This document shows positions 1-64,000 of a stretch of DNA of 64,000 bases, in pieces; the stretch's first letter is position 1; each line of letters starts with the position of its first letter. The position numbers and the translations under genes were made by a program. The stretch comes from Gloeobacter kilaueensis JS1 (GTDB lineage: Bacteria; Cyanobacteriota; Cyanobacteriia; Gloeobacterales; Gloeobacteraceae): assembly GCF_000484535.1 (NCBI RefSeq), contig NC_022600.1:2666001-2730000 (forward strand). The letters are read 5' to 3'. The notes beneath the pieces were generated by a model that did no database searches, was not told the DNA's origin, and saw only the letters and a list, made by a program, of their open reading frames with translations.

Positions 1-770
1 CCAACGAGGAATTGGCGAGCAAAGGACTGATTCCCCGCCTGCAGGCACAGCTCTCCAAGGTCAAGACCGAAGAGTTGGCAAGCCGCCAGGGTCTAGAACA
101 GCAGCGCCTGGCGATTGCCGCCGATGCGGCGCGTGCCCAACTGGCCGTACAGACTTCTAAAATCGAGCAGCTGCGCACGCTGGTCCAGCTGCGCAACAGC
201 CGCGTCGATTCGCTGAAGGTGCGCGCGGGTCTTGCCGGCGTACTCCAGCAGTTGCCCCTCGACATTGGCCAGCGGGTCACCCCCGGTACCAACCTGGCCC
301 GCGTCGCCGACCCGCGCACGCTCAAAGCCGAACTGAAGATAGCCGAGACCCAGGCAAAGGACATCCAGCTGGGGCAACCTGCCAGCGTCGATACACACAA
401 CGGCACGGTGACCGGCACGGTAGCGCGCATCGACCCGGCGGTGCAAAACGGGACGGTGACGGTGGACGTGCGCCTGATGGGCAGCCTCCCTGCTGGAGCG
501 CGTCCGGATTTGAGCGTCGATGGCACGATCGAGCTGGAGCGGCTGAGGAACGTGCTGTTTGTCGGTCGCCCGGCCTTTGGCCAGGAGAACCAGACGGTGG
601 GCCTCTTTAAGCTCGACGCTGAGGGGACGGAGGCGAGCCGGGTACCGGTGCGGCTGGGCAAAAGCTCCGTCAACACGATCGAAGTGCTCTCTGGCCTCAG
701 GGAGGGGGAGCGGGTGATTCTCTCAGACATGTCTGCCCAGGAAAGTTACAACCGCATTCGCTTACAGTAA
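1..770 (+). CDS. HlyD/MacA-family periplasmic adaptor (5'-truncated)
   Basis: This is the C-terminal part of a membrane-fusion (periplasmic adaptor) protein that would link an inner-membrane ABC transporter to an outer-membrane channel. The frame is open to the window edge (codons from base 3), so the TTG at 12 is not a true start. The first 65 or so visible residues are rich in Q, E, K, R and A, as in the adaptor coiled-coil hairpin. They are followed by a lipoyl-like segment with GVLQQLPLDIGQRVTPG and then beta-barrel sequence. The ABC ATPase gene begins 14 bp after the stop, so the two are likely co-transcribed, as in DevBCA or MacAB systems. The N-terminal membrane anchor lies outside the window. 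Confidence 0.85.
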   Translation, partial: NEELASKGLIPRLQAQLSKVKTEELASRQGLEQQRLAIAADAARAQLAVQTSKIEQLRTLVQLRNSRVDSLKVRAGLAGVLQQLPLDIGQRVTPGTNLARVADPRTLKAELKIAETQAKDIQLGQPASVDTHNGTVTGTVARIDPAVQNGTVTVDVRLMGSLPAGARPDLSVDGTIELERLRNVLFVGRPAFGQENQTVGLFKLDAEGTEASRVPVRLGKSSVNTIEVLSGLREGERVILSDMSAQESYNRIRLQ

Positions 771-784
771 GGAGCCTTCCGCTT

Positions 785-1510
785 ATGAGTACATCCGATG
801 CGCCCTTGATTCGCCTGAGCGGTGTGAGCAAAGTGTTTCTCACCGACGAAGTCGAGACCCGCGCCCTCGCAGGCGTCGATCTCGAAATTCACCCTGGCGA
901 GTACGTCTCGATCGCCGGTCCTTCCGGCTGCGGCAAATCCACCCTCCTCGCTATCCTCGGGCTGCTCGACTCCCCCAGCGAGGGCACCTACCAGCTGCAC
1001 GGCAAACCGGTGGAGAGCCTCGATCTCATCGAGCGCTCCCGCATCCGCAACCGCGAGATCGGCTTTATCTTCCAGAGCTTCAACTTGATTGGCGATCTAA
1101 ACGTCGCCGAGAACGTCGAGTTGCCTTTGACCTACCGGGGGTTGAGCGAGGCGGAGCGCAAGAAGCGGGTCAAGCAAGCCCTTGAGCGCGTCGAGATGAG
1201 CCACCGCACCAGACACTACCCGGCCCAACTGTCGGGCGGTCAGCAGCAGCGGGTCGCCGTCGCCCGTGCGCTGGCGGGTTCACCGGCGATTTTGCTGGCG
1301 GACGAGCCGACGGGGAACCTCGATTCGGTCAACGGTCAGGCGGTGATGGACCTGTTGGCGGAGTTGCACGCCGGGGGAGCGACGATCTGCATGGTCACCC
1401 ACGATCCGCGCTTTGCCGGTTTTGCCGGGCGCAGTATCCACCTGCTCGATGGCAAGGTTGTCTCCGCCGAGCAGGCCCAGGTGAGCAGCTTGAAAGAGGC
1501 GGCGCGCTAA
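785..1510 (+). CDS. ABC transporter ATP-binding protein (MacB/LolD/DevA type)
   Basis: This 241-residue ABC ATPase would power an adaptor-linked exporter. Visible motifs are Walker A GPSGCGKST (about residues 45-53), Q-loop Gln97, signature LSGGQQQR (about 149-156), Walker B ILLADEPT (about 169-176) and an H-loop in MVTHD. Length and motif context match the LolD/MacB/DevA subgroup. A GGAG lies about 11 bp before the ATG. The upstream adaptor is 14 bp away. A permease gene is not seen downstream, so it may lie before the window. The transported substrate cannot be told from the sequence. Confidence 0.9.
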   Translation: MSTSDAPLIRLSGVSKVFLTDEVETRALAGVDLEIHPGEYVSIAGPSGCGKSTLLAILGLLDSPSEGTYQLHGKPVESLDLIERSRIRNREIGFIFQSFNLIGDLNVAENVELPLTYRGLSEAERKKRVKQALERVEMSHRTRHYPAQLSGGQQQRVAVARALAGSPAILLADEPTGNLDSVNGQAVMDLLAELHAGGATICMVTHDPRFAGFAGRSIHLLDGKVVSAEQAQVSSLKEAAR

Positions 1511-1512
1511 AT

Positions 1513-2586
1513 TCAGGAGTGGACTGGCAGCCGGACCGTGAAGTTGCTGCCTCTGCCCGGTTCGCTCTCAAGGCTGAGGGTGCCGCCGTGGGCTTCGACG
1601 ATCTGGCGGCTCAGGTGCAGGCCCATGCCACTGCCTTCTTTGTTGTGGCTGCCCTGGGAAAAGCGCCGAAAAAGCGCCGCCTGTTCCTCGGGCCGGATAC
1701 CGGGGCCGGTATCGCTCACAGCAAAGCAGACGAGGGAATCGACGGCGTTCGTGCAGACACGGATGCTGCCCTGGTCGGTAAATTTGATCGCATTGCCAAT
1801 CAGGTTGGTGAGCACCCGGCGCAGTTCGAGATGATCGGCCTGCACTCTGGGCACCGGCTTGAGGTTGGTGTCGAGTTCGAGGCGCTTTTCGGTGGCGAGC
1901 GGTGCCAGCTCGGCGCACACCTGCTCGGCAAGTTCGACGAGGTCCGTAGGCTGAAAGTGCAGGCGTTTGGCTCCTGCCTCGTAGCGGTAGACATCGAGCA
2001 GGGTCCGCACCAGGGCCAGCAGGTTGCTGTTGGAGCGGTTCATGATCGAGATCGCCTCGGCCATCTGGGGGGGCATCTCGCCTAAGGCTCCCTGATTTAA
2101 CAGGCCGAACATGCGATCGGCGGCCACCAGGGGGGTACGCAGATCGTGGGCGAGGCGGGTCACAAAATCTTCGCGCTGGCGGGCAATCGTGTCGCGCTCG
2201 GTGATCGAGCGCTTGAGGCGCAGGAGGGAGCGCACCCGTGCCAGCAACTCGTCCGGCTCGATCGGCTTGCGGATAAATTCGTCCGCGCCGGCATCGAGGC
2301 CGAGGGCAGCGCTGGGCCGATCGGAGGCGGTGACGAGCAAGATGGGCAGGAAGGGCAACCGCAGATCCGACTTGATCCGGCGGGTGACCTCGTAGCCGTC
2401 CATTCCCGGCATCATGACGTCGAGCAGCACCAGATCGGGAGGGTTCTTGTAGACCTTTTCAAGACACTCCGGGCCGGAGCTGGCGGTCTCGATTTGATAG
2501 CCTTCGCTCGAGAGTAAGAACTGAACCAGGACAATATTGTCAGGCAGATCGTCTACGACCAGAATGCGTTCGGGAGCAGGTGACAT
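1513..2586 (-). CDS. Response regulator-histidine kinase hybrid
   Basis: This signalling protein has its receiver domain in front of the kinase. The receiver spans about residues 7-122, with ILVVDDLPDN and the phospho-acceptor Asp in LVLLDVMMPGMDG. It is followed by a HisKA dimerisation helix with the phosphorylatable His in LAHDLRTPL and a HATPase domain with N-box NLIGNAIKFT, G1 DTGPGI and G2 GSGMGL. No membrane segment or sensor domain is visible, so it is likely a soluble kinase that takes its input through the receiver. I chose the ATG at 2586. An in-frame GTG at 2595 would add three residues, and neither start has a clear Shine-Dalgarno. The cognate partner is unknown. Confidence 0.88.
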   Translation of the reverse strand: MSPAPERILVVDDLPDNIVLVQFLLSSEGYQIETASSGPECLEKVYKNPPDLVLLDVMMPGMDGYEVTRRIKSDLRLPFLPILLVTASDRPSAALGLDAGADEFIRKPIEPDELLARVRSLLRLKRSITERDTIARQREDFVTRLAHDLRTPLVAADRMFGLLNQGALGEMPPQMAEAISIMNRSNSNLLALVRTLLDVYRYEAGAKRLHFQPTDLVELAEQVCAELAPLATEKRLELDTNLKPVPRVQADHLELRRVLTNLIGNAIKFTDQGSIRVCTNAVDSLVCFAVSDTGPGIRPEEQAALFRRFSQGSHNKEGSGMGLHLSRQIVEAHGGTLSLESEPGRGSNFTVRLPVHS

Positions 2587-2760
2587 AAAGGGCACGAAGT
2601 GGGGAACAAAGGTCTTTTTGTTGCTGCCGGAGGAGCAGGAACCGAACTGTATTCCAGTGAACAGATCGTCTCCTACGGTATAACACCCACGGGCAAGCGC
2701 ATCCCACCGGAGGTAGAGTTTTAGAAAACATTATGAATAATTCTCAGATACTATACTGCT

Positions 2761-3393
2761 TCAATGCTCGAATATCGACAGATAACCGAGCAGATCCAGT
2801 TCTACCTGGGTCGGCAAAAACGCGAAGCAGCGCAAGGCCAGATCGAGCCGGCCCTCGCGCCGGAGCATCGACTCCAGCTTGTGCCAGGCAGGAATCAAGT
2901 AGCGCACGTCGTTGGCGGCGTAGCGCAACTGCTCGTCGGTGAGTTCGAGAACCGCCCCCCAATCGGAACTCTGAGCCGATTTATCCAGCTCGACCCCTAC
3001 CGTCTCCGCAATCAGGTCCTTCAGACCGTGCCGGGGACTGTAGGTGCGCGCCAGTTTGCTCGCCACCTTGGTACAGACAATCGGCTGCACGTAGATGCCC
3101 AGGTGGTAGCGGAGCATGGCGACATCGAAGCGGGCGTAGTGAAACAGTTTCACAGGCCCGGACGCCTCCAGGACCCGTTTGAGTTGGGGAGCCTGCTTGA
3201 GCCCCTGGGGGATGCGCACGACGCTCACCAGGCCCGTCGAATCGCACAGCTGCACCAGGCAGAGGCGGTCGCGCTGCGGCAGGAGGCCCATCGCCTCGGT
3301 ATCCACTGCTAAGTGTTCGCTCGTCAAATAGACCTCAGCGACCGATTCAGAGAGGTCGTCGCTAAAAATGTGGACCGCAGCCAGCTCGCCCAT
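2761..3393 (-). CDS. Ribonuclease D-like 3'-5' exonuclease
   Basis: This DEDDy-type exonuclease probably trims RNA 3' ends. The three exonuclease motifs are present: Exo I VDTEAMG (Asp and Glu), Exo II HYARFDVAML and Exo III YAANDVRYL, with the catalytic Tyr and Asp. The 210-residue product lacks the HRDC domains of E. coli RNase D, as is usual for short cyanobacterial versions. The frame stays open to 3624, but the ATG at 3393 starts the conserved domain and avoids overlap with the divergent UbiB-family gene at 3436. Confidence 0.87.
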   Translation of the reverse strand: MGELAAVHIFSDDLSESVAEVYLTSEHLAVDTEAMGLLPQRDRLCLVQLCDSTGLVSVVRIPQGLKQAPQLKRVLEASGPVKLFHYARFDVAMLRYHLGIYVQPIVCTKVASKLARTYSPRHGLKDLIAETVGVELDKSAQSSDWGAVLELTDEQLRYAANDVRYLIPAWHKLESMLRREGRLDLALRCFAFLPTQVELDLLGYLSIFEH

Positions 3394-3435
3394 GGATACT
3401 CGAAGAAATCTTGAGAAAATGTTAACCTTTATTAC

Positions 3436-5274
3436 ATGCGCGCTACCACTGAGCTGTCCGTGCCGCCTCGCCCGGCGAGTGCCGCCGCTAACCAGTCTGC
3501 CACTGCGGTTCCTCTCAAGTCCTACGATCCGAACTTGATTGCCCGCTACGCCGAGCGGAGGCCGGGCCGGGTGCTTGGCCGCCTTCTGCGCACTATCTGG
3601 CCTTTTTTGCTGTTTTTTTTGCAACTGCAGTGGGACCGCGCCTCCGGGGCAGGTGCGCGCAACCAGATCAAGCGCGCCGTGCGGTTGCGGGAGATCCTCA
3701 CCGACCTTGGTCCTACCTACATCAAGATTGGCCAGGCGCTCTCGACCCGCCCGGATCTGGTACCGCCCGCTTATCTAGATGAGTTGACCCTGCTGCAGGA
3801 CCGCCTGCCGCCGGTACCCAACAGCGAGGCGTTCGCCCTGATTCGAGCCGGTCTGGGCCGCGACCCGGCGGAAATTTACGCCGAATTTGATCCGGAGCCT
3901 ATCGCCGCTGCCTCCCTCGGCCAGGTCTACCGCGCCCGGCTGAAGACCGGCGAGCGGGTGGCAGTCAAGGTGCAGCGCCCCAACTTGATCCCGACTGTCA
4001 TGCTCGATCTCTACCTGCAGCGGCGGTTGCTGGGCTGGATCGAGCGCAACGTCCGCCAGGTCAAAAGCGACCTGCAGGCGATCCTCGACGAATTTGGCCG
4101 CAAGCTCTTCGAGGAGATGGACTACGTTCAGGAGGGCAAAAACGCCGAGCGCTTCGCGAGCTTTTTTGTCACCTCGATGCCCGAAATTTATGTGCCGCGC
4201 ATCTACTGGGACTACACCTGCCGTCAGGTGTTGACGATGGAGTGGATCGACGGCCTCAAGCTCACCCGCCTCGAAGAGATCGAAAGAGCCGGTCTCAACG
4301 CGCGCGCGGTGATCGAAGCGGGGGTGCAGTGCTCGCTCCGGCAACTGTTGGAACACGGTTTTTTTCACGCCGACCCCCATCCGGGCAATCTGCTGGTGAT
4401 GGCGGATGGCCGCCTCGCGTACCTCGATTTTGGAATGATGAGCGAGGTCGAACCCGCCCAGCGCTACGGCCTGATCCAGGCGATTGTCCATATGGTCAAC
4501 CGCGACTTTGAAGGTCTGGCGCGGGACTACGTTCAGCTGGGTTTTCTAAAGAGCGATCAAGACCTCACCCCGATCGTGCCGGTGCTCGAGGCGGTCTTTG
4601 GTCAGGCTCTCGGCTCCAGCATCGGCAGCCTCAACATCAAGAGCATCACCGACAACATGTCGGCGATGATGTACGACCTGCCCTTTCGGGTGCCCGCCTT
4701 CTTTGCGCTCATCATCCGCTCGCTGGTCACCCTCGAAGGGATCGCCATCTCCGTCGATCCCGAATTCAAGGTGCTCGAAGTCGCTTACCCTTACGTCGCC
4801 CGTCGCCTCTTAAGCGACAACGCTCCCCAATTGCGCGCCTCGCTGAGCGAGCTGCTCTTCAAAGACGGTGCCTTTCGCTGGAACCGGCTTGAAAATCTGG
4901 TGCGCAACGCCCGCAGCGCCAGGGAGTACAACATCAACCGCGCCCTCGATCAGGCGGCAGAATTTTTGCTCTCCGAGCGCGGGGCGGCGATTCGCGAAAA
5001 ACTCATCGATGAGCTGACCGCTACGAAGACCGTTAACCCGAACGTGCCGGGCGGCAGTGCCAGCGGACTGCAAAATCTCGAGCGGCTCTGGTCGCTGCTG
5101 CGCGAAGATCCAAAGCTCGATGTCCGGCATCTTTTTGCAGTGCTGAGCAAGCTCGTCCTCAAGCCCGAGGGCCGCGATCTCAGCCGCCGGGTGGCAGGCC
5201 GCCTGCTGGAGCGCGAGTTGGCCCGCCTGTTGCGTCGGGCTCTGCTGCCGGGGATTCCCAGCGCTGCCCTCTGA
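3436..5274 (+). CDS. ABC1/UbiB-family atypical kinase
   Basis: This 612-residue protein belongs to the UbiB/ABC1/ADCK family, whose members support quinone or prenyl-lipid metabolism and are found at membranes. Family motifs are the KxGQ-like YIKIGQALSTRPD, the Ala-rich nucleotide loop AASLGQVYRA, the lysine strand VAVKVQRP, the catalytic loop HADPHPGNLL and the DFG-like YLDFGMM. The N-terminal 60 residues include a hydrophobic stretch with WPFLLFFLQLQW. Cyanobacteria carry several such paralogues. Which one this is, and its substrate, cannot be told here. It is divergent from the RNase D gene, with 42 bp between the starts. Confidence 0.92.
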   Translation: MRATTELSVPPRPASAAANQSATAVPLKSYDPNLIARYAERRPGRVLGRLLRTIWPFLLFFLQLQWDRASGAGARNQIKRAVRLREILTDLGPTYIKIGQALSTRPDLVPPAYLDELTLLQDRLPPVPNSEAFALIRAGLGRDPAEIYAEFDPEPIAAASLGQVYRARLKTGERVAVKVQRPNLIPTVMLDLYLQRRLLGWIERNVRQVKSDLQAILDEFGRKLFEEMDYVQEGKNAERFASFFVTSMPEIYVPRIYWDYTCRQVLTMEWIDGLKLTRLEEIERAGLNARAVIEAGVQCSLRQLLEHGFFHADPHPGNLLVMADGRLAYLDFGMMSEVEPAQRYGLIQAIVHMVNRDFEGLARDYVQLGFLKSDQDLTPIVPVLEAVFGQALGSSIGSLNIKSITDNMSAMMYDLPFRVPAFFALIIRSLVTLEGIAISVDPEFKVLEVAYPYVARRLLSDNAPQLRASLSELLFKDGAFRWNRLENLVRNARSAREYNINRALDQAAEFLLSERGAAIREKLIDELTATKTVNPNVPGGSASGLQNLERLWSLLREDPKLDVRHLFAVLSKLVLKPEGRDLSRRVAGRLLERELARLLRRALLPGIPSAAL

Positions 5275-5360
5275 GGCGGGCTTCTCCTTAGCAAAAGGGA
5301 AGAATCTGCCCTACTTTGCCCTTACAATCTGGGGTATCCACACACTCAGGTGCCGAAGCG

Positions 5361-6752
5361 ATGGCAATCGACCCCCCGCTCACTCCGTCTAACTCCGGGC
5401 AAACGAAACTGGTCGATCCATACTTACAAATTGAGGGAGGGTACCGGCTCAGCGGCGAGGTGACGATAAGCGGTGCCAAAAATTCTTCTTTGGCCCTGAT
5501 GGCGGCGGCCCTGTTGACGATGGACGGCTGTCGGCTGCACAACGTTCCGGGGCTGGCGGACATCCGGATGATGAGTGCGATTCTCGAATCGCTCGGGGTG
5601 CGGGTGCGCTCCCACGCTCCCAACACCCTCGACATCGACGCCCGCTTTTTGAGCGTCCACCGCGCCCCCTACGAACTGGTCAACAGTCTGCGCGCCAGCT
5701 TCTTCATCCTGGGGCCGATCCTGGCCCGGCTGGGGATGGCCCGCATTCCGCTGCCGGGCGGCTGCGCGATCGGGGCGCGGCCCGTCGATCTGCACGTGCG
5801 CGGTCTGCAGGCGCTCGGAGCCGAGGTGCGCATCGAGCACGGCATCGTCGAGGCCCGCGCCCGCAAACTGAGGGGCGGTCGCATCCACCTCGACTACCCG
5901 AGTGTCGGGGCAACCGAGACGATCATGATGGCGGCCACCCTCGCCGAAGGGGAGACCGTAATCGAAAATGCCGCCCAGGAGCCGGAGGTCTGCGATCTGG
6001 CCAACTTCTGCCGCTCCCTGGGAGCGCGCATCCGGGGTGCCGGGACCAAGACGATTGTGGTAAGTGGCGTCCCCCGCCTGCACGGCAGCGAGTACCACGT
6101 CATCCCCGACCGCATCGAGATCGGCACCTTTATGGCCGCCGCCGCGATCACCCGCTCGACGCTGCGCATCGGGCCGGTCGTGCCCGAACATATCGGGGCG
6201 GTGGTGGCCAAGCTGCGCGAGATGGGTTCGCAGGTGAGCCTGATAGGGAGCGACACCCTCGAAGTGAGCCCTGGCCGGGTGATGGCGGCGAGCGACATCG
6301 AGACATTGCCCTTTCCGGGCTTTCCCACCGACATGCAGGCCCAGTTTATGAGCGTGCTCGCGGTGAGCGAGGGCACGAGCATCATCTCCGAGACCGTCTT
6401 TGAAAATCGCCTGATGCACGTCCCCGAACTCAACCGCCTCGGAGCCGATATCCGGGTGCGCTCCGGCCATGCAATCGTGCGCGGCGTGCTCAAGCTCTCG
6501 GGGGCACCGGTGGTGGCCACCGACCTGCGCGCCTCCGCCGCCCTCGTGATCGCGGGTCTGGCTGCCCACGGCACGACGACGATCACCGGCCTGCACCACC
6601 TCGATCGCGGCTACGAAAATATTGAGTTAAAGTTGCAGCGCCTGGGTGCCCGCATCGAGCGGCATCTTCCCGTTGCCCAGGTGAACGAGGTAAGCGATGC
6701 AGTGGCTGCTGTTGCTGCCGTTGCTGGCGCAGACGCCGGAGCCGCCGGTTGA
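5361..6752 (+). CDS. murA: UDP-N-acetylglucosamine 1-carboxyvinyltransferase
   Basis: MurA transfers enolpyruvate from PEP to UDP-GlcNAc, the first committed step of peptidoglycan synthesis in the cytoplasm. The N-terminal signature [10 protein letters not shown] and the catalytic-Cys loop [13 protein letters not shown] are intact, and the length (463 residues from this ATG) fits the family plus a short tail. The frame extends to a TTG at 5316, but the ATG at 5361 is the likelier start. The last 20 or so residues are a low-complexity Ala/Val/Gly tail. It is encoded where the gene overlaps the next ORF by 56 bp in another frame, so it may be a late extension of the MurA C-terminus. Confidence 0.93.
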
Positions 6753-7359
6753 AACCCAACCAGCTTCGGTTCCAAGCCTGACCCCAGCTCCCAATCCCAT
6801 CCCCCAGCCTGAGGCTCCCACCGAGGCCACCCTCAAAATCGGCGGCTATACGATCTTGAGCCTGCGCGGCGCTGACAGTACGGCCAGAGTCGAGCAGGCC
6901 CTCCAGCGCTTCAACGACATCGTCCACGACGCCCCCCAGCCGCAGCTCACTGTCGCGGTGCGCGGCAACGACGGCGGCGCAGTCCTGCTCGTCAATGGCC
7001 GGGGGCTCATCGACTTTACCCCCCGCGACACGATCCCCAACGGCACCTCGCGGGTGCTGCCCATCGCCCGCGTCTGGGCGGGCCGCCTCAAGGCGGTGCT
7101 CTCCAACCCGACTGTGATCAAAAGCCTCTTTGTCTTCACTGGCCTGCCGGAGCGCTTTTCGTACAACGGCGCTGATTTTGCCCGTGGGGCCGCTCCAGCC
7201 ACCGACGTCGGTCGCTTTACCACCGACGGCAGCCGCACTGCCCCCGACAGCACCGGCAAAAGCTACGTGCTTTTTTGGGACTCCCAACTGCCCCTGCCCC
7301 AGAACACCCTCTTTCTGCTCAACCGCTACCGCGAGTTCGTCCCCTACACCCATCTTTAA
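6697..7359 (+). CDS. Secreted/periplasmic hypothetical protein
   Basis: This 220-residue protein starts with a short hydrophobic leader ([12 protein letters not shown]) typical of an export signal. A Pro-rich linker (about residues 13-45) and a globular region follow. The piece [20 protein letters not shown] faintly recalls the periplasmic N-terminal domain seen before some MscS-like channels, but no channel helices follow. The start lies 56 bp inside the murA 3' end in a different frame, so it is probably translationally coupled. No catalytic motif is seen and I do not recognise the family with confidence. Confidence 0.7.
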
Positions 7360-7363
7360 CGAC

Positions 7364-7385
7364 TGACAGCTATTGAAATCTGTCA
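7364..7385. promoter_or_regulatory. Inverted repeat upstream of aldo/keto reductase gene
   Basis: TGACAG and CTGTCA form 6-bp arms separated by 10 bp, 44 bp before the reductase ATG. It could be a regulator site or part of the 3' end of the preceding transcript. No clear promoter hexamers could be placed. Confidence 0.35.
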
Positions 7386-7403
7386 TTTGTTATGAGAAGA
7401 TGG

Positions 7404-7416
7404 TGTCGTAGCGACA
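7404..7416. promoter_or_regulatory. Palindrome, candidate TetR operator
   Basis: TGTCG-TAG-CGACA is a perfect 5-bp-arm palindrome with a 3-bp centre, 12 bp before the ATG of the aldo/keto reductase. Its shape fits TetR-family sites, and a TetR gene is the next gene of the same operon. Binding is inferred. Confidence 0.4.
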
Positions 7417-7428
7417 ACGAGGCAGGCA

Positions 7429-8409
7429 ATGGAGATGCGGCAGCTGGGTAAAGATGGGCCGACGGTTTCGCTGTTGGGCCTGGGGTGCATGGGGATGTCC
7501 GACTTTTATGGACCGGCGGACGAAAAGGAGAGTATCGCAACGATCCGGGCGGCCCTCGAAGCGGGGGTGACGTTCTTCAATACCGGCGATTTTTATGGCA
7601 TGGGCCACAACGAACTCCTGTTGCGCGAGGCGCTCAAGGGCCGGCGCGAGCGGGCCTTTATCTCGGTCAAATTTGGTGCCCTGCGCAGTCCGGATAATCG
7701 CTTTCTCGGCTTCGATGGCCGACCGGCGGCGGTGAAGACCTTTTTGAGCTACAGCCTCAAGCGCCTCGGGACCGACTACATCGACCTCTACGAACCGGCC
7801 CGCGTCGATCCGGCGGTGCCGATCGAGGAGACAGTCGGTGCGATCGCAGATCTGGTCCAGGCGGGCTACGTGCGCCACATCGGTCTTTCCGAGGCGTCCG
7901 CCGCCACGATTCGTCGCGCCCACGCCGTTCATCCGATTGCAGCCCTGGAGCGCGAGTACTCGCTTATCGATCGCGAGATCGAGGCTGAGATTCTACCGGT
8001 GTTGCGGGAGCTGGGCATTGGCCTGGTCGCCTACGGCGTGCTGTCGCGGGGCCTTCTGAGCAACAAGGCCACAGGCGAACTGGCCCCCGGCGATTTTCGT
8101 TCCACTCTGCCGCGCTTTATGGGCGAAAATTTGCAGCGCAACCTGAGTCTGGTGGAAACCCTTGCCCAACTGGCCTCAGAGGTGGGGGCGAGCACAGCCC
8201 AACTGGCAATTGCCTGGGTGCTGGCCCAGGGCGCGGACATCGTGCCCCTGGTGGGAGCCCGCCGCCCCGAACGCCTCGAAGAAGCGCTCGGAGCCACCCG
8301 CCTTCACCTCAGCCTTGAGCAACTGGCCCGCATCGAGGCGGCTCTGCCACCGGGTTCGGTGAGTGGAACGCGCTACGATGCTCAACAGATGACGATGGTA
8401 GACGGCTGA
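7429..8409 (+). CDS. Aldo/keto reductase family protein, catalytic residues altered
   Basis: This is a 326-residue TIM-barrel aldo/keto reductase that would reduce carbonyls with NADPH. The glycine-rich start LGLGCMGMSDFYG and the C-terminal cofactor region VPLVGARRPERLEEAL are recognisable. Of the usual Asp-Tyr-Lys-His tetrad, Tyr56 and Lys81 are kept. The Asp position is Asn51 (FFNTGDFYG) and the His position is Ala124 (YEPAR). To my knowledge the Ala variant occurs in a known subgroup, but Asn for Asp is unusual and may weaken proton relay. A GAGGCAGG motif precedes the ATG. A TetR regulator starts 4 bp after the stop, so the pair is likely one operon. Confidence 0.88.
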   Translation: MEMRQLGKDGPTVSLLGLGCMGMSDFYGPADEKESIATIRAALEAGVTFFNTGDFYGMGHNELLLREALKGRRERAFISVKFGALRSPDNRFLGFDGRPAAVKTFLSYSLKRLGTDYIDLYEPARVDPAVPIEETVGAIADLVQAGYVRHIGLSEASAATIRRAHAVHPIAALEREYSLIDREIEAEILPVLRELGIGLVAYGVLSRGLLSNKATGELAPGDFRSTLPRFMGENLQRNLSLVETLAQLASEVGASTAQLAIAWVLAQGADIVPLVGARRPERLEEALGATRLHLSLEQLARIEAALPPGSVSGTRYDAQQMTMVDG

Positions 8410-8413
8410 AGCG

Positions 8414-8995
8414 TTGAGTGAGATTACCCGCGAAAAGATTCTGGAGACAGCCGTGGCCCTGTTGCGTCGCCACGGCCTCTCCAAAGTCGCCGTCACAGAC
8501 GTGGCCCGCGCCCTGGGCATGAGCCACGGCAACATCTACCGGCACTTTGCCAGCAAAGCCGACCTGCTCGATGCGATCGCCGAGCGCTGGCTGCATACGG
8601 TGACAGAACCGCTGCAGGCCATCGTCGAGGGAGCAGATCCAGCTGCGGTCCGCCTCGAAGCCTGGGTGCTCGAGTTGATGCGGCTCAAGCAACACAAGCT
8701 CACCGACGATCCAGAACTTTTTGCGGTCTATCATTCGATCGCCGAGGCGGCGCGGGGGGTGATCGAGCACCACGTCGCCGAATTGTTGGCCCAATTGACC
8801 CGGATCGTCTCAGAGGGCAACGCCGGCGGTGAATTTACCGTCCGCGAGCCGGCCCAAGCTGCCCGCGCGATCTTACAGGCCACCTTCGCCTTTCACCATC
8901 CGGCGCTCCTGTCCCAACACCGGACCCCAAGCGAAGCGGAGGCCCGCGCCGTCGTCGCCCTGCTGATTGCCGGACTGCGCAGCGGCGCACTCTAA
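8414..8995 (+). CDS. TetR-family transcriptional regulator
   Basis: This is a 193-residue TetR-family repressor. The N-terminal helix-turn-helix is clear (VAVTDVARALGMSHGNIYRHFASKADLL, residues about 24-51, split here only for description), followed by a variable ligand-binding domain. The only plausible start is a TTG at 8414, because the next in-frame Met is inside the HTH. It sits 4 bp behind the aldo/keto reductase gene and probably controls that operon through palindromes upstream of 7429. The ligand is unknown. Confidence 0.87.
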   Translation: MSEITREKILETAVALLRRHGLSKVAVTDVARALGMSHGNIYRHFASKADLLDAIAERWLHTVTEPLQAIVEGADPAAVRLEAWVLELMRLKQHKLTDDPELFAVYHSIAEAARGVIEHHVAELLAQLTRIVSEGNAGGEFTVREPAQAARAILQATFAFHHPALLSQHRTPSEAEARAVVALLIAGLRSGAL

Positions 8996-8999
8996 ATTT

Positions 9000-10052
9000 T
9001 TATCTTCCAGCCAGAATCGCCGAGACCGCCGAGCCCATGCGGTTCGGATCGCTGTAGATAAGCTGGGTAATCGCTTCTCCCGGCCTGCCCTGCCGGACCT
9101 GCACGTTCATGCCAAAGTAGCCCTGCAGGTTGCTGTAGGTCTCATCGGAGGCGAGCAATTCGCCGTCGGTAGTGCGCACCTGATAATAAACCGGGGCGAG
9201 GGGCCGGTCGCTCTGTCCTTCAAGCCGGTAGGACTGCCCAACCATGAGCACATGGGCCGGGGTGGCAGTACTCAGCCGGATGCCCTGGCGGGCGAACGTA
9301 TTGGCCCTGAGGGCCGTAACGGGGTTGGTTCGCCTTTGCTTTATACCTGTAGCGCAGTAGGTCTGCCGCTGGCGCGGCACCTCGTCTTTGTCCTGCCTGT
9401 CGTCGCCGAAGCGCGAAGGGAGCGAGGTGAGCACCGGATAGAGCGTAAAAGCACCGTAGTGCAGGTGCGGCAATAGACCCGCATCCTGACCGCTCAGGGC
9501 GATCACCTCCCCGGCGCTCACGCGCTGGCCGGGCTTTACTTTGATCTGGCTCAAATGGGCGTAGAGCGTGTAGATTCCGCCGCCGTGATCGAGCAGGAGG
9601 CTCCGGGCGCTCCCCTCCGCCGCACCGGGTCCGGCACTCTCGATCACCTGGCCTGCCGCCGCTGCCGTCACAGGCGTCCCCACCGGCATCGAAAAGTCCC
9701 AGGCGTAGCGGTTGGATAGTTCGTGGTGGCTGTACTGGCCGTTGTTGCCCTGGCTCACCCGGTAGCAGCGCCCCGAGACAAAGGGCAGCTCGAAGCGCAC
9801 GCCGGTTGCGGTGCCCGGCGCTGTGGCAAGAGCCGGCAGCGAAACCGTAGGCCGATTCATCACCGAAGGCGATGGATCGGCTTGCTGCCGCTTGCTTTCA
9901 GCCTTGCGCTCCACCGGCGCAGAACGCCGCTCCGAGGGCATCAGAAACCGCAAGACGGGCTGCAGCGTACCAGAAAAGTAAGCGCCTGCAACCAGCACGA
10001 ACAGCACGAACAGATTGGATAGACAGCCGGAACCCTGGTCCCTGGAAGGCAT
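9000..10052 (-). CDS. M23 (LytM-like) peptidase, membrane-anchored
   Basis: This 350-residue protein has an N-terminal membrane segment (LFVLFVLVAGAYF, about residues 14-26), a linker and a LytM/M23 zinc-peptidase domain. Metal and catalytic residues are visible in SHHE...YAWDFSMPVGTPV (His and Asp) and PHLHY (the final His pair). M23 enzymes usually cleave peptidoglycan cross-bridges in the periplasm. About 110 residues follow the catalytic core, starting near TLYPVLTSLPSRFGDD, and may be a beta-rich accessory domain. It is convergent with the TetR gene, with only 4 bp between the stops. Confidence 0.87.
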   Translation of the reverse strand: MPSRDQGSGCLSNLFVLFVLVAGAYFSGTLQPVLRFLMPSERRSAPVERKAESKRQQADPSPSVMNRPTVSLPALATAPGTATGVRFELPFVSGRCYRVSQGNNGQYSHHELSNRYAWDFSMPVGTPVTAAAAGQVIESAGPGAAEGSARSLLLDHGGGIYTLYAHLSQIKVKPGQRVSAGEVIALSGQDAGLLPHLHYGAFTLYPVLTSLPSRFGDDRQDKDEVPRQRQTYCATGIKQRRTNPVTALRANTFARQGIRLSTATPAHVLMVGQSYRLEGQSDRPLAPVYYQVRTTDGELLASDETYSNLQGYFGMNVQVRQGRPGEAITQLIYSDPNRMGSAVSAILAGR

Positions 10053-10198
10053 AGAGGGTGGAAATCGGATACCTCCAGGCTAGTGTCTGGCCAAGGGTAC
10101 CTTCAACCCTGGTCTGCATAAACGACTTGGGCTGTCTTCCAGCGACTGTCGGCGCAGGGGCATCTAAAGAATCAGGCTCCTATCGCGACGATCTTCGC

Positions 10199-11023
10199 TT
10201 AGCGCCGCTGCAGCACGTAGAGGATGTGATCGCCCAGAAAGGCGAAGGGCCAGAGATGGCCAATGGTTCTATCCAGCCGGTCCAGCACCCCCAATAGACC
10301 GGGCAGCGAGCGCACCCACTTATCGAAGTACGTGGGTGGCACGAATAGCCCGATCGCCCGCTGTCCTTCGAGATGAAACCAGGGAGCAAAGGCTTGCCGT
10401 ACCTGACGCGCACTGTGATAGCGCACGCTTATACTCTGCCCATCGCCGATTGAAGCCGCTACCAATCCGGGGCGTAGGCGGCGAAAAGCTTGCGCCCACC
10501 GCCCACAAACCGCATAAGCGGCCATCTCCCAGAGACAGAGACGACCAAAAAGACAAAAGGCCACGGGCGCTCCCGGCGGCAACTTGCTTGCCAGATGAGC
10601 GGCAAAGGCGGCCAGATCGTCCACGCAGTTGAGAGCGGCGAAATTGGAGAAGGCACCGTCGAAATGCTCCTCCAGTTCACCTACCCGCTCGGCAAAGAGT
10701 TGACATGTCCGTACCTGAGGGAGACCAGCGCAGCGCTGGGCGGTCAGCGCGAGCATTGAGTTAGAAGGGTCGGTAGCCAGTACCCACAGGCCGCCCCCGG
10801 CCAGATACTCGGCATCGATGCCAGTGCCGCAGCCAAATTCGACAAGCGATCCGCCCCGCGCAAAAAGACCGCTAACGTGCTGCCAGACCTGCCCGCGCTG
10901 CAGACGACCAACAACGCTGAGGGCGTAGCGGCGGTCATAGTCGGCGGCAAGACTGTCGAAAAAGGCTTCTGCCGGGTAATTCTGTTGTGGTAGCCTCAAT
11001 CTGCCCGAAAGGTGCTCATCCAT
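10199..11023 (-). CDS. Class I SAM-dependent methyltransferase
   Basis: This 274-residue protein has a Rossmann methyltransferase core. Motif I is LVEFGCGTGIDAEYL (about residues 60-74), the acidic motif II position is in LATDPSNSML, and a motif IV-like stretch is FDGAFSNFAALN. The substrate cannot be assigned. A GGAGG lies 8 bp before the ATG on this strand, supporting the start. The ATG shares bases with the ATG of the divergent kinase gene (CATG at 11021-11024), so its promoter must lie inside that neighbour. Confidence 0.85.
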   Translation of the reverse strand: MDEHLSGRLRLPQQNYPAEAFFDSLAADYDRRYALSVVGRLQRGQVWQHVSGLFARGGSLVEFGCGTGIDAEYLAGGGLWVLATDPSNSMLALTAQRCAGLPQVRTCQLFAERVGELEEHFDGAFSNFAALNCVDDLAAFAAHLASKLPPGAPVAFCLFGRLCLWEMAAYAVCGRWAQAFRRLRPGLVAASIGDGQSISVRYHSARQVRQAFAPWFHLEGQRAIGLFVPPTYFDKWVRSLPGLLGVLDRLDRTIGHLWPFAFLGDHILYVLQRR

Positions 11024-12008
11024 GTCATCGCCTCCGATTCTTTGCCTTGGCGAAATGCTCTTAGACTGTCTGGCCGACCAGCCGGACCGGCTCGAAGCTG
11101 AGGTTTCCTCCTGGACATCTTATCCGGGAGGGGCACCGGCCAACGCCGCCTGCGCCCTCGCCCGCCTCGGTACACCCGTTCACTTTATCGGGGCGCTGGG
11201 AGACGACTTCGAGGGCGACAAACTGCTCACTGTCCTGCAAAGTAGTGGCGTGCAGACGGCGGGCGTGCAGCGCGCTGCTTTGCCGACACGCAAAGTCTAC
11301 GTCACCCGCACCAGTGCGGGCGAGCGCACCTTTTCGAGCTTCGGCGGCGATCCGCCAGATGCCTTTGCCGACACGCACCTGGAGGCTGAGGCGATTCCCG
11401 ACGCTCTCTTTGAAGGGGCCGGGTTTATCAGCCTGGGCACCCTGATGGCCGCCTACCCCATCTCCGGTGCTGCGATCTTTCACGCCCTCGATCTGGCCGA
11501 TGAGCATTTTGTGAAAGTCTGCCTCGATATCAACTGGCGACCGGTCTTCTGGGACGCCCCCGACCGGGCCGCTCCGATCGTTCTCGATCTGATCGCCCGC
11601 GCCGACGTGCTCAAGGTGAGCGAGGAAGACGCCGAATGGCTGGGACTTACTTCCCTCGACGCCATCGCTGAGCGCTTCGACCAGTTGGAGGCGATCTTTC
11701 TCACCCGTGGCGAGCGCGGCTGCCTCTGGCAGGTCGGTTCCGCCCACGGCGAACATCCTGGCTACCGGGTCTCTACGGTCGATACGACCGGGGCAGGCGA
11801 CACTTTTACGGCTGCGCTGTTGCACCAGTTCAACCAGCTCTCGCCGATGAAATGGCCAGGGGCAGCCCCGGCAATCGTCGATTACGCCTCCGCTGCTGCT
11901 GCCTTGAGCACGACGAGCCCCGGCGGTATCGGCAGTACTCCCGACGATGCGACAATTCGCGCCTTCTTACACGGTCAGGTTAGAGCAGGCGGCCCTGCTG
12001 CTTTTTAG
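11022..12008 (+). CDS. PfkB-family carbohydrate kinase (fructokinase-like)
   Basis: This ribokinase/PfkB-fold sugar kinase of 328 residues probably phosphorylates fructose or a related sugar. The N-terminal motif ILCLGEMLLDCL, the PfkB signature 1 region YPGGAPANAACALARLG and the catalytic anion-hole motif DTTGAGDTF (Asp as base) are all intact. An AGGTG lies 8 bp before the ATG. The start codon overlaps that of the divergent methyltransferase, and the 3' end overlaps the convergent acetyltransferase gene by 29 bp. Confidence 0.9.
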   Translation: MSSPPILCLGEMLLDCLADQPDRLEAEVSSWTSYPGGAPANAACALARLGTPVHFIGALGDDFEGDKLLTVLQSSGVQTAGVQRAALPTRKVYVTRTSAGERTFSSFGGDPPDAFADTHLEAEAIPDALFEGAGFISLGTLMAAYPISGAAIFHALDLADEHFVKVCLDINWRPVFWDAPDRAAPIVLDLIARADVLKVSEEDAEWLGLTSLDAIAERFDQLEAIFLTRGERGCLWQVGSAHGEHPGYRVSTVDTTGAGDTFTAALLHQFNQLSPMKWPGAAPAIVDYASAAAALSTTSPGGIGSTPDDATIRAFLHGQVRAGGPAAF

Positions 12009-12528
12009 CCGCCCGCCCAATGGCGTAGAAGCGATCGAGGGTGCCTCTGTAATCCTGCAGTCCCTCGAAGCGCATCCCGCACTTTTCCATTACCCGCCAG
12101 GAGGCAATATTTTCGGGCATAGCGGCAGCGACGATCCGCTCCAGGCCACGGTCGAGTCCCCAGGCGAGTACAGCCTGCACCGCCTCGCTCATGTAGCCCC
12201 GGCCCCAGAACGCCTGAGCAAGGCCATAGCCCAGTTCCGTGTCGGACGTATCAAAGAGAAAGCGCAAAAAGCAGTAGCCCGCGAACACCCGAGGGTCACG
12301 AACGACGATTGCCCAGGCTCCGTGACCGGGGTGATCGCCGTAGTGTATCCAGCGTTCGATAAAGTCATGCACCTGCTCGCGAGTCAGAGATACCAGCGAG
12401 GTGTAGCGCACGACGTTCGGATCGCTCCAGAGCCGGTAGAGATCTTCCTCATCCGCAGGCGTCAGAGGACGCAGGATCAGCCGTTCGGTCTCGATGGTCG
12501 CGAGCATGGTTTTTTTCTGTTGAGCCAT
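11980..12528 (-). CDS. GNAT-family N-acetyltransferase (RimJ/RimL type)
   Basis: This 182-residue acetyltransferase starts like RimJ/RimL proteins (ETERLILRPLTPADEEDLYRL, residues about 13-33). It has the acetyl-CoA loop region LAQAFWGRGYMSEAV and a C-terminal NIASWRVMEKCGMRFEG typical of the family. It would acetylate a protein N-terminus or a small amine, and the substrate is unknown. A second Met at 12507 (MLATIE) is an alternative start. Its 3' end overlaps the convergent sugar kinase by 29 bp. Confidence 0.86.
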   Translation of the reverse strand: MAQQKKTMLATIETERLILRPLTPADEEDLYRLWSDPNVVRYTSLVSLTREQVHDFIERWIHYGDHPGHGAWAIVVRDPRVFAGYCFLRFLFDTSDTELGYGLAQAFWGRGYMSEAVQAVLAWGLDRGLERIVAAAMPENIASWRVMEKCGMRFEGLQDYRGTLDRFYAIGRAAKKQQGRLL

Positions 12529-12608
12529 TGCTGCTCATGTTCGCATGGGAGGGTCGCAGGCCGCCGCGCAAAATCCGACAATGAACACAGCCCAACCCAG
12601 GAGGAATC

Positions 12609-13571
12609 ATGGCACTTGGTATGCTCGTCGAAGGCCAGTGGGTCAATCAAGAAAAAGACCGCGACGCCCAGGGACGCTTTAACCGCACGCCGACCAGTTT
12701 TCGCCGCTGGATCCGCGCTGACGGCAGCAGTGAGTTTGCTCCGGAGCCAGGCCGCTACCACCTCTACGTCTCTCTGGCCTGTCCCTGGGCCCACCGCACC
12801 ATCTTGATGCGCAGGCTCAAGGGCCTGGAGGAGGTGATCGGCCTGTCGGTGGTCGCCGCTGAGATCCACGACAACGGCTGGGAATTTCGAGACGAGCCCG
12901 GTGCCATCCCCGATAGCGTCAACGGCGCAAGCGCCCTCTGGCAAATCTACGTCAAGGCAAAGTCCGACTACACCGGCAAAGTGACCGTGCCGGTGCTCTG
13001 GGACAAGTGGACGAACACTATCGTCAACAACGAGTCTCGCGAAATCATCCGCATGTTCGATACCGAATTTGCCTCCCTTGCTCGCAAATCTCTCGACCTC
13101 TGGCCCCTCGAACTGCGCGAGCAGGTCGATCAGACGATCGATGCCATCTATCAGCCCATCAACAACGGCGTCTATCGGGCCGGTTTTGCCACTCGCCAGA
13201 CCGCCTACGAAGAAGCAGTGGGTGAACTGTTTGCCGCTCTCGACCACTGGGAAGGGGTACTGGCGAGCCGACGCTACCTGTGCGGAGAAAAGCTTACAGA
13301 GGCTGACCTGTGTCTTTTTACCACCCTGCTGCGCTTTGACCCGGTCTATTTTGGGCACTTCAAGTGCAACCTCAGGCGGATCGTCGATTGTCCCAACCTC
13401 TGGAACTATCTCAAAGACCTCTACCAGCAGCCGGGGGTGCGCGAGACCTGCAACCTCGACCACATCAAGCGCCATTACTACCGCAGCCACACCAACATCA
13501 ACCCCACCGGCATCGTACCAGTTGGGCCAATTCTCGATCTAGACAGCCCCCACGACCGCAACCGCTTCTAG
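12609..13571 (+). CDS. Glutathionyl-hydroquinone reductase (Xi-class GST)
   Basis: This 320-residue Xi-class glutathione transferase (YqjG/ECM4/PcpF family) reductively removes glutathione from glutathionyl-hydroquinones. The diagnostic catalytic motif LACPWAHRTILMRRLKG is intact with its Cys, and the C-terminal all-helical half (TEADLCLFTTLLRFDPVY) is typical. AGGAGG lies just before the ATG, which fixes the start. Such enzymes are common in cyanobacteria and are thought to protect quinone pools. No close operon partner is seen. Confidence 0.92.
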   Translation: MALGMLVEGQWVNQEKDRDAQGRFNRTPTSFRRWIRADGSSEFAPEPGRYHLYVSLACPWAHRTILMRRLKGLEEVIGLSVVAAEIHDNGWEFRDEPGAIPDSVNGASALWQIYVKAKSDYTGKVTVPVLWDKWTNTIVNNESREIIRMFDTEFASLARKSLDLWPLELREQVDQTIDAIYQPINNGVYRAGFATRQTAYEEAVGELFAALDHWEGVLASRRYLCGEKLTEADLCLFTTLLRFDPVYFGHFKCNLRRIVDCPNLWNYLKDLYQQPGVRETCNLDHIKRHYYRSHTNINPTGIVPVGPILDLDSPHDRNRF

Positions 13572-13810
13572 TGCGCACTGGTTCTATCTGGAAGTTTTGA
13601 GTAGTAAACCCATCTTCGCGGCAGGGAAGTTGTCGATAGCTTGATCGATGAGGAGGCTTTCATTTTCTGTCTTTTAGCTTGGGGGAGTGATGGGCGTTTG
13701 AACCGGGTGATCCGCGCTGCGTCTAAATCGGTCAGTGGACGGAGCAACGCTACTGTCACTATCATGAAGGAATCTGCAGAAGGTGGTGGGTCACTCTCCT
13801 GGAGGTGGCG

Positions 13811-14518
13811 ATGAGATTTTACAGGCTTGCACTTCTGGCTTTGCTACTGGCAGCGTTTGTTCCTGGCCGGGCTGTTGCTTCGGGCGAGAGCAACCTGGTG
13901 CTCAACGGCGGCAATAGCGAAAACGACGACACATACAGCAAGTTGTACCTCTCCTCGTCGGCCTACGTGATCAAAGACAAGGACTATTCTCCCGAACAGC
14001 CGCGCTTTGGTCTATTTACTACCTGGTTTTTTGACCCGCTGCAGGACGATCGCTTCGCCGTCCGGGCGCGCTACTGCGTGCCCACCGGCAACATCGATGG
14101 TGAGCAGGCAAGCCTGGAGCGATTGGAGCTGCTCGACGACGGCAAGGTGCTCGTCGCCCTGCAAGAAAGCAACAGCAGCCTCCCTGCCCGGCGCGAGATC
14201 GTGCAGGCTGCCTACTACAGCGAAGGCTACCGGCAACCCGTCTACCGCTACGCGCTCACCAAGTTTGGTCTGGTGCCGGTTCTGGCGGGCTACAGCTCCG
14301 GGCCGCCAATCTTCCACCAGGCAGTGAGCTGCGCCTCCGGTACGAGCGGATTTGATCTGGGCGGGGTGGCCGACGCCCTCGCAGCCCTGCCCGACAAGAC
14401 GCTCAAGGTGCAGTTGCACTTCAGCAACGGCGATGTGAGCGGCTGGCAACTGGGCTCCGGCACCGTGCGCGAGTTAAAGCGCCTGGTTGCCCTGCGCCGG
14501 GAGCTGGCAGGTGGTTGA
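13811..14518 (+). CDS. Secreted hypothetical protein, paralogue of the protein at 54094-54816
   Basis: This is a 235-residue exported protein. The ATG at 13811 follows a GGAGG by 5 bp and gives a clean signal peptide (LALLALLLAAFVPGRAVAS). The mature part shares a pattern with the protein at 54094-54816: YSKLY...VIKDKDY...QPRF, RYCV, LELLDDGKVLVAL, SCASG, FDLGGV, ALAALPDKTLKVQL and WQLGSGTVRELKRL. Both have a Cys in RYC and one in the SC/DC motif, which could pair in the periplasm. No enzyme motif is seen. It appears to belong to a lineage-specific secreted family of unknown role. Confidence 0.75.
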   Translation: MRFYRLALLALLLAAFVPGRAVASGESNLVLNGGNSENDDTYSKLYLSSSAYVIKDKDYSPEQPRFGLFTTWFFDPLQDDRFAVRARYCVPTGNIDGEQASLERLELLDDGKVLVALQESNSSLPARREIVQAAYYSEGYRQPVYRYALTKFGLVPVLAGYSSGPPIFHQAVSCASGTSGFDLGGVADALAALPDKTLKVQLHFSNGDVSGWQLGSGTVRELKRLVALRRELAGG

Positions 14519-14545
14519 GCAGATTCATCTGATAGGGAGCAGTCT

Positions 14546-15682
14546 ATGGCCCAGCTTCAGCCGCGCACTCCCGCCCGAGAGCGGCTGATCCGATCGGCGA
14601 GCGCGCTTTTTGCTCTTCAGGGCGTGCGCGAGACGACGACGCGGCAAATTGCCGAGCGGGCGGGCGTCAACGAGGTGACCCTGTTTCGCCAGTTCGGCAA
14701 CAAGCAGGGGCTGCTGCTGGCTTTGATCGAAGAATCGAATCTTTTTGACGTCCTCAGGGTAGCTCCCGCCCTGCTACCGGTGAGCCGTCCGCAGTTGCGC
14801 GATTATATCGAGGCCCGGCTTAGCGCCTTTGAGCAGTTGCCGGAATTTGTCCTGTCGCTTGTGGCCGAAACAGCCGATCCGACAGCGATCGAGCGACAGA
14901 CCCCGAGCCGCCAGATCCCAGACGACCCAGCCAACCAGAGCGATCCATCGCCCTCGGCCCGCCGCGCCGATTTGCTCGATACCCTGCTTCTGGGCTGGAC
15001 GTTCAAAAAATGGCTGGGCATCGCCACCGGCCCGCAGCAGGGGCGAGCGGACTTTCTGGAGAGCGTGGCAGGACTATTCGAGCAAAGCACTTCTGCCCTG
15101 CTGCCGGATGATGGGCAGCCCCCAGTCCACGAACTTTCTGCCGCCTTCGTCCACCGCCTGCTGGATAGTGCCCGCAAATCCAGCCCCCAGGATTACGCGC
15201 TCCTCTACGTACTCTTCGCTGCCGGGCTGAGTGCGGCTGAAGTGAGCGCTCTGCAGCGCACCGACTGGATCGGTGAGAGCGATCGGCAGTTGCTGCAGGT
15301 GGGTAACCGCCAGGTACCGCTCAACCGCCAGATCCTGGGCAAACGCTACGGCTCTTCTACCCACAACCCCCTCAGCCGCTGGCTGAAGTCGCGCCGCGAT
15401 CAGCAGAATGCTCTATTTCTCAACGAAGTTGCCAGACCCCTGTCCGTCCAGGAAGTGCAATTTCGCTGGGAGGTCTGCATCCAGAAGATCGTAGCGGCCA
15501 CGGAGAGCGCACCGACCGTCGAGCAGGCCCAACAGACCTGGCGGGTCGAGATGCTCCTGCGCGGCATCGACCTCGACACCCTGGCCATTCTCAGCGGTCA
15601 AACACCCGAGCAACTGCAGCCTTTCGCCCGCCGCGCCCGAGAAAAATTGGCCCTCGAAAAAGCCCTCCAGCTCGACGGCTGA
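14546..15682 (+). CDS. TetR-type regulator fused to a degenerate tyrosine-recombinase-like domain
   Basis: This 378-residue protein is about twice the usual TetR length. Residues 10-60 form a TetR DNA-binding domain (TTRQIAERAGVNEVTLFRQF). Residues about 215-375 read like a phage-integrase catalytic domain with its active site lost. AAGLSAAEVSALQ matches the XerC-type TGLRxSELxxL with Ser for Arg. Then TWRVEMLLRGIDLDTLAIL matches the helix that normally carries HxLRH, without His or Arg, and SGQTPEQLQPF has Gln for the GH His and Phe for the nucleophilic Tyr. It probably acts as a DNA-binding regulator. Twin palindromes and a desaturase gene follow directly, so it may control lipid unsaturation in a DesT-like way. 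The fold of the C-terminal half is inferred. Confidence 0.75.
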   Translation: MAQLQPRTPARERLIRSASALFALQGVRETTTRQIAERAGVNEVTLFRQFGNKQGLLLALIEESNLFDVLRVAPALLPVSRPQLRDYIEARLSAFEQLPEFVLSLVAETADPTAIERQTPSRQIPDDPANQSDPSPSARRADLLDTLLLGWTFKKWLGIATGPQQGRADFLESVAGLFEQSTSALLPDDGQPPVHELSAAFVHRLLDSARKSSPQDYALLYVLFAAGLSAAEVSALQRTDWIGESDRQLLQVGNRQVPLNRQILGKRYGSSTHNPLSRWLKSRRDQQNALFLNEVARPLSVQEVQFRWEVCIQKIVAATESAPTVEQAQQTWRVEMLLRGIDLDTLAILSGQTPEQLQPFARRAREKLALEKALQLDG

Positions 15683-15702
15683 CCCGCCGGAAACCCGCCA
15701 GT

Positions 15703-15719
15703 TGCAAGTGGCACTTGCA
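15703..15719. promoter_or_regulatory. Operator-like palindrome 1 of desaturase promoter
   Basis: TGCAAGT-GGC-ACTTGCA is a perfect 7-bp-arm palindrome, 21 bp after the stop of the TetR-type gene. A weak -35-like TTGCAT overlaps its right arm. A TAGGCT lies 17 bp further on as a possible -10. An identical-arm copy lies 48 bp downstream, centre to centre. Confidence 0.7.
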
Positions 15720-15750
15720 TATTTGGCAGCGGGCTGATAGGCTACAGACA

Positions 15751-15767
15751 TGCAAGTAAGACTTGCA
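15751..15767. promoter_or_regulatory. Operator-like palindrome 2 of desaturase promoter
   Basis: TGCAAGT-AAG-ACTTGCA has the same arms as the copy at 15703-15719 and differs only in the 3-bp centre. It lies just after the likely transcription start and 13 bp before the desaturase ATG, so a bound protein would block transcription or early elongation. The regulator encoded immediately upstream is the obvious candidate. Confidence 0.7.
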
Positions 15768-15780
15768 TTTGAGGCATTTT

Positions 15781-16635
15781 ATGAAAACCCATTCTTCTGC
15801 TTTGAGCGGCCTGGCGTCGCTCAAGTGGCCGCTCGTCGGTTTTATTGGCACCGTTCATCTTCTGGCCTTGCTGGCTCCCTGGTGTTTTAGCTGGTCCGCC
15901 CTCGGGGTTGCGCTGCTGCTGCACTGGTTGTTGGGCGGTATCGGCATCTGCCTGGGCTACCACCGGCTGCTGGCTCACCGCAGCTTCCGGCTGCCGCAGC
16001 TTCTGGAGCGGGCGGTTGCCCTCCTCGGCGCGCTGGCTCTGCAGGGCGGCCCGATCTTCTGGGTAGCGGGGCACCGGCGGCACCACGCCTGGACGGAAGA
16101 TCCGACTCGCGATCCACACGCTTCCACGCGCGGCTTCTGGTGGAGCCATCTGCTCTGGCTGGTCCAGCCCCAGGCCCAGCCACCGGCAGAAAAGTTCGCT
16201 GCGGATCTGGCCTGTCAACCGTTCTACAGGTGGCTGGAGCGCTATCATCTGTTGCTGCAATTGCCCTTCGGGTTGCTGTTGTTTCTATTGGGCGGCGTTC
16301 CCTTCGTCGTCTACGGCATCTTTGTGCGCACGGTTTTGCTCTGGCACACCACCTGGCTCGTCAACTCCGCCGCCCATCTGAGCGGTTATCGCTCCTACCA
16401 GACCGCCGACTGCTCGCGCAACCTCTGGTGGGTGGCCCTGCTCACCTACGGCGAGGGCTGGCACAACAACCACCATGCCCATCCGCGCGCCGCTCGGGCC
16501 GGTCTGCTGTGGTGGGAGGTCGATCTCACCTGGGGAACGATCCGGCTCCTGGAGATGGTGGGGCTGGCCCGCAAGGTGGTTCGACCATCCTGCCTTGTCA
16601 ACTGTGAGTCCGTTACCAGCAAAGTTCGAGGATAG
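15781..16635 (+). CDS. Delta-9-type fatty acid desaturase
   Basis: This 284-residue membrane desaturase introduces a cis double bond into acyl chains using a di-iron centre. The three histidine boxes are intact: HRLLAHRSF, HRRHHAW and HNNHHAHP. Hydrophobic spans sit near residues 18-52, 82-96 and 150-190. The ATG at 15781 is preceded by GAGG. The upstream TTG at 15763 lies inside a palindrome and is not used here. Two identical-arm palindromes flank its promoter, and a TetR-type regulator gene precedes it, so expression is likely repressed or tuned by that regulator. Confidence 0.93.
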   Translation: MKTHSSALSGLASLKWPLVGFIGTVHLLALLAPWCFSWSALGVALLLHWLLGGIGICLGYHRLLAHRSFRLPQLLERAVALLGALALQGGPIFWVAGHRRHHAWTEDPTRDPHASTRGFWWSHLLWLVQPQAQPPAEKFAADLACQPFYRWLERYHLLLQLPFGLLLFLLGGVPFVVYGIFVRTVLLWHTTWLVNSAAHLSGYRSYQTADCSRNLWWVALLTYGEGWHNNHHAHPRAARAGLLWWEVDLTWGTIRLLEMVGLARKVVRPSCLVNCESVTSKVRG

Positions 16636-16659
16636 GATAGTGGCGTCGATCTTCCCGGA

Positions 16660-17355
16660 ATGGTTGCCGTGTCCACTGCCCCAGACAGCAGCCCGAGGCG
16701 TCAGACTATCGAAATTCAAAACGATGCCTCCGCCACCTTCGATCCCCAACGCTGGATCGCAACGACGACGAGTGGCCTGGAAGCAGTCTTCAGCGCCGAT
16801 CCGAACGTGCTGGTGGCAAGCAGCCTCACCTGGTTTGCAATCGAGGACAACCCGGCTATCCGCATCGTTCCGGATGTAATGGTCGTCTTTGGCCGTCCCA
16901 AAGGACCGCGCGGTGCCTATTATCAGTGGAGCGAGTACGACATCGTGCCCCAGGTGGTCTTCGAGCTGGTCTCACCGGTCGAATCGCTCACCCAACTGGC
17001 CAAAGAATTTGCCTTCTACGAGCGCTACGGCGTCGAAGAATATTACCTCTACGATCCGCTCAAAGAAGATATCTGCGGCTGGCTGCGCTATCAAAACCGG
17101 CTGGAGGTGATCGATCCGATCCAGGGCTGGCTCAGCCCCCGGCTGGGGGTGCGCTTCGAGCTGACCCACGAAGGACTCGAACTGTACCGCCCCGACGGTC
17201 AAAAACTCGGCACCTACGAGGAACTGGAGCGCCAGCGCGCCCTCGCCCTCCAACAACTCGAAGAGGAGCGCCAGCGCGCCGACCTCGAACGGCTGCGGGC
17301 CGAACGCCTCGCCGAACAACTGCGTTCTCTGGGGATCGACCCTGAAAAGCTCTAG
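16660..17355 (+). CDS. Uma2-family (DUF820) PD-(D/E)XK nuclease-like protein
   Basis: This 231-residue member of the Uma2/DUF820 family is highly expanded in cyanobacteria and carries a PD-(D/E)XK nuclease fold. Putative active-site residues are the PD in RIVPDVMVVFG, the Glu in VFELVSPVES and the Lys in KEFAFYERYGVEEYYLYDP. The last 45 residues are a charged coiled coil (repeated E, R, Q, A, L), common in this family. The biological role of these proteins is unsettled, and no partner gene is visible. Confidence 0.9.
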   Translation: MVAVSTAPDSSPRRQTIEIQNDASATFDPQRWIATTTSGLEAVFSADPNVLVASSLTWFAIEDNPAIRIVPDVMVVFGRPKGPRGAYYQWSEYDIVPQVVFELVSPVESLTQLAKEFAFYERYGVEEYYLYDPLKEDICGWLRYQNRLEVIDPIQGWLSPRLGVRFELTHEGLELYRPDGQKLGTYEELERQRALALQQLEEERQRADLERLRAERLAEQLRSLGIDPEKL

Positions 17356-17455
17356 CCCCGCCCAATTGCGCCTATCTCCCCTAAGTCGCTAGAGATAGAG
17401 TTGTTTGGGTTTAGAGAACTTGCTACGATCCGAGGCACTCCAGCTCTACACTTCC

Positions 17456-18817
17456 ATGACAGAAACTGCCCACGCCTGCTGCGGTCCCGGCTACGCTTCA
17501 CCGGAGGAGGCGCGCCGTGCGCCCCGCGAAAAGCTGCTCTATACGATCGCCCTTTACACCGGTTCAGGCGTCGAGGCCGCCGATTATCTGGCGACGATCG
17601 ACGTCGATCCGGCCTCGCCCACCTACTCGCAGGTCGTCCATCGCCTGCCGATGCCCTACCTTGGCGACGAGCTGCACCATTTTGGCTGGAATACGTGCAG
17701 CTCCTGCCACGGCGACGCCGAAAAAACCCGCCGGTTTTTGATCATCCCCGGCATCCGCAGCAGCCGCATCTACATCGTCGATACCGCCGATGCCCGCGCT
17801 CCAAAATTACACAAGATCATCGAACCCGAGGCGATCAAGGCGGCGACGAACCTGAGCGCTCCCCACACCGTCCACTGCCTCGCAAGCGGCCAGGTGATGA
17901 TCTCGATGCTGGGCGACGGCGAGGGCAACGGGCCGGGCGGATTTTTGTTGCTCGACGAGCGCTTCGAGATCGCCGGGCGCTGGGAAAACAAAGCCGACGC
18001 CATGCGCTTTAACTACGACTTCTGGTACCAGCCGCGCCTCAACGCGATGGTAAGTAGCGAGTGGGGGGCTCCGCGCACGTTCTACGGCGGCTTTGCCCTC
18101 GAAGACGTGACAGCCGGAAAGTACGGCCAGCAGATTCACTTCTGGGACTGGGCAAAGCACGAGATTATCAAGAGCGTCGATCTGGGTTCCGACGGTCTTA
18201 TCCCGCTGGAGGTCCGCTTTCAGCACAACCCCGACAGCAGCCACGGCTTTGTCGCCGCCGCCTTGAGCAGCAACATCTGGCACTGGTACCGCCCAGACGG
18301 CGAGTGGCAGGTGCAAAAAGTAATCGACATCGAACCGGTGGAGCTGGCGGGCTGGGCCTTTCCGGTTCCCTCGCTCATCACCGATCTGTTAATCTCCCTC
18401 GACGATCGCTGGCTGTACCTGTCCAACTGGCTGCACGGCGACATCCGCCAGTACGACATCAGCGACCCCCTCCATCCAAAACTCGCAGGCCAGGTCTGGG
18501 TGGGCGGCTTACTTGGTAAAAGCGGCAACGTGCAGGGCCACAAGCTGGGCGGTGGCCCGCAGATGCTGCAACTGAGCCTCGATGGCAAACGGCTGTACGT
18601 GACCAACTCGCTTTTTAGCACCTGGGACAACCAGTTCTATCCTGAGCTGGCCAAAGCCGGTTCCTACCTGCTGCAGATCGACGCCGACACCGAGAACGGC
18701 GGCCTGGCGGTCAACGAAAATTTTTACATCGACTTTGGTAAAGAACCCGCCGGTCCCGCCCGCGCCCACGAGATGCGCTATCCAGGAGGCGATGTCACCT
18801 CCGATATCTGGGTTTGA
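17456..18817 (+). CDS. Selenium-binding protein family (methanethiol oxidase-like)
   Basis: This 453-residue protein belongs to the SBP56/SELENBP1 family, some members of which oxidise methanethiol to formaldehyde, H2S and H2O2. The N-terminal [12 protein letters not shown] with its Cys pair, the CSSCHGD motif (about residues 80-86) and several conserved His-containing stretches (SAPHTVHCL) are present. The ATG at 17456 starts at the family's usual point. A TTG at 17405 would add 17 residues. A [2Fe-2S] ferredoxin gene begins 3 bp after the stop, which suggests the two act together. Substrate specificity is not proven by sequence. Confidence 0.88.
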
Positions 18818-18820
18818 GCC

Positions 18821-19132
18821 GTGCCGACCTACCCGATCGAACTGGTCAACCGCGAGGGGTACCGCATCGCCGTCGAGGCGGACCAGTTCATCCTCGCCGC
18901 CGTCGAAGCTGCTGGAGTGCGCCTGCCGGTCGGCTGCCGCTACGGTGCCTGCATCACCTGCGCCGCCCGCTTGATCGAGGGCGAAGTGGATCAACCTGGG
19001 GCGGTCGGGCTGCGGCCAGAACACATCGCCCAGGGCTACGTGCTGTTGTGCGTCGCCCAGGCGCGCTCCCACTGCCGCTTCGAGGTGGGCCTCGAAAGCC
19101 AGGCGGCTCTTTACACCAATCCCTTTCAATAA
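18821..19132 (+). CDS. Plant-type [2Fe-2S] ferredoxin
   Basis: This 103-residue electron carrier has the chloroplast-type cluster motif. The Cys ligands are visible in GCRYGACITCA (Cys-x4-Cys-x2-Cys) and the fourth in VLLCVAQ. It starts with GTG, 3 bp after the selenium-binding-protein-family gene, so it is almost surely co-transcribed and translationally coupled. A photosynthetic role is possible, but the linkage points to electron transfer with the upstream enzyme. Confidence 0.92.
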   Translation: MPTYPIELVNREGYRIAVEADQFILAAVEAAGVRLPVGCRYGACITCAARLIEGEVDQPGAVGLRPEHIAQGYVLLCVAQARSHCRFEVGLESQAALYTNPFQ

Positions 19133-19182
19133 GCCCGGCCCGGCCCGTAACCTGAGGAGAACATCCAACCAGCAGATCGACA

Positions 19183-21060
19183 GTGGCAGCAAAAGAGCGA
19201 GCAGGTGCATCGGGCAGGGACAGTTCAGCGCTTTTGCACCAGGGACGGCTTCATCGCCAGCAAGACCGCCTCAGCGAGGCGATCCACTGTTTCCGGCAGG
19301 CGATCAAGCAGGATGGCAGCCTGGTGGAAGCCCACCTGCAGCTGGCTGGAACTCTCGCTCAGCAGGGCCAGCTCCAGGCTGCCGCTGCCAGCTTCGAGCA
19401 GGTCATCCGTCTGGAACCTGACTGTGGGGAAGCTTTTAACGAACTGGCGGCCCTTTATGTCCAACTTGGCGCACCAGATCGAGCGATCGCTGTCTTGCGC
19501 CGGTTACTCGCAGTTCGCCACGATCACCTTGAGGCCCACCTTGCCCTCGCTGCCCTGCTGGAGGGCACAGGCGATCTGCAGGGGGCCAGCGCCTGCTATC
19601 GCCAGGCCCTGCTCTACCAGCCCGGTTCAGCTCCCGCCCAGTTTGGTCTGGCTCTGCTGTTGCACAAGCTGGGCCACCTGAGCGAAGCCCGGACGCACTA
19701 TCTCAAAGTTGCAGAACTGGATAGCCATTCTGCCCTGGCAAGGGCGCGCCTGGGTCAGATCGAACAGCAACTGGACCAGCCGGAGGCAGCGCTCGGCTGG
19801 TTTGACGCAGCGCTCGCTGTCGCCCCCGAGGAGCCGGTTTTTTTGGGCAATCTGGCCCTCGCCTTCGAGAATCTGGGCGAGCTGGATAAGGCCCAAAAGT
19901 TGTACGAGCGCGTCCTGGATCTCAAGCCCACCGATCCGACAGCGACGGCTGGCCTCGCCTCGGTGCGCGAGAAGCGGCGCGACTATCGGGGAGCTTACGA
20001 GCTGCTTGCTCCCCTGGCCCGACCGGAAAGCGCCGATCTGCGCGTCGCCCTCAGTTGGGCGGTTGTCTGTTCCCGGCTGGCACAACCGGCGGAGGCGCTG
20101 CCGGTGCTGGGTGCCGTCTTAGATCGCGTACACGGTGCTCAGGAGCGCGCCCTCGTCCTTTTTCGCCTCGCGGATCTCTACGACGCGCTGGGCAAGTACG
20201 ACGAAGCATTCGGCTGTCTAGAAGAGGCCCACGCCCTGCAGCCTTTTTTCTTTGACCCGGCAGCCTGGACAGGCCAGATCGACCGATTGATCGCGACTTT
20301 TAGCGCTGAAAATCTTGCCAACCTCCCCCGCGCCAGCAACCGCTCGCCGCTGCCGGTCTTTATCGTCGGGATGCCCCGCTCCGGCAGCAGCCTCATCGAG
20401 CAGATCCTCTCGCGCCACAGCTCTCTCTTTGCCGCCGGGGAGCGCACCGCTTTTTTCAATCTGGCAGGCACCATCAAAAATTATCCAGCCAGCACTGCAA
20501 CGCTTACCCAGGGCGCGCTCGACGCCCTGGCCGAGCCTTACCTCGCTCAGTTACAACAACTGGCTCCCGCAGCTTCCCGCATCACCGACAAACTGCCTCA
20601 GAACTACCTCCACCTCGGGCTTATCTCGCGTCTGTTTCCCGCCGCCCGCATCATCCACTGCCGCCGCGACCCCCTCGATACCTGTCTGTCGTGCTACTTC
20701 CAGAACTTCGCTGCCCGCCATCCTTATACCAGCCGCCTCGAACAGCTGGGACAGTACTACCGCCAGTACGAGCGGCTGATGGCTCACTGGCAGCAGGGAT
20801 TGCCGGTGCCGATGCTGGAGGTCTGGTACGAAGAGCTGGTTGCCCAGCAGGAGCGGGTGAGCCGCCGGTTAGTGGAGTTTCTGGAGCTGCAATGGGAGGA
20901 GGAGTGCTTGAGTTTCTGGCGCTCGGAGCGGCTGGTGAACACGGCGAGTTACGACCAGGTGCGGCGGCCCCTCTACGACCGCTCAGTGGGACGCGCCCGC
21001 CACTACGCCCGGCATCTTGAACTGCTGCAGGCAATTCTCGAACGTAACCCGAGCCGCTGA
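19183..21060 (+). CDS. TPR-repeat protein with C-terminal sulfotransferase domain
   Basis: This 625-residue fusion has TPR units from about residue 20 to 365 (for example ALLHQGRLHRQQDRLSEAIH and AALYVQLGAPDRAIAVL) and a sulfotransferase domain from about residue 385. The PAPS-binding motifs are FIVGMPRSGSSLIEQIL (5' phosphosulfate loop) and CRRDPLDTCLSCYF (3' phosphate site). It would transfer sulfate to a protein or glycan, with the TPRs binding a partner. The start is a GTG. A hairpin terminator lies about 150 bp downstream. Similar fusions occur in proteobacteria and cyanobacteria. Confidence 0.88.
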   Translation: MAAKERAGASGRDSSALLHQGRLHRQQDRLSEAIHCFRQAIKQDGSLVEAHLQLAGTLAQQGQLQAAAASFEQVIRLEPDCGEAFNELAALYVQLGAPDRAIAVLRRLLAVRHDHLEAHLALAALLEGTGDLQGASACYRQALLYQPGSAPAQFGLALLLHKLGHLSEARTHYLKVAELDSHSALARARLGQIEQQLDQPEAALGWFDAALAVAPEEPVFLGNLALAFENLGELDKAQKLYERVLDLKPTDPTATAGLASVREKRRDYRGAYELLAPLARPESADLRVALSWAVVCSRLAQPAEALPVLGAVLDRVHGAQERALVLFRLADLYDALGKYDEAFGCLEEAHALQPFFFDPAAWTGQIDRLIATFSAENLANLPRASNRSPLPVFIVGMPRSGSSLIEQILSRHSSLFAAGERTAFFNLAGTIKNYPASTATLTQGALDALAEPYLAQLQQLAPAASRITDKLPQNYLHLGLISRLFPAARIIHCRRDPLDTCLSCYFQNFAARHPYTSRLEQLGQYYRQYERLMAHWQQGLPVPMLEVWYEELVAQQERVSRRLVEFLELQWEEECLSFWRSERLVNTASYDQVRRPLYDRSVGRARHYARHLELLQAILERNPSR

Positions 21061-21210
21061 ACCGCTCTGCCTCGGGAGTTGCGTCGCCCAAACCCAGTTC
21101 AGGCTTATTCTGCAAAACAGTGCCCACCCGCACAGCAACTGTGAGCAATCCCTCGCACGATTGCTTGCCTGTAAGAGATAGATTGTGTCACACTGCTCTC
21201 GGAAGGGAAC

Positions 21211-21244
21211 AGCCGAGGGCGTATGACTACTCTCGGCTTTTTTT
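21211..21244 (+). terminator. Intrinsic terminator
   Basis: AGCCGAG (21211-21217) pairs with CTCGGCT (21232-21238) and is followed by a run of T to 21244. It is oriented to end transcription of the TPR-sulfotransferase gene. Confidence 0.8.
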
Positions 21245-21285
21245 ATGGTCTTCCATCTCTATCCCCAGCTTGTGCTGGCGTTGAA

Positions 21286-22584
21286 TCACAGGCTGGGACA
21301 GCTCCTGCGATCGGCGTTGAGAAAGTCGATGGTGAAGGTGGATTCACCGAGTTCTACCTGGGAGTGGACCGCCGGGGTGCGGGCGATCACCTGGCCCCGG
21401 CGGATGACGAACAGCCGGGCGGGCCGCAGGCGAATCGCCTCGATAGGGTCGCGGGCCTGCAGGATGACCATGTCTGCCCAACAGCCGGGCGTGAGACCGT
21501 AATGTTCGAGACCCAACACGCGGGCAGCGGCAGTGGTGATCGCCTCGAACATCGCCCCCATCTGGGCAATACCCGTCATCTGGGCGACGTGAACGGCCAT
21601 GTGCGCCACTTCGAGCAGGTCGTGGCTGCCGAGGGGATACCAGGGATCCTGCACGCAGTCGTGGCCCAAGGCGACGGTCAATCCCGCTTCCTGTAGCTCC
21701 CGGATGCGCGTCACCCCCCGCCGCTTCGGATAGGTGTCATGCCGCCCCTGCAGGGTGATGTTGATAAGCGGATTGGCGACAACGTGCAGGCGCGCCTCCA
21801 CCATCAGGTCGATCAGTTTGCTGGCGTAGTAATTGTCCATCGAGTGCATCGAGGTGAGGTGGGAACCGGTCACCCGCCCCTCCAGCCCCAGCCGCGTCGT
21901 CTGGTAAGCCAGGTATTCGACGAAGCGCGAGTGGGGATCGTCGCTCTCGTCGCAGTGCATATCGACCGGTAACCCCCGTTCAGCCGCCAGTTCGCACAGC
22001 AACCGCACCGATTCCGCTCCCTCGGCGGCGGTGCGCTCGAAGTGGGGAATGCCGCCCACCACATCGACCCCCAGATCCAGGGCGCGTTGCATTAGCGGCA
22101 GCGAGTCTGGGTAGCGCAGGTAGCCCTGCTGGGGAAAGGCCACCAGTTGCAGATCCAGGTAGGGCTTTATCTGGTCGCGCACCTCCAGCAGGGCCAGCAG
22201 GGCTGTGAGTTTCGGATCGCAGATATCGACGTGGCTGCGAATCGCAAGATTGCCGCGCGCGATCGCCCAGCGGCAGAGTTCGAGAGCCCGTGCCTTCACC
22301 GACTCGACGGTGAGTTGCGGCTGCAATTCGCCCCAAAGGGCGATCCCTTCCAGCAGTGTGCCGCTCAGGTTGACGCGCGGCTGACCAAAAGTAAGGGTGG
22401 AATCCATGTGGAAGTGGCTGTCGATAAAAGGCGGGCTCACCAAAAATCCAGCCGCCTCGATCGTCCGGTGCGCCTGTGCTTCGATGCGGGGAGACACCTC
22501 GACGATGCGCCCTCCCAAAATGGCAATGTCTACAAGGTCGCCACCTCCGGGTAGGGCTGCCTGGCGGATGAGCAGATCGATCAT
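21286..22584 (-). CDS. Cytosine deaminase-like amidohydrolase
   Basis: This 432-residue amidohydrolase is closely related to E. coli CodA, which deaminates cytosine to uracil. Metal and substrate motifs are in place: DSHFHMD (HxH), the HCDESDDPHSRFVE block, SHLTSMHSM and LGHDCVQDPW, with the Asp that binds metal. The residue after that Asp is Cys, where CodA has a second Asp that shapes the base pocket, so another pyrimidine- or triazine-like substrate is possible. It is convergent with the TPR-sulfotransferase gene, and no cytosine permease gene is adjacent. Confidence 0.85.
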   Translation of the reverse strand: MIDLLIRQAALPGGGDLVDIAILGGRIVEVSPRIEAQAHRTIEAAGFLVSPPFIDSHFHMDSTLTFGQPRVNLSGTLLEGIALWGELQPQLTVESVKARALELCRWAIARGNLAIRSHVDICDPKLTALLALLEVRDQIKPYLDLQLVAFPQQGYLRYPDSLPLMQRALDLGVDVVGGIPHFERTAAEGAESVRLLCELAAERGLPVDMHCDESDDPHSRFVEYLAYQTTRLGLEGRVTGSHLTSMHSMDNYYASKLIDLMVEARLHVVANPLINITLQGRHDTYPKRRGVTRIRELQEAGLTVALGHDCVQDPWYPLGSHDLLEVAHMAVHVAQMTGIAQMGAMFEAITTAAARVLGLEHYGLTPGCWADMVILQARDPIEAIRLRPARLFVIRRGQVIARTPAVHSQVELGESTFTIDFLNADRRSCPSL

Positions 22585-22655
22585 CTTGACGGTATTCCGA
22601 ACGGCAATTCAAGACGATCGTCGCACAGCAAACATCTGTAGCAGGTGAACTTCTT

Positions 22656-22811
22656 CTAGCTGATTTGACTGAACAGCCACAAAAAGATGACCAGGCCCCA
22701 GATGCTCGCCCGCAGCCAGTAAGGATACAGCAGCATACGACGCTGCAGATAGCTTTCTAATCGAAGCGCCGTGGCAGCGGCGTGGGCGGATGAATGTCGT
22801 CGTGATGGCAT
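22656..22811 (-). CDS. Small single-span membrane protein (putative)
   Basis: A 51-residue ORF begins with ATG preceded by AGGA and ends with a hydrophobic helix (WLRASIWGLVIFLWLFSQ, about residues 32-49) after a basic N-terminal half. That pattern fits a small inner-membrane protein with its N-terminus in the cytoplasm. It lies between the Mn-catalase and the deaminase genes on the same strand. No homology is recognised, so the call rests on composition and signals only. Confidence 0.4.
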   Translation of the reverse strand: MPSRRHSSAHAAATALRLESYLQRRMLLYPYWLRASIWGLVIFLWLFSQIS

Positions 22812-22878
22812 AAAGTCCTGCTCCCCGGCAAGCGGGCGTTCCGGCTGGCAGGGGGCCGCAGCCCCCCACGCAGCGCCG

Positions 22879-23574
22879 CTATGGCTGCGACTGGTGCTGC
22901 CCGACCGGATCGGCGATGTACTCAAAGGTAGGCTCCATGTTCCAGGGCCCGCGCTCGTCCTTGCCGTCGGTAGACAGGTTGTAGTAGATGCGCACCGTCT
23001 CATCGGGCTGGACGTTACCGAAGAGCGGGTCGGTGAGTTTGCCCAGCGAATCGAGGGCGGTCATGAACATCCGCGTGTGGGAGATCTCGCGGGTGAGCAG
23101 GTGGACCAGGGTCTGTCTGGTGCCCTCGTCCGTTGCCAGTTTGATGAGCGCTTCGTAGGTCTGGCGGGCACCCGCCTCCGCGCCGATATTGGCGCGCAGG
23201 TCGCGCACGACATCGCCGCCCTCGTTGACGTAGGCCGCCGTCCAGGCGCTGCCTTGAGAGTCGAGCAGGTGCGGTCCCGGCCCGCGCACGGCAAACAGCG
23301 TGCTCTTATAAGCCTCGGTCTGATCGACTTTGCTGGTGTGGATTTCGACCAGCTTGCCGACCATCTCCAGGTGGCCAAATTCTTCGATGGCGATGTCCTG
23401 GAGCATGTCCTTGATCCCTGGATCCTCGACGTGGAACGATTGGGTCCAGTACTGCAAAGCAGCGGTCAACTCACCGGTCGCTCCGCCGAACTGCTCCAAG
23501 AGCAACTGGGCAAAGCGCGGATTGGGCTCATCCACTCTGACCGAGTGGATGGGCTCTTTTTTGTGAAAAAACAT
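22879..23574 (-). CDS. Manganese catalase
   Basis: This 231-residue di-manganese catalase disproportionates hydrogen peroxide in the cytoplasm. The four-helix ferritin-like core shows metal ligands in GELTAALQYW (Glu), IAIEEFGHLEMV (Glu and His), NIGAEAGARQTYE (Glu) and TREISHTRMF (His). The C-terminal region (about 195-231) forms the usual extended arm. An AGGAGT ahead of the ATG fixes the start. It probably serves as peroxide defence for an oxygenic phototroph. Confidence 0.93.
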   Translation of the reverse strand: MFFHKKEPIHSVRVDEPNPRFAQLLLEQFGGATGELTAALQYWTQSFHVEDPGIKDMLQDIAIEEFGHLEMVGKLVEIHTSKVDQTEAYKSTLFAVRGPGPHLLDSQGSAWTAAYVNEGGDVVRDLRANIGAEAGARQTYEALIKLATDEGTRQTLVHLLTREISHTRMFMTALDSLGKLTDPLFGNVQPDETVRIYYNLSTDGKDERGPWNMEPTFEYIADPVGQHQSQP

Positions 23575-23870
23575 TGCAATACTCCTGAAGAATGCGATTG
23601 AAAAAAAGGCGAGAATGACGGGATGTCAATCAGCCTCACTCCTGTCCAGACGAACTGCTCATCCACCACACCGGCAAAAGACCAGCGGAGGAAGAAACTG
23701 GAAAATTTGCAACAAAAACTTGAACAGTAACAGCGATGCGTTAATAGTTATTCTGCAAAAAGCATAGAGATAGAACCTCTATAAAAAGAGGGAAACCCTC
23801 CAGGCCATTTAATCTTCTCTTATCTTTAGGCCGCTATGATCTTTCCTGCTCGCACTGGCAGGCGAACAGG
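23575..23870. other. Intergenic region, divergent promoters
   Basis: This gap of 296 bases between the divergent Mn-catalase and phytase genes is clearly more A+T-rich than its neighbours. It contains a perfect small hairpin GAGGG-AAA-CCCTC (23788-23800) and must hold both promoters. I see no ORF or RNA gene here. Confidence 0.6.
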
Positions 23871-25340
23871 ATGAGTTTGCACGAACACTCGGTAGTTCAG
23901 TTCTTGAAGGCTATCTTGTCGGATAAGTTACGTCAGCCCCGCGCATTTTCTCTGCTGGTAGCCGGTTGTGCGATAGCAGGCGGAGCGGGGCTGGCCTTTG
24001 CCCAGAGTTCACTGGTGACCGTCCAGCCGCACATCGAGACACCGGCGGTCTTCGACGACGACGAGGGCGGCAACGCCGACTCCGACGATCCGGCGATCTG
24101 GTTGCACCCGACCCGCTCCGGCAAGAGCCTGGTGATCGGTACCCAAAAAGATGCCGGGCTGGCCGTATTTGATCTCGCAGGCCGCGTCCTGCAGTCGATT
24201 GCCGCCCCCCCGCCCCCCGGACCCGACGACAAGCCGGGCCGCTTTAACAATGTCGATGTCGCCTACGGCTTTGCGCTCAATGGCCGCAGCGTCGATATCG
24301 CCGTCACCTCCGACCGGGGCCAGGACAAACTGCGCATCTACAGCATCGCTCCCCGGCAGGCAGCCCAGGCCGGGCCGCCCCTCATCGACGTCACCGATCC
24401 GGCGGCTGGATTTGTCTTCTCTAAAGATCAAGCCGAAGTCAACGAACAGGCCACTGCCTACGGCCTTGCCCTCTACCGCGACCGGAGCACTGGCCGCACC
24501 TACGCCTTCGTCACCCAGCGCTCGCGCACGGCAATCGCCAAACTGGAACTGCTGGATGTGGGCGGTGGGCGGATCGGCTATCAAAAGGTCGGTCAGATCG
24601 AGCTGCCCAGCAGCTTTGTACTCCCCGACGGCTCCAGCTGGAGCCCGTGCGAAGATCCAGGCGATCTGCCCCAGTCCGAAGGGCTCGTCGTCGATCAGGA
24701 GCTGGGCATCCTCTACGCCGCCCAGGAGGACGTGGGTATCTGGCGGATCCCGCCCAGCTTTAACAGGACCCAGGCGGTGCTCATCGACCGGGTGCGCGAG
24801 TACGGCGTGCCCTACACCTACGACAGCGAAGCAGAAGAGTGCAACTACAACTTTGCCGCCGATCCCGGCTACAGCGGCAAGCACCTGAGCGCCGACGCCG
24901 AGGGACTGACCCTCTACTACACCGCCGGTAACCAGGGCTATCTTTTGGCCTCCAGCCAGGGAGACAGCACCTTCGTCCTCTACGACCGCCGGGGCCGCAA
25001 CCGCTTTTTAAAGAGCTTTGCCCTCACCGATAACCCAGCCGGTATCGACGGCGTTCAAGACTGCGACGGAGCCGCTGTGCTCAACGTACCCCTGGGGCAG
25101 GCTTTTCCGCTCGGATTGCTTGTCACCCAGGACGGCGACAATACGCCCGATGTGCTCGACAGCGACGGCGAGGTGCGGGCCAATACCAACTTCAAGTTCA
25201 CCCCCTGGCAGGCGCTGGCCCGCGCCTTTCCCCGCCCACTCGCTATCGATCCAAAAAGCTGGAACCCGCGCACGGGCTATTCCGCCGCACCAGCCGGGTC
25301 AAAGCTTGCCCTGGGCCGTCTGCAGCCGCTCCGGCAATAA
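23871..25340 (+). CDS. Beta-propeller phytase (3-phytase-like), secreted
   Basis: This 489-residue beta-propeller phytase releases phosphate from inositol phosphates in a calcium-dependent way. A long signal region (hydrophobic core LLVAGCAIAGGAGLAFAQ, about residues 28-45) directs export. Family motifs include NADSDDPAIWLHP, LVIGTQKDAGLAVFD and RFNNVDVAYGF, with acidic clusters for Ca2+ binding. Its 3' end overlaps the convergent FetB-like gene by 42 bp. It likely scavenges organic phosphate outside the cytoplasm. Confidence 0.9.
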   Translation: MSLHEHSVVQFLKAILSDKLRQPRAFSLLVAGCAIAGGAGLAFAQSSLVTVQPHIETPAVFDDDEGGNADSDDPAIWLHPTRSGKSLVIGTQKDAGLAVFDLAGRVLQSIAAPPPPGPDDKPGRFNNVDVAYGFALNGRSVDIAVTSDRGQDKLRIYSIAPRQAAQAGPPLIDVTDPAAGFVFSKDQAEVNEQATAYGLALYRDRSTGRTYAFVTQRSRTAIAKLELLDVGGGRIGYQKVGQIELPSSFVLPDGSSWSPCEDPGDLPQSEGLVVDQELGILYAAQEDVGIWRIPPSFNRTQAVLIDRVREYGVPYTYDSEAEECNYNFAADPGYSGKHLSADAEGLTLYYTAGNQGYLLASSQGDSTFVLYDRRGRNRFLKSFALTDNPAGIDGVQDCDGAAVLNVPLGQAFPLGLLVTQDGDNTPDVLDSDGEVRANTNFKFTPWQALARAFPRPLAIDPKSWNPRTGYSAAPAGSKLALGRLQPLRQ

Positions 25341-26090
25341 AAGCTGGTGCTGGTCGCTAAAAAATGCCCGCGAGCAGAGCCAGGCCGCTGCTAGACCGGT
25401 GATGGCAGCGGCACCGACCAGCATATACATCACCACCATCTGCAGTTGCACCGCCGCCAGGGGGCTGGCACCGGCTAAGATCATGCCGGTCATCGCCCCC
25501 GGTAGCTGGATGAGGCCGACGGTCCGGGTCGAATCGATGATCGGGATCATGCCTGCTTTGAGGGCGCGCTTGAGATAGGGCCGCACCGCTACCGGCCAGG
25601 GCGCTCCGAGCGAGAGGGCCGCCTCGATCTGGGGCCGCCAGCCCTGCAGTTCGTCGCGCACCCGGGCAGCTACCAGCGAGTTGACGTTCATGGCGTTGCC
25701 GATCACCATGCCCGCAATCGGAATCAGGGTATGGGCAGAAAAAGGAAAGATGCGCAGTGCCACCAGGCTACCCAGGGTGGCCAGGGTACCGCCGCCGATG
25801 GCAGCGAGGGCGAGGCCAATTGCCCCCGGTACGCCAGTAGCGCGCTTGCCGGAGGTAAAACCGGCAACCGTCACCATCAGCGAGATCAGCGAGACGACAA
25901 AAAAAGCGTTGTTCGTCGCAAAAATAAATTCGAGGGCGTAACCGATCGCCACCAGCTGCACGAAGGCCCGCAGCGAGGCGATCCCCATTTCCTTCTCGAG
26001 ATCGAGGCTCTGCCAGCGGGAGACGAGGGCTGCCGCTGCCACCAGCACCAGGGCTGCCCCTACCTGCTGCCAACTCACCGCCCCGTTCAC
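25299..26090 (-). CDS. FetB-like ABC exporter permease (UPF0014)
   Basis: This 263-residue polytopic membrane protein of the FetB/YbbM family is the membrane half of an exporter linked in E. coli to iron homeostasis and peroxide resistance. Family motifs are LRAFVQLVAIGYALE, PIAGMVIGNAMN and STRTVGLIQLPGAMTGMIL. About six or seven hydrophobic spans are visible. Its start overlaps the stop of the upstream ATPase gene by 4 bp, indicating one operon. The substrate is inferred from E. coli and not from this sequence. Confidence 0.9.
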   Translation of the reverse strand: MNGAVSWQQVGAALVLVAAAALVSRWQSLDLEKEMGIASLRAFVQLVAIGYALEFIFATNNAFFVVSLISLMVTVAGFTSGKRATGVPGAIGLALAAIGGGTLATLGSLVALRIFPFSAHTLIPIAGMVIGNAMNVNSLVAARVRDELQGWRPQIEAALSLGAPWPVAVRPYLKRALKAGMIPIIDSTRTVGLIQLPGAMTGMILAGASPLAAVQLQMVVMYMLVGAAAITGLAAAWLCSRAFFSDQHQLLLPERLQTAQGKL

Positions 26091-26824
26091 CGAGAACCCT
26101 CCTCCGGAACAGCGCCCAGTACTGCCCCTGGGTCGCCCTGGGCCACCAGCCGCCCCCGTTCGAGTTGAAACAGCGCATGGGCCACCCGCAGCACCTGGGC
26201 CGGGTCGTGGGAGACCCAGAGCACGGTGATCCGCTCTTCGCGGTTCAGCTGCAGGAGCACGTCTTCGACGTGGCGGGTGCTGAGCGGATCGAGGGCGGCG
26301 GTAGGTTCATCGAGCAACAACACCCAGGGGCGATTGGCGAGCGAACGGGCCAGGTTGACGCGCTGGGCCTCACCGCCGCTCAAGCTCTGCACGTCCCGGT
26401 CCAGATAAAAAGCAGGCTCCAGTTGCACCTGCAGGAGCAGTTCCTTTGCGTCGGTAACGCTGAAGGGTTCTCCGTGCAGGCGGGGACCGTAGGCGAGGTT
26501 TTCGTGGACCGTACCGGCAAACAGGGCGGGTTGCTGGGCCACCAGGCTCACCCGACGGCGCAGGGAGAGGACCGGCAGGGCTGTAATATCCTGCTCGCCT
26601 AAAAAAACACTGCCCGGTGCCGTCTCGTACAGCCGGTTCAGACAGCGCAGCAGACTCGACTTGCCGCTGCCATTCGCCCCGATAAGACAGCCAATCGTCC
26701 CGGCAGCGAGGGTGAGCGAAACGTTAGCCAGCACGATCTGAGACTGCAGGGTGAGACTGAGATTTTGCAGGCGCAGACCGTTGGGCAACACCGACAGGAC
26801 CACTTTATAAAGCTCCACGCCCAT
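26087..26824 (-). CDS. FetA-like ABC exporter ATPase
   Basis: This 245-residue ABC ATPase is the partner of the FetB-like permease. It has Walker A GANGSGKSS, signature LSGGEAQRVNLARSL, Walker B VLLLDEPTAALDP and an H-loop in WVSHDPAQVL. The frame is open to 27058, but the ATG at 26824 begins the domain, and the extra N-terminus reads as shadow sequence of the divergent gene at 26910. The gene overlaps the permease gene by 4 bp. Confidence 0.9.
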   Translation of the reverse strand: MGVELYKVVLSVLPNGLRLQNLSLTLQSQIVLANVSLTLAAGTIGCLIGANGSGKSSLLRCLNRLYETAPGSVFLGEQDITALPVLSLRRRVSLVAQQPALFAGTVHENLAYGPRLHGEPFSVTDAKELLLQVQLEPAFYLDRDVQSLSGGEAQRVNLARSLANRPWVLLLDEPTAALDPLSTRHVEDVLLQLNREERITVLWVSHDPAQVLRVAHALFQLERGRLVAQGDPGAVLGAVPEEGSR

Positions 26825-26909
26825 CGTAGTCTGCCCGTCAGGCTCCCGGAGCGAGCAAAAAGATGGGTCTACGCCCACAATAGAAATGGGGAGAGCAAGA
26901 GGCGGCACG

Positions 26910-27212
26910 ATGGAAGGAGCACAAGGCATACCCGAGCAGGGACTGTGCGGCCTGAAGCTGGAAGGCTTCGTCGCCGTCGCCCTGCGCCTTGTCGAGCGCG
27001 GGGTGTTCCAGGCGGACGCAACCGGGTGGCAGGTCTGGACTGCCCCACCCTTTCGCATCGAAAAACAGGGCGAACACCTGAAAGTCTGGAGTGGGCAGAA
27101 ACTGGTCCTCGAAAAGGATGGGGACCAACTGCCGGTGAATCAGCTTTTACCCAGAGATCTATTTGAAATCACCCGCCTCGAAGCCCGGCTCAACCGGCAA
27201 AAACAACCCTAA
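26910..27212 (+). CDS. Small hypothetical protein
   Basis: This 100-residue ORF is divergent from the FetA-like gene. The product has a hydrophobic helix-like start (LKLEGFVAVALRLVERGVFQ) and a beta-rich middle with GWQVWTAPPFRIEKQGEHL, ending in a basic helix. An upstream ATG at 26886 would add eight residues. Codon use and the clean length favour a real gene, but I do not recognise a family. Confidence 0.55.
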   Translation: MEGAQGIPEQGLCGLKLEGFVAVALRLVERGVFQADATGWQVWTAPPFRIEKQGEHLKVWSGQKLVLEKDGDQLPVNQLLPRDLFEITRLEARLNRQKQP

Positions 27213-27240
27213 AAAGTGTGGCAGACACGGAGCCTGCCAC
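27211..27240 (-). terminator. Intrinsic terminator of RNA element A
   Basis: On the minus strand GTGGCAG (27240-27234) pairs with CTGCCAC (27224-27218) across a 9-nt loop and is followed by ACTTTTT. The T run lies toward lower coordinates, so it ends leftward transcripts. The plus strand has no T run after the hairpin. Confidence 0.75.
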
Positions 27241-27500
27241 GATCTACTAAAAAGATATTGAAATGGTCGCAAGGCCACCGGCGCAGGGAACTTGATCGTG
27301 TCAACCCTTCGGCGGTTCTGCTGGAAGGTTTCACTTCCCGTCAGGCGTTGCAAAGCAGGGGAAACGACAAAAACCCTGCCCCACTCCCTGCGCGGTGTCC
27401 TTACTATTGAATGGCCATCTGCCCTTCTGCCGTCGTTCCCCTTCGGAGGGCAGCTCGCAGTGTAAACCGCAAAACGACTGCTCTGACCGGTAAGAAACCG
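27211..27500 (-). ncRNA. Candidate structured RNA, copy A
   Basis: This non-coding stretch matches the element at 29698-29998 in patches over its whole length. The core hairpin has arms GCAGGG (27355-27360) and CCCTGC (27374-27379) around the loop GAAACGACAAAAA. Copy B has the same loop but GCGGGG/CCCCGC arms, a compensatory A-T to G-C change. A second shared segment contains CTGxTGGAAGGTTTC, which can fold with the following CTTCCCGTCAG. The terminator at its low-coordinate end sets the strand as minus. The 5' end is approximate. It is not a tRNA, tmRNA, RNase P, SRP or riboswitch class that I recognise. Confidence 0.55.
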
Positions 27501-27605
27501 TATGGATTACTGTTCCCTACCTACCTTCGTTTTTACCACGATCCAAAGTGGGCGCTCACAGTTGAGATAGAAAGTAACACTCATCTGTGACAGAGGTTTA
27601 TCTTC

Positions 27606-27638
27606 GCACAGCAAGCGAAATGATTCGTTGCATTGTGC
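27606..27638. other. Stem-loop downstream of alcohol dehydrogenase gene
   Basis: GCACA-GCAA-g-CGAA at 27606-27619 pairs with TTCG-TTGC-at-TGTGC at 27624-27638 around an ATGA loop. It lies 4 bp after the stop of the minus-strand dehydrogenase gene. There is no T run, so it may stabilise the mRNA 3' end. Confidence 0.5.
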
Positions 27639-27642
27639 TGGC

Positions 27643-28809
27643 TCAGGGTTTGAGGACGACCTTGGTGCAGTTCTCCCGCTTGTGTTTGAAGATCTCGTAG
27701 GCGTGGGGCGCTTCGCTGAGGGGCAGCCGGTGGCTGATCACAAACGAAGGGTCGATCCGGCCCTGCTCGATATGTTCGAGCAGGCTGGGCAGGTAGCGCT
27801 GCACGTGGGTCTGGCCCATCTTGAAGGTGAGCCCCTTGTTGAAGGCGGCTCCCATGGGCAGCTTGTCGAGCACACCGCCGTAGGCTCCAGCGATCGAGAC
27901 GGTGCCCCCCTTGCGGCAGGCAACGATCGCCTGGCGCAGAGCGGCGGGCCGGTCGGTCTCCAGGCGCACCGCCTGCATCACCTGGTCGTAGAGGGCGTCG
28001 AGGCCAAGGCCGTGGGCTTCGAGGCCCACCGCATCGATGCAGCTATCGGGGCCGCGCCCGGCAGTAAGTTCGTTGAGCACTTCCCCGGCGTCCGCCTGCT
28101 CGTAGTGGATCACCTCCGCTCCGCCGGCGCGGGCAAGGTCCAGCCGCTCCGGGATGCGGTCGATGGCAATTACCCGCTCCGCCCCCAACAAAAAGGCGCT
28201 GCGGATTGCAAACTGGCCCACCGGACCGCAGCCCCAGACCGCCACCGTATCGCCGGGCTGGATGTTGCAGTTTTCGGCGGCCATGTAGCCGGTAGGAAAG
28301 ATGTCGGTGAGAAAGACCACCTTGTCGTCTTCGAGGTGCTCCGGCACCTTGAAGGGGCCGACATCGGCGAAAGGCACGCGGGCGTACTCCGCCTGGCCCC
28401 CCGCGTAGCCGCCGAACAGGTGGCTGTAGCCAAACAGCCCGGAGGGGGAGTGGCCATAGATCTTCTCGATCATCCAGGCGTTGGGGTTGGAGTTGTCGCA
28501 CAGCGACCAGAGCTGACTTTCGCAAAAAAAGCAGTGGCCGCAGGCGATCGTAAAGGGCACGATCACCCGGTCGCCCACGGTGAGGTTCTTGACCTCCGAG
28601 CCGACCTCGACCACCTCGCCCATAAATTCGTGGCCGAGGATGTCGCCTTTTTGCATCGTCGGGATGAAGCCGTTGTAGAGGTGCAGGTCCGAGCCACAGA
28701 TACAGGTAGAGGTAATCTTGACAATCGCGTCACGGGGATTGAGAATTGCCGGATCCGGCACGCTCTCGACGCGCACCTCGTTCGCTCCATTCCAACAAAC
28801 TGCTTTCAT
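27643..28809 (-). CDS. Zinc-dependent alcohol/formaldehyde dehydrogenase family
   Basis: This 388-residue medium-chain dehydrogenase has zinc and NAD sites. The catalytic-zinc region is [12 protein letters not shown] (Cys) and GHEFMGEV (His, Glu). The structural-zinc Cys cluster is in [15 protein letters not shown]. The Rossmann motif is [17 protein letters not shown]. The long insert after it and the DAVGLEAHG motif place it with glutathione-independent formaldehyde dehydrogenase-like proteins. The substrate is unproven. It is followed by a stem-loop and preceded by no linked partner. Confidence 0.9.
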
Positions 28810-28840
28810 TGCCTGTTGCTCCTAAAAAAATGTCGAGACT

Positions 28841-29542
28841 CTAGCGCCGTCCGTCCGGCTGGCCGACGGTGGTGGCGATTTCACCCGCTTCCATCACCTG
28901 CTTAAAGAGCCGCAGATCCTCTTTGACCTGATTGTCTGGCTCCTCGCCGGTGAGCTTGAGCAGGGCCGCGCCGACTTTACCGGCGGGCGGTGCGTAGGTG
29001 AGTTCGACGCTCACCGTCGTTCCCCGGCCCTCGGGAGCAGGGGCAAAGCGCACGACACCACTGTTGTCGATGTCTGCCGGGGCAATCGAGCGCCAGGCGA
29101 TCCGCTCGTTTTCTTGCTCGTCGATGATCTCAGCGTCCCACTCGACCTTGCCGCCAGCCGGTGCTTTTGCAATCCAGTGCGAGCGCTCCTGGTCGTAGAC
29201 TTTCACCGACTCCAGGTGCTGCATGAACCGGGGCAGATTCTCAAAGTCGCGCCAGAAGCGATAGACCTTCTCGACGGGTTTGTTAATTGTGACGGCATGT
29301 TGGACGGTCACCGGCTGGCTGCTCGCCCCGCTCGCGGTGCTGACGCCCAGGGCACGATAAAGCTGGCAGTTGCCACTCGCCCCCCGATAAATCAGGCCGC
29401 CGCCGAGCAGAGCCAGCAAAAAGCCGCCAAAGTTGCCCCGCGACAGCCCGTAGAGTGTGAGCACCGCCCCGCTGCCGAGCGAGACCCAGCGCTCCCCCTC
29501 CCCGACATTGCGTCCGTTACCTGCGCTGCGTGTAATTGTCAT
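28841..29542 (-). CDS. Membrane-anchored SRPBCC (START-like) protein
   Basis: This 233-residue protein has an N-terminal glycine-rich hydrophobic region (GAVLTLYGLSRGNFGGFLLA, about residues 26-45) and a cyclase/coenzyme-Q-binding SRPBCC domain (about 80-220). The domain includes TINKPVEKVYRFWRDFENLP and the typical END region. The ATG at 29542 follows GGGAGT, whereas an open frame to 29662 lacks such support. SRPBCC domains bind hydrophobic ligands. The ligand here is unknown. It is 31 bp from the dehydrogenase gene in the same direction. Confidence 0.85.
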   Translation of the reverse strand: MTITRSAGNGRNVGEGERWVSLGSGAVLTLYGLSRGNFGGFLLALLGGGLIYRGASGNCQLYRALGVSTASGASSQPVTVQHAVTINKPVEKVYRFWRDFENLPRFMQHLESVKVYDQERSHWIAKAPAGGKVEWDAEIIDEQENERIAWRSIAPADIDNSGVVRFAPAPEGRGTTVSVELTYAPPAGKVGAALLKLTGEEPDNQVKEDLRLFKQVMEAGEIATTVGQPDGRR

Positions 29543-29697
29543 TCTATTACTCCCACAAATTCTGCGGATGGCCAGCCGAACCGCCCTGGACATCCGTGCT
29601 TTTCTGCAAAGGTAGTGGTTCTGTGTCGGCTCCGGCATGGACCGCCGGAGGGAGTTAAACAAAATACTTGCTATTCCTGAATGGAGAGGTTAGCTGA

Positions 29698-29726
29698 CAA
29701 AAGAGCGGCCCCCAACCGGGAGCCGC
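29698..29726 (-). terminator. Intrinsic terminator of RNA element B
   Basis: On the minus strand GCGGC-TCCC pairs with GGGG-GCCGC and is followed by TCTTTT at 29703-29698. This is the same arrangement as the terminator of copy A and sets the strand of the element. Confidence 0.75.
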
Positions 29727-29998
29727 ACCATTTACTAAAGACCGTATTGAAGCGTGGGTAGGAGTTCAGCCTGCGGACAGCTTTCGTGTCAGCACCTCAG
29801 ACTGTTCTGATGGAAGGTTTCGCTCCCCCTCGGTGACTGCTAAGCGGGGGAAACGACAAAAACCCCGCACCACAGTCCCCAGACTGAACCCCACACATCT
29901 TTGACCACTCGCCTTGCTGCCGGTCGTTCTCCTTCGCTCGGCGATTCGCAGGCACAAACAGCAAAAGCACCTGCTATGGCTTGCAAGGTAGAAAGGTT
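29698..29998 (-). ncRNA. Candidate structured RNA, copy B
   Basis: This is the second copy of the element described at 27211-27500. The core hairpin GCGGGG (29844-29849) / CCCCGC (29863-29868) holds the same 13-nt loop GAAACGACAAAAA. Flanking matches include GTTCTGATGGAAGGTTTC on one side, GGTCGTTCTCCTTCG on the other, and GGTAGAAA near the presumed 5' end on the minus strand. A short ORF crosses it (29766-30056, minus) but is not preserved in copy A, which argues for RNA. It lies between an SRPBCC gene and aguB. Confidence 0.55.
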
Positions 29999-30136
29999 TG
30001 ATTTCCTTTGCCTTGCTTGTTTTCAGTATCATTGACCCGAGCAGAAGAGTACTCACACACAGGGCAGAAAGCGGCCTTGACCGAGAGATAGAATGCGAGC
30101 TACCCGCCTGCCCGCCTGAGGAGGCAGAATAGCTCC
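29999..30136. other. Intergenic DNA upstream of RNA copy B
   Basis: This gap probably contains the promoter of RNA copy B and the 3' end of aguB. A GC-rich hairpin (CTGCCCGCCTGAGGAGGCAG) sits about 10-30 bases after the aguB stop. The minus-strand string TTCTATCTC occurs here and also upstream of copy A, so it could be a shared promoter part. Confidence 0.4.
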
Positions 30137-31000
30137 CTACTGCCCCCCGCCATCGGCGGACGACAGGATGCCGTACAGCTCTGGTCTCCGGTCGCGAAAG
30201 AAACCGAAGGAGGCGCGGTAGCGGCGCAGGGCGTCCCGATCGAAGCTGGCGACGATCACCCCTTCACCGGTGCGATCGAGTTCTGCCACCCTGTCGCCCC
30301 GGACATCGGCGATAAACGAGCTGCCGTAGAAGATCTGGCCCCCCTCGGTGCCGACCCGATTGGCCGCCACCACCGGCACGGCGTTGGCGACGGCGTGGCC
30401 GATCATCGCCCGCTGCCAGGGATCTTTTGTATCGAGATCGGGCGCTTCTGGCTCGCTACCGATCGCCGTCGGATAAAAGAGCACCTCCGCCCCCATCAGG
30501 ACCATCGCCCGCGCCGCCTCCGGAAACCACTGATCCCAGCAGATGCCGACGCCAATCGTGCCATAGCGGGTTGGCCAGACTTTGAAGCCGGTGTTGCCGG
30601 GGCGAAAGTAAAACTTTTCTTCGTAGCCGGGGCCGTCGGGGATATGGCTCTTGCGATAAACGCCGAGGTTGGTGCCGTCGGCGTCGATGATTGCAATGCT
30701 GTTGTAGTGGGCCTGACCGGCCCGCTCAAAAAACGACACCGGGATAACGACGCCCAACTCGGCGGCGAGCGCCTGAAAGTAGCCGATCGTCGGATGCTCG
30801 CTCACCGGATGAGCCAGATCGAAGAAGGCGTCGCGCTCGACAGTACAAAAATAATGGTTCTCAAAAAGCTCCGAGGGCAGCACGACCTGTGCCCCCCGCG
30901 CCGCCGCCTCGCGCACGAAACCGGCGATGTGCTTGACGTTGCTTGCGGTATCGGTGGTGAGAGCCGCCTGGATAGCAGCGACAGCAATTGTAGAAGACAT
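30137..31000 (-). CDS. aguB: N-carbamoylputrescine amidase
   Basis: This 287-residue nitrilase-superfamily enzyme hydrolyses N-carbamoylputrescine to putrescine, CO2 and ammonia. The catalytic triad is visible as Glu in VLPSELFENHYF, Lys in VYRKSHIPDGPGY and Cys in GVGICWDQWFPE. The ATG at 31000 is preferred over a TTG at 31012. The agmatine deiminase gene aguA, the preceding step, is at 32848-33888 on the same strand, separated by an ATPase/PIN pair. Together they form the agmatine route to putrescine. Confidence 0.92.
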   Translation of the reverse strand: MSSTIAVAAIQAALTTDTASNVKHIAGFVREAAARGAQVVLPSELFENHYFCTVERDAFFDLAHPVSEHPTIGYFQALAAELGVVIPVSFFERAGQAHYNSIAIIDADGTNLGVYRKSHIPDGPGYEEKFYFRPGNTGFKVWPTRYGTIGVGICWDQWFPEAARAMVLMGAEVLFYPTAIGSEPEAPDLDTKDPWQRAMIGHAVANAVPVVAANRVGTEGGQIFYGSSFIADVRGDRVAELDRTGEGVIVASFDRDALRRYRASFGFFRDRRPELYGILSSADGGGQ

Positions 31001-31070
31001 AAACTCACGCAAATTTTTGTCTTTGGAAATCGATTATACCAATTTGAACTCGAATAACTATCTGCACATT

Positions 31071-31577
31071 CTACAAGCGCCATCTTCGTAGTGGTGGCGC
31101 AGGCTGGTATGCTTTTAACCCCTTACCGCCGGTCATGATCTCTACTTCAAAACCTGCTTTTGCATAGTACTGGGCAACCTCTTTGATTGTCGCATCTCCA
31201 ATTGAAAGCTTTTGTTTCGCTAACTCAGGCCAGCCCGTTGCCAGCTTTTTGAGTGCTTCGGCTTCCCACAAAGATGATTGATCTGTAAAGGCTGCCCAGG
31301 GGCTCTTTTCATCTGCTGCTGAGTGAATGATTTCAGCGAGTTTCTGTGCCAGCTCGAATCTGCTCGAAGGCAACTGCGATATAAAATTGCCCGTTTCCAG
31401 GATCGAAGCTAGAGGGAAGACCAGGGTCGTTCTCCTGTCTTTTATGGCCTCTTCAATGTGTTGCCTGACACGAGGATAGTCCCAAATATCATCGCTCTCT
31501 CCACAGGTATCTTTGCCGGGAATCGCTAACCAAACGCACAGCATTGAAGTATCGATTACTATTACTTGACCCGGCAT
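31071..31577 (-). CDS. PIN-domain nuclease-like protein
   Basis: This 168-residue PIN-fold protein is a putative RNase. Acidic active-site residues are the first Asp in VIVIDTSMLCVW, the Glu in ASILETGNFI and the Asp in LSIGDATIKEVA. Its ATG lies one base after the stop of the upstream AAA-ATPase gene (TGA-A-ATG), so the two are translationally coupled. Base composition is visibly lower in G+C than in its neighbours. PIN proteins often act as toxins or defence effectors that cut RNA. With the ATPase this looks like a two-gene module, which is inference. Confidence 0.75.
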   Translation of the reverse strand: MPGQVIVIDTSMLCVWLAIPGKDTCGESDDIWDYPRVRQHIEEAIKDRRTTLVFPLASILETGNFISQLPSSRFELAQKLAEIIHSAADEKSPWAAFTDQSSLWEAEALKKLATGWPELAKQKLSIGDATIKEVAQYYAKAGFEVEIMTGGKGLKAYQPAPPLRRWRL

Positions 31578-31578
31578 T

Positions 31579-32823
31579 TCAAGATGCTTTCTCGGACAGG
31601 TTGCGCTCGATCAGTCCTTTAGAGCTAAGCTTCCCAATTGGACCTGTAGCAAGCAGCTTTGGCAAGTTCCGTACATCTTCCAAGAGTGTCAACTTGCTCT
31701 CGCCTGTGTTTGGGTCACGGTGAGAAACGACGACGAAGGGAATCATCTCAGTGCCCAGTTCATCCAAGAGTGCAGGGTTATGCGTCGTAACCAGAACATC
31801 GATCTTTCTACTCTCTCCCAGCTCTCTCAGTACCTTTAGCAGCAGATTTGAGCGCGAGGGATGCAAACCATTATCAACTTCTTCAACAACTATCTGACTG
31901 CCCTCAGGCCGCGTCAATAGTGCTGTTAAAATGGCCAGAAATCTCAATGTTCCATCTGACATTGCTCTTGCATCGATTTCAGTCGGTGGCTCCTCCGGCA
32001 CCCAGGATTCACGGCAATAAAGCATCGCATCTGTTTCAAAGCGACCGACCTTCTCAGCCCAAACCTTCACAATATCCTTCTCAGGTAGTTCAGAGATATA
32101 CCTGGAAAGTTCTTGCTCTACTCTTTTGCTTGTTTCCTCTGGTAGTGCAGCAAGCACTCCAGCAATGTTTGAAGCGTCACTTTGCAGTCTGTCAGACAAT
32201 AACGAGTAATTGCGCATTCTAGCAGGGATAGGATCGAGGATAAAAATTTCTTGCAATGTTTGGACTACTGTTTCGATTCCAAGCGATAAATCCTTTTGCA
32301 AGGTTAATCCAGATAACTGACTTAAAATGGAAGCGGATCGTCTAAATTCTTTCTTAGAACCTCCCTTGCCGTTATACAATCTTGCCACGACACTTGGACT
32401 CGCGTGAGCGAGTTCATCTGTCCAGAACAAACGAATTTCTGATGAATGGGCTGAATGGCTCCTTTTCTTAAGCCGCGAGAGAGATTCTGCAAGCAATTGT
32501 ATGTGAGGAATCGTCTCAACTGTAATCGAATACAGGTAATCTGTTCGTTCGTCCTCCCCACCAATAAGAGACTTGAGCGTAAAGCGGTCCTTTGGCTTCA
32601 ATGATGCCCATTCAGCTCCTCCCCTAAGTGAAGGCATGTCAAGCTCTCCGGCAAGACAAACTTGCAGATCTTTGCTGCTGGCACTTCTATTGAGAAACTC
32701 TAGAGCATCGAGTGCGTTCGATTTGCCGCTGGCATTCGTTCCAATCAGAACCGTTAAAGGATCGATCGGCAGCTCGCCGCTGTGGAAACTTTTCCAATTC
32801 TCGAAGTAAAGTCGCTTAAGCAT
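31579..32823 (-). CDS. AAA-family ATPase (RecF/SMC/PtuA-like)
   Basis: This 414-residue ABC-type ATPase has one split head. The N-terminal LYFENWKSFHSGELPID and Walker A GTNASGKSN (about residues 28-36) are separated by about 250 residues from the signature MSDGTLRFLAIL, Walker B IVVEEVDNGLHP and the switch region TTHNPALLDEL. This layout is that of the AAA_21/AAA_15 ATPases used in anti-phage systems (Septu PtuA, retron ATPases, PARIS) and in RecF-type proteins. No TOPRIM domain follows. The PIN gene is its tightly coupled partner. Lower G+C and the position between aguA and aguB suggest acquisition. Confidence 0.82.
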   Translation of the reverse strand: MLKRLYFENWKSFHSGELPIDPLTVLIGTNASGKSNALDALEFLNRSASSKDLQVCLAGELDMPSLRGGAEWASLKPKDRFTLKSLIGGEDERTDYLYSITVETIPHIQLLAESLSRLKKRSHSAHSSEIRLFWTDELAHASPSVVARLYNGKGGSKKEFRRSASILSQLSGLTLQKDLSLGIETVVQTLQEIFILDPIPARMRNYSLLSDRLQSDASNIAGVLAALPEETSKRVEQELSRYISELPEKDIVKVWAEKVGRFETDAMLYCRESWVPEEPPTEIDARAMSDGTLRFLAILTALLTRPEGSQIVVEEVDNGLHPSRSNLLLKVLRELGESRKIDVLVTTHNPALLDELGTEMIPFVVVSHRDPNTGESKLTLLEDVRNLPKLLATGPIGKLSSKGLIERNLSEKAS

Positions 32824-32847
32824 GGCAAAGAGGCACTACTTTACACT

Positions 32848-33888
32848 CTACAGCCCCGGTTGTTGTTGGGTAATGCAGTGAAAGGCACCGCCGCCACTCA
32901 AGATCGCCCGCGCCGAGAGCCCAACGGTGCGGCGGCCAGGAAAAAGGGTTCCAATTTTCTGGACGGCTTCCTCGTCGTAGGGCGAGCCGTAGGTGGGCAC
33001 GACGACGGTGCGGTTGGCAATGTAGAAGTTGACATAGCTCGCGGGCATCACGGTCCCATCTTCGTCTAGAATGCGTCCTGGAGAAGGAATGCGGGCGATT
33101 TCAAGGGGCCGCTCCTGGGCGTCTCGAAAACGACTGAGTTCTTCAGCAATCGCTTCGAGCACCTCCCGGTTCGGATCGTCCGGCTCGCACGCCTCCATGC
33201 AAACGACTTTTGCTGGAGCGACGAAGCGCACCAGCGTGTCGATGTGACCGTCGGTGTGATCGTTGAGGAGTCCGCGCTCCAGCCAGAGCACCCGGCGCAC
33301 GCCGAGCGCCTCCTGCAGTCCCTTTTCGATCGCAGCGGTATCCAGGCCCGGATTGCGATTGGGGTTGAGCAGACACTCGCGGGTGGTGAGGCAGGTGCCT
33401 TCGCCATCTACTTCTACCGAACCGCCCTCAAGAATCCAGGCAAATCGCCGACCCATGAGCCCGACGCGGCTGGCAATCGCTTCGGATACTTCGCTGTCGC
33501 CTGGGAGGATGTACTTGTTGCCCCAGCCATTGAAGGCGAAGCGGACAGTAGAAAGCCTGTCCTGACTATCTACGACAAAGATGGGAGCCGTGTCGCGAAG
33601 CCAGATATCACCAAAGGGGATGCGGTGAAAGCGGGCGGACAGGTCTTCGAGGGCGAGCCGGGCCTCCTGCTCCCGCTCGGCGTCGGGTACGAGGATCTCA
33701 AGCTGCTCACCCCGTCGCTCACCGGTGCGCGGGTCCGGATCGGCGATCGCCCGACAGAGGGCGGCGAACTCCTGCTGGGCCTTGGGCAACTTTTGCTCCC
33801 ACAGGCTCGCGTCGCTTGGCCAGGCAAGCCAGCAGGCGGCGTGGGGCTGCCATTCGGCAGGCTGATGATAGGCGCAGGCAGCGGCCAT
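32848..33888 (-). CDS. aguA: Agmatine deiminase
   Basis: This 346-residue peptidyl-arginine-deiminase-family enzyme converts agmatine to N-carbamoylputrescine. Conserved stretches are AWPSDASLW near the N-terminus, GGSVEVDGEGTCLTTRECLL, HTDGHIDTLVRF and the catalytic Cys in GGAFHCITQQQP at the C-terminus. It works directly before AguB, encoded 1.8 kb further along the same strand. A 24-bp gap separates it from the start of the AAA-ATPase gene. Confidence 0.93.
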   Translation of the reverse strand: MAAACAYHQPAEWQPHAACWLAWPSDASLWEQKLPKAQQEFAALCRAIADPDPRTGERRGEQLEILVPDAEREQEARLALEDLSARFHRIPFGDIWLRDTAPIFVVDSQDRLSTVRFAFNGWGNKYILPGDSEVSEAIASRVGLMGRRFAWILEGGSVEVDGEGTCLTTRECLLNPNRNPGLDTAAIEKGLQEALGVRRVLWLERGLLNDHTDGHIDTLVRFVAPAKVVCMEACEPDDPNREVLEAIAEELSRFRDAQERPLEIARIPSPGRILDEDGTVMPASYVNFYIANRTVVVPTYGSPYDEEAVQKIGTLFPGRRTVGLSARAILSGGGAFHCITQQQPGL

Positions 33889-33930
33889 ATTCTCTCTGGA
33901 ATCTCCTTTCTCAGGATGGCACGGGCCAGT

Positions 33931-34515
33931 CTACCCTTCGTCGCCGAAAGCGTCCGCTGCCAGCCGCTCCGCCTGATTGCGGACGTCCGGAGGCCAGGAC
34001 TGGATGCACTGAACGAAGCGGCCCCGATCGCCTGCGAAGAGGGCGCGCGTCGCTTCCTCGAAGCCGGGCTGATCGCCTGCGATGGCAAGGATGAAGCGGT
34101 AGGTTGCCTCCTGGGAGCGGCGGGAGCGATCGCGCCCCGCACCAGTGCGGCGCGCTTCATCGACGAGCCTGCGCAGTGCGACCGATGCGCCGCCCGGTTG
34201 AGTGTTGAGCCATTCCCAGTGGCGCGGCAAAAGCGTTACCTCGCGCGCAATCACCCCCAGCCTCGGTCGCCCCGGACCACGGGAAACGGGCAGTTGCGCT
34301 TTTGTTTGTCCGTAGCGGGCGCGCACGTCGTCGAGGCTGCCGCGCAGGTCGAGATCGACCAGCTCGCCAGTTTCTTCGTCAAAGAGCAAGATCGAGGCGG
34401 GCACACCTTGATCGACCGCCGTCTTGACCGCCACGGCCATCTGCGGCAGTGTGCCCGCCGCAAAGCGCTCGGAGTTGGCAAACGCAACGTAGCGGGTCTG
34501 CTCGGTGTCGTTCAT
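33931..34515 (-). CDS. DUF2239 family protein
   Basis: This 194-residue protein of the DUF2239 family has unknown function. Family landmarks are ILLFDEETGELVDLDLRG near residue 45, GPGRPRLGVIAREVTLLPRHWEWL in the middle and ASVALRRLVDEARR. The second half resembles a DNA-binding ribbon-helix-helix-like region in spacing, but this is weak. A 473-residue ORF on the opposite strand covers it and is a shadow. It lies 43 bp from aguA on the same strand. Confidence 0.85.
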   Translation of the reverse strand: MNDTEQTRYVAFANSERFAAGTLPQMAVAVKTAVDQGVPASILLFDEETGELVDLDLRGSLDDVRARYGQTKAQLPVSRGPGRPRLGVIAREVTLLPRHWEWLNTQPGGASVALRRLVDEARRTGAGRDRSRRSQEATYRFILAIAGDQPGFEEATRALFAGDRGRFVQCIQSWPPDVRNQAERLAADAFGDEG

Positions 34516-34651
34516 GGTTATGGTCCTGGGCTGAAGTCGGTCTTCTTCTATTTTATCCGGATAAAATCCGGCGTCAATCGCGGGCCGCTTGCCGGAACGG
34601 GCAGGGGGGTGCCACGATGCGATTCAGCAGAGCACTTTGAATCGATGGACC

Positions 34652-36229
34652 GTGTACAGTTTTGATTTTGGGACGAGCAACACCGTGGTCGCTCGCTGGA
34701 ACCGGGCGCTGGGCGAGGCGGAGACGCTGGCTGTGCGCGCTTTGAGCCAGCTGGAAGCGCCCTACCTCATCCCCAGCCTGCTCTACGTCGAAGATGCTGC
34801 CCGTGGCCAGGTGCTGGTCGGCCAGGAGGTGCTTGCCCGTGGCCTCGATAACCCGGCAGATCCCCGGTTTTTCAGCAACTTCAAGCGCGGCATCGGTTCA
34901 ACCGTGCAGGGCTTCATGCCCGAGATCGACGGTGTGGCGCTTGGCTTCGAGAAAGTTGGGCTCTGGTTTTTACAGCGGGTGATAAAGGCGCTGAGCGAGC
35001 AGGACGCGCCGGTGGAGGACGTGGTCTTCACTGTGCCGGTCAACAGCTTCGAGGTCTATCGGCAGTGGCTCCTCGAAAGCTCCAGCGACCTTGCGGCGGC
35101 ACGTATTCAGCTTATCGACGAATCGACCGCCGCCGCCCTCGGTTACGGCCTGGAGCAGGGGGAGACGGTCCTGGTCATCGACTTTGGGGGCGGGACGCTG
35201 GATCTGTCGCTGGTGCAACCGGCGGCGATCGAGGAGGCCGCCGACGGCTTTCTCATCAAGTGGGGCCGCAAGATCTTTAGCGGCAAAGAAAAGGCCCGCA
35301 CCCCGACCGCCCGCGTCCTTGCCAAGGTAGGCCGCAACCTGGGCGGGATGGACATCGACACCTGGCTTGCCGATAGCCTCGCCCGCCAGCAGAAATTGCC
35401 CAGCGGCGCTTTGCTGCAGCGGGTGGCCGAGAGGCTTAAAATCCGGCTTTCGAGTGCCGAGACGGCAACGGAAGTGTACTTCGACGAGGACAGCCTGCGC
35501 ACCGCCAGGATCACCCTCGATCGCGAGCAACTGGAGGCGCTACTTACCGCGCGCGGTTTTTTTGGCCAGCTCGACGAGAGCCTGGATCAACTCCTGCAGC
35601 AGGCCCGTCGCCGCGATCTCGATATAGCGAATATCGACGCGGCAATTCTAGTAGGTGGTAGCTGCCGCATCCCGGCGGTCCAGCAGTGGGCCATCCGGCA
35701 ACTGGGGGCTGAGCGGGTGCGCAGCGAACGGGTCTTCGAGGCCGTCGCCCACGGGGCGCTGAGAGTCGGGCGCGGCCTGCAGGTCGAAGATTTTCTTTAC
35801 CACGGCTACGGCGTGCGCTACTGGGATCACCGCCGCTCGCGCCACGGCTGGCACCCGCTATTTAAGGCAGGCCAGGCGTATCCGACCGGCAATCCGCTGG
35901 AGCTGGTACTGGGCGCTTCGGTCTCCAACCAGCCAAATATCGAACTGGTAATCGGTGAATTGGGCGACGGCAGCGACAGCGCCGAAGTTTTCTTTGAGAA
36001 CGGGCGGCTCACCCTGCGCGCCAGTACTGCCGAGCAGGCGGTCCGGCCCCTCAACGACTCCGACGAGGGCCGGGTGATTGCCCAACTGGAGCCGCCCGGC
36101 TTTCCGGGGCGCGACCGGGTAAAGGTGCAGTTGCGCATCGACGCCCAGCGCCAGCTGCGGATCACCGTCGAAGACCTCGAGACCCGGCGGACGCTGATGA
36201 GCGATCAGCCGGTCATCGAATTGCGCTAG
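34652..36229 (+). CDS. Hsp70/DnaK-like protein, non-canonical
   Basis: This Hsp70-family ATPase has about 525 residues. The phosphate-1 motif FDFGTSNTVVARW, phosphate-2 VLVIDFGGGTLDLSLV, and the adenosine-motif region AILVGGSCRIPAVQQWA are clear. The C-terminal 150 residues are a shortened beta substrate-binding domain without the helical lid seen in DnaK. The start is uncertain: GTG at 34652 begins the domain, while TTGs at 34637 and 34589 would add residues and none has a strong Shine-Dalgarno. Two GNAT acetyltransferase genes follow. The client is unknown. Confidence 0.82.
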   Translation: MYSFDFGTSNTVVARWNRALGEAETLAVRALSQLEAPYLIPSLLYVEDAARGQVLVGQEVLARGLDNPADPRFFSNFKRGIGSTVQGFMPEIDGVALGFEKVGLWFLQRVIKALSEQDAPVEDVVFTVPVNSFEVYRQWLLESSSDLAAARIQLIDESTAAALGYGLEQGETVLVIDFGGGTLDLSLVQPAAIEEAADGFLIKWGRKIFSGKEKARTPTARVLAKVGRNLGGMDIDTWLADSLARQQKLPSGALLQRVAERLKIRLSSAETATEVYFDEDSLRTARITLDREQLEALLTARGFFGQLDESLDQLLQQARRRDLDIANIDAAILVGGSCRIPAVQQWAIRQLGAERVRSERVFEAVAHGALRVGRGLQVEDFLYHGYGVRYWDHRRSRHGWHPLFKAGQAYPTGNPLELVLGASVSNQPNIELVIGELGDGSDSAEVFFENGRLTLRASTAEQAVRPLNDSDEGRVIAQLEPPGFPGRDRVKVQLRIDAQRQLRITVEDLETRRTLMSDQPVIELR

Positions 36230-36250
36230 TAGTTTGCAGGGGCGAACGCG

Positions 36251-36775
36251 ATGAACCTGGAAGTCCACCCGCTATTGCCCGACGAGGCCGAGGCCGAACT
36301 GGACGCCCTCGCTGCGATCTTGATCGATGTCGTGGCCGGGGGCTCCTCGGTGAGCTTCGTGGCCCCCCTCTCACCCGCAAGCGCCCGCGCCTTCTGGCAA
36401 AAATTACTTCCTCCGATCCGACAGGAGCAGATCCTGCTTCTCGGTGCCCGCCGGGACGATCAACTGGTGGGCACCGTCCAGTTGCGCCTGGACACACCGC
36501 CCAACCAGCCCCACCGGGCCGAGGTGGCCAAGTTGCTCGTCCATCGTCAGGCCCGGCGGCTGGGCCTGGGCCGCCGCTTGATGGAGACGCTGGAAGTATT
36601 GGCCCGCAAGCACGGACGGCACCTGCTCACCCTCGATACCGAGTCCGGTAGTCCCGCCGAATTTCTCTACCGCTCCCTGGGCTATCAGGTATCCGGGATC
36701 ATCCCGCGCTACGCCCTCTGCGCTGACGGCACCAGGCTGTGCGACACGACAATTTACTACAAGTGGCTGGAGTAA
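36251..36775 (+). CDS. GNAT-family N-acetyltransferase
   Basis: This 174-residue GNAT protein has the acetyl-CoA-binding motif A VAKLLVHRQARRLGLGRRLMETL and the motif B region LLTLDTESGSPAEFLYRSLGY. It ends with the DTTIYYKWL strand typical of small-molecule or phosphinothricin-type acetyltransferases. The gene begins 21 bp after the Hsp70-like gene and may share its transcript. The acceptor substrate is unknown. Confidence 0.87.
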   Translation: MNLEVHPLLPDEAEAELDALAAILIDVVAGGSSVSFVAPLSPASARAFWQKLLPPIRQEQILLLGARRDDQLVGTVQLRLDTPPNQPHRAEVAKLLVHRQARRLGLGRRLMETLEVLARKHGRHLLTLDTESGSPAEFLYRSLGYQVSGIIPRYALCADGTRLCDTTIYYKWLE

Positions 36776-36791
36776 GACTGAAAACCTGCTT

Positions 36792-37274
36792 GTGGATGAG
36801 GCTCTTGTGGTGGTGTTCCTTTACGAAGTTCGAGAATGCCTTCCTGAAGGTTTTGAAGCTTTGCTGACTGACAGCCTTAACGATGGCTATCAGTTTCTCC
36901 AACGGCTCAAAGATGAATGGTTCTCTGGAGCGAACTGCTTTGCGCGACCTGGCGAATGTTTAAGAGCTGCTTGCGAAGAAGATCGATTGATCGGTATCGG
37001 CGGGATCAATATCGATCCTTATTTGAATGACCCGACCAGAGGCCGTATTCGACACCTTTATGTGCATTCAAACTTCCGGCGCAAAAGTGTTGCATCGCTA
37101 ATTCTTAGAACCTTAGAAAAGGATGCCGTGTGCCATTTCCATACGCTGACTTTGCGCACGAACAATCCAGAAGCCGACCTGTTTTATCTGAAACTGGGTT
37201 TTCTCAGGGTTCAAGGCCATTCTTTTGTTACGCACCAAAAGGTTCTGGGGTCACTCGATCCCCGTGTTTCCTAA
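36792..37274 (+). CDS. GNAT-family N-acetyltransferase, lower G+C
   Basis: This is a 160-residue GNAT protein with GIGGINIDPYLNDPTRGRIRH, RHLYVHSNFRRKSVASLILR as motif A and NNPEADLFYLKLGF as motif B. The GTG start at 36792 is the best available. Its base composition is lower in G+C than the preceding acetyltransferase gene and its codon use differs, which suggests separate, later acquisition. It is 16 bp from that gene. Confidence 0.78.
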   Translation: MDEALVVVFLYEVRECLPEGFEALLTDSLNDGYQFLQRLKDEWFSGANCFARPGECLRAACEEDRLIGIGGINIDPYLNDPTRGRIRHLYVHSNFRRKSVASLILRTLEKDAVCHFHTLTLRTNNPEADLFYLKLGFLRVQGHSFVTHQKVLGSLDPRVS

Positions 37275-37480
37275 AGGGCAGAGATACAAAAGGGCCGCGA
37301 GGCCAATCTGGGCGGCGGCCTCACCAAGAAAGCCGGCTGTGTCTGCCGCCGGTCGAGCCGCTACGCCAGAGCGGATCCCATCATCACTGACATTCAACCG
37401 TGGAGTGAACCAATGATGAGGTGCATTGGGCCGATTGCTCAGGGCGGCAGTCTGACTATGTCGCTTCTTAACTGGACCCT
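37275..37480. other. Intergenic region
   Basis: This gap between convergent genes has GC-rich local repeats (GGCCGCGAGGCC and a GGCGGCGGCC/GCCGCC pairing). A minus-strand frame through it (37251-37892) has no credible start or homology. I see no RNA gene here. Confidence 0.5.
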
Positions 37481-38503
37481 TCACCCCCGGCTCGCGACGG
37501 CGGGGATGCTTCGCTCTGTGAGCAGTTCTTCGACCAGTGGCGCTACCCAACCGGCGGCGGCCTCTAAAAAAGCCGGGTCGTCGTTGAGGCAGTCCAGGCG
37601 CGTGCAGGGGATAGCTTTTTGCTCGAAGCGCTGCATGATCGCCTCGACATCGAGGATCGTCTCGTGATTCTCTGTGACAAAGCCGATCGGGCAGAAGACC
37701 AGAGTGCCGGCTCCGATCGCAAGCAGGTTGCGCGCCGCCTGGGCCACGTCGGGGATCGTCCAGCGGCCCGGTGTCTCGTGGTTGAGCCAGCCGATCGACA
37801 CGAGCGGATAGCGGCAGATCAGTCGTTCGCGCACCCGCTCGTAGAGAAACTGACTCTCCTCGATACCGGTGGTAAAACCGTTGGCTTCGCACGGGCAGCC
37901 GTGGTTGATGAGCACCACGCCGATGCGCGAGGGCTGGTGCCGGGCGCTGAGCCGGGCGAGATGGCTCTCGATGTGGCCTGCGAGGCGAGTGTGGTAATCC
38001 GCCTTGTCATAAAACGAGGGCAAATAGCGCAGGTGATCCACCCAGCGCTCCTCGGCGGCGAGGGCTTCGTTTATTTGTTGCAGCGCCAGGCCGCTCGTAA
38101 AGATTGAATCGACGACCAGAAGCGGATAGACGAGTAGACGCCGAAAACCCTGGGCGCGGATGCGGGCAAGCACCTGATCGGGCAGATCGCCCTCGCAGAA
38201 GTTGAACGTCTTGAAGACCCTCACCCGTTCACCGAAGCGGCTGTGCAACTGCGCTTCGATTCCGGCGCGCTGGGCTTCAAAGAAGGCGTTGTGGGGCGAA
38301 CGAAAGTTATCGCGTCCAGCCCACTCCTTTGTGTCCTTGCGCGCCAGGGTTCTGGCGAGCAGGCGAAAACCGAATTCGGGAATTTTGAGAAACTTGGCCG
38401 CCAACAGCCGGAGCGCCAGCTCGTTGTAGGAGGCAAAATCGCGGTACTGCTCGACCTCACCGTAGCCGACCAGCAAAACAGCCACCCGCTCGTGATTGTC
38501 CAA
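37481..38503 (-). CDS. Ferrochelatase-family protein (divergent)
   Basis: This 340-residue protein aligns in outline with class II chelatases. It opens with VAVLLVGYGEVEQY and has the candidate catalytic His in VVLINHGCPCEANG, where ordinary ferrochelatase has SAHSLP. It keeps the metal-site Glu pattern FCPIGFVTENHETILDVE near the C-terminus. It would insert a metal into a tetrapyrrole or act on a related substrate. The altered His motif and several lost family blocks make a ferrochelatase-like paralogue more likely than the main HemH. The chlorophyll-binding tail seen in many cyanobacterial HemH proteins is absent. Confidence 0.7.
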   Translation of the reverse strand: MDNHERVAVLLVGYGEVEQYRDFASYNELALRLLAAKFLKIPEFGFRLLARTLARKDTKEWAGRDNFRSPHNAFFEAQRAGIEAQLHSRFGERVRVFKTFNFCEGDLPDQVLARIRAQGFRRLLVYPLLVVDSIFTSGLALQQINEALAAEERWVDHLRYLPSFYDKADYHTRLAGHIESHLARLSARHQPSRIGVVLINHGCPCEANGFTTGIEESQFLYERVRERLICRYPLVSIGWLNHETPGRWTIPDVAQAARNLLAIGAGTLVFCPIGFVTENHETILDVEAIMQRFEQKAIPCTRLDCLNDDPAFLEAAAGWVAPLVEELLTERSIPAVASRG

Positions 38504-38573
38504 TGAATCCCTCTTGAATCGCTGTCAGTCGTCCTCCAGGTTACTATCCCCAGAGGAGGGATTGGTCCGCCAG

Positions 38574-39113
38574 ATGCCAGAAAAACTGCTCCTCGTCGTT
38601 CCTGGAGACCAGAGTTCTGCTCTAAAGCGCTGGGCGACAGAGCAATTTTGCGCAGCGCTGGCGGTGCCGTACCGTTGCCTGCCTGCCTGCAAAGCGCCCT
38701 ACTTACCGGGGGCGATTCGTTCACTGATTGCCGAAGCCGGGTGTCCGGTTTTGATCGTTGCCTTCAGCGCCGGGGTGGTCGGTGTGGCGGCGGCCCTGGG
38801 TGCGGACTGGCCGCGCCGCAAACGTATCCAGATCGAGGCGGTAATCGCGATCGACGGCTGGCTGGTGCCCCTGTTTCACCAGCTACCTGTCTACCGGATG
38901 AGCCACGACGACTTTACCCACCGAACCTGCCGGCCCTTCGGCGGCATGAACCGAAGCAACTTCTGGGCCGATCCTGCTGTGCCGCACCTGGAACTGTGGG
39001 CCGCCCCCAACCGTACCCAGGGCTGGCAGGAGGATCACCGCAGCGGTGAGCGCACGCGCACCACTGCCCTCGGCTTTCTTGCCGCCCGCCTGGCAGAGCA
39101 TGGTTTCTTGTAA
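38574..39113 (+). CDS. Alpha/beta-hydrolase-like conserved hypothetical
   Basis: This 179-residue protein starts with a strand (KLLLVVPGDQ) and has a nucleophile-elbow-like VLIVAFSAGVVG, followed by AVIAIDGWLVPL, as in small esterase or thioesterase folds. A clear Asp/His completion is not evident, though a His lies in the SHDDFTHRT stretch. The frame opens at 38496, but the ATG at 38574 seems the best start. An AGGAGG 14 bp upstream is rather distant. It is divergent from the ferrochelatase-family gene. Confidence 0.65.
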   Translation: MPEKLLLVVPGDQSSALKRWATEQFCAALAVPYRCLPACKAPYLPGAIRSLIAEAGCPVLIVAFSAGVVGVAAALGADWPRRKRIQIEAVIAIDGWLVPLFHQLPVYRMSHDDFTHRTCRPFGGMNRSNFWADPAVPHLELWAAPNRTQGWQEDHRSGERTRTTALGFLAARLAEHGFL

Positions 39114-39239
39114 AAAAATTGCAAAGCAAACACCAGTTCCACTGCGGGGTTCGTTCCTGTTGCCGCTCCTGACCCGGCAAAAGGCGATCCGACTTTTAGA
39201 GTTCGGGTATACCTTTGTACCAGAGCGGAGGAATATCGA

Positions 39240-39644
39240 ATGAAAGCGCCAATAACTGCAAGCTTGATTGCTGCGCTGATGCTGAGCGGCCCTGTTCTGG
39301 CTCAAAGCAACACTGCACCGGTGGCGGGCGGAGAGTTGATCGGTGTCCAGACGAGCGCTGAAGTGCTGCTGGCGACAGGCTACCGGGCCTCGAAGCTGCT
39401 CGGTGCCACCGTCGTCAACACCAAGGGCGATAAAGTCGGCAAGGTAGAGGACTTTCTTGTCAGCCCCAAAGAAAAGGTGACCGTGGCCATTCTCGATGTC
39501 GGCGGTTTTTTGGGTATCGGCGCTCACCGGGTCGCGATCGCTGCCGATCGATTAGAAGTGGCACCTAAGGGCGAGAAGGTGGTTCTGCCTGGAGCGACCA
39601 AGGATGCCCTCAAGGCGCTGCCTGAATTCAAATGGGCCAGATAG
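39240..39644 (+). CDS. Exported PRC-barrel domain protein
   Basis: This 134-residue protein starts with a signal peptide (LIAALMLSGPVLAQS) and continues with a PRC-barrel domain: KLLGATVVNTKGDKVGKVED, VAILDVGGFLGIGAHRVAI and a C-terminal AALK-type tail. PRC barrels are small beta folds found in photosynthetic reaction-centre subunits, RimM and many periplasmic proteins. A GGAGG lies just ahead of the ATG. The role is unknown. Confidence 0.85.
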   Translation: MKAPITASLIAALMLSGPVLAQSNTAPVAGGELIGVQTSAEVLLATGYRASKLLGATVVNTKGDKVGKVEDFLVSPKEKVTVAILDVGGFLGIGAHRVAIAADRLEVAPKGEKVVLPGATKDALKALPEFKWAR

Positions 39645-39706
39645 GCTAAAGCCGTGCGCTACCGAAGCTCTGGGCAAGGGCTTCGGAAGAGTCTGACCCG
39701 CTCGTT

Positions 39707-40753
39707 TTATTTGCGCGCCTCAAAGACGAGGTTGAAGGGCGTGGAGGCTGCCCGACGAAAATGGCTGAAACCGGCCTGCGCAAAAATGTCCCGCAGCCGG
39801 GCCTCTCCGGCCTGGGCACCCAGGGCGAGGCCGACTTCCTGAGATAGCGAGTTGGGGGTGCAGACGAACGTTGAAACCGCGTAGTACATCCGACCAACCG
39901 GGTTGGTGTTCTCCTCAAGCTGGTCGCCCGCGAAAGGTTCCACCAGCAGAACCGTTCCATCCGGCTTCAAAGTCCGGTGCGCGTGCTGAGCTGCCCCCAG
40001 AGGATCGCCCAGATCGTGCAGACAGTCAAAAAAGCAGATCAGATCGTAGCTTTGATCGGCGTAGTCCTTGGCTGTCGCCTGCTCGAAGGATACCCGCTCG
40101 GCCACCCCACCGTCGGCGGCCCGTTGCTTCGCTGTGGCAATAGAAGGGCCGTGGTAGTCGAAGCCAAAAAAGTGGGTTGCCGGGTAGGACTGCGCCATCA
40201 GCACCGTCGATGCCCCGTGTCCGCAGCCTATATCCGCCACTACAGCGCCAGCTTCCAGCTTGGGAACCACACCTTCGAGGCTGGGCAGCCATTCGGCCAC
40301 CAGATGGGAGCGGTAGCCGGGCCGGAAGAAGCGCTCGGTGCCCTTGAACATACAGGGGTGGTGCTCTCCCCAGGCAAGGCCGCCGTCGCCGCGCATCGCA
40401 GCGACGATCTTGTCCTTGTCGAGATACAGGGCCGCGAGCACCACCGCTCCGCCCGCCACGTAGACCGGCGAATCCTCGATCGCGAGCGCCAGTGCCTGCT
40501 CCGGCGGCAAACGAAAACGTCCCTCCTCGTGCTCCAGATAACCCGCCGCCGCGTTGGCGCTCAGCCACTCCCGCACCAACCGGGCGTTGCAGCCGGTCGC
40601 ACCCGCAAGTTGCTCAGGGGTCAGCGCAAGGCCGTCGGCCATAGCGCGGTACAATCCCAGTTCTTCGCCGAGAATAACGTTTGCCATCATCGCTGCACCG
40701 CCCATATCGGCAACCAGCCGGCCCATAAATGCGTGCAGTTTGGCCTCATCCAT
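39707..40753 (-). CDS. SAM-dependent methyltransferase with N-terminal winged helix
   Basis: This 348-residue protein has an N-terminal winged-helix region (ALTPEQLAGATGCNARLVREWL, about residues 40-61, given here only to mark it) and a Rossmann methyltransferase domain with motif I VVADIGCGHGASTVLMA. FDCLHDLGDP is the acidic catalytic region. This layout is that of a widespread Rv2258c-type family. The ATG at 40753 follows GGAGG, whereas a longer frame to 40903 lacks support. The substrate is unknown. The gene lies next to an FAD monooxygenase on the same strand, so the two could share a natural-product or detoxification role. Confidence 0.85.
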   Translation of the reverse strand: MDEAKLHAFMGRLVADMGGAAMMANVILGEELGLYRAMADGLALTPEQLAGATGCNARLVREWLSANAAAGYLEHEEGRFRLPPEQALALAIEDSPVYVAGGAVVLAALYLDKDKIVAAMRGDGGLAWGEHHPCMFKGTERFFRPGYRSHLVAEWLPSLEGVVPKLEAGAVVADIGCGHGASTVLMAQSYPATHFFGFDYHGPSIATAKQRAADGGVAERVSFEQATAKDYADQSYDLICFFDCLHDLGDPLGAAQHAHRTLKPDGTVLLVEPFAGDQLEENTNPVGRMYYAVSTFVCTPNSLSQEVGLALGAQAGEARLRDIFAQAGFSHFRRAASTPFNLVFEARK

Positions 40754-40912
40754 GACCTGCGCCCCTCCAAGATCGGGTTTATCGATCTCGTAGGTCGCTG
40801 GAGCTTCTGTTATGCGTCTCTTGCAAAGTTCTGGAGTGTACAGGCCGTCGTAGCCCGCCGGATTACAACGCTCAAAGACACTCCCGGCAGGGTGATCCTC
40901 CAAGCCGGTGTG

Positions 40913-42376
40913 CTAAGCCGCAGCGGGCGGTCCGAACCAGGTGGCCAGTGCGTCAGCGAGGCCCAGGCCAGTTGCGTCTCCCACCCAGGCCACATACCCG
41001 TCGGGTCGAATCAGCACGGCGGCGGGAGCAGTGACCGCCTCGACGACCGGCAGCTCCCACGTACCGGCGTACCTGGCGTCGATTGAGCGAACCCGACCTG
41101 ACCAGGGAGCAAGGTCGAGGCTGCCGGGCTCACCGAGGTTGAGAAACACTGGCCGGGCATCGTGCAGCAGAGTGAAGACCCGCAGCGGGCCGTCGGCACT
41201 CACCAGATCGAGATCCGGCATCCGGCGTCCGAGCAGCGGATGCCCTGCGCCGAGGTCGTAATGAATGCCCAGGCCGGACATCTCTGCAGCCAACCGTCTG
41301 CGGGGCTCCTCCATGCTGAGGAACTCGCAAACGTAGTCGCTCAGAGCTTTGGTGCGGTCGTCTGGGCGGCGAAGCGCGATCTGCGCCATCGTGTTGCGCA
41401 GCAACCGAGCAGCGACCGGGTGGCGCTCGGCGTGATAGGTATCGAGGAGGCTCGCCGGTGCTGTCCGCTTTACTACCTGGGCGAGCTTCCATCCCAGATT
41501 CACCGCATCCTGCACGCCGATGTTGAGGCCCTGTCCACCCAGCGGAGGGTGGACGTGGGCAGCGTCGCCCGCCAGCAGAATCCGTCTGTCGCGGTAGGCT
41601 GCAGCCTGCCGGGTTCTGTCGGTGAACCTGGAGATCCAGGTGGGGCTGTGGATTCCGTAATCGGTTCCGTATATGGCGATGAGCGCCTCGCGAAGATCGA
41701 TCAAGGTGGGCTCGGTCACAGCTCCTATCTGCTCCTCCAGCACGATCCGCACCCGGTCTCCGTCCTCCGCCCTGCCGATTGCATGGGTACCACGGGCGTC
41801 GTGGCGAAAACCCCAGGCCGGCTCCTCGACCACCTCGACCTCGGCGATGAGCCAGCTCGTCGTCGGGTCCCATCCCAAAAACTCGATGCCGGCTGCCTTG
41901 CGGATCAGGCTGCGTCCTCCGTCGCACCCGACGAGATAATCCGCCCGCAACGACCGGCCACAGGACAGTTCAACCTCGACAACGGCGGCGTCCTGCCCGA
42001 AACCTGTCACTTCCCGTCCCCGATAGATTGGTACCGCCAGCTCGCCCACCCAGCCCGCCAGGATGCGCTCGATGTGTTTTTGCCCGAGCCCGAGCAGATA
42101 GTTATGCCGGGTGGGAAAGTCGCTGATGTCCAGAGAATGTCCGGCGAACCGCACGACCGGATAGACCGTTCCCTGGGAGAGGAACCGATCCGCGATCCCG
42201 CGTTGATCGAAAACCTCGATGGTGCGGGTGTGCAGGCCGCCTGCGCGTGCGCCGACGAGATCCTGATCGGTGCGCCGCTCGACAATGGCGACATCGACGC
42301 CCGCCAGCGCCAGTTCGCCCGCCAGCATCAGCCCTGTCGGACCTCCTCCGGCGATCACCACTGCATGTTCAGCCAT
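40913..42376 (-). CDS. FAD-dependent aromatic hydroxylase-like monooxygenase
   Basis: This 487-residue flavoprotein monooxygenase of the PHBH/rifampicin-monooxygenase type has the N-terminal FAD motif VIAGGGPTGLMLAGELA, the DG-like motif DYLVGCDGGRSLIRK and the second FAD motif RILLAGDAAHVHPPLGGQGLN. The C-terminal thioredoxin-like domain is also present. These enzymes hydroxylate aromatic or polyketide substrates with NAD(P)H. The ATG at 42376 follows GGAGG. The methyltransferase gene follows in the same direction. Confidence 0.9.
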   Translation of the reverse strand: MAEHAVVIAGGGPTGLMLAGELALAGVDVAIVERRTDQDLVGARAGGLHTRTIEVFDQRGIADRFLSQGTVYPVVRFAGHSLDISDFPTRHNYLLGLGQKHIERILAGWVGELAVPIYRGREVTGFGQDAAVVEVELSCGRSLRADYLVGCDGGRSLIRKAAGIEFLGWDPTTSWLIAEVEVVEEPAWGFRHDARGTHAIGRAEDGDRVRIVLEEQIGAVTEPTLIDLREALIAIYGTDYGIHSPTWISRFTDRTRQAAAYRDRRILLAGDAAHVHPPLGGQGLNIGVQDAVNLGWKLAQVVKRTAPASLLDTYHAERHPVAARLLRNTMAQIALRRPDDRTKALSDYVCEFLSMEEPRRRLAAEMSGLGIHYDLGAGHPLLGRRMPDLDLVSADGPLRVFTLLHDARPVFLNLGEPGSLDLAPWSGRVRSIDARYAGTWELPVVEAVTAPAAVLIRPDGYVAWVGDATGLGLADALATWFGPPAAA

Positions 42377-42423
42377 AGCCGCCCTCCAGGCCAGAACCTT
42401 GTGCTTATTTGGCTCGGTCAACT

Positions 42424-42807
42424 CTAGTTGGACGCGGAACCCTGTTCGATGAGGGGGTTGGTGGCAAACAAAAATTCTGCCACCGGTTTGCCGCCCAGCA
42501 GGTGCTCCTGCAATACCCGCTCCAGCACCTCAGCCGTAGCGTTGCGGTACCAGTAACCGCCGGGATAGACCAGCAGAATCGGACCGTCCTGGCAGACGCG
42601 CAGGCAGTTGGCCTTGGTGCGGAAGATCGCCACCCCGCCCCGGTCCAGCCCCAGTTCTTTGAGGCGGCTTTTAAGATAATTCCAGGCTTCCAGACCGACA
42701 GCCTTCTCGCAGCAGAGGGGTTTGCTCTGATCGGCGCACAAAAGAAGATGCCACTTGTACTGGCCGATAGCGAGTTCTGCAGCGACGGCGGCAAGATCCT
42801 GACTCAT
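42424..42807 (-). CDS. Thioredoxin-fold [2Fe-2S] ferredoxin-like protein
   Basis: This 127-residue protein has the thioredoxin-like [2Fe-2S] ferredoxin fold. The cluster Cys are visible in HLLLCADQSKPLCC and NCLRVCQDGP, and the following PILLVYPGGYWY is characteristic of this cyanobacterial family. It would carry electrons, and its partners are unknown. It is 24 bp from the membrane protein gene on the same strand. Confidence 0.87.
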   Translation of the reverse strand: MSQDLAAVAAELAIGQYKWHLLLCADQSKPLCCEKAVGLEAWNYLKSRLKELGLDRGGVAIFRTKANCLRVCQDGPILLVYPGGYWYRNATAEVLERVLQEHLLGGKPVAEFLFATNPLIEQGSASN

Positions 42808-42831
42808 GCTCCGGGGATGGAACGACTGGAT

Positions 42832-43266
42832 CTAGCGTATCCGCACCGGCGAGCGGGAGGGGGTGAGCGGCTGGGGAGCGCAGAAGGTAGGCAGGCCCCC
42901 GTTGCCGCCCGCCCGCGAGAGCAGCACGAACAGCACCAACAGCAACCCGGCATAGAGCAACTGGATGAGGCCCACCGGAACGGAGGGCAGCGCCAGGGCC
43001 GTACAGCGCGAGACCAGCCAGCCGGCCTCACCGATAGCGACCCCCAGCCAGAGCAACCGGGCCACGAAGCTGCCCATCTGGATCATCGCTGAGCTGACGG
43101 CGATGACCAGGATCATCCGGTCGAGGTACTGCCAGACGCTCGCCCCATTCAAAGTCAGGCTCAGCACCACGCACAGCAGAGCGTAGACAGCGACGTGCAG
43201 CAGGATCGCGAGCCAGGAGAGGCTCAAACAGCGCCACTGGGCAGCCAGAAGACTACGAAAACCCAT
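42832..43266 (-). CDS. Hypothetical integral membrane protein
   Basis: This 144-residue protein has about four hydrophobic spans (LAILLHVAVYALLCVVLS, MILVIAVSSAMIQMGSFVA, WLVSRCTALALPSVPVG, LLYAGLLLVLFVLLS). The C-terminal tail is Pro- and Ser-rich. I do not recognise a family. It may be co-transcribed with the thioredoxin-fold ferredoxin gene. Confidence 0.7.
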   Translation of the reverse strand: MGFRSLLAAQWRCLSLSWLAILLHVAVYALLCVVLSLTLNGASVWQYLDRMILVIAVSSAMIQMGSFVARLLWLGVAIGEAGWLVSRCTALALPSVPVGLIQLLYAGLLLVLFVLLSRAGGNGGLPTFCAPQPLTPSRSPVRIR

Positions 43267-43373
43267 CAACCACTCCGGGAGGCAACCTGCAATCCAGCGT
43301 CTCGCCCGCTGGGCGAGTTCAGCATCTTAAGGGCAATGGTACCTCCTGGATCGGCCTCTGACACACAATCGCT

Positions 43374-44432
43374 CTAACGCACCCCGGACAGTATGGCCTC
43401 GGCGATAATTCCGGCTCCCGGTGCGGCTAAGGGCGGCCTGCGGCCCAGGGAACCGTCTAGAAAGTCCCAGGGCTGCTCGAAAAAGTCGGTGTTGCTCAGG
43501 ATGCGGCAATCGAGGTGACGGCACAGGGCGGCAATCAGCAACTCCGCTTCGGCAAAACCGGGCCGATCCAGCGAGACAACCGGCAGGCCGAGGGCGCAGC
43601 ATTCGGCGACGGTGCTGTAACCCGGCTTGATGAGGGCCAGATCGGCGGCTGTCAATAGTTCGATGAGCCGCCAGGCTCCAGGTTCGACCGTCGTCACGTT
43701 GGGCAGGTTCTCCGGCGCGGTGGCGGTGACGACGAACTGCCAGTCGGGATGCTCCACTACCCGTGCAGCCGGAAACCCCCCCAGCCCCAGCCCACCAAAG
43801 GTCATCAGCGCCATCGGTTGCCGGGCTGACAAACCCAGAGCCCTGCGCACTGCATCTCGATCGAAGCGCGCCTCGTTCACCACCAGCGGCACCGGTACGA
43901 TCGGGTCGAAGGCGGTCATCGGCTCGGCGAAGGGCAGTTCAAAGAGCCCCGAGTAGTGGCGGTAGAGCGCTGCTGATCGCTCCGCCAGCGGCCTGAAGGC
44001 TTCTTCCAGATTTCGGTAGATAAAATCCCAGCCGAAGTTGCTCATCCCCCACACAGGCCGGAAAGTGTCGGCGAGCCTTCCAGCCAGCGGCGGAATGTCG
44101 GCGAGCACTGCGTCGAACTTCTCGTGAGCCAGCCAGTCGCGCTCCGAGGCCACCAGGCGATCAGCGCACTGTTCGAGCAGGTGGTAGCGCTCGATCGTGG
44201 CGGCAGTATCGGTCGTAAAGCTGTCGGATTGGACCAGCCCGACATCGAGGCGGACGCTGCGCCGCTCGATAGCGCTTCCCAGATGCACGTCGATGAGCCA
44301 GTCTGGAACGTGGGAGTTCAGCACCAGCCGCGCCTGCGGCTCGCGCGAACGAATCTGAGCGGCAACCGCCAGCAGGCGGGTGGTGTGGCCGAAGGCGTGG
44401 GCGGAGCTATACAGGCAGAGCTTGAGCGGCAC
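43374..44432 (-). CDS. Glycosyltransferase-like protein (GT28/GT-B type)
   Basis: This 352-residue protein has a GT-B fold resembling MurG or UDP-glycosyltransferases. The N-terminal LCLYSSAHAFGHTTRLLAVA is a nucleotide-sugar enzyme start, and the C-terminal donor-binding part includes LMTFGGLGLGGFP and KPGYSTVAECCALGLPVVSL. I chose the GTG at 44432. The frame stays open to 44795, but that region is antisense to the CobW-type gene and is probably not coding. Donor and acceptor are unknown. Confidence 0.8.
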   Translation of the reverse strand: MPLKLCLYSSAHAFGHTTRLLAVAAQIRSREPQARLVLNSHVPDWLIDVHLGSAIERRSVRLDVGLVQSDSFTTDTAATIERYHLLEQCADRLVASERDWLAHEKFDAVLADIPPLAGRLADTFRPVWGMSNFGWDFIYRNLEEAFRPLAERSAALYRHYSGLFELPFAEPMTAFDPIVPVPLVVNEARFDRDAVRRALGLSARQPMALMTFGGLGLGGFPAARVVEHPDWQFVVTATAPENLPNVTTVEPGAWRLIELLTAADLALIKPGYSTVAECCALGLPVVSLDRPGFAEAELLIAALCRHLDCRILSNTDFFEQPWDFLDGSLGRRPPLAAPGAGIIAEAILSGVR

Positions 44433-44544
44433 GACAGTACGGAGGCAGCTGTCCTTAGCGTAGTGGCTGCCGGAGGCTGGATCGCGCTGCGGTGCATACT
44501 GGAAGGAGAGCGAAGCGAACGGTATTCGTTTAAGGAAGCTATTC

Positions 44545-45570
44545 ATGCAGACAAAGGAACGCGGCCTGCCGGTCACGGTGATCACGGGCTTTCTCGGCAG
44601 TGGCAAGACGACGCTGGTCAACCACATTCTGCGCAACAACCAGGGCCTCAAGACAGCGGTGATCGTCAACGAATTTGGCGACATCGGCATCGACGGCGAA
44701 CTGATCGTCTCCACCGACGAGGACATGGTAGAGCTGGACAACGGCTGCATCTGCTGCACCGTGCGCGACGACCTGGTGCAGGCGACGCTGCGCATTCTCG
44801 AACGCGATCAGAAGGTTGACTATCTCATCGTCGAGACAACCGGCCTCGCGGACCCGCTGCCGGTGGCGACGACGTTTTTAAGCCCGGAGTTGCGCAACTT
44901 CACCCGCCTCGACGGGATCATCAGCGTCGTCGATGCCGAGAATTTTGCTCCGACCCTGTTCAACTCCGAGACCGCCGCCAATCAGATCGCTTACTCCGAC
45001 ATCGTCTTGCTGAACAAGACCGACTGCGTGCAGCCGGAGGTGCTCGAACGCCTCGAAAGCCAGATCCGCGAACTCAAAGAAGATGGTCCCATCCTGCGCA
45101 CCGCGTACGGCAACGTCGATCTGCGCCTCATCCTCGATGTGGGCGCTTTCAGGCTCGACGAGCAGTTCGATGCAGAGCCCGAGCACGTCCACGGCCCCGA
45201 CTGCGGCCACGATCATCACGATCATGCGCACCACGACCATCACGACCACCACGACCACGACCACGACCACGCGCACCACAACCACATCGAGGCAGAAGGC
45301 TTTATCTCCATTTCTGTACAGGCAGAGCGGCCCCTGGTTGCCAAAAAATTCGAGCAGTTTCTCAAAAATCTGCCGGAAGGCGTCTTCCGGGGCAAGGGCA
45401 TCCTCTGGCTCGCCGAGTCGCCCGAGAAGATTATCTTTCACCTCGTCGGCAGCCGCATCCGCATCGACCGCGAACCCTGGGAAGGCAGCCATAAAAATCA
45501 GGCCGTCTTCATCGGCAAGGACTTCGACCGCGAAGCGCTCAAAACCCTCTGGCAGGAGTGCCTGACTTAA
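44545..45570 (+). CDS. CobW/ZNG1-family GTPase, histidine-rich
   Basis: This 341-residue G3E GTPase is a putative metallochaperone for zinc or another metal. It has Walker A ITGFLGSGKTTLVNHIL, the metal-binding CICCTVRDDL motif (Cys-x-Cys-Cys) and base-recognition NKTDC, followed by a CobW C-terminal domain. Between residues about 215 and 247 is a strongly histidine- and aspartate-rich loop of HD/HHD repeats, ideal for binding metal. Such proteins often respond to zinc limitation, but no Zur-like box was identified upstream. Confidence 0.92.
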   Translation: MQTKERGLPVTVITGFLGSGKTTLVNHILRNNQGLKTAVIVNEFGDIGIDGELIVSTDEDMVELDNGCICCTVRDDLVQATLRILERDQKVDYLIVETTGLADPLPVATTFLSPELRNFTRLDGIISVVDAENFAPTLFNSETAANQIAYSDIVLLNKTDCVQPEVLERLESQIRELKEDGPILRTAYGNVDLRLILDVGAFRLDEQFDAEPEHVHGPDCGHDHHDHAHHDHHDHHDHDHDHAHHNHIEAEGFISISVQAERPLVAKKFEQFLKNLPEGVFRGKGILWLAESPEKIIFHLVGSRIRIDREPWEGSHKNQAVFIGKDFDREALKTLWQECLT

Positions 45571-45613
45571 GCGACCCTTCACAACAGCCGGTCAGCTTTT
45601 TTGGTCGCCGGGC

Positions 45614-45826
45614 TTATTCCTGGCTCGGCACCTGGAGAATACAGCCCTCGTATTGCCAGTGATCGCCCCGGTACTCCAGTTCGTACTGCACCGGCACGCA
45701 GGCGACGTATTCGGGATAGGCATAGGATGCGCCGCGATAGCGCAGGCCCATCGGTCGCAGCGGTGGCCGGGGATGGGCATATATTTGCGGATCCACCGCA
45801 ACGCCACGGTAGAACATCTGGGACAT
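45614..45826 (-). CDS. DUF4278 family small protein
   Basis: This 70-residue protein contains the DUF4278 pattern of cyanobacteria, with LRYRGASYAYPEY in the middle and ELEYRGDHWQYEGC near the end. The ATG at 45826 begins the conserved part. The frame continues to 45889 without support. Function is unknown. It is convergent with the CobW-type gene, with 43 bp between stops. Confidence 0.8.
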   Translation of the reverse strand: MSQMFYRGVAVDPQIYAHPRPPLRPMGLRYRGASYAYPEYVACVPVQYELEYRGDHWQYEGCILQVPSQE

Positions 45827-45959
45827 CTCGGATCTTCCTGGTGAGGGTGAATAGCACTTTCTCCTGATCGAATGTACCACCCCATACACAGGAAGGGAAA
45901 CGTTTTCGTATCAAGAGTTACTAAACTCCTAAATTTTTCCGAAATCCTGCAAAAAGCCT

Positions 45960-46020
45960 GACGCAGGGTGGTTGACAGACAGAAAAAATTTGTTCTACCG
46001 CCGCCTGTTGGGATACAGAA
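45960..46020 (+). promoter_or_regulatory. Possible promoter of Ctp protease gene
   Basis: A consensus TTGACA occurs at 45972-45977. The best -10-like hexamer 16-17 bp downstream (TCTACC/CTACCG) is poor, so the call is weak. The whole gap 45827-46085 is A+T-rich compared with its neighbours and holds no ORF. Confidence 0.3.
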
Positions 46021-46085
46021 CTGACGAAAGTGCGTGCTAAAGTGTCCCTACCGATTGAGTAGACCACCCGAAACTGCACGCCTCT

Positions 46086-47432
46086 ATGAAAAAGTCAAAT
46101 CTGCTGTTTTCTGCCGGTACCGCCACAGTCGTTGTTCTTGGCCTGCTGGTGGCCTCGGACGTGCCAAGTTGGGCAAATTTTAGTGACACGGCCAACAAGG
46201 AGATCATCGACGAAGTCTGGCAGGTGATCGCTCGCGAATATGTCGATACAACTTACAATAAACAGGACTGGCAGCAGATGCGCCAGAAGTACCTGGGCAA
46301 AGATTATAAAACCCGCGAGGACGCCTACAAGGGCGCGAAGGAGATGCTCAAGAGCCTGGGGGATCCGTACACCCGGTTTATGGAACCCAAGCAGTACGAG
46401 AGCATGAAAGTCGAGACCAGCGGTGAGTTTCAGGGCGTGGGTATTCAGCTTGGCCTCGATGCCAAGTCCCACGAATTGACGGTGGTTGCCCCGATTGCCG
46501 AGACGCCCGCTTACCTGGCCGGGGTCAAGCCAAAGGACGTGCTCGTGTCGATCGATGGCCGGGCTGCTAAGGGCATGGACATCGACCAGGCCGTCAACCT
46601 GATTCGCGGCAGGGCCGGCACGACTGTGAACCTCACCTTTCGCCGCGACGACAAGCTCTTGCCCTTGGCTCTGGTGCGCCAGCGCATCGAACTCAAGCCG
46701 GTAACGGCAGCCCTGCACACCGAAGGGGGCCAGCGCATCGGCTACATTCGCCTTTCGCAGTTCAACGCCTACGCAGCCAAAGACATGAGCCAGGCGGTGG
46801 CAAAATTTGTCAAAGACGGCGTAGATGGCTTCATCCTCGATCTGCGCAGCAACCCCGGCGGGCTCCTGTACGCCAGCGCCGACATTGCCCGGATCTGGCT
46901 TTCTGACGGCACGATCGTCTCGACGGTCGATCGCGACGGCCAGCGCGAGCGGCTGGCAGTCACCCGCCCGGCCATCACCAACAAGCCCCTGGTGGTGCTG
47001 GTCGATGGCGGCTCCGCCTCAGCCAGTGAGATCTTGAGCGGGGCGCTGCAGGATCACCACCGCGCCCTGCTGGTGGGCACCAAGACCTTCGGCAAGGGCC
47101 TGGTGCAGTCGGTGCATTCGCTCTCCGACGGTTCGGGGATGGCGGTGACGATCGCCCACTACCAGACGCCTGCGGGCCGGGACATCAACAAAAAAGGCAT
47201 CGAACCCGACATCAAAGTCGAGATGAGCAAGGAGGTGGCCAAAAACCTCAAGCTCGAACAGATCGGCACCACCGCCGATCCGCAGTACGCGAGGGCCGTC
47301 GATGTGCTCAACCGCCAGATCGCCGGAATGCCCGTCACCCCAGATCAGCCCCTTGCCACGACGCCGGTGACGGGCGAGCAGACTCCGGTTGCCAGCGACA
47401 GCCAGCCGCAGACGCCCGTCGCTTCCCCATGA
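46086..47432 (+). CDS. S41-family carboxyl-terminal processing protease
   Basis: This 448-residue exported protease removes or trims C-terminal tails. It has an N-terminal signal/anchor (LLFSAGTATVVVLGLLVASD), a PDZ domain (about residues 115-190, with GVGIQLGLDAKS and GVKPKDVLVSIDG) and the S41 catalytic core. The Ser lies in GGSASASEILSGAL and the general-base Lys in GTKTFGKGLVQS. Cyanobacterial CtpA matures photosystem II D1, but there are several paralogues and I cannot say which this is. A Pro/Thr-rich tail ends the protein. It overlaps argF by 4 bp. Confidence 0.92.
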   Translation: MKKSNLLFSAGTATVVVLGLLVASDVPSWANFSDTANKEIIDEVWQVIAREYVDTTYNKQDWQQMRQKYLGKDYKTREDAYKGAKEMLKSLGDPYTRFMEPKQYESMKVETSGEFQGVGIQLGLDAKSHELTVVAPIAETPAYLAGVKPKDVLVSIDGRAAKGMDIDQAVNLIRGRAGTTVNLTFRRDDKLLPLALVRQRIELKPVTAALHTEGGQRIGYIRLSQFNAYAAKDMSQAVAKFVKDGVDGFILDLRSNPGGLLYASADIARIWLSDGTIVSTVDRDGQRERLAVTRPAITNKPLVVLVDGGSASASEILSGALQDHHRALLVGTKTFGKGLVQSVHSLSDGSGMAVTIAHYQTPAGRDINKKGIEPDIKVEMSKEVAKNLKLEQIGTTADPQYARAVDVLNRQIAGMPVTPDQPLATTPVTGEQTPVASDSQPQTPVASP

Positions 47433-48361
47433 ACGTTCTGGGCGGGGCCGTTCGTTTTGGGCCGGACCTGTTGAGCCTCGACGACCTCGACGAGAGCCAG
47501 ATCCTGGCGCTGCTCGATTTTGCCGGTCGGCTCAAAGCCGGTCGTCAGGTGGCGAGCCTGCAGGGCAAGGTGCTCGGGCTGGTCTTTCTCAAAGCCTCGA
47601 CCCGCACGCGGGTGTCTTTTTCGGTTGCCATGTACCAGTTGGGCGGCCAGGTCATCGATCTGAGTCCCAACACCACCCAGGTCGGACGGGGCGAACCCGT
47701 GCGCGACACCGCCCGCGTCCTCAGCCGCTACGTCGATGGACTCGCCATCCGCACCTTCGCCCAGGCAGAACTGGAAGAGTACGCCCGCTACGCCGACATT
47801 CCGGTGATCAACGCCCTCACCGACTACGAGCACCCCTGCCAGGTGCTCGCCGACTTGCTCACGATCGAAGAACACCTGGGCACATTTGCCGCTCTCAAAC
47901 TTGCCTACATCGGCGACGGCAACAACGTCGCCCACTCGCTGCTGTTGGGCTGCGTCAAGGTGGGCCTCTCGGTGGCGATCGCCGCTCCCGATGGCTATAC
48001 TCCCGAGAGGGCGGTGGTCGAGCGCGCTCGCGCCATCGCAGCCCGCACCGGGGCAACGGTCGAAATCCTCGCCGATCCCGCCCAGGCCGTGCGGGGGGCA
48101 CACGTGCTCTACACCGATGTCTGGACGAGCATGGGCCAGGAGGAGGAAGCGCGCCGCCGCCGCGCCCTCTTTGCGCCCTACCAGATCGATGATCGCCTGC
48201 TGCGCCTCGCCCACCCCAAGGCGATCGTCCTGCACTGCCTGCCTGCCCATCGGGGAGAAGAAATCACCGAACAGGTCATCGAAGGGCCCCACGCCCGCAT
48301 CTGGGATCAGGCCGAGAACCGCCTGCACGCTCAGAAGGCGGTGCTGGCGGCTCTGCTATAG
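47429..48361 (+). CDS. argF: Ornithine carbamoyltransferase
   Basis: ArgF makes citrulline from ornithine and carbamoyl phosphate. The carbamoyl-phosphate loop KASTRTRVSF, the HPCQVLADLLT block, the ornithine-side TDVWTSMGQE loop and the catalytic HCLPAHRGEE are all present in a 310-residue protein of normal size. It starts by ATGA overlap with the Ctp protease stop, so the two are coupled. The reason for the pairing is unclear. Confidence 0.94.
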   Translation: MNVLGGAVRFGPDLLSLDDLDESQILALLDFAGRLKAGRQVASLQGKVLGLVFLKASTRTRVSFSVAMYQLGGQVIDLSPNTTQVGRGEPVRDTARVLSRYVDGLAIRTFAQAELEEYARYADIPVINALTDYEHPCQVLADLLTIEEHLGTFAALKLAYIGDGNNVAHSLLLGCVKVGLSVAIAAPDGYTPERAVVERARAIAARTGATVEILADPAQAVRGAHVLYTDVWTSMGQEEEARRRRALFAPYQIDDRLLRLAHPKAIVLHCLPAHRGEEITEQVIEGPHARIWDQAENRLHAQKAVLAALL

Positions 48362-48363
48362 AG

Positions 48364-51300
48364 CTACAGCTCCGCCTGCTGCTGTTCGCGCGCGAACAGT
48401 TGGTAGAGCGTCGGCAGCACTAGCAGCGTGAGGACCGTCGCCGAGATGAGGCCGCCGATAATCACGATCGCAAATGGCTTCTGGCTCTGGGAACCGATGC
48501 CATTGGAGAGGGCCGCCGGAACCAGGCCCAGGATAGCGACGGTCGCCGTCATCAGCACTGGCCGCATCCGCGTCAGCGCTCCTTCGTAGACGGCCTTGGC
48601 CGCCGGCAGCCCTTCGCGGCGCAGCTGGTTGATGTAGCTGACGAGGATGACACCATTCTGGACGGCTACCCCCGAAAGGGCGATGAACCCGACGCCGGCG
48701 GAGATGCTGAAGTAGGTGTGGGTCACGAACAGTCCCAGCACGCCCCCCAGGGCAGCCAGCGGCACCGCCACCAGGATGAGCAGCGCATTTGCTGCGGAGC
48801 CCAGGGCAAACAGCAAAATCACAAAGATCAAAGCGAGGGTCAAAGGCAGAATGACCAGCAACCGCTGGTTGGATTCTTGCTGGTACTGGTACTGGCCGCC
48901 CCAGACGATCTGATAGCCCGCCGGAAGCTGGACCTGCCGGCTCACCTTCTGCTGCGCCTCGCTGACCGAAGAACCGAGGTCGCGGCCCCGGACGTTTGCC
49001 TTGACGATCATCCGGCGCGAGTTGTCCTCGCGGTTGATGATCGCCGCACCGGTGACTGCCTCGACGTGGGCCACCTGGGCCAGGGGAATGGGGCCAACCG
49101 GGCCGGGCGGATCGACCAGCAGATTGTCCAGGGCGATCTGGCTATTGCGGAAGGGGCGGGCAAAGCGCACAAAGACGTTAAAGCGCCGCTCTCCCTCCGC
49201 CAGTTGGGTGGCGGTCCTGCCGCCCACCGCCGTCTGCACCAGATTGTCGATGTCTGAGACGTTGATGCCGTAGCGGGCCGCCGCGTCGCGATCGACGACG
49301 ATCTGGTACTGGGGCTGGCCGAGCATCTTGTCGTCGGCGACATCGACCATCCCCGGCACACCGGCGACGATCGTCGCCACCGCGTCGCCCAGCCGCTGCA
49401 GTACCCGGATGTCCGGGCCAAAGATCTTGATGCCCACCTCGCCTTTTGCGCCGGAGATCGCCTCATCGACGTTGTCCTGGATGTACTGGGAAAAGTTATA
49501 GAGCACGTTGGGAATGACCGAAAGATCCCGGTTCATCGCCTCGATCAACTCTTCTTTGTTGCCGTGGAAGCGCGGACGCCACTGGGAGGTGGGCTTGAGG
49601 TCCACCAGAAACTCGATGTTGCTGAAGAGATTCGGGTCGGTGCCGTCGTCGGGCGAGCCTGTCTGGCTGGTGACGTTTTTGATCTCCGGATAGCGCATGA
49701 CGATGAGGCGAATGCGTTGGGCAGTGGCCACTGCATTTTCGAGCGAGACCGAAGTCGGCAACATCGTCGCCCGCAGCCAGATATTGCCCTCGTCGAGGGC
49801 GGGCAGAAATTCTGAGCCGGTGTTGAAGAACAGAACGACCGCCATCGCTATCGCCGCCACCACCGCCAGGATCACAGGCCAGGGATGGGCCAGCACCCAA
49901 CCCAGGGTTGGTTTATATAGCCGTCTTGCCCAGCTCACCACCGGGCTTTCGCGCTCGATGAGCGGCCTGCGGGTCATAAAAAATAGCACCAGCACCGGAA
50001 TGATCGTCAGGGCGACCAGCACTGCGCCCAACAGGGCAAAGTTCATCGTAAAGGCGAGGGGCCGAAACAGCTTGCCCGCCACCCCACTAAAAGTAAAGAT
50101 TGGCACAAAGCAGGAGATGATGATGCCGGTGGCAAAGAGAATGGGTCTGCCCACCTGCTTTGCCCCTTCGAGCACCAGATGGCTGCGGTCGAGCCAGTCG
50201 AGGTCGCGGCCCTCCTCGCTGAGGCGGCGGAAGGCGTTTTCGACCATGACCACCGCTCCATCGACGATGATGCCAAAGTCGATCGCACCCAGGGAGAGGA
50301 GGTTGGCGGGGATGCGGCAGAGATTAAGACAGATAAAGGCAAATAACAGCGCCAGGGGAATGACGGCGGCGGTGACCAGTCCGCTCGTGATGTCGAACAA
50401 AAAGACGATGAGCACCACCACCACCAGCACCACCCCCTCGGCGACGTTGTGGCCGATCGTATCGAGGGTCTCGCGCACGAGCTGGTTGCGGTCGTAGAGG
50501 GGCACCAGCCGGACACCGCTCGGCAGCGCCTGCTGGATCTGGGGAAATTTTTCGTACAGCCTTTCGATCACCCGCGAAGGATTTTCGCCGCGCCGCATCA
50601 GTACGATGCCCATCACCGCGTCATCTTCGAGATTCTTGCCAAACTGGCCCAGGCGCACACCGGCTCCGATCTCGACTGCGGCGACGTCCTTGATGCGGAT
50701 GGGCGTGCCGTCGGGGGCAGCGGTCACTACCACCCGGTCGATGTCGTCGATATTGCGCAAAAGCCCCAACCCCCGGACAACATAAGCCTGGCCGTTGTTC
50801 TCGATGTAGTTGCCCCCCACCGTTTCGTTGGAGTTGGCGAGGGCCTGAAAAACCTGATCGAGGGTGAGACTAAAGGCGCGCAGGCGGCCAGGATCGATGT
50901 TGACCTGATAGGTCTTGACCGGTCCACCGAAACTGGTGACATCGATCACCCCCGGTATCTGACGAAATGCCTTCTCCAGCTGCCAGTCCTCGATCGCTTT
51001 TAGTTCGGTGGGCGAATAATATTTTGATTCGACCGTGTAGCGATAGATTTCGCCGATCGCCCCGGCATCCGGGTCGAGTTCGGGTTTGGCGTCGTCGGGA
51101 ATGTCCGCTTGGTTGACCCGTTCGAGCACCTGCTGGCGGGCGAGGGTGGTGGGGGTTCCATCCTCGAAGGTGACACTAACCACTGACAGGCCCAAAAAAG
51201 AAATCGAGCGCAGGCTGGTCTCGTTTGGAATACCGCCCAGTTCTTTTTCGAGGGGAATTGTCACCAGCCGCTCGACTTCTTCGGCACCCTTGCCGGGCAA

Positions 51301-51465
51301 AATCGTGATCACGCGCACTTTCGGATCGGTGAACTCCGGATAGGCTTCGGTTTCGAGGGTTCTAAACGCCCAGTAACCGGCGACCAGCAACACCAGCGCA
51401 ACTGCGACAGTGACGTAGCGGTGGCGCAGGGCAAGGGTGATCAGATTGTCGATCAATTTGTTCAT
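48364..51465 (-). CDS. CusA/CzcA-type heavy-metal RND efflux pump
   Basis: This 1033-residue HME-RND inner-membrane pump exports heavy-metal cations. The N-terminal TM1 (YVTVAVALVLLVAGYWAF) and a TM4 carrying the proton-relay pattern IDFGIIVDGAVVMVENAFR are clear. Two large periplasmic loops (about 35-330 and 550-850) and the C-terminal LLVLPTLYQLF complete the expected layout. No adaptor or outer-membrane partner is adjacent, and the adaptor at the window start belongs to an ABC system. It is convergent with argF, with 2 bp between the stops. Confidence 0.92.
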   Translation of the reverse strand: MNKLIDNLITLALRHRYVTVAVALVLLVAGYWAFRTLETEAYPEFTDPKVRVITILPGKGAEEVERLVTIPLEKELGGIPNETSLRSISFLGLSVVSVTFEDGTPTTLARQQVLERVNQADIPDDAKPELDPDAGAIGEIYRYTVESKYYSPTELKAIEDWQLEKAFRQIPGVIDVTSFGGPVKTYQVNIDPGRLRAFSLTLDQVFQALANSNETVGGNYIENNGQAYVVRGLGLLRNIDDIDRVVVTAAPDGTPIRIKDVAAVEIGAGVRLGQFGKNLEDDAVMGIVLMRRGENPSRVIERLYEKFPQIQQALPSGVRLVPLYDRNQLVRETLDTIGHNVAEGVVLVVVVLIVFLFDITSGLVTAAVIPLALLFAFICLNLCRIPANLLSLGAIDFGIIVDGAVVMVENAFRRLSEEGRDLDWLDRSHLVLEGAKQVGRPILFATGIIISCFVPIFTFSGVAGKLFRPLAFTMNFALLGAVLVALTIIPVLVLFFMTRRPLIERESPVVSWARRLYKPTLGWVLAHPWPVILAVVAAIAMAVVLFFNTGSEFLPALDEGNIWLRATMLPTSVSLENAVATAQRIRLIVMRYPEIKNVTSQTGSPDDGTDPNLFSNIEFLVDLKPTSQWRPRFHGNKEELIEAMNRDLSVIPNVLYNFSQYIQDNVDEAISGAKGEVGIKIFGPDIRVLQRLGDAVATIVAGVPGMVDVADDKMLGQPQYQIVVDRDAAARYGINVSDIDNLVQTAVGGRTATQLAEGERRFNVFVRFARPFRNSQIALDNLLVDPPGPVGPIPLAQVAHVEAVTGAAIINREDNSRRMIVKANVRGRDLGSSVSEAQQKVSRQVQLPAGYQIVWGGQYQYQQESNQRLLVILPLTLALIFVILLFALGSAANALLILVAVPLAALGGVLGLFVTHTYFSISAGVGFIALSGVAVQNGVILVSYINQLRREGLPAAKAVYEGALTRMRPVLMTATVAILGLVPAALSNGIGSQSQKPFAIVIIGGLISATVLTLLVLPTLYQLFAREQQQAEL

Positions 51466-51952
51466 CGGCTATTCCACCAGGACAGACAGTGTGGATCCCA
51501 GGCAAATCCAAAAAATGGCCAGCCCAAAAATCGCCGGAGTCACTGTTGACTCGACGATGAGTAAAAATCGAGCGCTACTTTAAACCAGCAACCATCGTTT
51601 CCGCAGCTATTTGCTACAGAAAATTGACGAAGAGCATTCTTCCTGGAGAAAGTAGAATTGTTGTGTTCGACGCCCTTCAGCAGCTTGTAAAAAGCGGGAA
51701 GGATGAAGCAACTTGCTCACGAATGGGTGCCGCCCCAGCGATTGGGGACAGACGTGTTCTTCTGCGAGGGTGTGTTTAGAGTAATTGGCCGGCTTTACTC
51801 GCGTATGACGATTCTGTGTATCCAGACTTCACATGATGAGAACAGGGTTGGTCTCTGTGCGGCCCCTGTCCGGCAGCGGTGCTTTGCTTGTCAGGTGCAA
51901 GCCTCCGTCACTACAAAAAGAATGCATAACCATTCAGTCGGCGGTAGCAGCG
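51466..51952. other. Intergenic region without a supported gene
   Basis: This 487-base gap separates the divergent RND pump and VirB5-like genes. Open frames here (51703-52092 and the extension of the following gene to 51833) have poor composition and no Shine-Dalgarno. It must hold both promoters. I see no RNA gene or repeat. Confidence 0.6.
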
Positions 51953-52753
51953 ATGGGCAGGCGTCTGGGCACAGGAGCAATCATCAGTGGCCTCCTCAGC
52001 GTAGGTTTGCTGGTCGGTACGGCCTGGGCCGATCAAAAGCCCGCCGACGGCTCGCTGCAATCGTTTGTCACCAACTTGCTCGATTTTATTAAGACCGTTC
52101 AGGATACAACGTACAAGAGCATCGGTACCAGTTATCAAGAGCAGATCGAATCGCTCTACGGCGAGCAGGAAGGCTTCGACTACAGCCAGTTTATGGGAGC
52201 GCTGGGTCTACCCGACACCTTTTCCCTCGGCCTCAGCCTCACCGACGACAGCAACAGCGACCCGTTCAACCTTGGCCCCTACGCTCCGCGCACCCTCATC
52301 CAGCACCTGGTGGCCCGCGAGAGCAACCGGGCACTCACCAGAGCCACCCAGACCGACCGGCTCTCCGGCACCAACCAGGAACAGATCAAATCCGACAACG
52401 ACGAGCTGCACAGTCGGCTTCAAGATTCTGCCGATCGGGCCGTCACCGCCGCCAACACCGCCAGCAGCGCCACATCGACCCAGGACACCCTCAAGCAGGT
52501 CAACCAGCAACTCGCCCTGGTCAATAGCTCAATCGTCTCGACTTCCCTCGAATCGCTGAAGTTGCAGACCGACTTTGCCGGAGGATTGGGCAACCTGCAG
52601 ATGTTGATTTCCGACGTGGGCGAGGCGTTCGACGAGCAGGTGCGCGAGCGCTACTACCTGCGCTCCCAGCAGGCGCTGGGGACTGCCGCCTCAGCCTTTG
52701 AGGCCGGTGAGACCCTCGCCCGGCAACCGCTCAACAGTGAGCCTGCCCGATGA
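51953..52753 (+). CDS. Secreted VirB5/TrbJ-like protein (putative)
   Basis: This 266-residue exported protein has a signal peptide (GAIISGLLSVGLLVGTAWAD) and is otherwise mostly helical, Gln/Ser/Ala-rich and coiled-coil-like (about residues 130-250). VirB5 and TrbJ proteins of type IV secretion systems have this make-up, and the next gene encodes a polytopic protein with VirB6/TrbL character, joined by a 4-bp ATGA overlap. The assignment rests on architecture and gene order, not on a diagnostic motif. The frame is open to 51833 but the ATG at 51953 starts the signal peptide. Confidence 0.6.
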   Translation: MGRRLGTGAIISGLLSVGLLVGTAWADQKPADGSLQSFVTNLLDFIKTVQDTTYKSIGTSYQEQIESLYGEQEGFDYSQFMGALGLPDTFSLGLSLTDDSNSDPFNLGPYAPRTLIQHLVARESNRALTRATQTDRLSGTNQEQIKSDNDELHSRLQDSADRAVTAANTASSATSTQDTLKQVNQQLALVNSSIVSTSLESLKLQTDFAGGLGNLQMLISDVGEAFDEQVRERYYLRSQQALGTAASAFEAGETLARQPLNSEPAR

Positions 52754-53862
52754 TTGTGCTTGCCCAGGCGCTGCCCTCCTCGACCCCGGAGGCTGCCGCC
52801 GAGAGTCTGGCCCAGATTGCCCAGCAGGCGGCTGGCCAGAATCGCCTCTACTGGGACGGATTGTGGGAGAACCTGTTTAACAGCGGCCTCTGGCTGGGCC
52901 TCGAAAAGGCAACCGCCGTCGTCGCCGGGCTGGCGCTCCTGTTTTGGGGAGCCAATTTTTTACGGGGGCTCATCGAGGAGGACAGCACCCCGGCTCTCTC
53001 GGAGCTGCTCTGGCCCCTATTGGTCATCTTTGGGCTATTGCACAACAGCAGCGGCACCAGCAACCTGGCAGGCTGGATCAACTTTGCCCGCACCGTGCCC
53101 TACACGCTGGTGGACATCATCTCCGACTACGCCGAGCAGGGCCTCAACGACAGCGCTCAACCGCTCGATCTGCAAGATTCGATCTTGCTCGCCGAATACC
53201 GGGTGGGCATGGAGCAACTGGTGCGCAACCTCTACAACCAGTGCGCCGCCCTACCGGTGGGGCAGTTCCAGAGCTGCCTCAAAGAGCGCCAGCCGGATGT
53301 GGAGGCGATCGTCCAGATGGTGCGCGCTCGCAGCACCACCAGTTCCCCAGCTTTGGAGACCGCCACCCAGGAAATCGAGCAGGTCTTCAGCGGTCAGCTC
53401 GATCCCTACACCGGCACCAGCGCCACCCGCAACCTCTTCGCCCACGACGCGGCCCTCGACACGTTTTTGGTGATCTTGCTTTCTGCCCAGAAGAACACAC
53501 TTCCCGCCATCGAGTACGCCCTCATCGTCTGCGCCACCCTTGCCCCCTTCTGCCTGGGAGCGAGCCTGCTGCCTCTGGGCAACCGGGCGATCCTCGGCTG
53601 GGGGGTGAGCTTTGCTGGTATCTGCACGACCTACGTGAGCTATTACATCCTGCTCGGGCTGGGGGCGAACAACTTTATCTACAACCAGGGCTTCGGCCTC
53701 GACAGTCCCGCTTTTTTGATGAAAAGCTGTCTGCTCGACCCACTGATTGCGATGGGGCTGGGCTTTGGCGGTGCCAGGGGACTGTTAAGCGGCGGCAGCA
53801 ATTATCTAACTTCGCCCCACGGCTTTGGCTTTGGCCTCCTGCGCAAGCCGGGCAGCCCCTGA
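52750..53862 (+). CDS. VirB6/TrbL-like polytopic membrane protein (putative)
   Basis: This 370-residue membrane protein has hydrophobic spans near residues 57-75, 83-98, 255-275, 285-310 and 325-345 and a long hydrophilic loop between about 110 and 235. VirB6/TrbL inner-membrane channel subunits have a similar plan. The start overlaps the stop of the VirB5-like gene (ATGA). No VirB4, VirB8-B11, relaxase or coupling protein gene is nearby, so this is an isolated pair that may be a relic or a distinct two-component membrane system. Confidence 0.58.
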   Translation: MIVLAQALPSSTPEAAAESLAQIAQQAAGQNRLYWDGLWENLFNSGLWLGLEKATAVVAGLALLFWGANFLRGLIEEDSTPALSELLWPLLVIFGLLHNSSGTSNLAGWINFARTVPYTLVDIISDYAEQGLNDSAQPLDLQDSILLAEYRVGMEQLVRNLYNQCAALPVGQFQSCLKERQPDVEAIVQMVRARSTTSSPALETATQEIEQVFSGQLDPYTGTSATRNLFAHDAALDTFLVILLSAQKNTLPAIEYALIVCATLAPFCLGASLLPLGNRAILGWGVSFAGICTTYVSYYILLGLGANNFIYNQGFGLDSPAFLMKSCLLDPLIAMGLGFGGARGLLSGGSNYLTSPHGFGFGLLRKPGSP

Positions 53863-53953
53863 GCGACCGCAAGACCTCATACCAATGCACTCAATACTTG
53901 CGCGGTTTTGAGTGCGAAGTTGATCGGTAAATTGCTGGGAATTTAAGGAGCTT

Positions 53954-54026
53954 TTCCCCCACCCCTCCACACCCCCACCTGGCCCCAAAAGGGGCATGGG
54001 GGGTGTGGAGGGGTGGGGGAAAGTTT
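53954..54026 (+). terminator. Long GC-rich inverted repeat / terminator
   Basis: Two 23-base arms (53954-53976 and 53999-54021) are exact reverse complements, and an inner GCCCC/GGGGC stem closes on an AAAA loop. A TTTTT run follows on the plus strand, so it likely ends the VirB6-like transcript. The stem is much longer than a usual terminator, so it might also be a mobile repeat. Confidence 0.7.
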
Positions 54027-54093
54027 TTGTTGTCAAGCTGTGGAGAATCGAATCCCTGCTATCTAAGCAGGCTCACAGCTTATGGCAAGAGCG

Positions 54094-54816
54094 CTAGAAA
54101 CCGCCCGCCGGTTTAGTAGTGGGCGCAGGCGCAGGACCACCTAGATCGGGCAGTTGTTTGAGCGCCTGCACTGTCCCACCCCCGAGTTGCCAGTTCTGGA
54201 CGGTGCCGTTGTTGTAGAGAAGCTGGACATTGAGGGTGCGGTTGGGCAGGGCAGCGAGCGCCTGCTTGACCGGCACCAGATCGAAGCGGGTGCTGCCGGT
54301 GCTGCAATCTTCCGACGGGAAGTACGTACCAGGATCTGCGATCCAGCCACCCCAGAAGCCAAAGCCATAGGTCGGTGGAATATAGCGTGCTGCCTGGATC
54401 TGCCTGTCTTGAGCCGGGGTGGTGGAGACGATTTTCTTGATGCGCACCAGCAACTGACTACCGTCCAGCAAATTCACCTGCGCCAGATACGCTCCTTGAG
54501 AAGCGATGTCGGTGTCGCCCACGCAGTAGCGCACACCTACCTCCAAAATGTCCTGACCGGGCACATCGATCCACAACGAGGAGAAGCGCAATTTGGGCTG
54601 ACTCGCGTTGAAGTCCTTGTCCTTGACAAAAGAAACCGATCCCACCGTGAACAGCTTGCTATAAGGTGCGGCCTTGACAGCGACAGCTACCTCGGTAGGA
54701 CTGAGTTGACTATCGAAAGCTGAGATAGAGGCAGGCAGCGGTTGAGCAGAAGCAGACGAACTGGCTGCCACAATCAGGCTCGACAAGAGCAGCAGCAAAA
54801 AGCGATTGTCTGGCAT
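54094..54816 (-). CDS. Secreted hypothetical protein, paralogue of the protein at 13811-14518
   Basis: This 240-residue protein starts at an ATG preceded by AAGGAGT and has a signal peptide (LLLLLSSLIVAASSSASAQ). The mature part aligns with the product of 13811-14518 through YSKLFTVGSVSFVKDKDF, RYCVGDTDI, EDCSTGSTRFDL, ALAALPNRTLNVQLLY and WQLGGGTVQALKQL. The C-terminus is Pro/Ala/Thr-rich. The frame continues to 54906 without a ribosome site. The shared Cys pattern suggests a common fold held by a disulfide. Role unknown. Confidence 0.75.
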   Translation of the reverse strand: MPDNRFLLLLLSSLIVAASSSASAQPLPASISAFDSQLSPTEVAVAVKAAPYSKLFTVGSVSFVKDKDFNASQPKLRFSSLWIDVPGQDILEVGVRYCVGDTDIASQGAYLAQVNLLDGSQLLVRIKKIVSTTPAQDRQIQAARYIPPTYGFGFWGGWIADPGTYFPSEDCSTGSTRFDLVPVKQALAALPNRTLNVQLLYNNGTVQNWQLGGGTVQALKQLPDLGGPAPAPTTKPAGGF

Positions 54817-54979
54817 CGTGGATACTCCTTGATCCTGCAGGAACAGTTGGTTAGGGCCGAACAGATTGAAGTACAGCCCCAAACGGCTCCGTCGAGCCTG
54901 GCCCAATTGTAGAACAGTACCTGTAGTTCTCTCGTTTACCGAAATGGAAGTTCATTTCGATTATTTGAGGACAAAGGTT

Positions 54980-55612
54980 CTAGAGCGAGGCCGTGATAAA
55001 AAGAAGCCACCGCTGTAGGCCATTGTTTCCAGCAGGAGTGAAAAAATTCTGCAGCCGGTAGAGCTGGCCGTTGTTGAGTAGAAGTGTTGTACGTATCTTT
55101 TGCCGGGAGAGATTTGGGTAACGGCCACCACCAGATTCGGGCACAGATCCCTCGAAACTGAGACGGGAAACGATCTTGCCATCTGGCCGAACCACCGGCT
55201 CCAGTTCAACTGTTGCATCGGCGTTTACCGATGTATAACCCGAATTGCTCAATTCTGTACGTAGATCATTGGCGACAAACGAGAAGCCCTTCTCACCGCT
55301 GAGAATGACGAGTCTGGAGTCTACGAGTTGTGCTGCTCTGCCCTCGCCAGCAAGGGCATTGGCCAGCTTCAGCCAGGACACCGCATCGTCCGTGGTAGGG
55401 ACAGCGGTTGCCGGTAGCTCAAAGATTTTCACGGAGAAGGTGATTTGCTGGTTGGACTTGTTGACTCCCTGAATCGCCCGTTCGTCTCTAGAAACGGGAG
55501 GAGTGGACGGTTGGGGTGTAGATGGGGCCGGTGCGGGAGTTGTCTGGGCCAGTGCCGGCAGGGCGTACAAGCCAGCGATGAACGAGAAGGCAATCAGGCT
55601 TTTGATAAACAC
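54980..55612 (-). CDS. Secreted secretin-domain-like protein
   Basis: This 210-residue protein starts with a good signal peptide if read from the GTG at 55612 (FIKSLIAFSFIAGLYALPALA), followed by a Pro/Thr/Ser-rich linker. The globular part resembles the C-terminal beta domain of type II/III secretins in pattern: VNADATVELEPVVRPDGKIV, then RQKIRTTLLLNNGQLYRLQNF and a final LLFITASL strand. It lacks the full pore-forming domain and N0-N3 modules of a real secretin. The longer frame to 55690 begins with TTG and lacks support. Function unknown. Confidence 0.6.
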   Translation of the reverse strand: MFIKSLIAFSFIAGLYALPALAQTTPAPAPSTPQPSTPPVSRDERAIQGVNKSNQQITFSVKIFELPATAVPTTDDAVSWLKLANALAGEGRAAQLVDSRLVILSGEKGFSFVANDLRTELSNSGYTSVNADATVELEPVVRPDGKIVSRLSFEGSVPESGGGRYPNLSRQKIRTTLLLNNGQLYRLQNFFTPAGNNGLQRWLLFITASL

Positions 55613-55718
55613 AAAAAGTACCCCCAAAAATCGCTCGTAGTTTACCCCACAACCGGGTTTCCCAAAAGAGGACTTCGCGCAAATTCGCAAGATTGCACAA
55701 GGGGTTGCGGCTCAGGCT

Positions 55719-57365
55719 TCAAAGATATCGCTCGCGCACCCAGTCGATCGCCTCCTCTCGCGTTTGCAGTGTGCCTGCCAGCTGTGCCGCAAAGGCTGCT
55801 TCAAGGATGGCCCGAAAGGTAGGGCCAGCCTTGAAGCCCAGTTCTTTCAAATCCTTGCCGTTTAATAGCCGGGGTTGCTCGCGCAAGCCGAGATACAAAA
55901 GCAAGTGCTCCCGCTGCGGTTCTTCTTCCAGGCTGGCAAGCAACAGCACCGCCTCCGGGCTCCAGTCGGCTAGTTGCCGATGAAGCGCAGGGGCGCTCCG
56001 GTCAGCCCACCGGGGCAACTCGGGACATAGAGAACGGACTTTTTCGATGCGCTGGCGTGCTGCGCCGTCGAGGGGCAGTTTCCAGGCTGCCTCTGGACCT
56101 ACCGCAAGGAGCAACCGCTCCAACCGCAGTTGGGCAGCAGGCACTTTCAGCGGCAGGGAAATTCCTGAGAGCCACTCCAGCCCCGAACGCAGGCGATTGT
56201 CCAGATGGAGCTGCGGATGGATGCAGCGCAGCGCCTGCAGGCGATCGAGACACAGGAGCGCTTCCAACCAGAAGGGGGCGGCGAGCAGATAAAGAAGTTC
56301 AGTTCTCAAACGCTCGCCGCCGTACAGATCGTGCAGGCCACCGCTGACGCTACGGACGATGAAGGTCTCCGTCTGGGGGGCGATCGTAAAGCCGAGCTTG
56401 AGGGCAAAGCGCACGGCCCGAAAAATGCGCGTCGGATCTTCGATGAAGCTGTTCGGGTGCAGCACCCGCACCAGCCGGTTGCTCAGATCGATTGCTCCGC
56501 CAAAAAAGTCGATGAGCTGCCAGGCGCGGGGACCATTCAAGCAGATGGCGAGGGCGTTGATCGTAAAGTCGCGCCGATAGAGATCGAGCCGGATCGAGGC
56601 GCTTTCGACCTCCGGGTTCGCCCCCGGTCGCGGATAAAATTCGGTCCGGGCCGTTGCCAGATCGAGTACGAAGCCATCGGGCCAACTTAAAGAAGCGGTC
56701 TGGTACTTCTCGAATGCCTCAAAGCGCACGGTGATATCCTCTTCGGCAATGCGGCGGGCCAGTTGCACTGCCACCCCTGCTTCGCCGGTGCGCCCCTCGA
56801 CTACGACATCGAGATCCTCAGAAGTGCGATCCAGCAGCAGGTCGCGCACGGCCCCCCCCACCAGGTAGGCGACTAGGCCCAGGGCATCGGCGCTCTTCGA
56901 TACCTGCAGCAGTGCCTCACGGGCGCGGGGAGAAAGCTGGCGCTCAAGCCTTTCATCCACCGAACGAAAAAGGGGCAGAGAGCTGGTGCGTTCCTGGTAG
57001 TGCTGGCGAATCAGGTCGGTGCGGGTGATGATCCCGATTGGCTTACCCTCGACGACCACCGGCACCCGACCGATGTCGTAGATGACCATCAACTGCTCAA
57101 TTTCAGCGAGCGGTGCGGCGGGGCCGACGCTGAGCACCGTCGCCGTCATAAAGTTTCTGACCGGAGCGGCGGCAAAGCCGTGGTGCAGGGCCACATCGAG
57201 GTCGCGGCGCGAAATGATGCCGACGAGCTGGCCGGAAGAACTTTCAACGACCGGCATCGCCCCGTGGCCGTGGCGGGTCAGTTGATCGCGCGCCTCCGCA
57301 AGGGACTGCTCGGGGCGGAGGGTGCGCACCGGGGCAGACATAATATCGCGGGCAATGACGGGCAC
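55719..57365 (-). CDS. CBS-domain tRNA nucleotidyltransferase (CCA/A-adding)
   Basis: This 548-residue protein adds the tRNA 3' CCA end or part of it. Two CBS domains (about residues 5-60 and 68-125) precede the class II nucleotidyltransferase head, which has LVGGAVRDLLLDRTSEDLDVVV (the metal-binding DxD) and the RRDFTINALA motif, plus the helical body. No DHH domain is present, unlike some A-adding relatives. Organisms with two such enzymes use one for CC and one for A. It starts with GTG, three bases after the stop of the stress-protein gene. Confidence 0.9.
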   Translation of the reverse strand: MPVIARDIMSAPVRTLRPEQSLAEARDQLTRHGHGAMPVVESSSGQLVGIISRRDLDVALHHGFAAAPVRNFMTATVLSVGPAAPLAEIEQLMVIYDIGRVPVVVEGKPIGIITRTDLIRQHYQERTSSLPLFRSVDERLERQLSPRAREALLQVSKSADALGLVAYLVGGAVRDLLLDRTSEDLDVVVEGRTGEAGVAVQLARRIAEEDITVRFEAFEKYQTASLSWPDGFVLDLATARTEFYPRPGANPEVESASIRLDLYRRDFTINALAICLNGPRAWQLIDFFGGAIDLSNRLVRVLHPNSFIEDPTRIFRAVRFALKLGFTIAPQTETFIVRSVSGGLHDLYGGERLRTELLYLLAAPFWLEALLCLDRLQALRCIHPQLHLDNRLRSGLEWLSGISLPLKVPAAQLRLERLLLAVGPEAAWKLPLDGAARQRIEKVRSLCPELPRWADRSAPALHRQLADWSPEAVLLLASLEEEPQREHLLLYLGLREQPRLLNGKDLKELGFKAGPTFRAILEAAFAAQLAGTLQTREEAIDWVRERYL

Positions 57366-57368
57366 AAA

Positions 57369-57779
57369 TCAGGGCACCACCAGCACCGGACAGGGGGCGA
57401 GGTTGATCACCCGGTCACTGGTGCTGTGCTGCTTGCCTTCTTCGGTCAGACCCAGACCACGGCTGCCCATGACGATGAGCCCGGTGCCCGTCTCGTCGGC
57501 TACATCGCAGATGACAAAGGCGGTCTTGCCTTCTTCGATGCGCGCCTGGCTCACGAATCCTTCAGTCTGCAGGCGCTCGCGCACCTTCTGGGCCAGAGTC
57601 TGTGCCCGCTCGCGCACCTGGGCGAGATGGCTCTCCCGCTCGGGCAGATCGTCCGGCAGATCTACGACCGAAAGCAGCAACAGCTTGCTGTTGTACTTGC
57701 CTGCCAGGTTGAGCGCCATCTGCAGGGCGCGCTCGCTCTCCGGCGAACTGTTGAGCGGCAACAAGATCAGATCAAACAT
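57369..57779 (-). CDS. Universal stress protein (UspA family)
   Basis: This 136-residue UspA-fold protein has the N-terminal strand LILLPLNSSPESERAL and the ATP-binding G-2x-G-9x-G(S/T) region GLIVMGSRGLGLTEEGKQHST. The final strand is CPVLVV. A GGAGAAGG precedes the ATG at 57779, which excludes the longer frame to 57881. It lies between the iron-ADH-like and tRNA nucleotidyltransferase genes on the same strand, separated from them by 31 and 3 bp, and so looks like one operon. Confidence 0.9.
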   Translation of the reverse strand: MFDLILLPLNSSPESERALQMALNLAGKYNSKLLLLSVVDLPDDLPERESHLAQVRERAQTLAQKVRERLQTEGFVSQARIEEGKTAFVICDVADETGTGLIVMGSRGLGLTEEGKQHSTSDRVINLAPCPVLVVP

Positions 57780-57810
57780 TGCCCTTCTCCGCCACCACCC
57801 ATAGCTTAGA

Positions 57811-58929
57811 CTAGCGACGCCAGCCAGGATACACCGGTTGCTCGCTGCTGTCGCGCAGGACAGCAAACACCTGCTGAGCATTCACCTCAAAGGGCAGATG
57901 GTGAATGTCGGAGTCAGGCCGGCAGCACAACTCGGCCACCTGATAGAGCTGCTCGTCGCCGATGGACCCCAGCTGTAAATCGGCCAGGGCAAGCGGCAGG
58001 CCCACCTCGCGGTAAAACTGCTCAAGCTGCTCGCGGGCAATCCCGGCCAGCCGCTGGCGACCGACGTTTTCTTCGAGGCGCAACTGCAGCAAAATGCCCA
58101 GGGCGACCTTCTCGCCGTGGAGCGAGCGGCGCGTCGCAGGCAGGCTCGTGAGGGCATTGTGGATGGCGTGGGCGGCGACCGTGCGGCAGCGCGCCCCCCC
58201 CAGTCCACCGACCACTCCAGCCAGGCAGATGCTCGCATCGACCATCTGCTCCCAGGCGCGGCCACCCACCTCGCGCACCGCCTGCCCGCCCAGCAGCAAG
58301 ATCAAATCCCGCAGCACCCGCGCCTGCTGGACGGCGCTGATGACGAGCGGATCGTCGGATTCGCCGGAACTCACGGACGCCTCGTACCACTTAGCCAGAG
58401 CGTCGCCCATGCCGCTAATCAGGGTGCGGACCGGAGCGGTGGCGATGAGGTCGTAGTCGATGAGCAGCCCTTCTGGGGCGTGGTCCAGCTCGACCCCATA
58501 AAGCCACATTCCTGCTTCTGAGTAGATATTCGAGAGGGGAGCCCAGCCGGCACAGGTGGCGGCGGAAGTGGGCACCGCGATCACCGGCAGTTGGGCCCGC
58601 GAAGCGACAAGCTTGGCCATATCGAGCGCCTTGCCGCCTCCCAGACCGACGATCACATCGTGGCGGGCAGCGACATCGACCAGGCGCTCGGCACTCTGTT
58701 CGGTGCAATCGATGCCGTAGTGATCGAAGCCTGCCTGCAACCCGGCGCTGTCGAAAAGCGCTGTGACAGTTTCCTGCCAGCGCTCCAGTGTCTGCGGGCC
58801 ACCAATAACGAGCGGACGGCTGCCCCACCGGCGTACCCATTCCCCCAGCAGGCCCACCGTCCCACGTCCGCGCCGGATCTGTCCGGGGGCAACCACGCTC
58901 TGCGGAGCCAAAGCGAACGACCTGTCCAA
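57811..58929 (-). CDS. Iron-containing ADH / glycerol dehydrogenase-like
   Basis: This 372-residue member of the Fe-ADH/glycerol-1-phosphate dehydrogenase superfamily binds NAD through VIVGLGGGKALDMAKL and VIAVPTSAATCAGW. Metal ligands are a conserved Asp in ISGMGDALAKWYE and His in AAHAIHNAL and LHGEKVALG. It would oxidise glycerol or reduce dihydroxyacetone-like substrates. Cyanobacteria carry such genes without a defined substrate. It is the first gene of the operon with the universal stress protein and tRNA nucleotidyltransferase genes. Confidence 0.88.
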   Translation of the reverse strand: MDRSFALAPQSVVAPGQIRRGRGTVGLLGEWVRRWGSRPLVIGGPQTLERWQETVTALFDSAGLQAGFDHYGIDCTEQSAERLVDVAARHDVIVGLGGGKALDMAKLVASRAQLPVIAVPTSAATCAGWAPLSNIYSEAGMWLYGVELDHAPEGLLIDYDLIATAPVRTLISGMGDALAKWYEASVSSGESDDPLVISAVQQARVLRDLILLLGGQAVREVGGRAWEQMVDASICLAGVVGGLGGARCRTVAAHAIHNALTSLPATRRSLHGEKVALGILLQLRLEENVGRQRLAGIAREQLEQFYREVGLPLALADLQLGSIGDEQLYQVAELCCRPDSDIHHLPFEVNAQQVFAVLRDSSEQPVYPGWRR

Positions 58930-58999
58930 CGGTTCACTCCCATCAAGAAGTTGCTCTTTCTAATTAGTAACTTTTTTCGGTGCCATCCGTGTGCCCCTG

Positions 59000-59419
59000 T
59001 CAGCCGGGCAGCCTCAGCCGCTCCAGCGCGTCCGGGGCAGCGACAGCTTTGTTGATTTCAAGGTTGAGCATGACGACCTGGACGAGGGCGCGGGCACAGA
59101 GATTTCCCTCGCCGGTGTGGATGAACTGGTTGAAGATCAGCCGGGCCAGCTTCAGCTCGGTGAGTGCAGTGCGGACGACCACCTGATCCGGGTCGCGGCC
59201 CCGGATGATGCCGCGCAGATAGTCGAGTTCGAGGCGCACCACTGCCGGGGCCAGCGTCGGCTGCAGCAAGTTGAGGCGGTTGCGCCCGGCCCAGTCTACC
59301 CGTCCGGCTTCGAGAAATTCGACGTAGACGGCGTTGTTGAGGTAGGCCGCGTAGTCGTAGTCGTTCGGTCGAATCGCAAGGACAATCTCACTTTCTGCGA
59401 AGGCACTCGCTTCGAGCAC
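59000..59419 (-). CDS. Hotdog-fold acyl-CoA thioesterase
   Basis: This 139-residue protein of the 4-hydroxybenzoyl-CoA thioesterase type has the active-site loop NDYDYAAYLNNAVYVEFLEAGR and the following hotdog strands (VRLELDYLRGIIRGD-like). It hydrolyses acyl-CoA or acyl-ACP thioesters. In cyanobacteria a protein of this group acts on DHNA-CoA in phylloquinone synthesis, so that is a candidate role, but no gene nearby supports it. Confidence 0.85.
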   Translation of the reverse strand: MLEASAFAESEIVLAIRPNDYDYAAYLNNAVYVEFLEAGRVDWAGRNRLNLLQPTLAPAVVRLELDYLRGIIRGRDPDQVVVRTALTELKLARLIFNQFIHTGEGNLCARALVQVVMLNLEINKAVAAPDALERLRLPG

Positions 59420-59492
59420 GGGTCACCCCTCACTGGCGCTAGATTCTGAAGGGCAATTTTATCCTGCCCGGTAGAATGCTAGGTTTTTGGGC

Positions 59493-60215
59493 ATGACGAT
59501 CATCGTTGCGCTCAAAGTTGCCGCCGGCCTCGTCGTGGCCGCTGACTCCCGACTCACCGTCCTCGACGACCATCGGGCGGTTTTTCTCTCGGATACCAAC
59601 TTCAAGCTCTTTGGTGTGCGGGGCTACCCTCTGAGCGTTCTTACCTGCGGCAGCAGCTTTCTGGAGGAGCGGGCGATCGCCAGCTGGCTTGAACATCTGG
59701 TGCAGGACGCTGCCGGACGACAGGCAGAATGGTCCACTGTCGCCGATGAACTTGCCCAATTGCTGCCGCCCCCCGACCAGGGCTCGATCACCTACTTGTT
59801 GGTCGGCTTTGAGCGCAATGCAATCCGGGGTGCCGACGCGCAGATGCTCAAGATCAACCGCTTTGCCTCCGGCGAAGTTCACCGCTTTGACCTGAGCAAC
59901 TCGGCCATCTTCTGGGACGGCGAATTTGAGGCGCTGACCCGGCTACTTTTAGGCTTTGCCCCCGCCTACGCCGATCTCGTTGCCGCTGGCCCAGCGAAGG
60001 GCCAGGGCGAGGCGTTCATTCCCTACTACGCCTTCAGCCTCCAGGAGGGCGTCGAGTACGTCGAATTTTTGGTGCGCACCCAGATCCAGTTCCAGCGATT
60101 CGCTGCCCAGCCTCAGACCTGCGGCGGAGCGATCGACGTGGCGACGATCACACCGGAGGACGGTTTTCAGTGGGTTCGCCGCAAGGCTATCCCCCCTTAC
60201 AACTATCTGGGCTAG
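59493..60215 (+). CDS. Proteasome-like Ntn hydrolase
   Basis: This 240-residue protein resembles a proteasome or HslV beta subunit at its N-terminus. After Met1 the second residue is Thr, followed by IIVALKVAAGLVVAADSR. If Met is removed, Thr1, Asp17 (in AADSR) and a Lys about 20 residues later (TNFKLF) reproduce the catalytic triad of threonine-nucleophile proteasomes. Sheet-helix alternation continues (LTCGSSFLEERAIA). It differs from HslV in length and from Anbu in its opening sequence. The frame begins at 59487 but the ATG at 59493 positions Thr as residue 2. Substrates are unknown. Confidence 0.72.
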   Translation: MTIIVALKVAAGLVVAADSRLTVLDDHRAVFLSDTNFKLFGVRGYPLSVLTCGSSFLEERAIASWLEHLVQDAAGRQAEWSTVADELAQLLPPPDQGSITYLLVGFERNAIRGADAQMLKINRFASGEVHRFDLSNSAIFWDGEFEALTRLLLGFAPAYADLVAAGPAKGQGEAFIPYYAFSLQEGVEYVEFLVRTQIQFQRFAAQPQTCGGAIDVATITPEDGFQWVRRKAIPPYNYLG

Positions 60216-60244
60216 CATTTGGTTGTGCGACCCAAAAATGTAGT

Positions 60245-61123
60245 ATGTTCCTGGTCACCGGTGCCACGGGTAGCCTGGGCCGACGCATCGTGCGGTCCCT
60301 GTGCAGGCGCGGCGAGTCTGTACGGGCTTTCGTGCGTCTTGAAGCCCGCTACGCCGATCTCGAACAGTTGGGTGCTGAAATCTTTATCGGTGATCTGTGC
60401 CACCGCGAGCTTATCGAGCGCGCCCTGCAGGGCGTCCGCTATGTGATTAGCGCCCACGGCAGCGGCCCCGGCGGCAACGTCTCTCAGGTCGATTACCAGG
60501 CCAACATCGACCTCATCGAAGCGGCCCAAAAACAGGCCGTGGACCACTTCGTCTTCGTCTCAGTGCTGGGAGCCGACCGCTACTACGACGACGCCCCTGT
60601 CTTCAAGGCCAAGCGCGAAGTCGAAAAGTATCTCTCCCGCCACAGCCTGCCCTACACCATTCTCCGGCCCTCCGGCTTCGCCTCCGATCTACTGGCCCGT
60701 GCCCGCAACTTCGAGCGCACCGGCTTTTACTTGCTTATCGGGCGAAAAGAAAACCGCACCTCGATCGTCAGTACCGACGATCTCAGCGAGATTGCGATTC
60801 ATTGTGTAAGCCTCCCGGAGGCGCGCAACCGCACCTTTGCCGTCGGCGGCCCCGAATCGCTGCGCCGCGACGAGATTCCGTGCATCTTCGAGAAGGTCTT
60901 CAATCGGGCAGGCCAGATCCTGCATCTGCCCATCGAGGTGTTCGATGCCGCTCGTTCGCTGATCGGTCTGGTCAACCCGGCTATTGGCCGCGATCTAGGT
61001 ACCCTGCGGGTGCTTCTGGCCAACGAGTACACCTGCGACCCGCACGAAGTCCAGCAGGTCTTCAGCATCGAACTCGAATCGCTCCATCACTTTTTGCGCC
61101 GCAACCTCCAGTTCTCGACATAA
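60245..61123 (+). CDS. NAD(P)-binding SDR/ycf39-like protein
   Basis: This 292-residue atypical short-chain dehydrogenase has the cofactor motif FLVTGATGSLGRRIVRSL and the follow-on ERALQGVRYVISAHGS. KAKREVEKYLSRHSLPYTIL carries the family's substrate-side Lys. It resembles Ycf39/NmrA-type proteins, which in cyanobacteria assist photosystem II assembly, but the paralogue cannot be assigned. The ATG at 60245 begins the Rossmann fold. The stop directly abuts the ATG of the next gene (TAAATG). Confidence 0.86.
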   Translation: MFLVTGATGSLGRRIVRSLCRRGESVRAFVRLEARYADLEQLGAEIFIGDLCHRELIERALQGVRYVISAHGSGPGGNVSQVDYQANIDLIEAAQKQAVDHFVFVSVLGADRYYDDAPVFKAKREVEKYLSRHSLPYTILRPSGFASDLLARARNFERTGFYLLIGRKENRTSIVSTDDLSEIAIHCVSLPEARNRTFAVGGPESLRRDEIPCIFEKVFNRAGQILHLPIEVFDAARSLIGLVNPAIGRDLGTLRVLLANEYTCDPHEVQQVFSIELESLHHFLRRNLQFST

Positions 61124-61471
61124 ATGCCTGACGAGCGGCTCTACGAACGCATCTATGCAACAGTCCGCCAGATCCCGGCGGGCAAAGTTGCCACCTACGG
61201 TCAGGTGGCACACCTGGCCGGACTACCGGGCCGGGCCCGCCAGATCGGTTACGCCCTTTTTCGCGTCGCTCCCGGCTCCGAGATTCCCTGGCAGCGGGTA
61301 GTTAACGCTCGCGGAGAAATTTCTGAATCGCCCCACCGCCTCGGCAACGACGACTACCAGCGCACGTTGCTCGTGGCAGAAGGTGTGATCTTTAACCAGC
61401 AGGGTCAGATTGACTTGGCGGTGTACCGGTGGCAGCCTGCAAGCGCCCCGCCGAGCGCAGAATCTGAATAG
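61124..61471 (+). CDS. Alkyltransferase-like (ATL) DNA-binding protein
   Basis: This 115-residue protein of the MGMT superfamily lacks the reactive Cys. In place of the PCHR motif it has EIPWQRVVNARG, with Trp56 at the Cys position, which is the mark of ATL proteins that bind O6-alkylguanine without repairing it. The helix-turn-helix region is present with the arginine finger in GRARQIGYAL. It starts at the TAAATG junction with the SDR gene and overlaps the convergent larB by 80 bp. ATL proteins recruit nucleotide-excision repair. Confidence 0.87.
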   Translation: MPDERLYERIYATVRQIPAGKVATYGQVAHLAGLPGRARQIGYALFRVAPGSEIPWQRVVNARGEISESPHRLGNDDYQRTLLVAEGVIFNQQGQIDLAVYRWQPASAPPSAESE

Positions 61472-62195
61472 CGAGCATCGCCGCCCCAAAGCCATTGTCG
61501 ATGTTGACGACGCCAATCCCTGCAGCACAGCTATTGAGCATGGCAAGCAGTGGGGCGAGTCCGCCAAAGTGTGCCCCATAACCGACGCTGGTTGGTACAG
61601 CGATCACGGGCACCTCCACAAGGCCACCGACGACGCTGGCGAGTGCTCCTTCCATGCCCGCAACGACGATGAGCACGTCCGCCTGCCCCAATAGTTCAAG
61701 GTTATCCAGCAGGCGATGGATACCGGCTACTCCTACATCCCAGAGGCGCACTACCCGCGCACTACCCAATAGTTCGACGATGAGGGCGGCCTCCTCCGCT
61801 ACCGGGCCATCGGCGGTGCCGGCGCTGACGACCCCAACGCAGCCGGGCAGGTGCCGCTCGCCCAAAGCCGGGTTAAACAGCGCACAGAGTCTGGCCTGAG
61901 GATAATAGCGGATCCCCGGTAGACGCGCTGCCACCTGATCGAAGAGCGGCGCTTCGACGCGGGTAGCAACCGAGACGGGATTGTGCGGTTGCAGGCGCTC
62001 AAGAATAAGGGCGATCTGTTCCGCCGTCTTGCCCGGCCCCCAGACGACCTCCGGCAAACCCGTGCGCCGGGTACGAGCGTGATCGAGCCTGGCAAAAGCC
62101 AGCGTCTCATAGCGCAGCTTCGCCGTTGCCTCAGCGACGGAGAGCCGCCCGGCAGCGACATCTTGCAACAACTCCTGGAGTGGATCGCTCTTCAT
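61392..62195 (-). CDS. larB: LarB, nickel-pincer cofactor carboxylase
   Basis: LarB carboxylates and hydrolyses nicotinic acid adenine dinucleotide in synthesis of the nickel-pincer cofactor of lactate racemase. This 267-residue protein has the PurE-like C-terminal half with VVSAGTADGPVAEEAAL, VVAGMEGALASVVGGL and VIAVPTSVGYGAHFGG. No larA, larC or larE lies in the window. Its 3' end overlaps the ATL gene by 80 bp on the other strand. It starts 13 bp beyond the terminator hairpin of the rRNA operon. Confidence 0.9.
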   Translation of the reverse strand: MKSDPLQELLQDVAAGRLSVAEATAKLRYETLAFARLDHARTRRTGLPEVVWGPGKTAEQIALILERLQPHNPVSVATRVEAPLFDQVAARLPGIRYYPQARLCALFNPALGERHLPGCVGVVSAGTADGPVAEEAALIVELLGSARVVRLWDVGVAGIHRLLDNLELLGQADVLIVVAGMEGALASVVGGLVEVPVIAVPTSVGYGAHFGGLAPLLAMLNSCAAGIGVVNIDNGFGAAMLAIQILRSAGRLQAATGTPPSQSDPAG

Positions 62196-62207
62196 CTCGC
62201 CTAAAGC

Positions 62208-62237
62208 AAAAAGCCCCAGCTGCTGAGCTAGAGCTTT
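62208..62237 (-). terminator. rRNA operon terminator
   Basis: On the minus strand a 12-bp stem (62237-62226 pairing with 62221-62210, including G-U pairs) closes a CAGC/GCUG-flanked loop and is followed by a T run (62212-62208, overlapping the stem). It lies about 15 bases after the 5S gene and before larB. Confidence 0.8.
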
Positions 62238-62252
62238 TGGTTAAAAATATTT

Positions 62253-62369
62253 CCCTGGCACCGGGCTATTTTCCCAGGAAGCTGCCCTCCAAGTATCTTC
62301 GCTGCTGCAGCGTTTAACGTCCGAGTTCGGGATGGATCGGCGTGGGTCCACTGCGCCTGAGCACCAGGA
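62253..62369 (-). rRNA. rrf: 5S ribosomal RNA
   Basis: On the minus strand the sequence starts TCCTGGTGCTCAGGCGCAG and contains CCGAACTCGG. It ends AATAGCCCGGTGCCAGG, so the two ends pair as helix I. The size is 117 nt. It follows the 23S gene by about 76 bp, in the usual order. Confidence 0.93.
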
Positions 62370-62445
62370 AAACCTGTGATGTTGCATCAAAAGGCAACAC
62401 CTTGAAGACTGCATAGTGACAAAATCAACAACAACCAACCAATGA

Positions 62446-64000
<1,555 letters not shown>

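Follow-up and report, generated by a model that had tools for sequence, protein, structure and literature searches.

A TetR-type regulator fused to a catalytically dead Xer-like domain is a predicted repressor of the adjoining DesC2-type desaturase in cyanobacteria

The TetR-type proteins DesT, FabR and MadR regulate unsaturated fatty acid or desaturase genes (PMC8872791). Repressors that have a tyrosine-recombinase fold and have lost the catalytic residues are represented by MrpR (YopR), the master repressor of the Bacillus prophage SPbeta (PMC10516654; PDB ID: 8a0a), and by SroF of phi3T (PDB ID: 9rgl). MrpR consists of a core-binding domain and an inactive catalytic domain, contains no TetR part and has a prophage role, and the authors of that work suspected that recombinase folds have been recruited more widely (PMC10516654). 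TetR desaturase regulators and recombinase-fold repressors are known separately, and a fusion of the two is apparently undescribed; in open-licence papers, we found neither a TetR-recombinase fusion nor a dedicated regulator of cyanobacterial desC. We also know of no recombinase-like domain in DesT, FabR or MadR.

The window analyzed here, meaning the whole 64,000-nucleotide stretch of the Gloeobacter kilaueensis JS1 genome, encodes such a fusion on the + strand at positions 14546-15682: a 378-residue regulator combining a TetR unit with a catalytically dead Xer-like domain. A sequence-only reading of this DNA had described a TetR head joined to a recombinase-like domain, and its coordinates, protein length and peptides (GLSAAEV at residues 227-233, SGQ at 350-352 and LQPF at 357-360) proved exact. 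The TetR head is well supported. Residues 14-60 form an N-terminal helix-turn-helix (HTH) matching TetR_N (PF00440; E 1.5e-14, 53.9 bits against a cutoff of 24), and a helical ligand/dimerisation domain follows, residues 8-187 of the window model aligning with AcrR (PDB ID: 6a4l; Z 11.8, VIA-align) and TetR_C Pfam families being matched in 20 of 34 relatives. The third TetR-family feature, a palindromic operator at a neighbouring gene, is represented by candidate sites located through sequence searches. Since the TetR part (residues 1-187, positions 14546-15106, + strand) is complete, the recombinase fold comes in addition to the ligand domain and does not stand in for it. Both partners of the proposed join are present, but the TetR partner is a full HTH and ligand-domain unit (residues 8-187) and not a head alone. 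No specific sequence orthology to DesT, FabR or MadR was found, with the NCBIfam FabR model scoring 12.5 bits against a cutoff of 151. The best PDB sequence match, obtained through the TetR part, is Mce3R (PDB ID: 9b7y), a TetR repressor of 406 residues and thus longer than usual. Mce3R is hit by the TetR profile in two stretches, as a double TetR would be, whereas the second half of the window protein is a recombinase fold.

Taken alone, the window protein gives only weak scores for this second half (Pfam Phage_integrase, E 0.002, below the family cutoff; NCBIfam XerD, E 1.5e-4, and XerC, E 1.7e-4), and relatives were therefore gathered. Phage_integrase is matched by 31 of 34 diverse relatives (best E 1.1e-9), and a profile of the C-terminal half retrieves the archaeal XerA-like structure 4a8e (E 3.4e-6). 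An AlphaFold2 model built with 34 sequences has a mean pLDDT of 81, with values mostly above 90 over residues 190-378 and low confidence at residues 110-131 and 184-188; at a pTM of 0.55, the model does not fix the placement of the TetR and Xer-like parts relative to each other. Folding the C-terminal domain from its single sequence yielded a poor model (mean pLDDT 50). The best structural match of residues 193-378 in VIA-align is XerA (PDB ID: 5hxy; Z 20.5, rmsd 3.2, 171 residues), followed by XerH, Cre and the integron and lambda integrases. The C-terminal half (residues 190-378, positions 15113-15679, + strand) thus has the catalytic-domain fold of tyrosine recombinases, as the sequence-only reading had suspected, which rules out an ordinary TetR ligand domain. 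The recombinase-fold repressors are matched as well, namely SroF (9rgl, Z 13.1) and MrpR/YopR (Z 11.9-12.5; 11.9 for 8a0a).

No core-binding Pfam family was matched in the window protein or its relatives, the N-terminal part being the TetR unit. XerA, XerC and XerD share the fold of residues 190-378, but the window protein lacks their catalytic residues and core-binding domain. Unlike MrpR, it carries a TetR unit in the place of the core-binding domain, has only the inactive catalytic domain and is tied to a desaturase. The stretch RQVPLNQWILGKRYGSYTNNPLTQWLKSRKD, rich in basic residues, is among the most conserved of the Xer-like domain, which is under purifying selection (median dN/dS 0.128, compared with 0.054 and 0.060 for the TetR parts). 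The domain was found only as a TetR fusion (30 of 30), and no phage relatives of it were detected in viral contigs.

Mapping of the catalytic positions by alignment with 4a8e bears out the earlier claim that every one of them is lost in the window protein: the first Arg is S229, the hairpin Lys is absent, HxLRH has become E326/Q329/Q330, the second His, in the GH motif, is Q352 and the Tyr is F360. Among 142 distinct family members, 131 retain the Tyr, 34 have Arg at 329, 41 have His at 330 and 34 have Trp at 352, while only 3 have Arg at 229 and none has His at 326. A full R-K-H-R-H/W-Y active site is present in 0 of the 142. The window protein is one of eight members in which all these residues are lost and marks the extreme of the family. 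This pattern would fit an active recombinase ancestor whose active site was later lost. Many loci of family f25 (L019, L020 and others) keep Arg 329, His 330 and Tyr 360, and their operators are spaced by 51-53 bp; an intermediate stage of active-site loss may survive in this lineage.

A survey of homologues showed that the fusion is no single-genome oddity. By our own count from the match table, about 165 of 388 genomes of the cyanobacterial class encode a full-length match, and full-length relatives of 39-54% identity occur throughout the class of the window genome. All 80 named contigs with full-length relatives are labelled cyanobacterial except one from a bin labelled Chloroflexaceae. That contig (L105) carries a typical cyanobacterial fusion, desaturase and operator pair and is probably cyanobacterial DNA placed in the wrong bin. 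Among near relatives of the window genome the gene is patchy, since two other congeners and one further genome of its taxonomic family gave no match at E 1e-15.

The inferred target lies immediately downstream of the regulator, at positions 15781-16635 on the + strand with its start codon at 15781. It encodes a 284-residue DesC2-type (clade delta9-1) acyl-lipid desaturase (Pfam FA_desaturase, E 4.9e-21). Its boxes GYHRLLAHRSF, HRRHH and GEGWHNNHH, in longer form GICLGYHRLLAHRSF, HRRHHAWTED and YGEGWHNNHH, fit clade delta9-1 except for R in place of K in box 1; the clade includes the sn-2 specific DesC2 of Nostoc (PMC2593844). A desaturase adjoins the regulator in each of the 77 named cyanobacterial loci whose neighbour could be tested; it is divergently oriented and 57-66% identical to the window desaturase. 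More broadly, a desaturase is found beside the fusion gene at 163 of 164 fusion loci, the sole exception being L090, where the sequence before the regulator is only about 440 bases long. The window and its congener G001 share a tandem arrangement on one strand, with the regulator first, then the operators and then the desaturase. A second desaturase match in the same genome (L214; G000:C1:3699478-3700284) is 57% identical to the window desaturase, contains an in-frame TGA and has no operator pair.

Between the regulator and the desaturase, two predicted operators lie 48 bp apart, both conforming to the candidate operator palindrome of the family, TGCAAGTNNNACTTGCA. The distal operator, TGCAAGTGGCACTTGCA (positions 15703-15719), holds the predicted -35 box of the desaturase, and the proximal operator, TGCAAGTAAGACTTGCA (15751-15767), covers the transcription start, which is predicted near 15750. 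Whole-genome pattern searches showed no exact match to GCAAGTNNNACTTGC in the 4.7 Mb other than these two sites. With the family matrix the two sites score 29.1 and 21.9 bits, the next best score in the 64 kb being 0.3. Chance palindromes were rejected as an explanation: 0.14 were expected in the window and 3 found, with one pair per genome. The pair is present at 163 of 164 fusion loci, a set that counts some genomes twice and shrinks to 67 loci once similar spacers are merged. Of 194 genomes searched, 86 contain the pair pattern, each at a single place that coincides with a regulator gene, and none contains a reversed control pattern. The palindromes could serve another protein, though they track the regulator gene.

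The spacing is 46-48 bp at most loci (123), and a second group of 28 loci has 51-53 bp; the overall range of 42-60, 70 and possibly 85 bp shows no clear helical period. The outlying spacings are those of L120 (60 bp), L121 (70 bp) and L014 (85 bp); in L120 the -10 box keeps its usual 17-bp distance to the distal operator, and in L121 it sits near the proximal one. At the tandem loci, i.e., in the window and G001, the pair precedes the desaturase and not the regulator, which points to the desaturase as the target, and the window pair is not placed for autoregulation. At divergent loci autoregulation is likely, because there the pair also lies just before the start of the regulator itself.

Family-wide geometry allowed a promoter to be predicted in the window. 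In the direction of the desaturase, the distal operator terminates in TTGCA, so that the predicted -35 box TTGCAT (15715-15720, + strand) overlaps it, and a predicted extended -10, TGATAGGCT (15735-15743, + strand), places its TAGGCT 17 bp from the -35, at a position where TANNNT is conserved. A TANNNT box is found 16-18 bp past the operator-embedded TTGC in 65 of the 67 non-redundant loci (shuffled-spacer mean 6.7) and is preceded by TGN in 55 of them (shuffled-spacer mean 0.4). In 49 of 63 loci, 5-6 bp separate the -10 from the start of the proximal operator. Apart from the extended -10, no conserved spacer sequence was found. As predicted from these sequences, both operators lie within the footprint of RNA polymerase, which is a repression layout; operators so placed at sigma-70 promoters are typical of repression. 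In many divergent loci (e.g., L043 and L047) a TACTGTARC-like motif, absent from the window, follows about 10-15 bp past the proximal operator and may be another regulatory element.

We propose that the protein is a dedicated repressor of the adjoining desaturase, with two dimers, an acyl-type signal and Xer-like oligomerisation, and assign this explanation as a whole a probability of roughly 0.72. From the predicted layout we infer that two TetR dimers bind the two palindromes flanking the -10, covering the -35 and the start site, respectively, and that the bound repressor would keep RNA polymerase out. The signal that would lift the repressor off the DNA is probably acyl-lipid or fatty-acid-derived and sensed by the TetR ligand domain, on the analogy of DesT and MadR, and it is probably linked to acyl-chain saturation (PMC8872791). 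The neighbourhood, the predicted operators and the promoter layout of the window fit the TetR-desaturase pairing of DesT, MadR and FabR, with which the window protein would share TetR-type repression of a desaturase and, likely, acyl-group sensing. For the dead Xer-like domain the likeliest role is that of a protein-protein (oligomerisation) module that would help two dimers to hold both sites, which we assign with somewhat less than even confidence. More speculative is the idea that a retired recombinase domain kept a synapsis-type oligomerisation and now locks two TetR dimers across the promoter. Bridging of two operator sites, a possibility already raised from sequence, would fit the DNA insofar as paired palindromes exist beside the gene; rigid bridging is unlikely because the spacing varies without a clear helical period.

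If true, such locking of two dimers would constitute a cooperative two-operator switch, conserved in cyanobacteria ranging from Gloeobacter-like to filamentous forms. The DesC2-type acyl-lipid desaturase, a membrane-fluidity enzyme of many cyanobacteria, would gain a named regulator, and a recombinase fold would have been co-opted for gene control in cellular genomes through fusion to another regulator family. The exact predicted operator and promoter are now available for testing.

Natural losses of the Xer-like domain make its role directly testable. Ten genomes encode a desaturase-linked regulator without the domain, seven of them (two lineages) having one operator and three having two. In family f7 the domain is missing from all eight genomes. 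The six f7 genomes of genus g10 retain the -35 operator alone, the start-site operator having decayed, with remnants AAGCAAG or AAGCGAG at its position in several of them; the f7 genera g65 and g162, with one genome each, keep both operators, and the regulator reading frame of the g65 genome is split. Outcomes also differ between the TetR-only genomes G216 (family f25), with one operator, and G031, with both at a distance of 47 bp. The DNA downstream of TetR-only regulators yielded no remnants of the Xer-like domain. Among the 164 fusion loci, only L203, likewise from family f25, has a single operator. These patterns hint, as a lead rather than a result, that the start-site operator becomes dispensable once the Xer-like domain is lost, the independent events being few and not all agreeing. 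A strict rule equating TetR-only regulators with one operator is weakened by the three genomes with both. The Xer-like domain is not indispensable, since TetR-only regulators persist with one or two operators. At L164 (G098), what looks like a frameshift divides a TetR-only regulator into two overlapping frames, and both operators remain.

These losses bear on whether the Xer-like domain takes part in operator use at all. It is possible, if doubtful, that the domain is idle in this respect and that the pair and its spacing merely reflect the promoter's need for a -35, a -10 and a start site, with two independent TetR dimers blocking it. The spacing tracks promoter geometry (17 bp between the boxes and 5-6 bp from the -10 to the proximal site) and could be fixed by that geometry alone, and three TetR-only genomes keep both sites. 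However, an idle domain is at odds with the purifying selection acting on it and with the loss of the start-site operator in seven TetR-only genomes (two lineages) against 1 of 164 fusion loci, a difference that is only suggestive given the few independent events. We regard it as unlikely that the domain instead binds DNA without cutting and clamps the spacer of about 30 bp with its -10, as MrpR does its elements. The fold is retained at high confidence in AlphaFold and VIA-align, MrpR and SroF illustrate that recombinase folds are able to act as DNA-binding repressors, and the conserved stretch is basic, yet the core-binding domain, which provides half of the DNA grip of recombinases, is absent. 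Sequence-specific contact of the domain with the spacer is likewise unsupported, because no sequence is conserved there beyond the extended -10.

The direction of control is a separate matter, since some TetR-family proteins, e.g., FasR, activate transcription and one operator of the pair lies at the -35. An activator or dual regulator of the desaturase nevertheless appears improbable, as the -35 overlaps the distal operator and the other operator covers the start site 5-6 bp after the -10, both of which are typical of repression. Finally, the protein could be thought of as an active site-specific recombinase working at or near its own promoter region, given that the fold matches Xer, Cre and Int, that most members keep the Tyr and that a minority keep one Arg and one His. 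With no full catalytic set in any of the 142 members and not a single catalytic residue in the window protein, the chance of this is negligible, and for the window protein itself the lost active site led us to reject it. The preferred reading remains that of a repressor with two dimers at the desaturase promoter.

The genes flanking the regulator and desaturase were also annotated. A 237-residue open reading frame without a Pfam match (positions 13805-14518) lies on the same strand as the regulator, stops 27 bp upstream of that gene and may share its transcript. Directly after the desaturase, a Uma2-family protein is encoded at 16660-17355 (Pfam, E 1.4e-12), and an SBP56 selenium-binding protein at 17405-19132 (E 3e-213) is directly followed by a 2Fe-2S ferredoxin.
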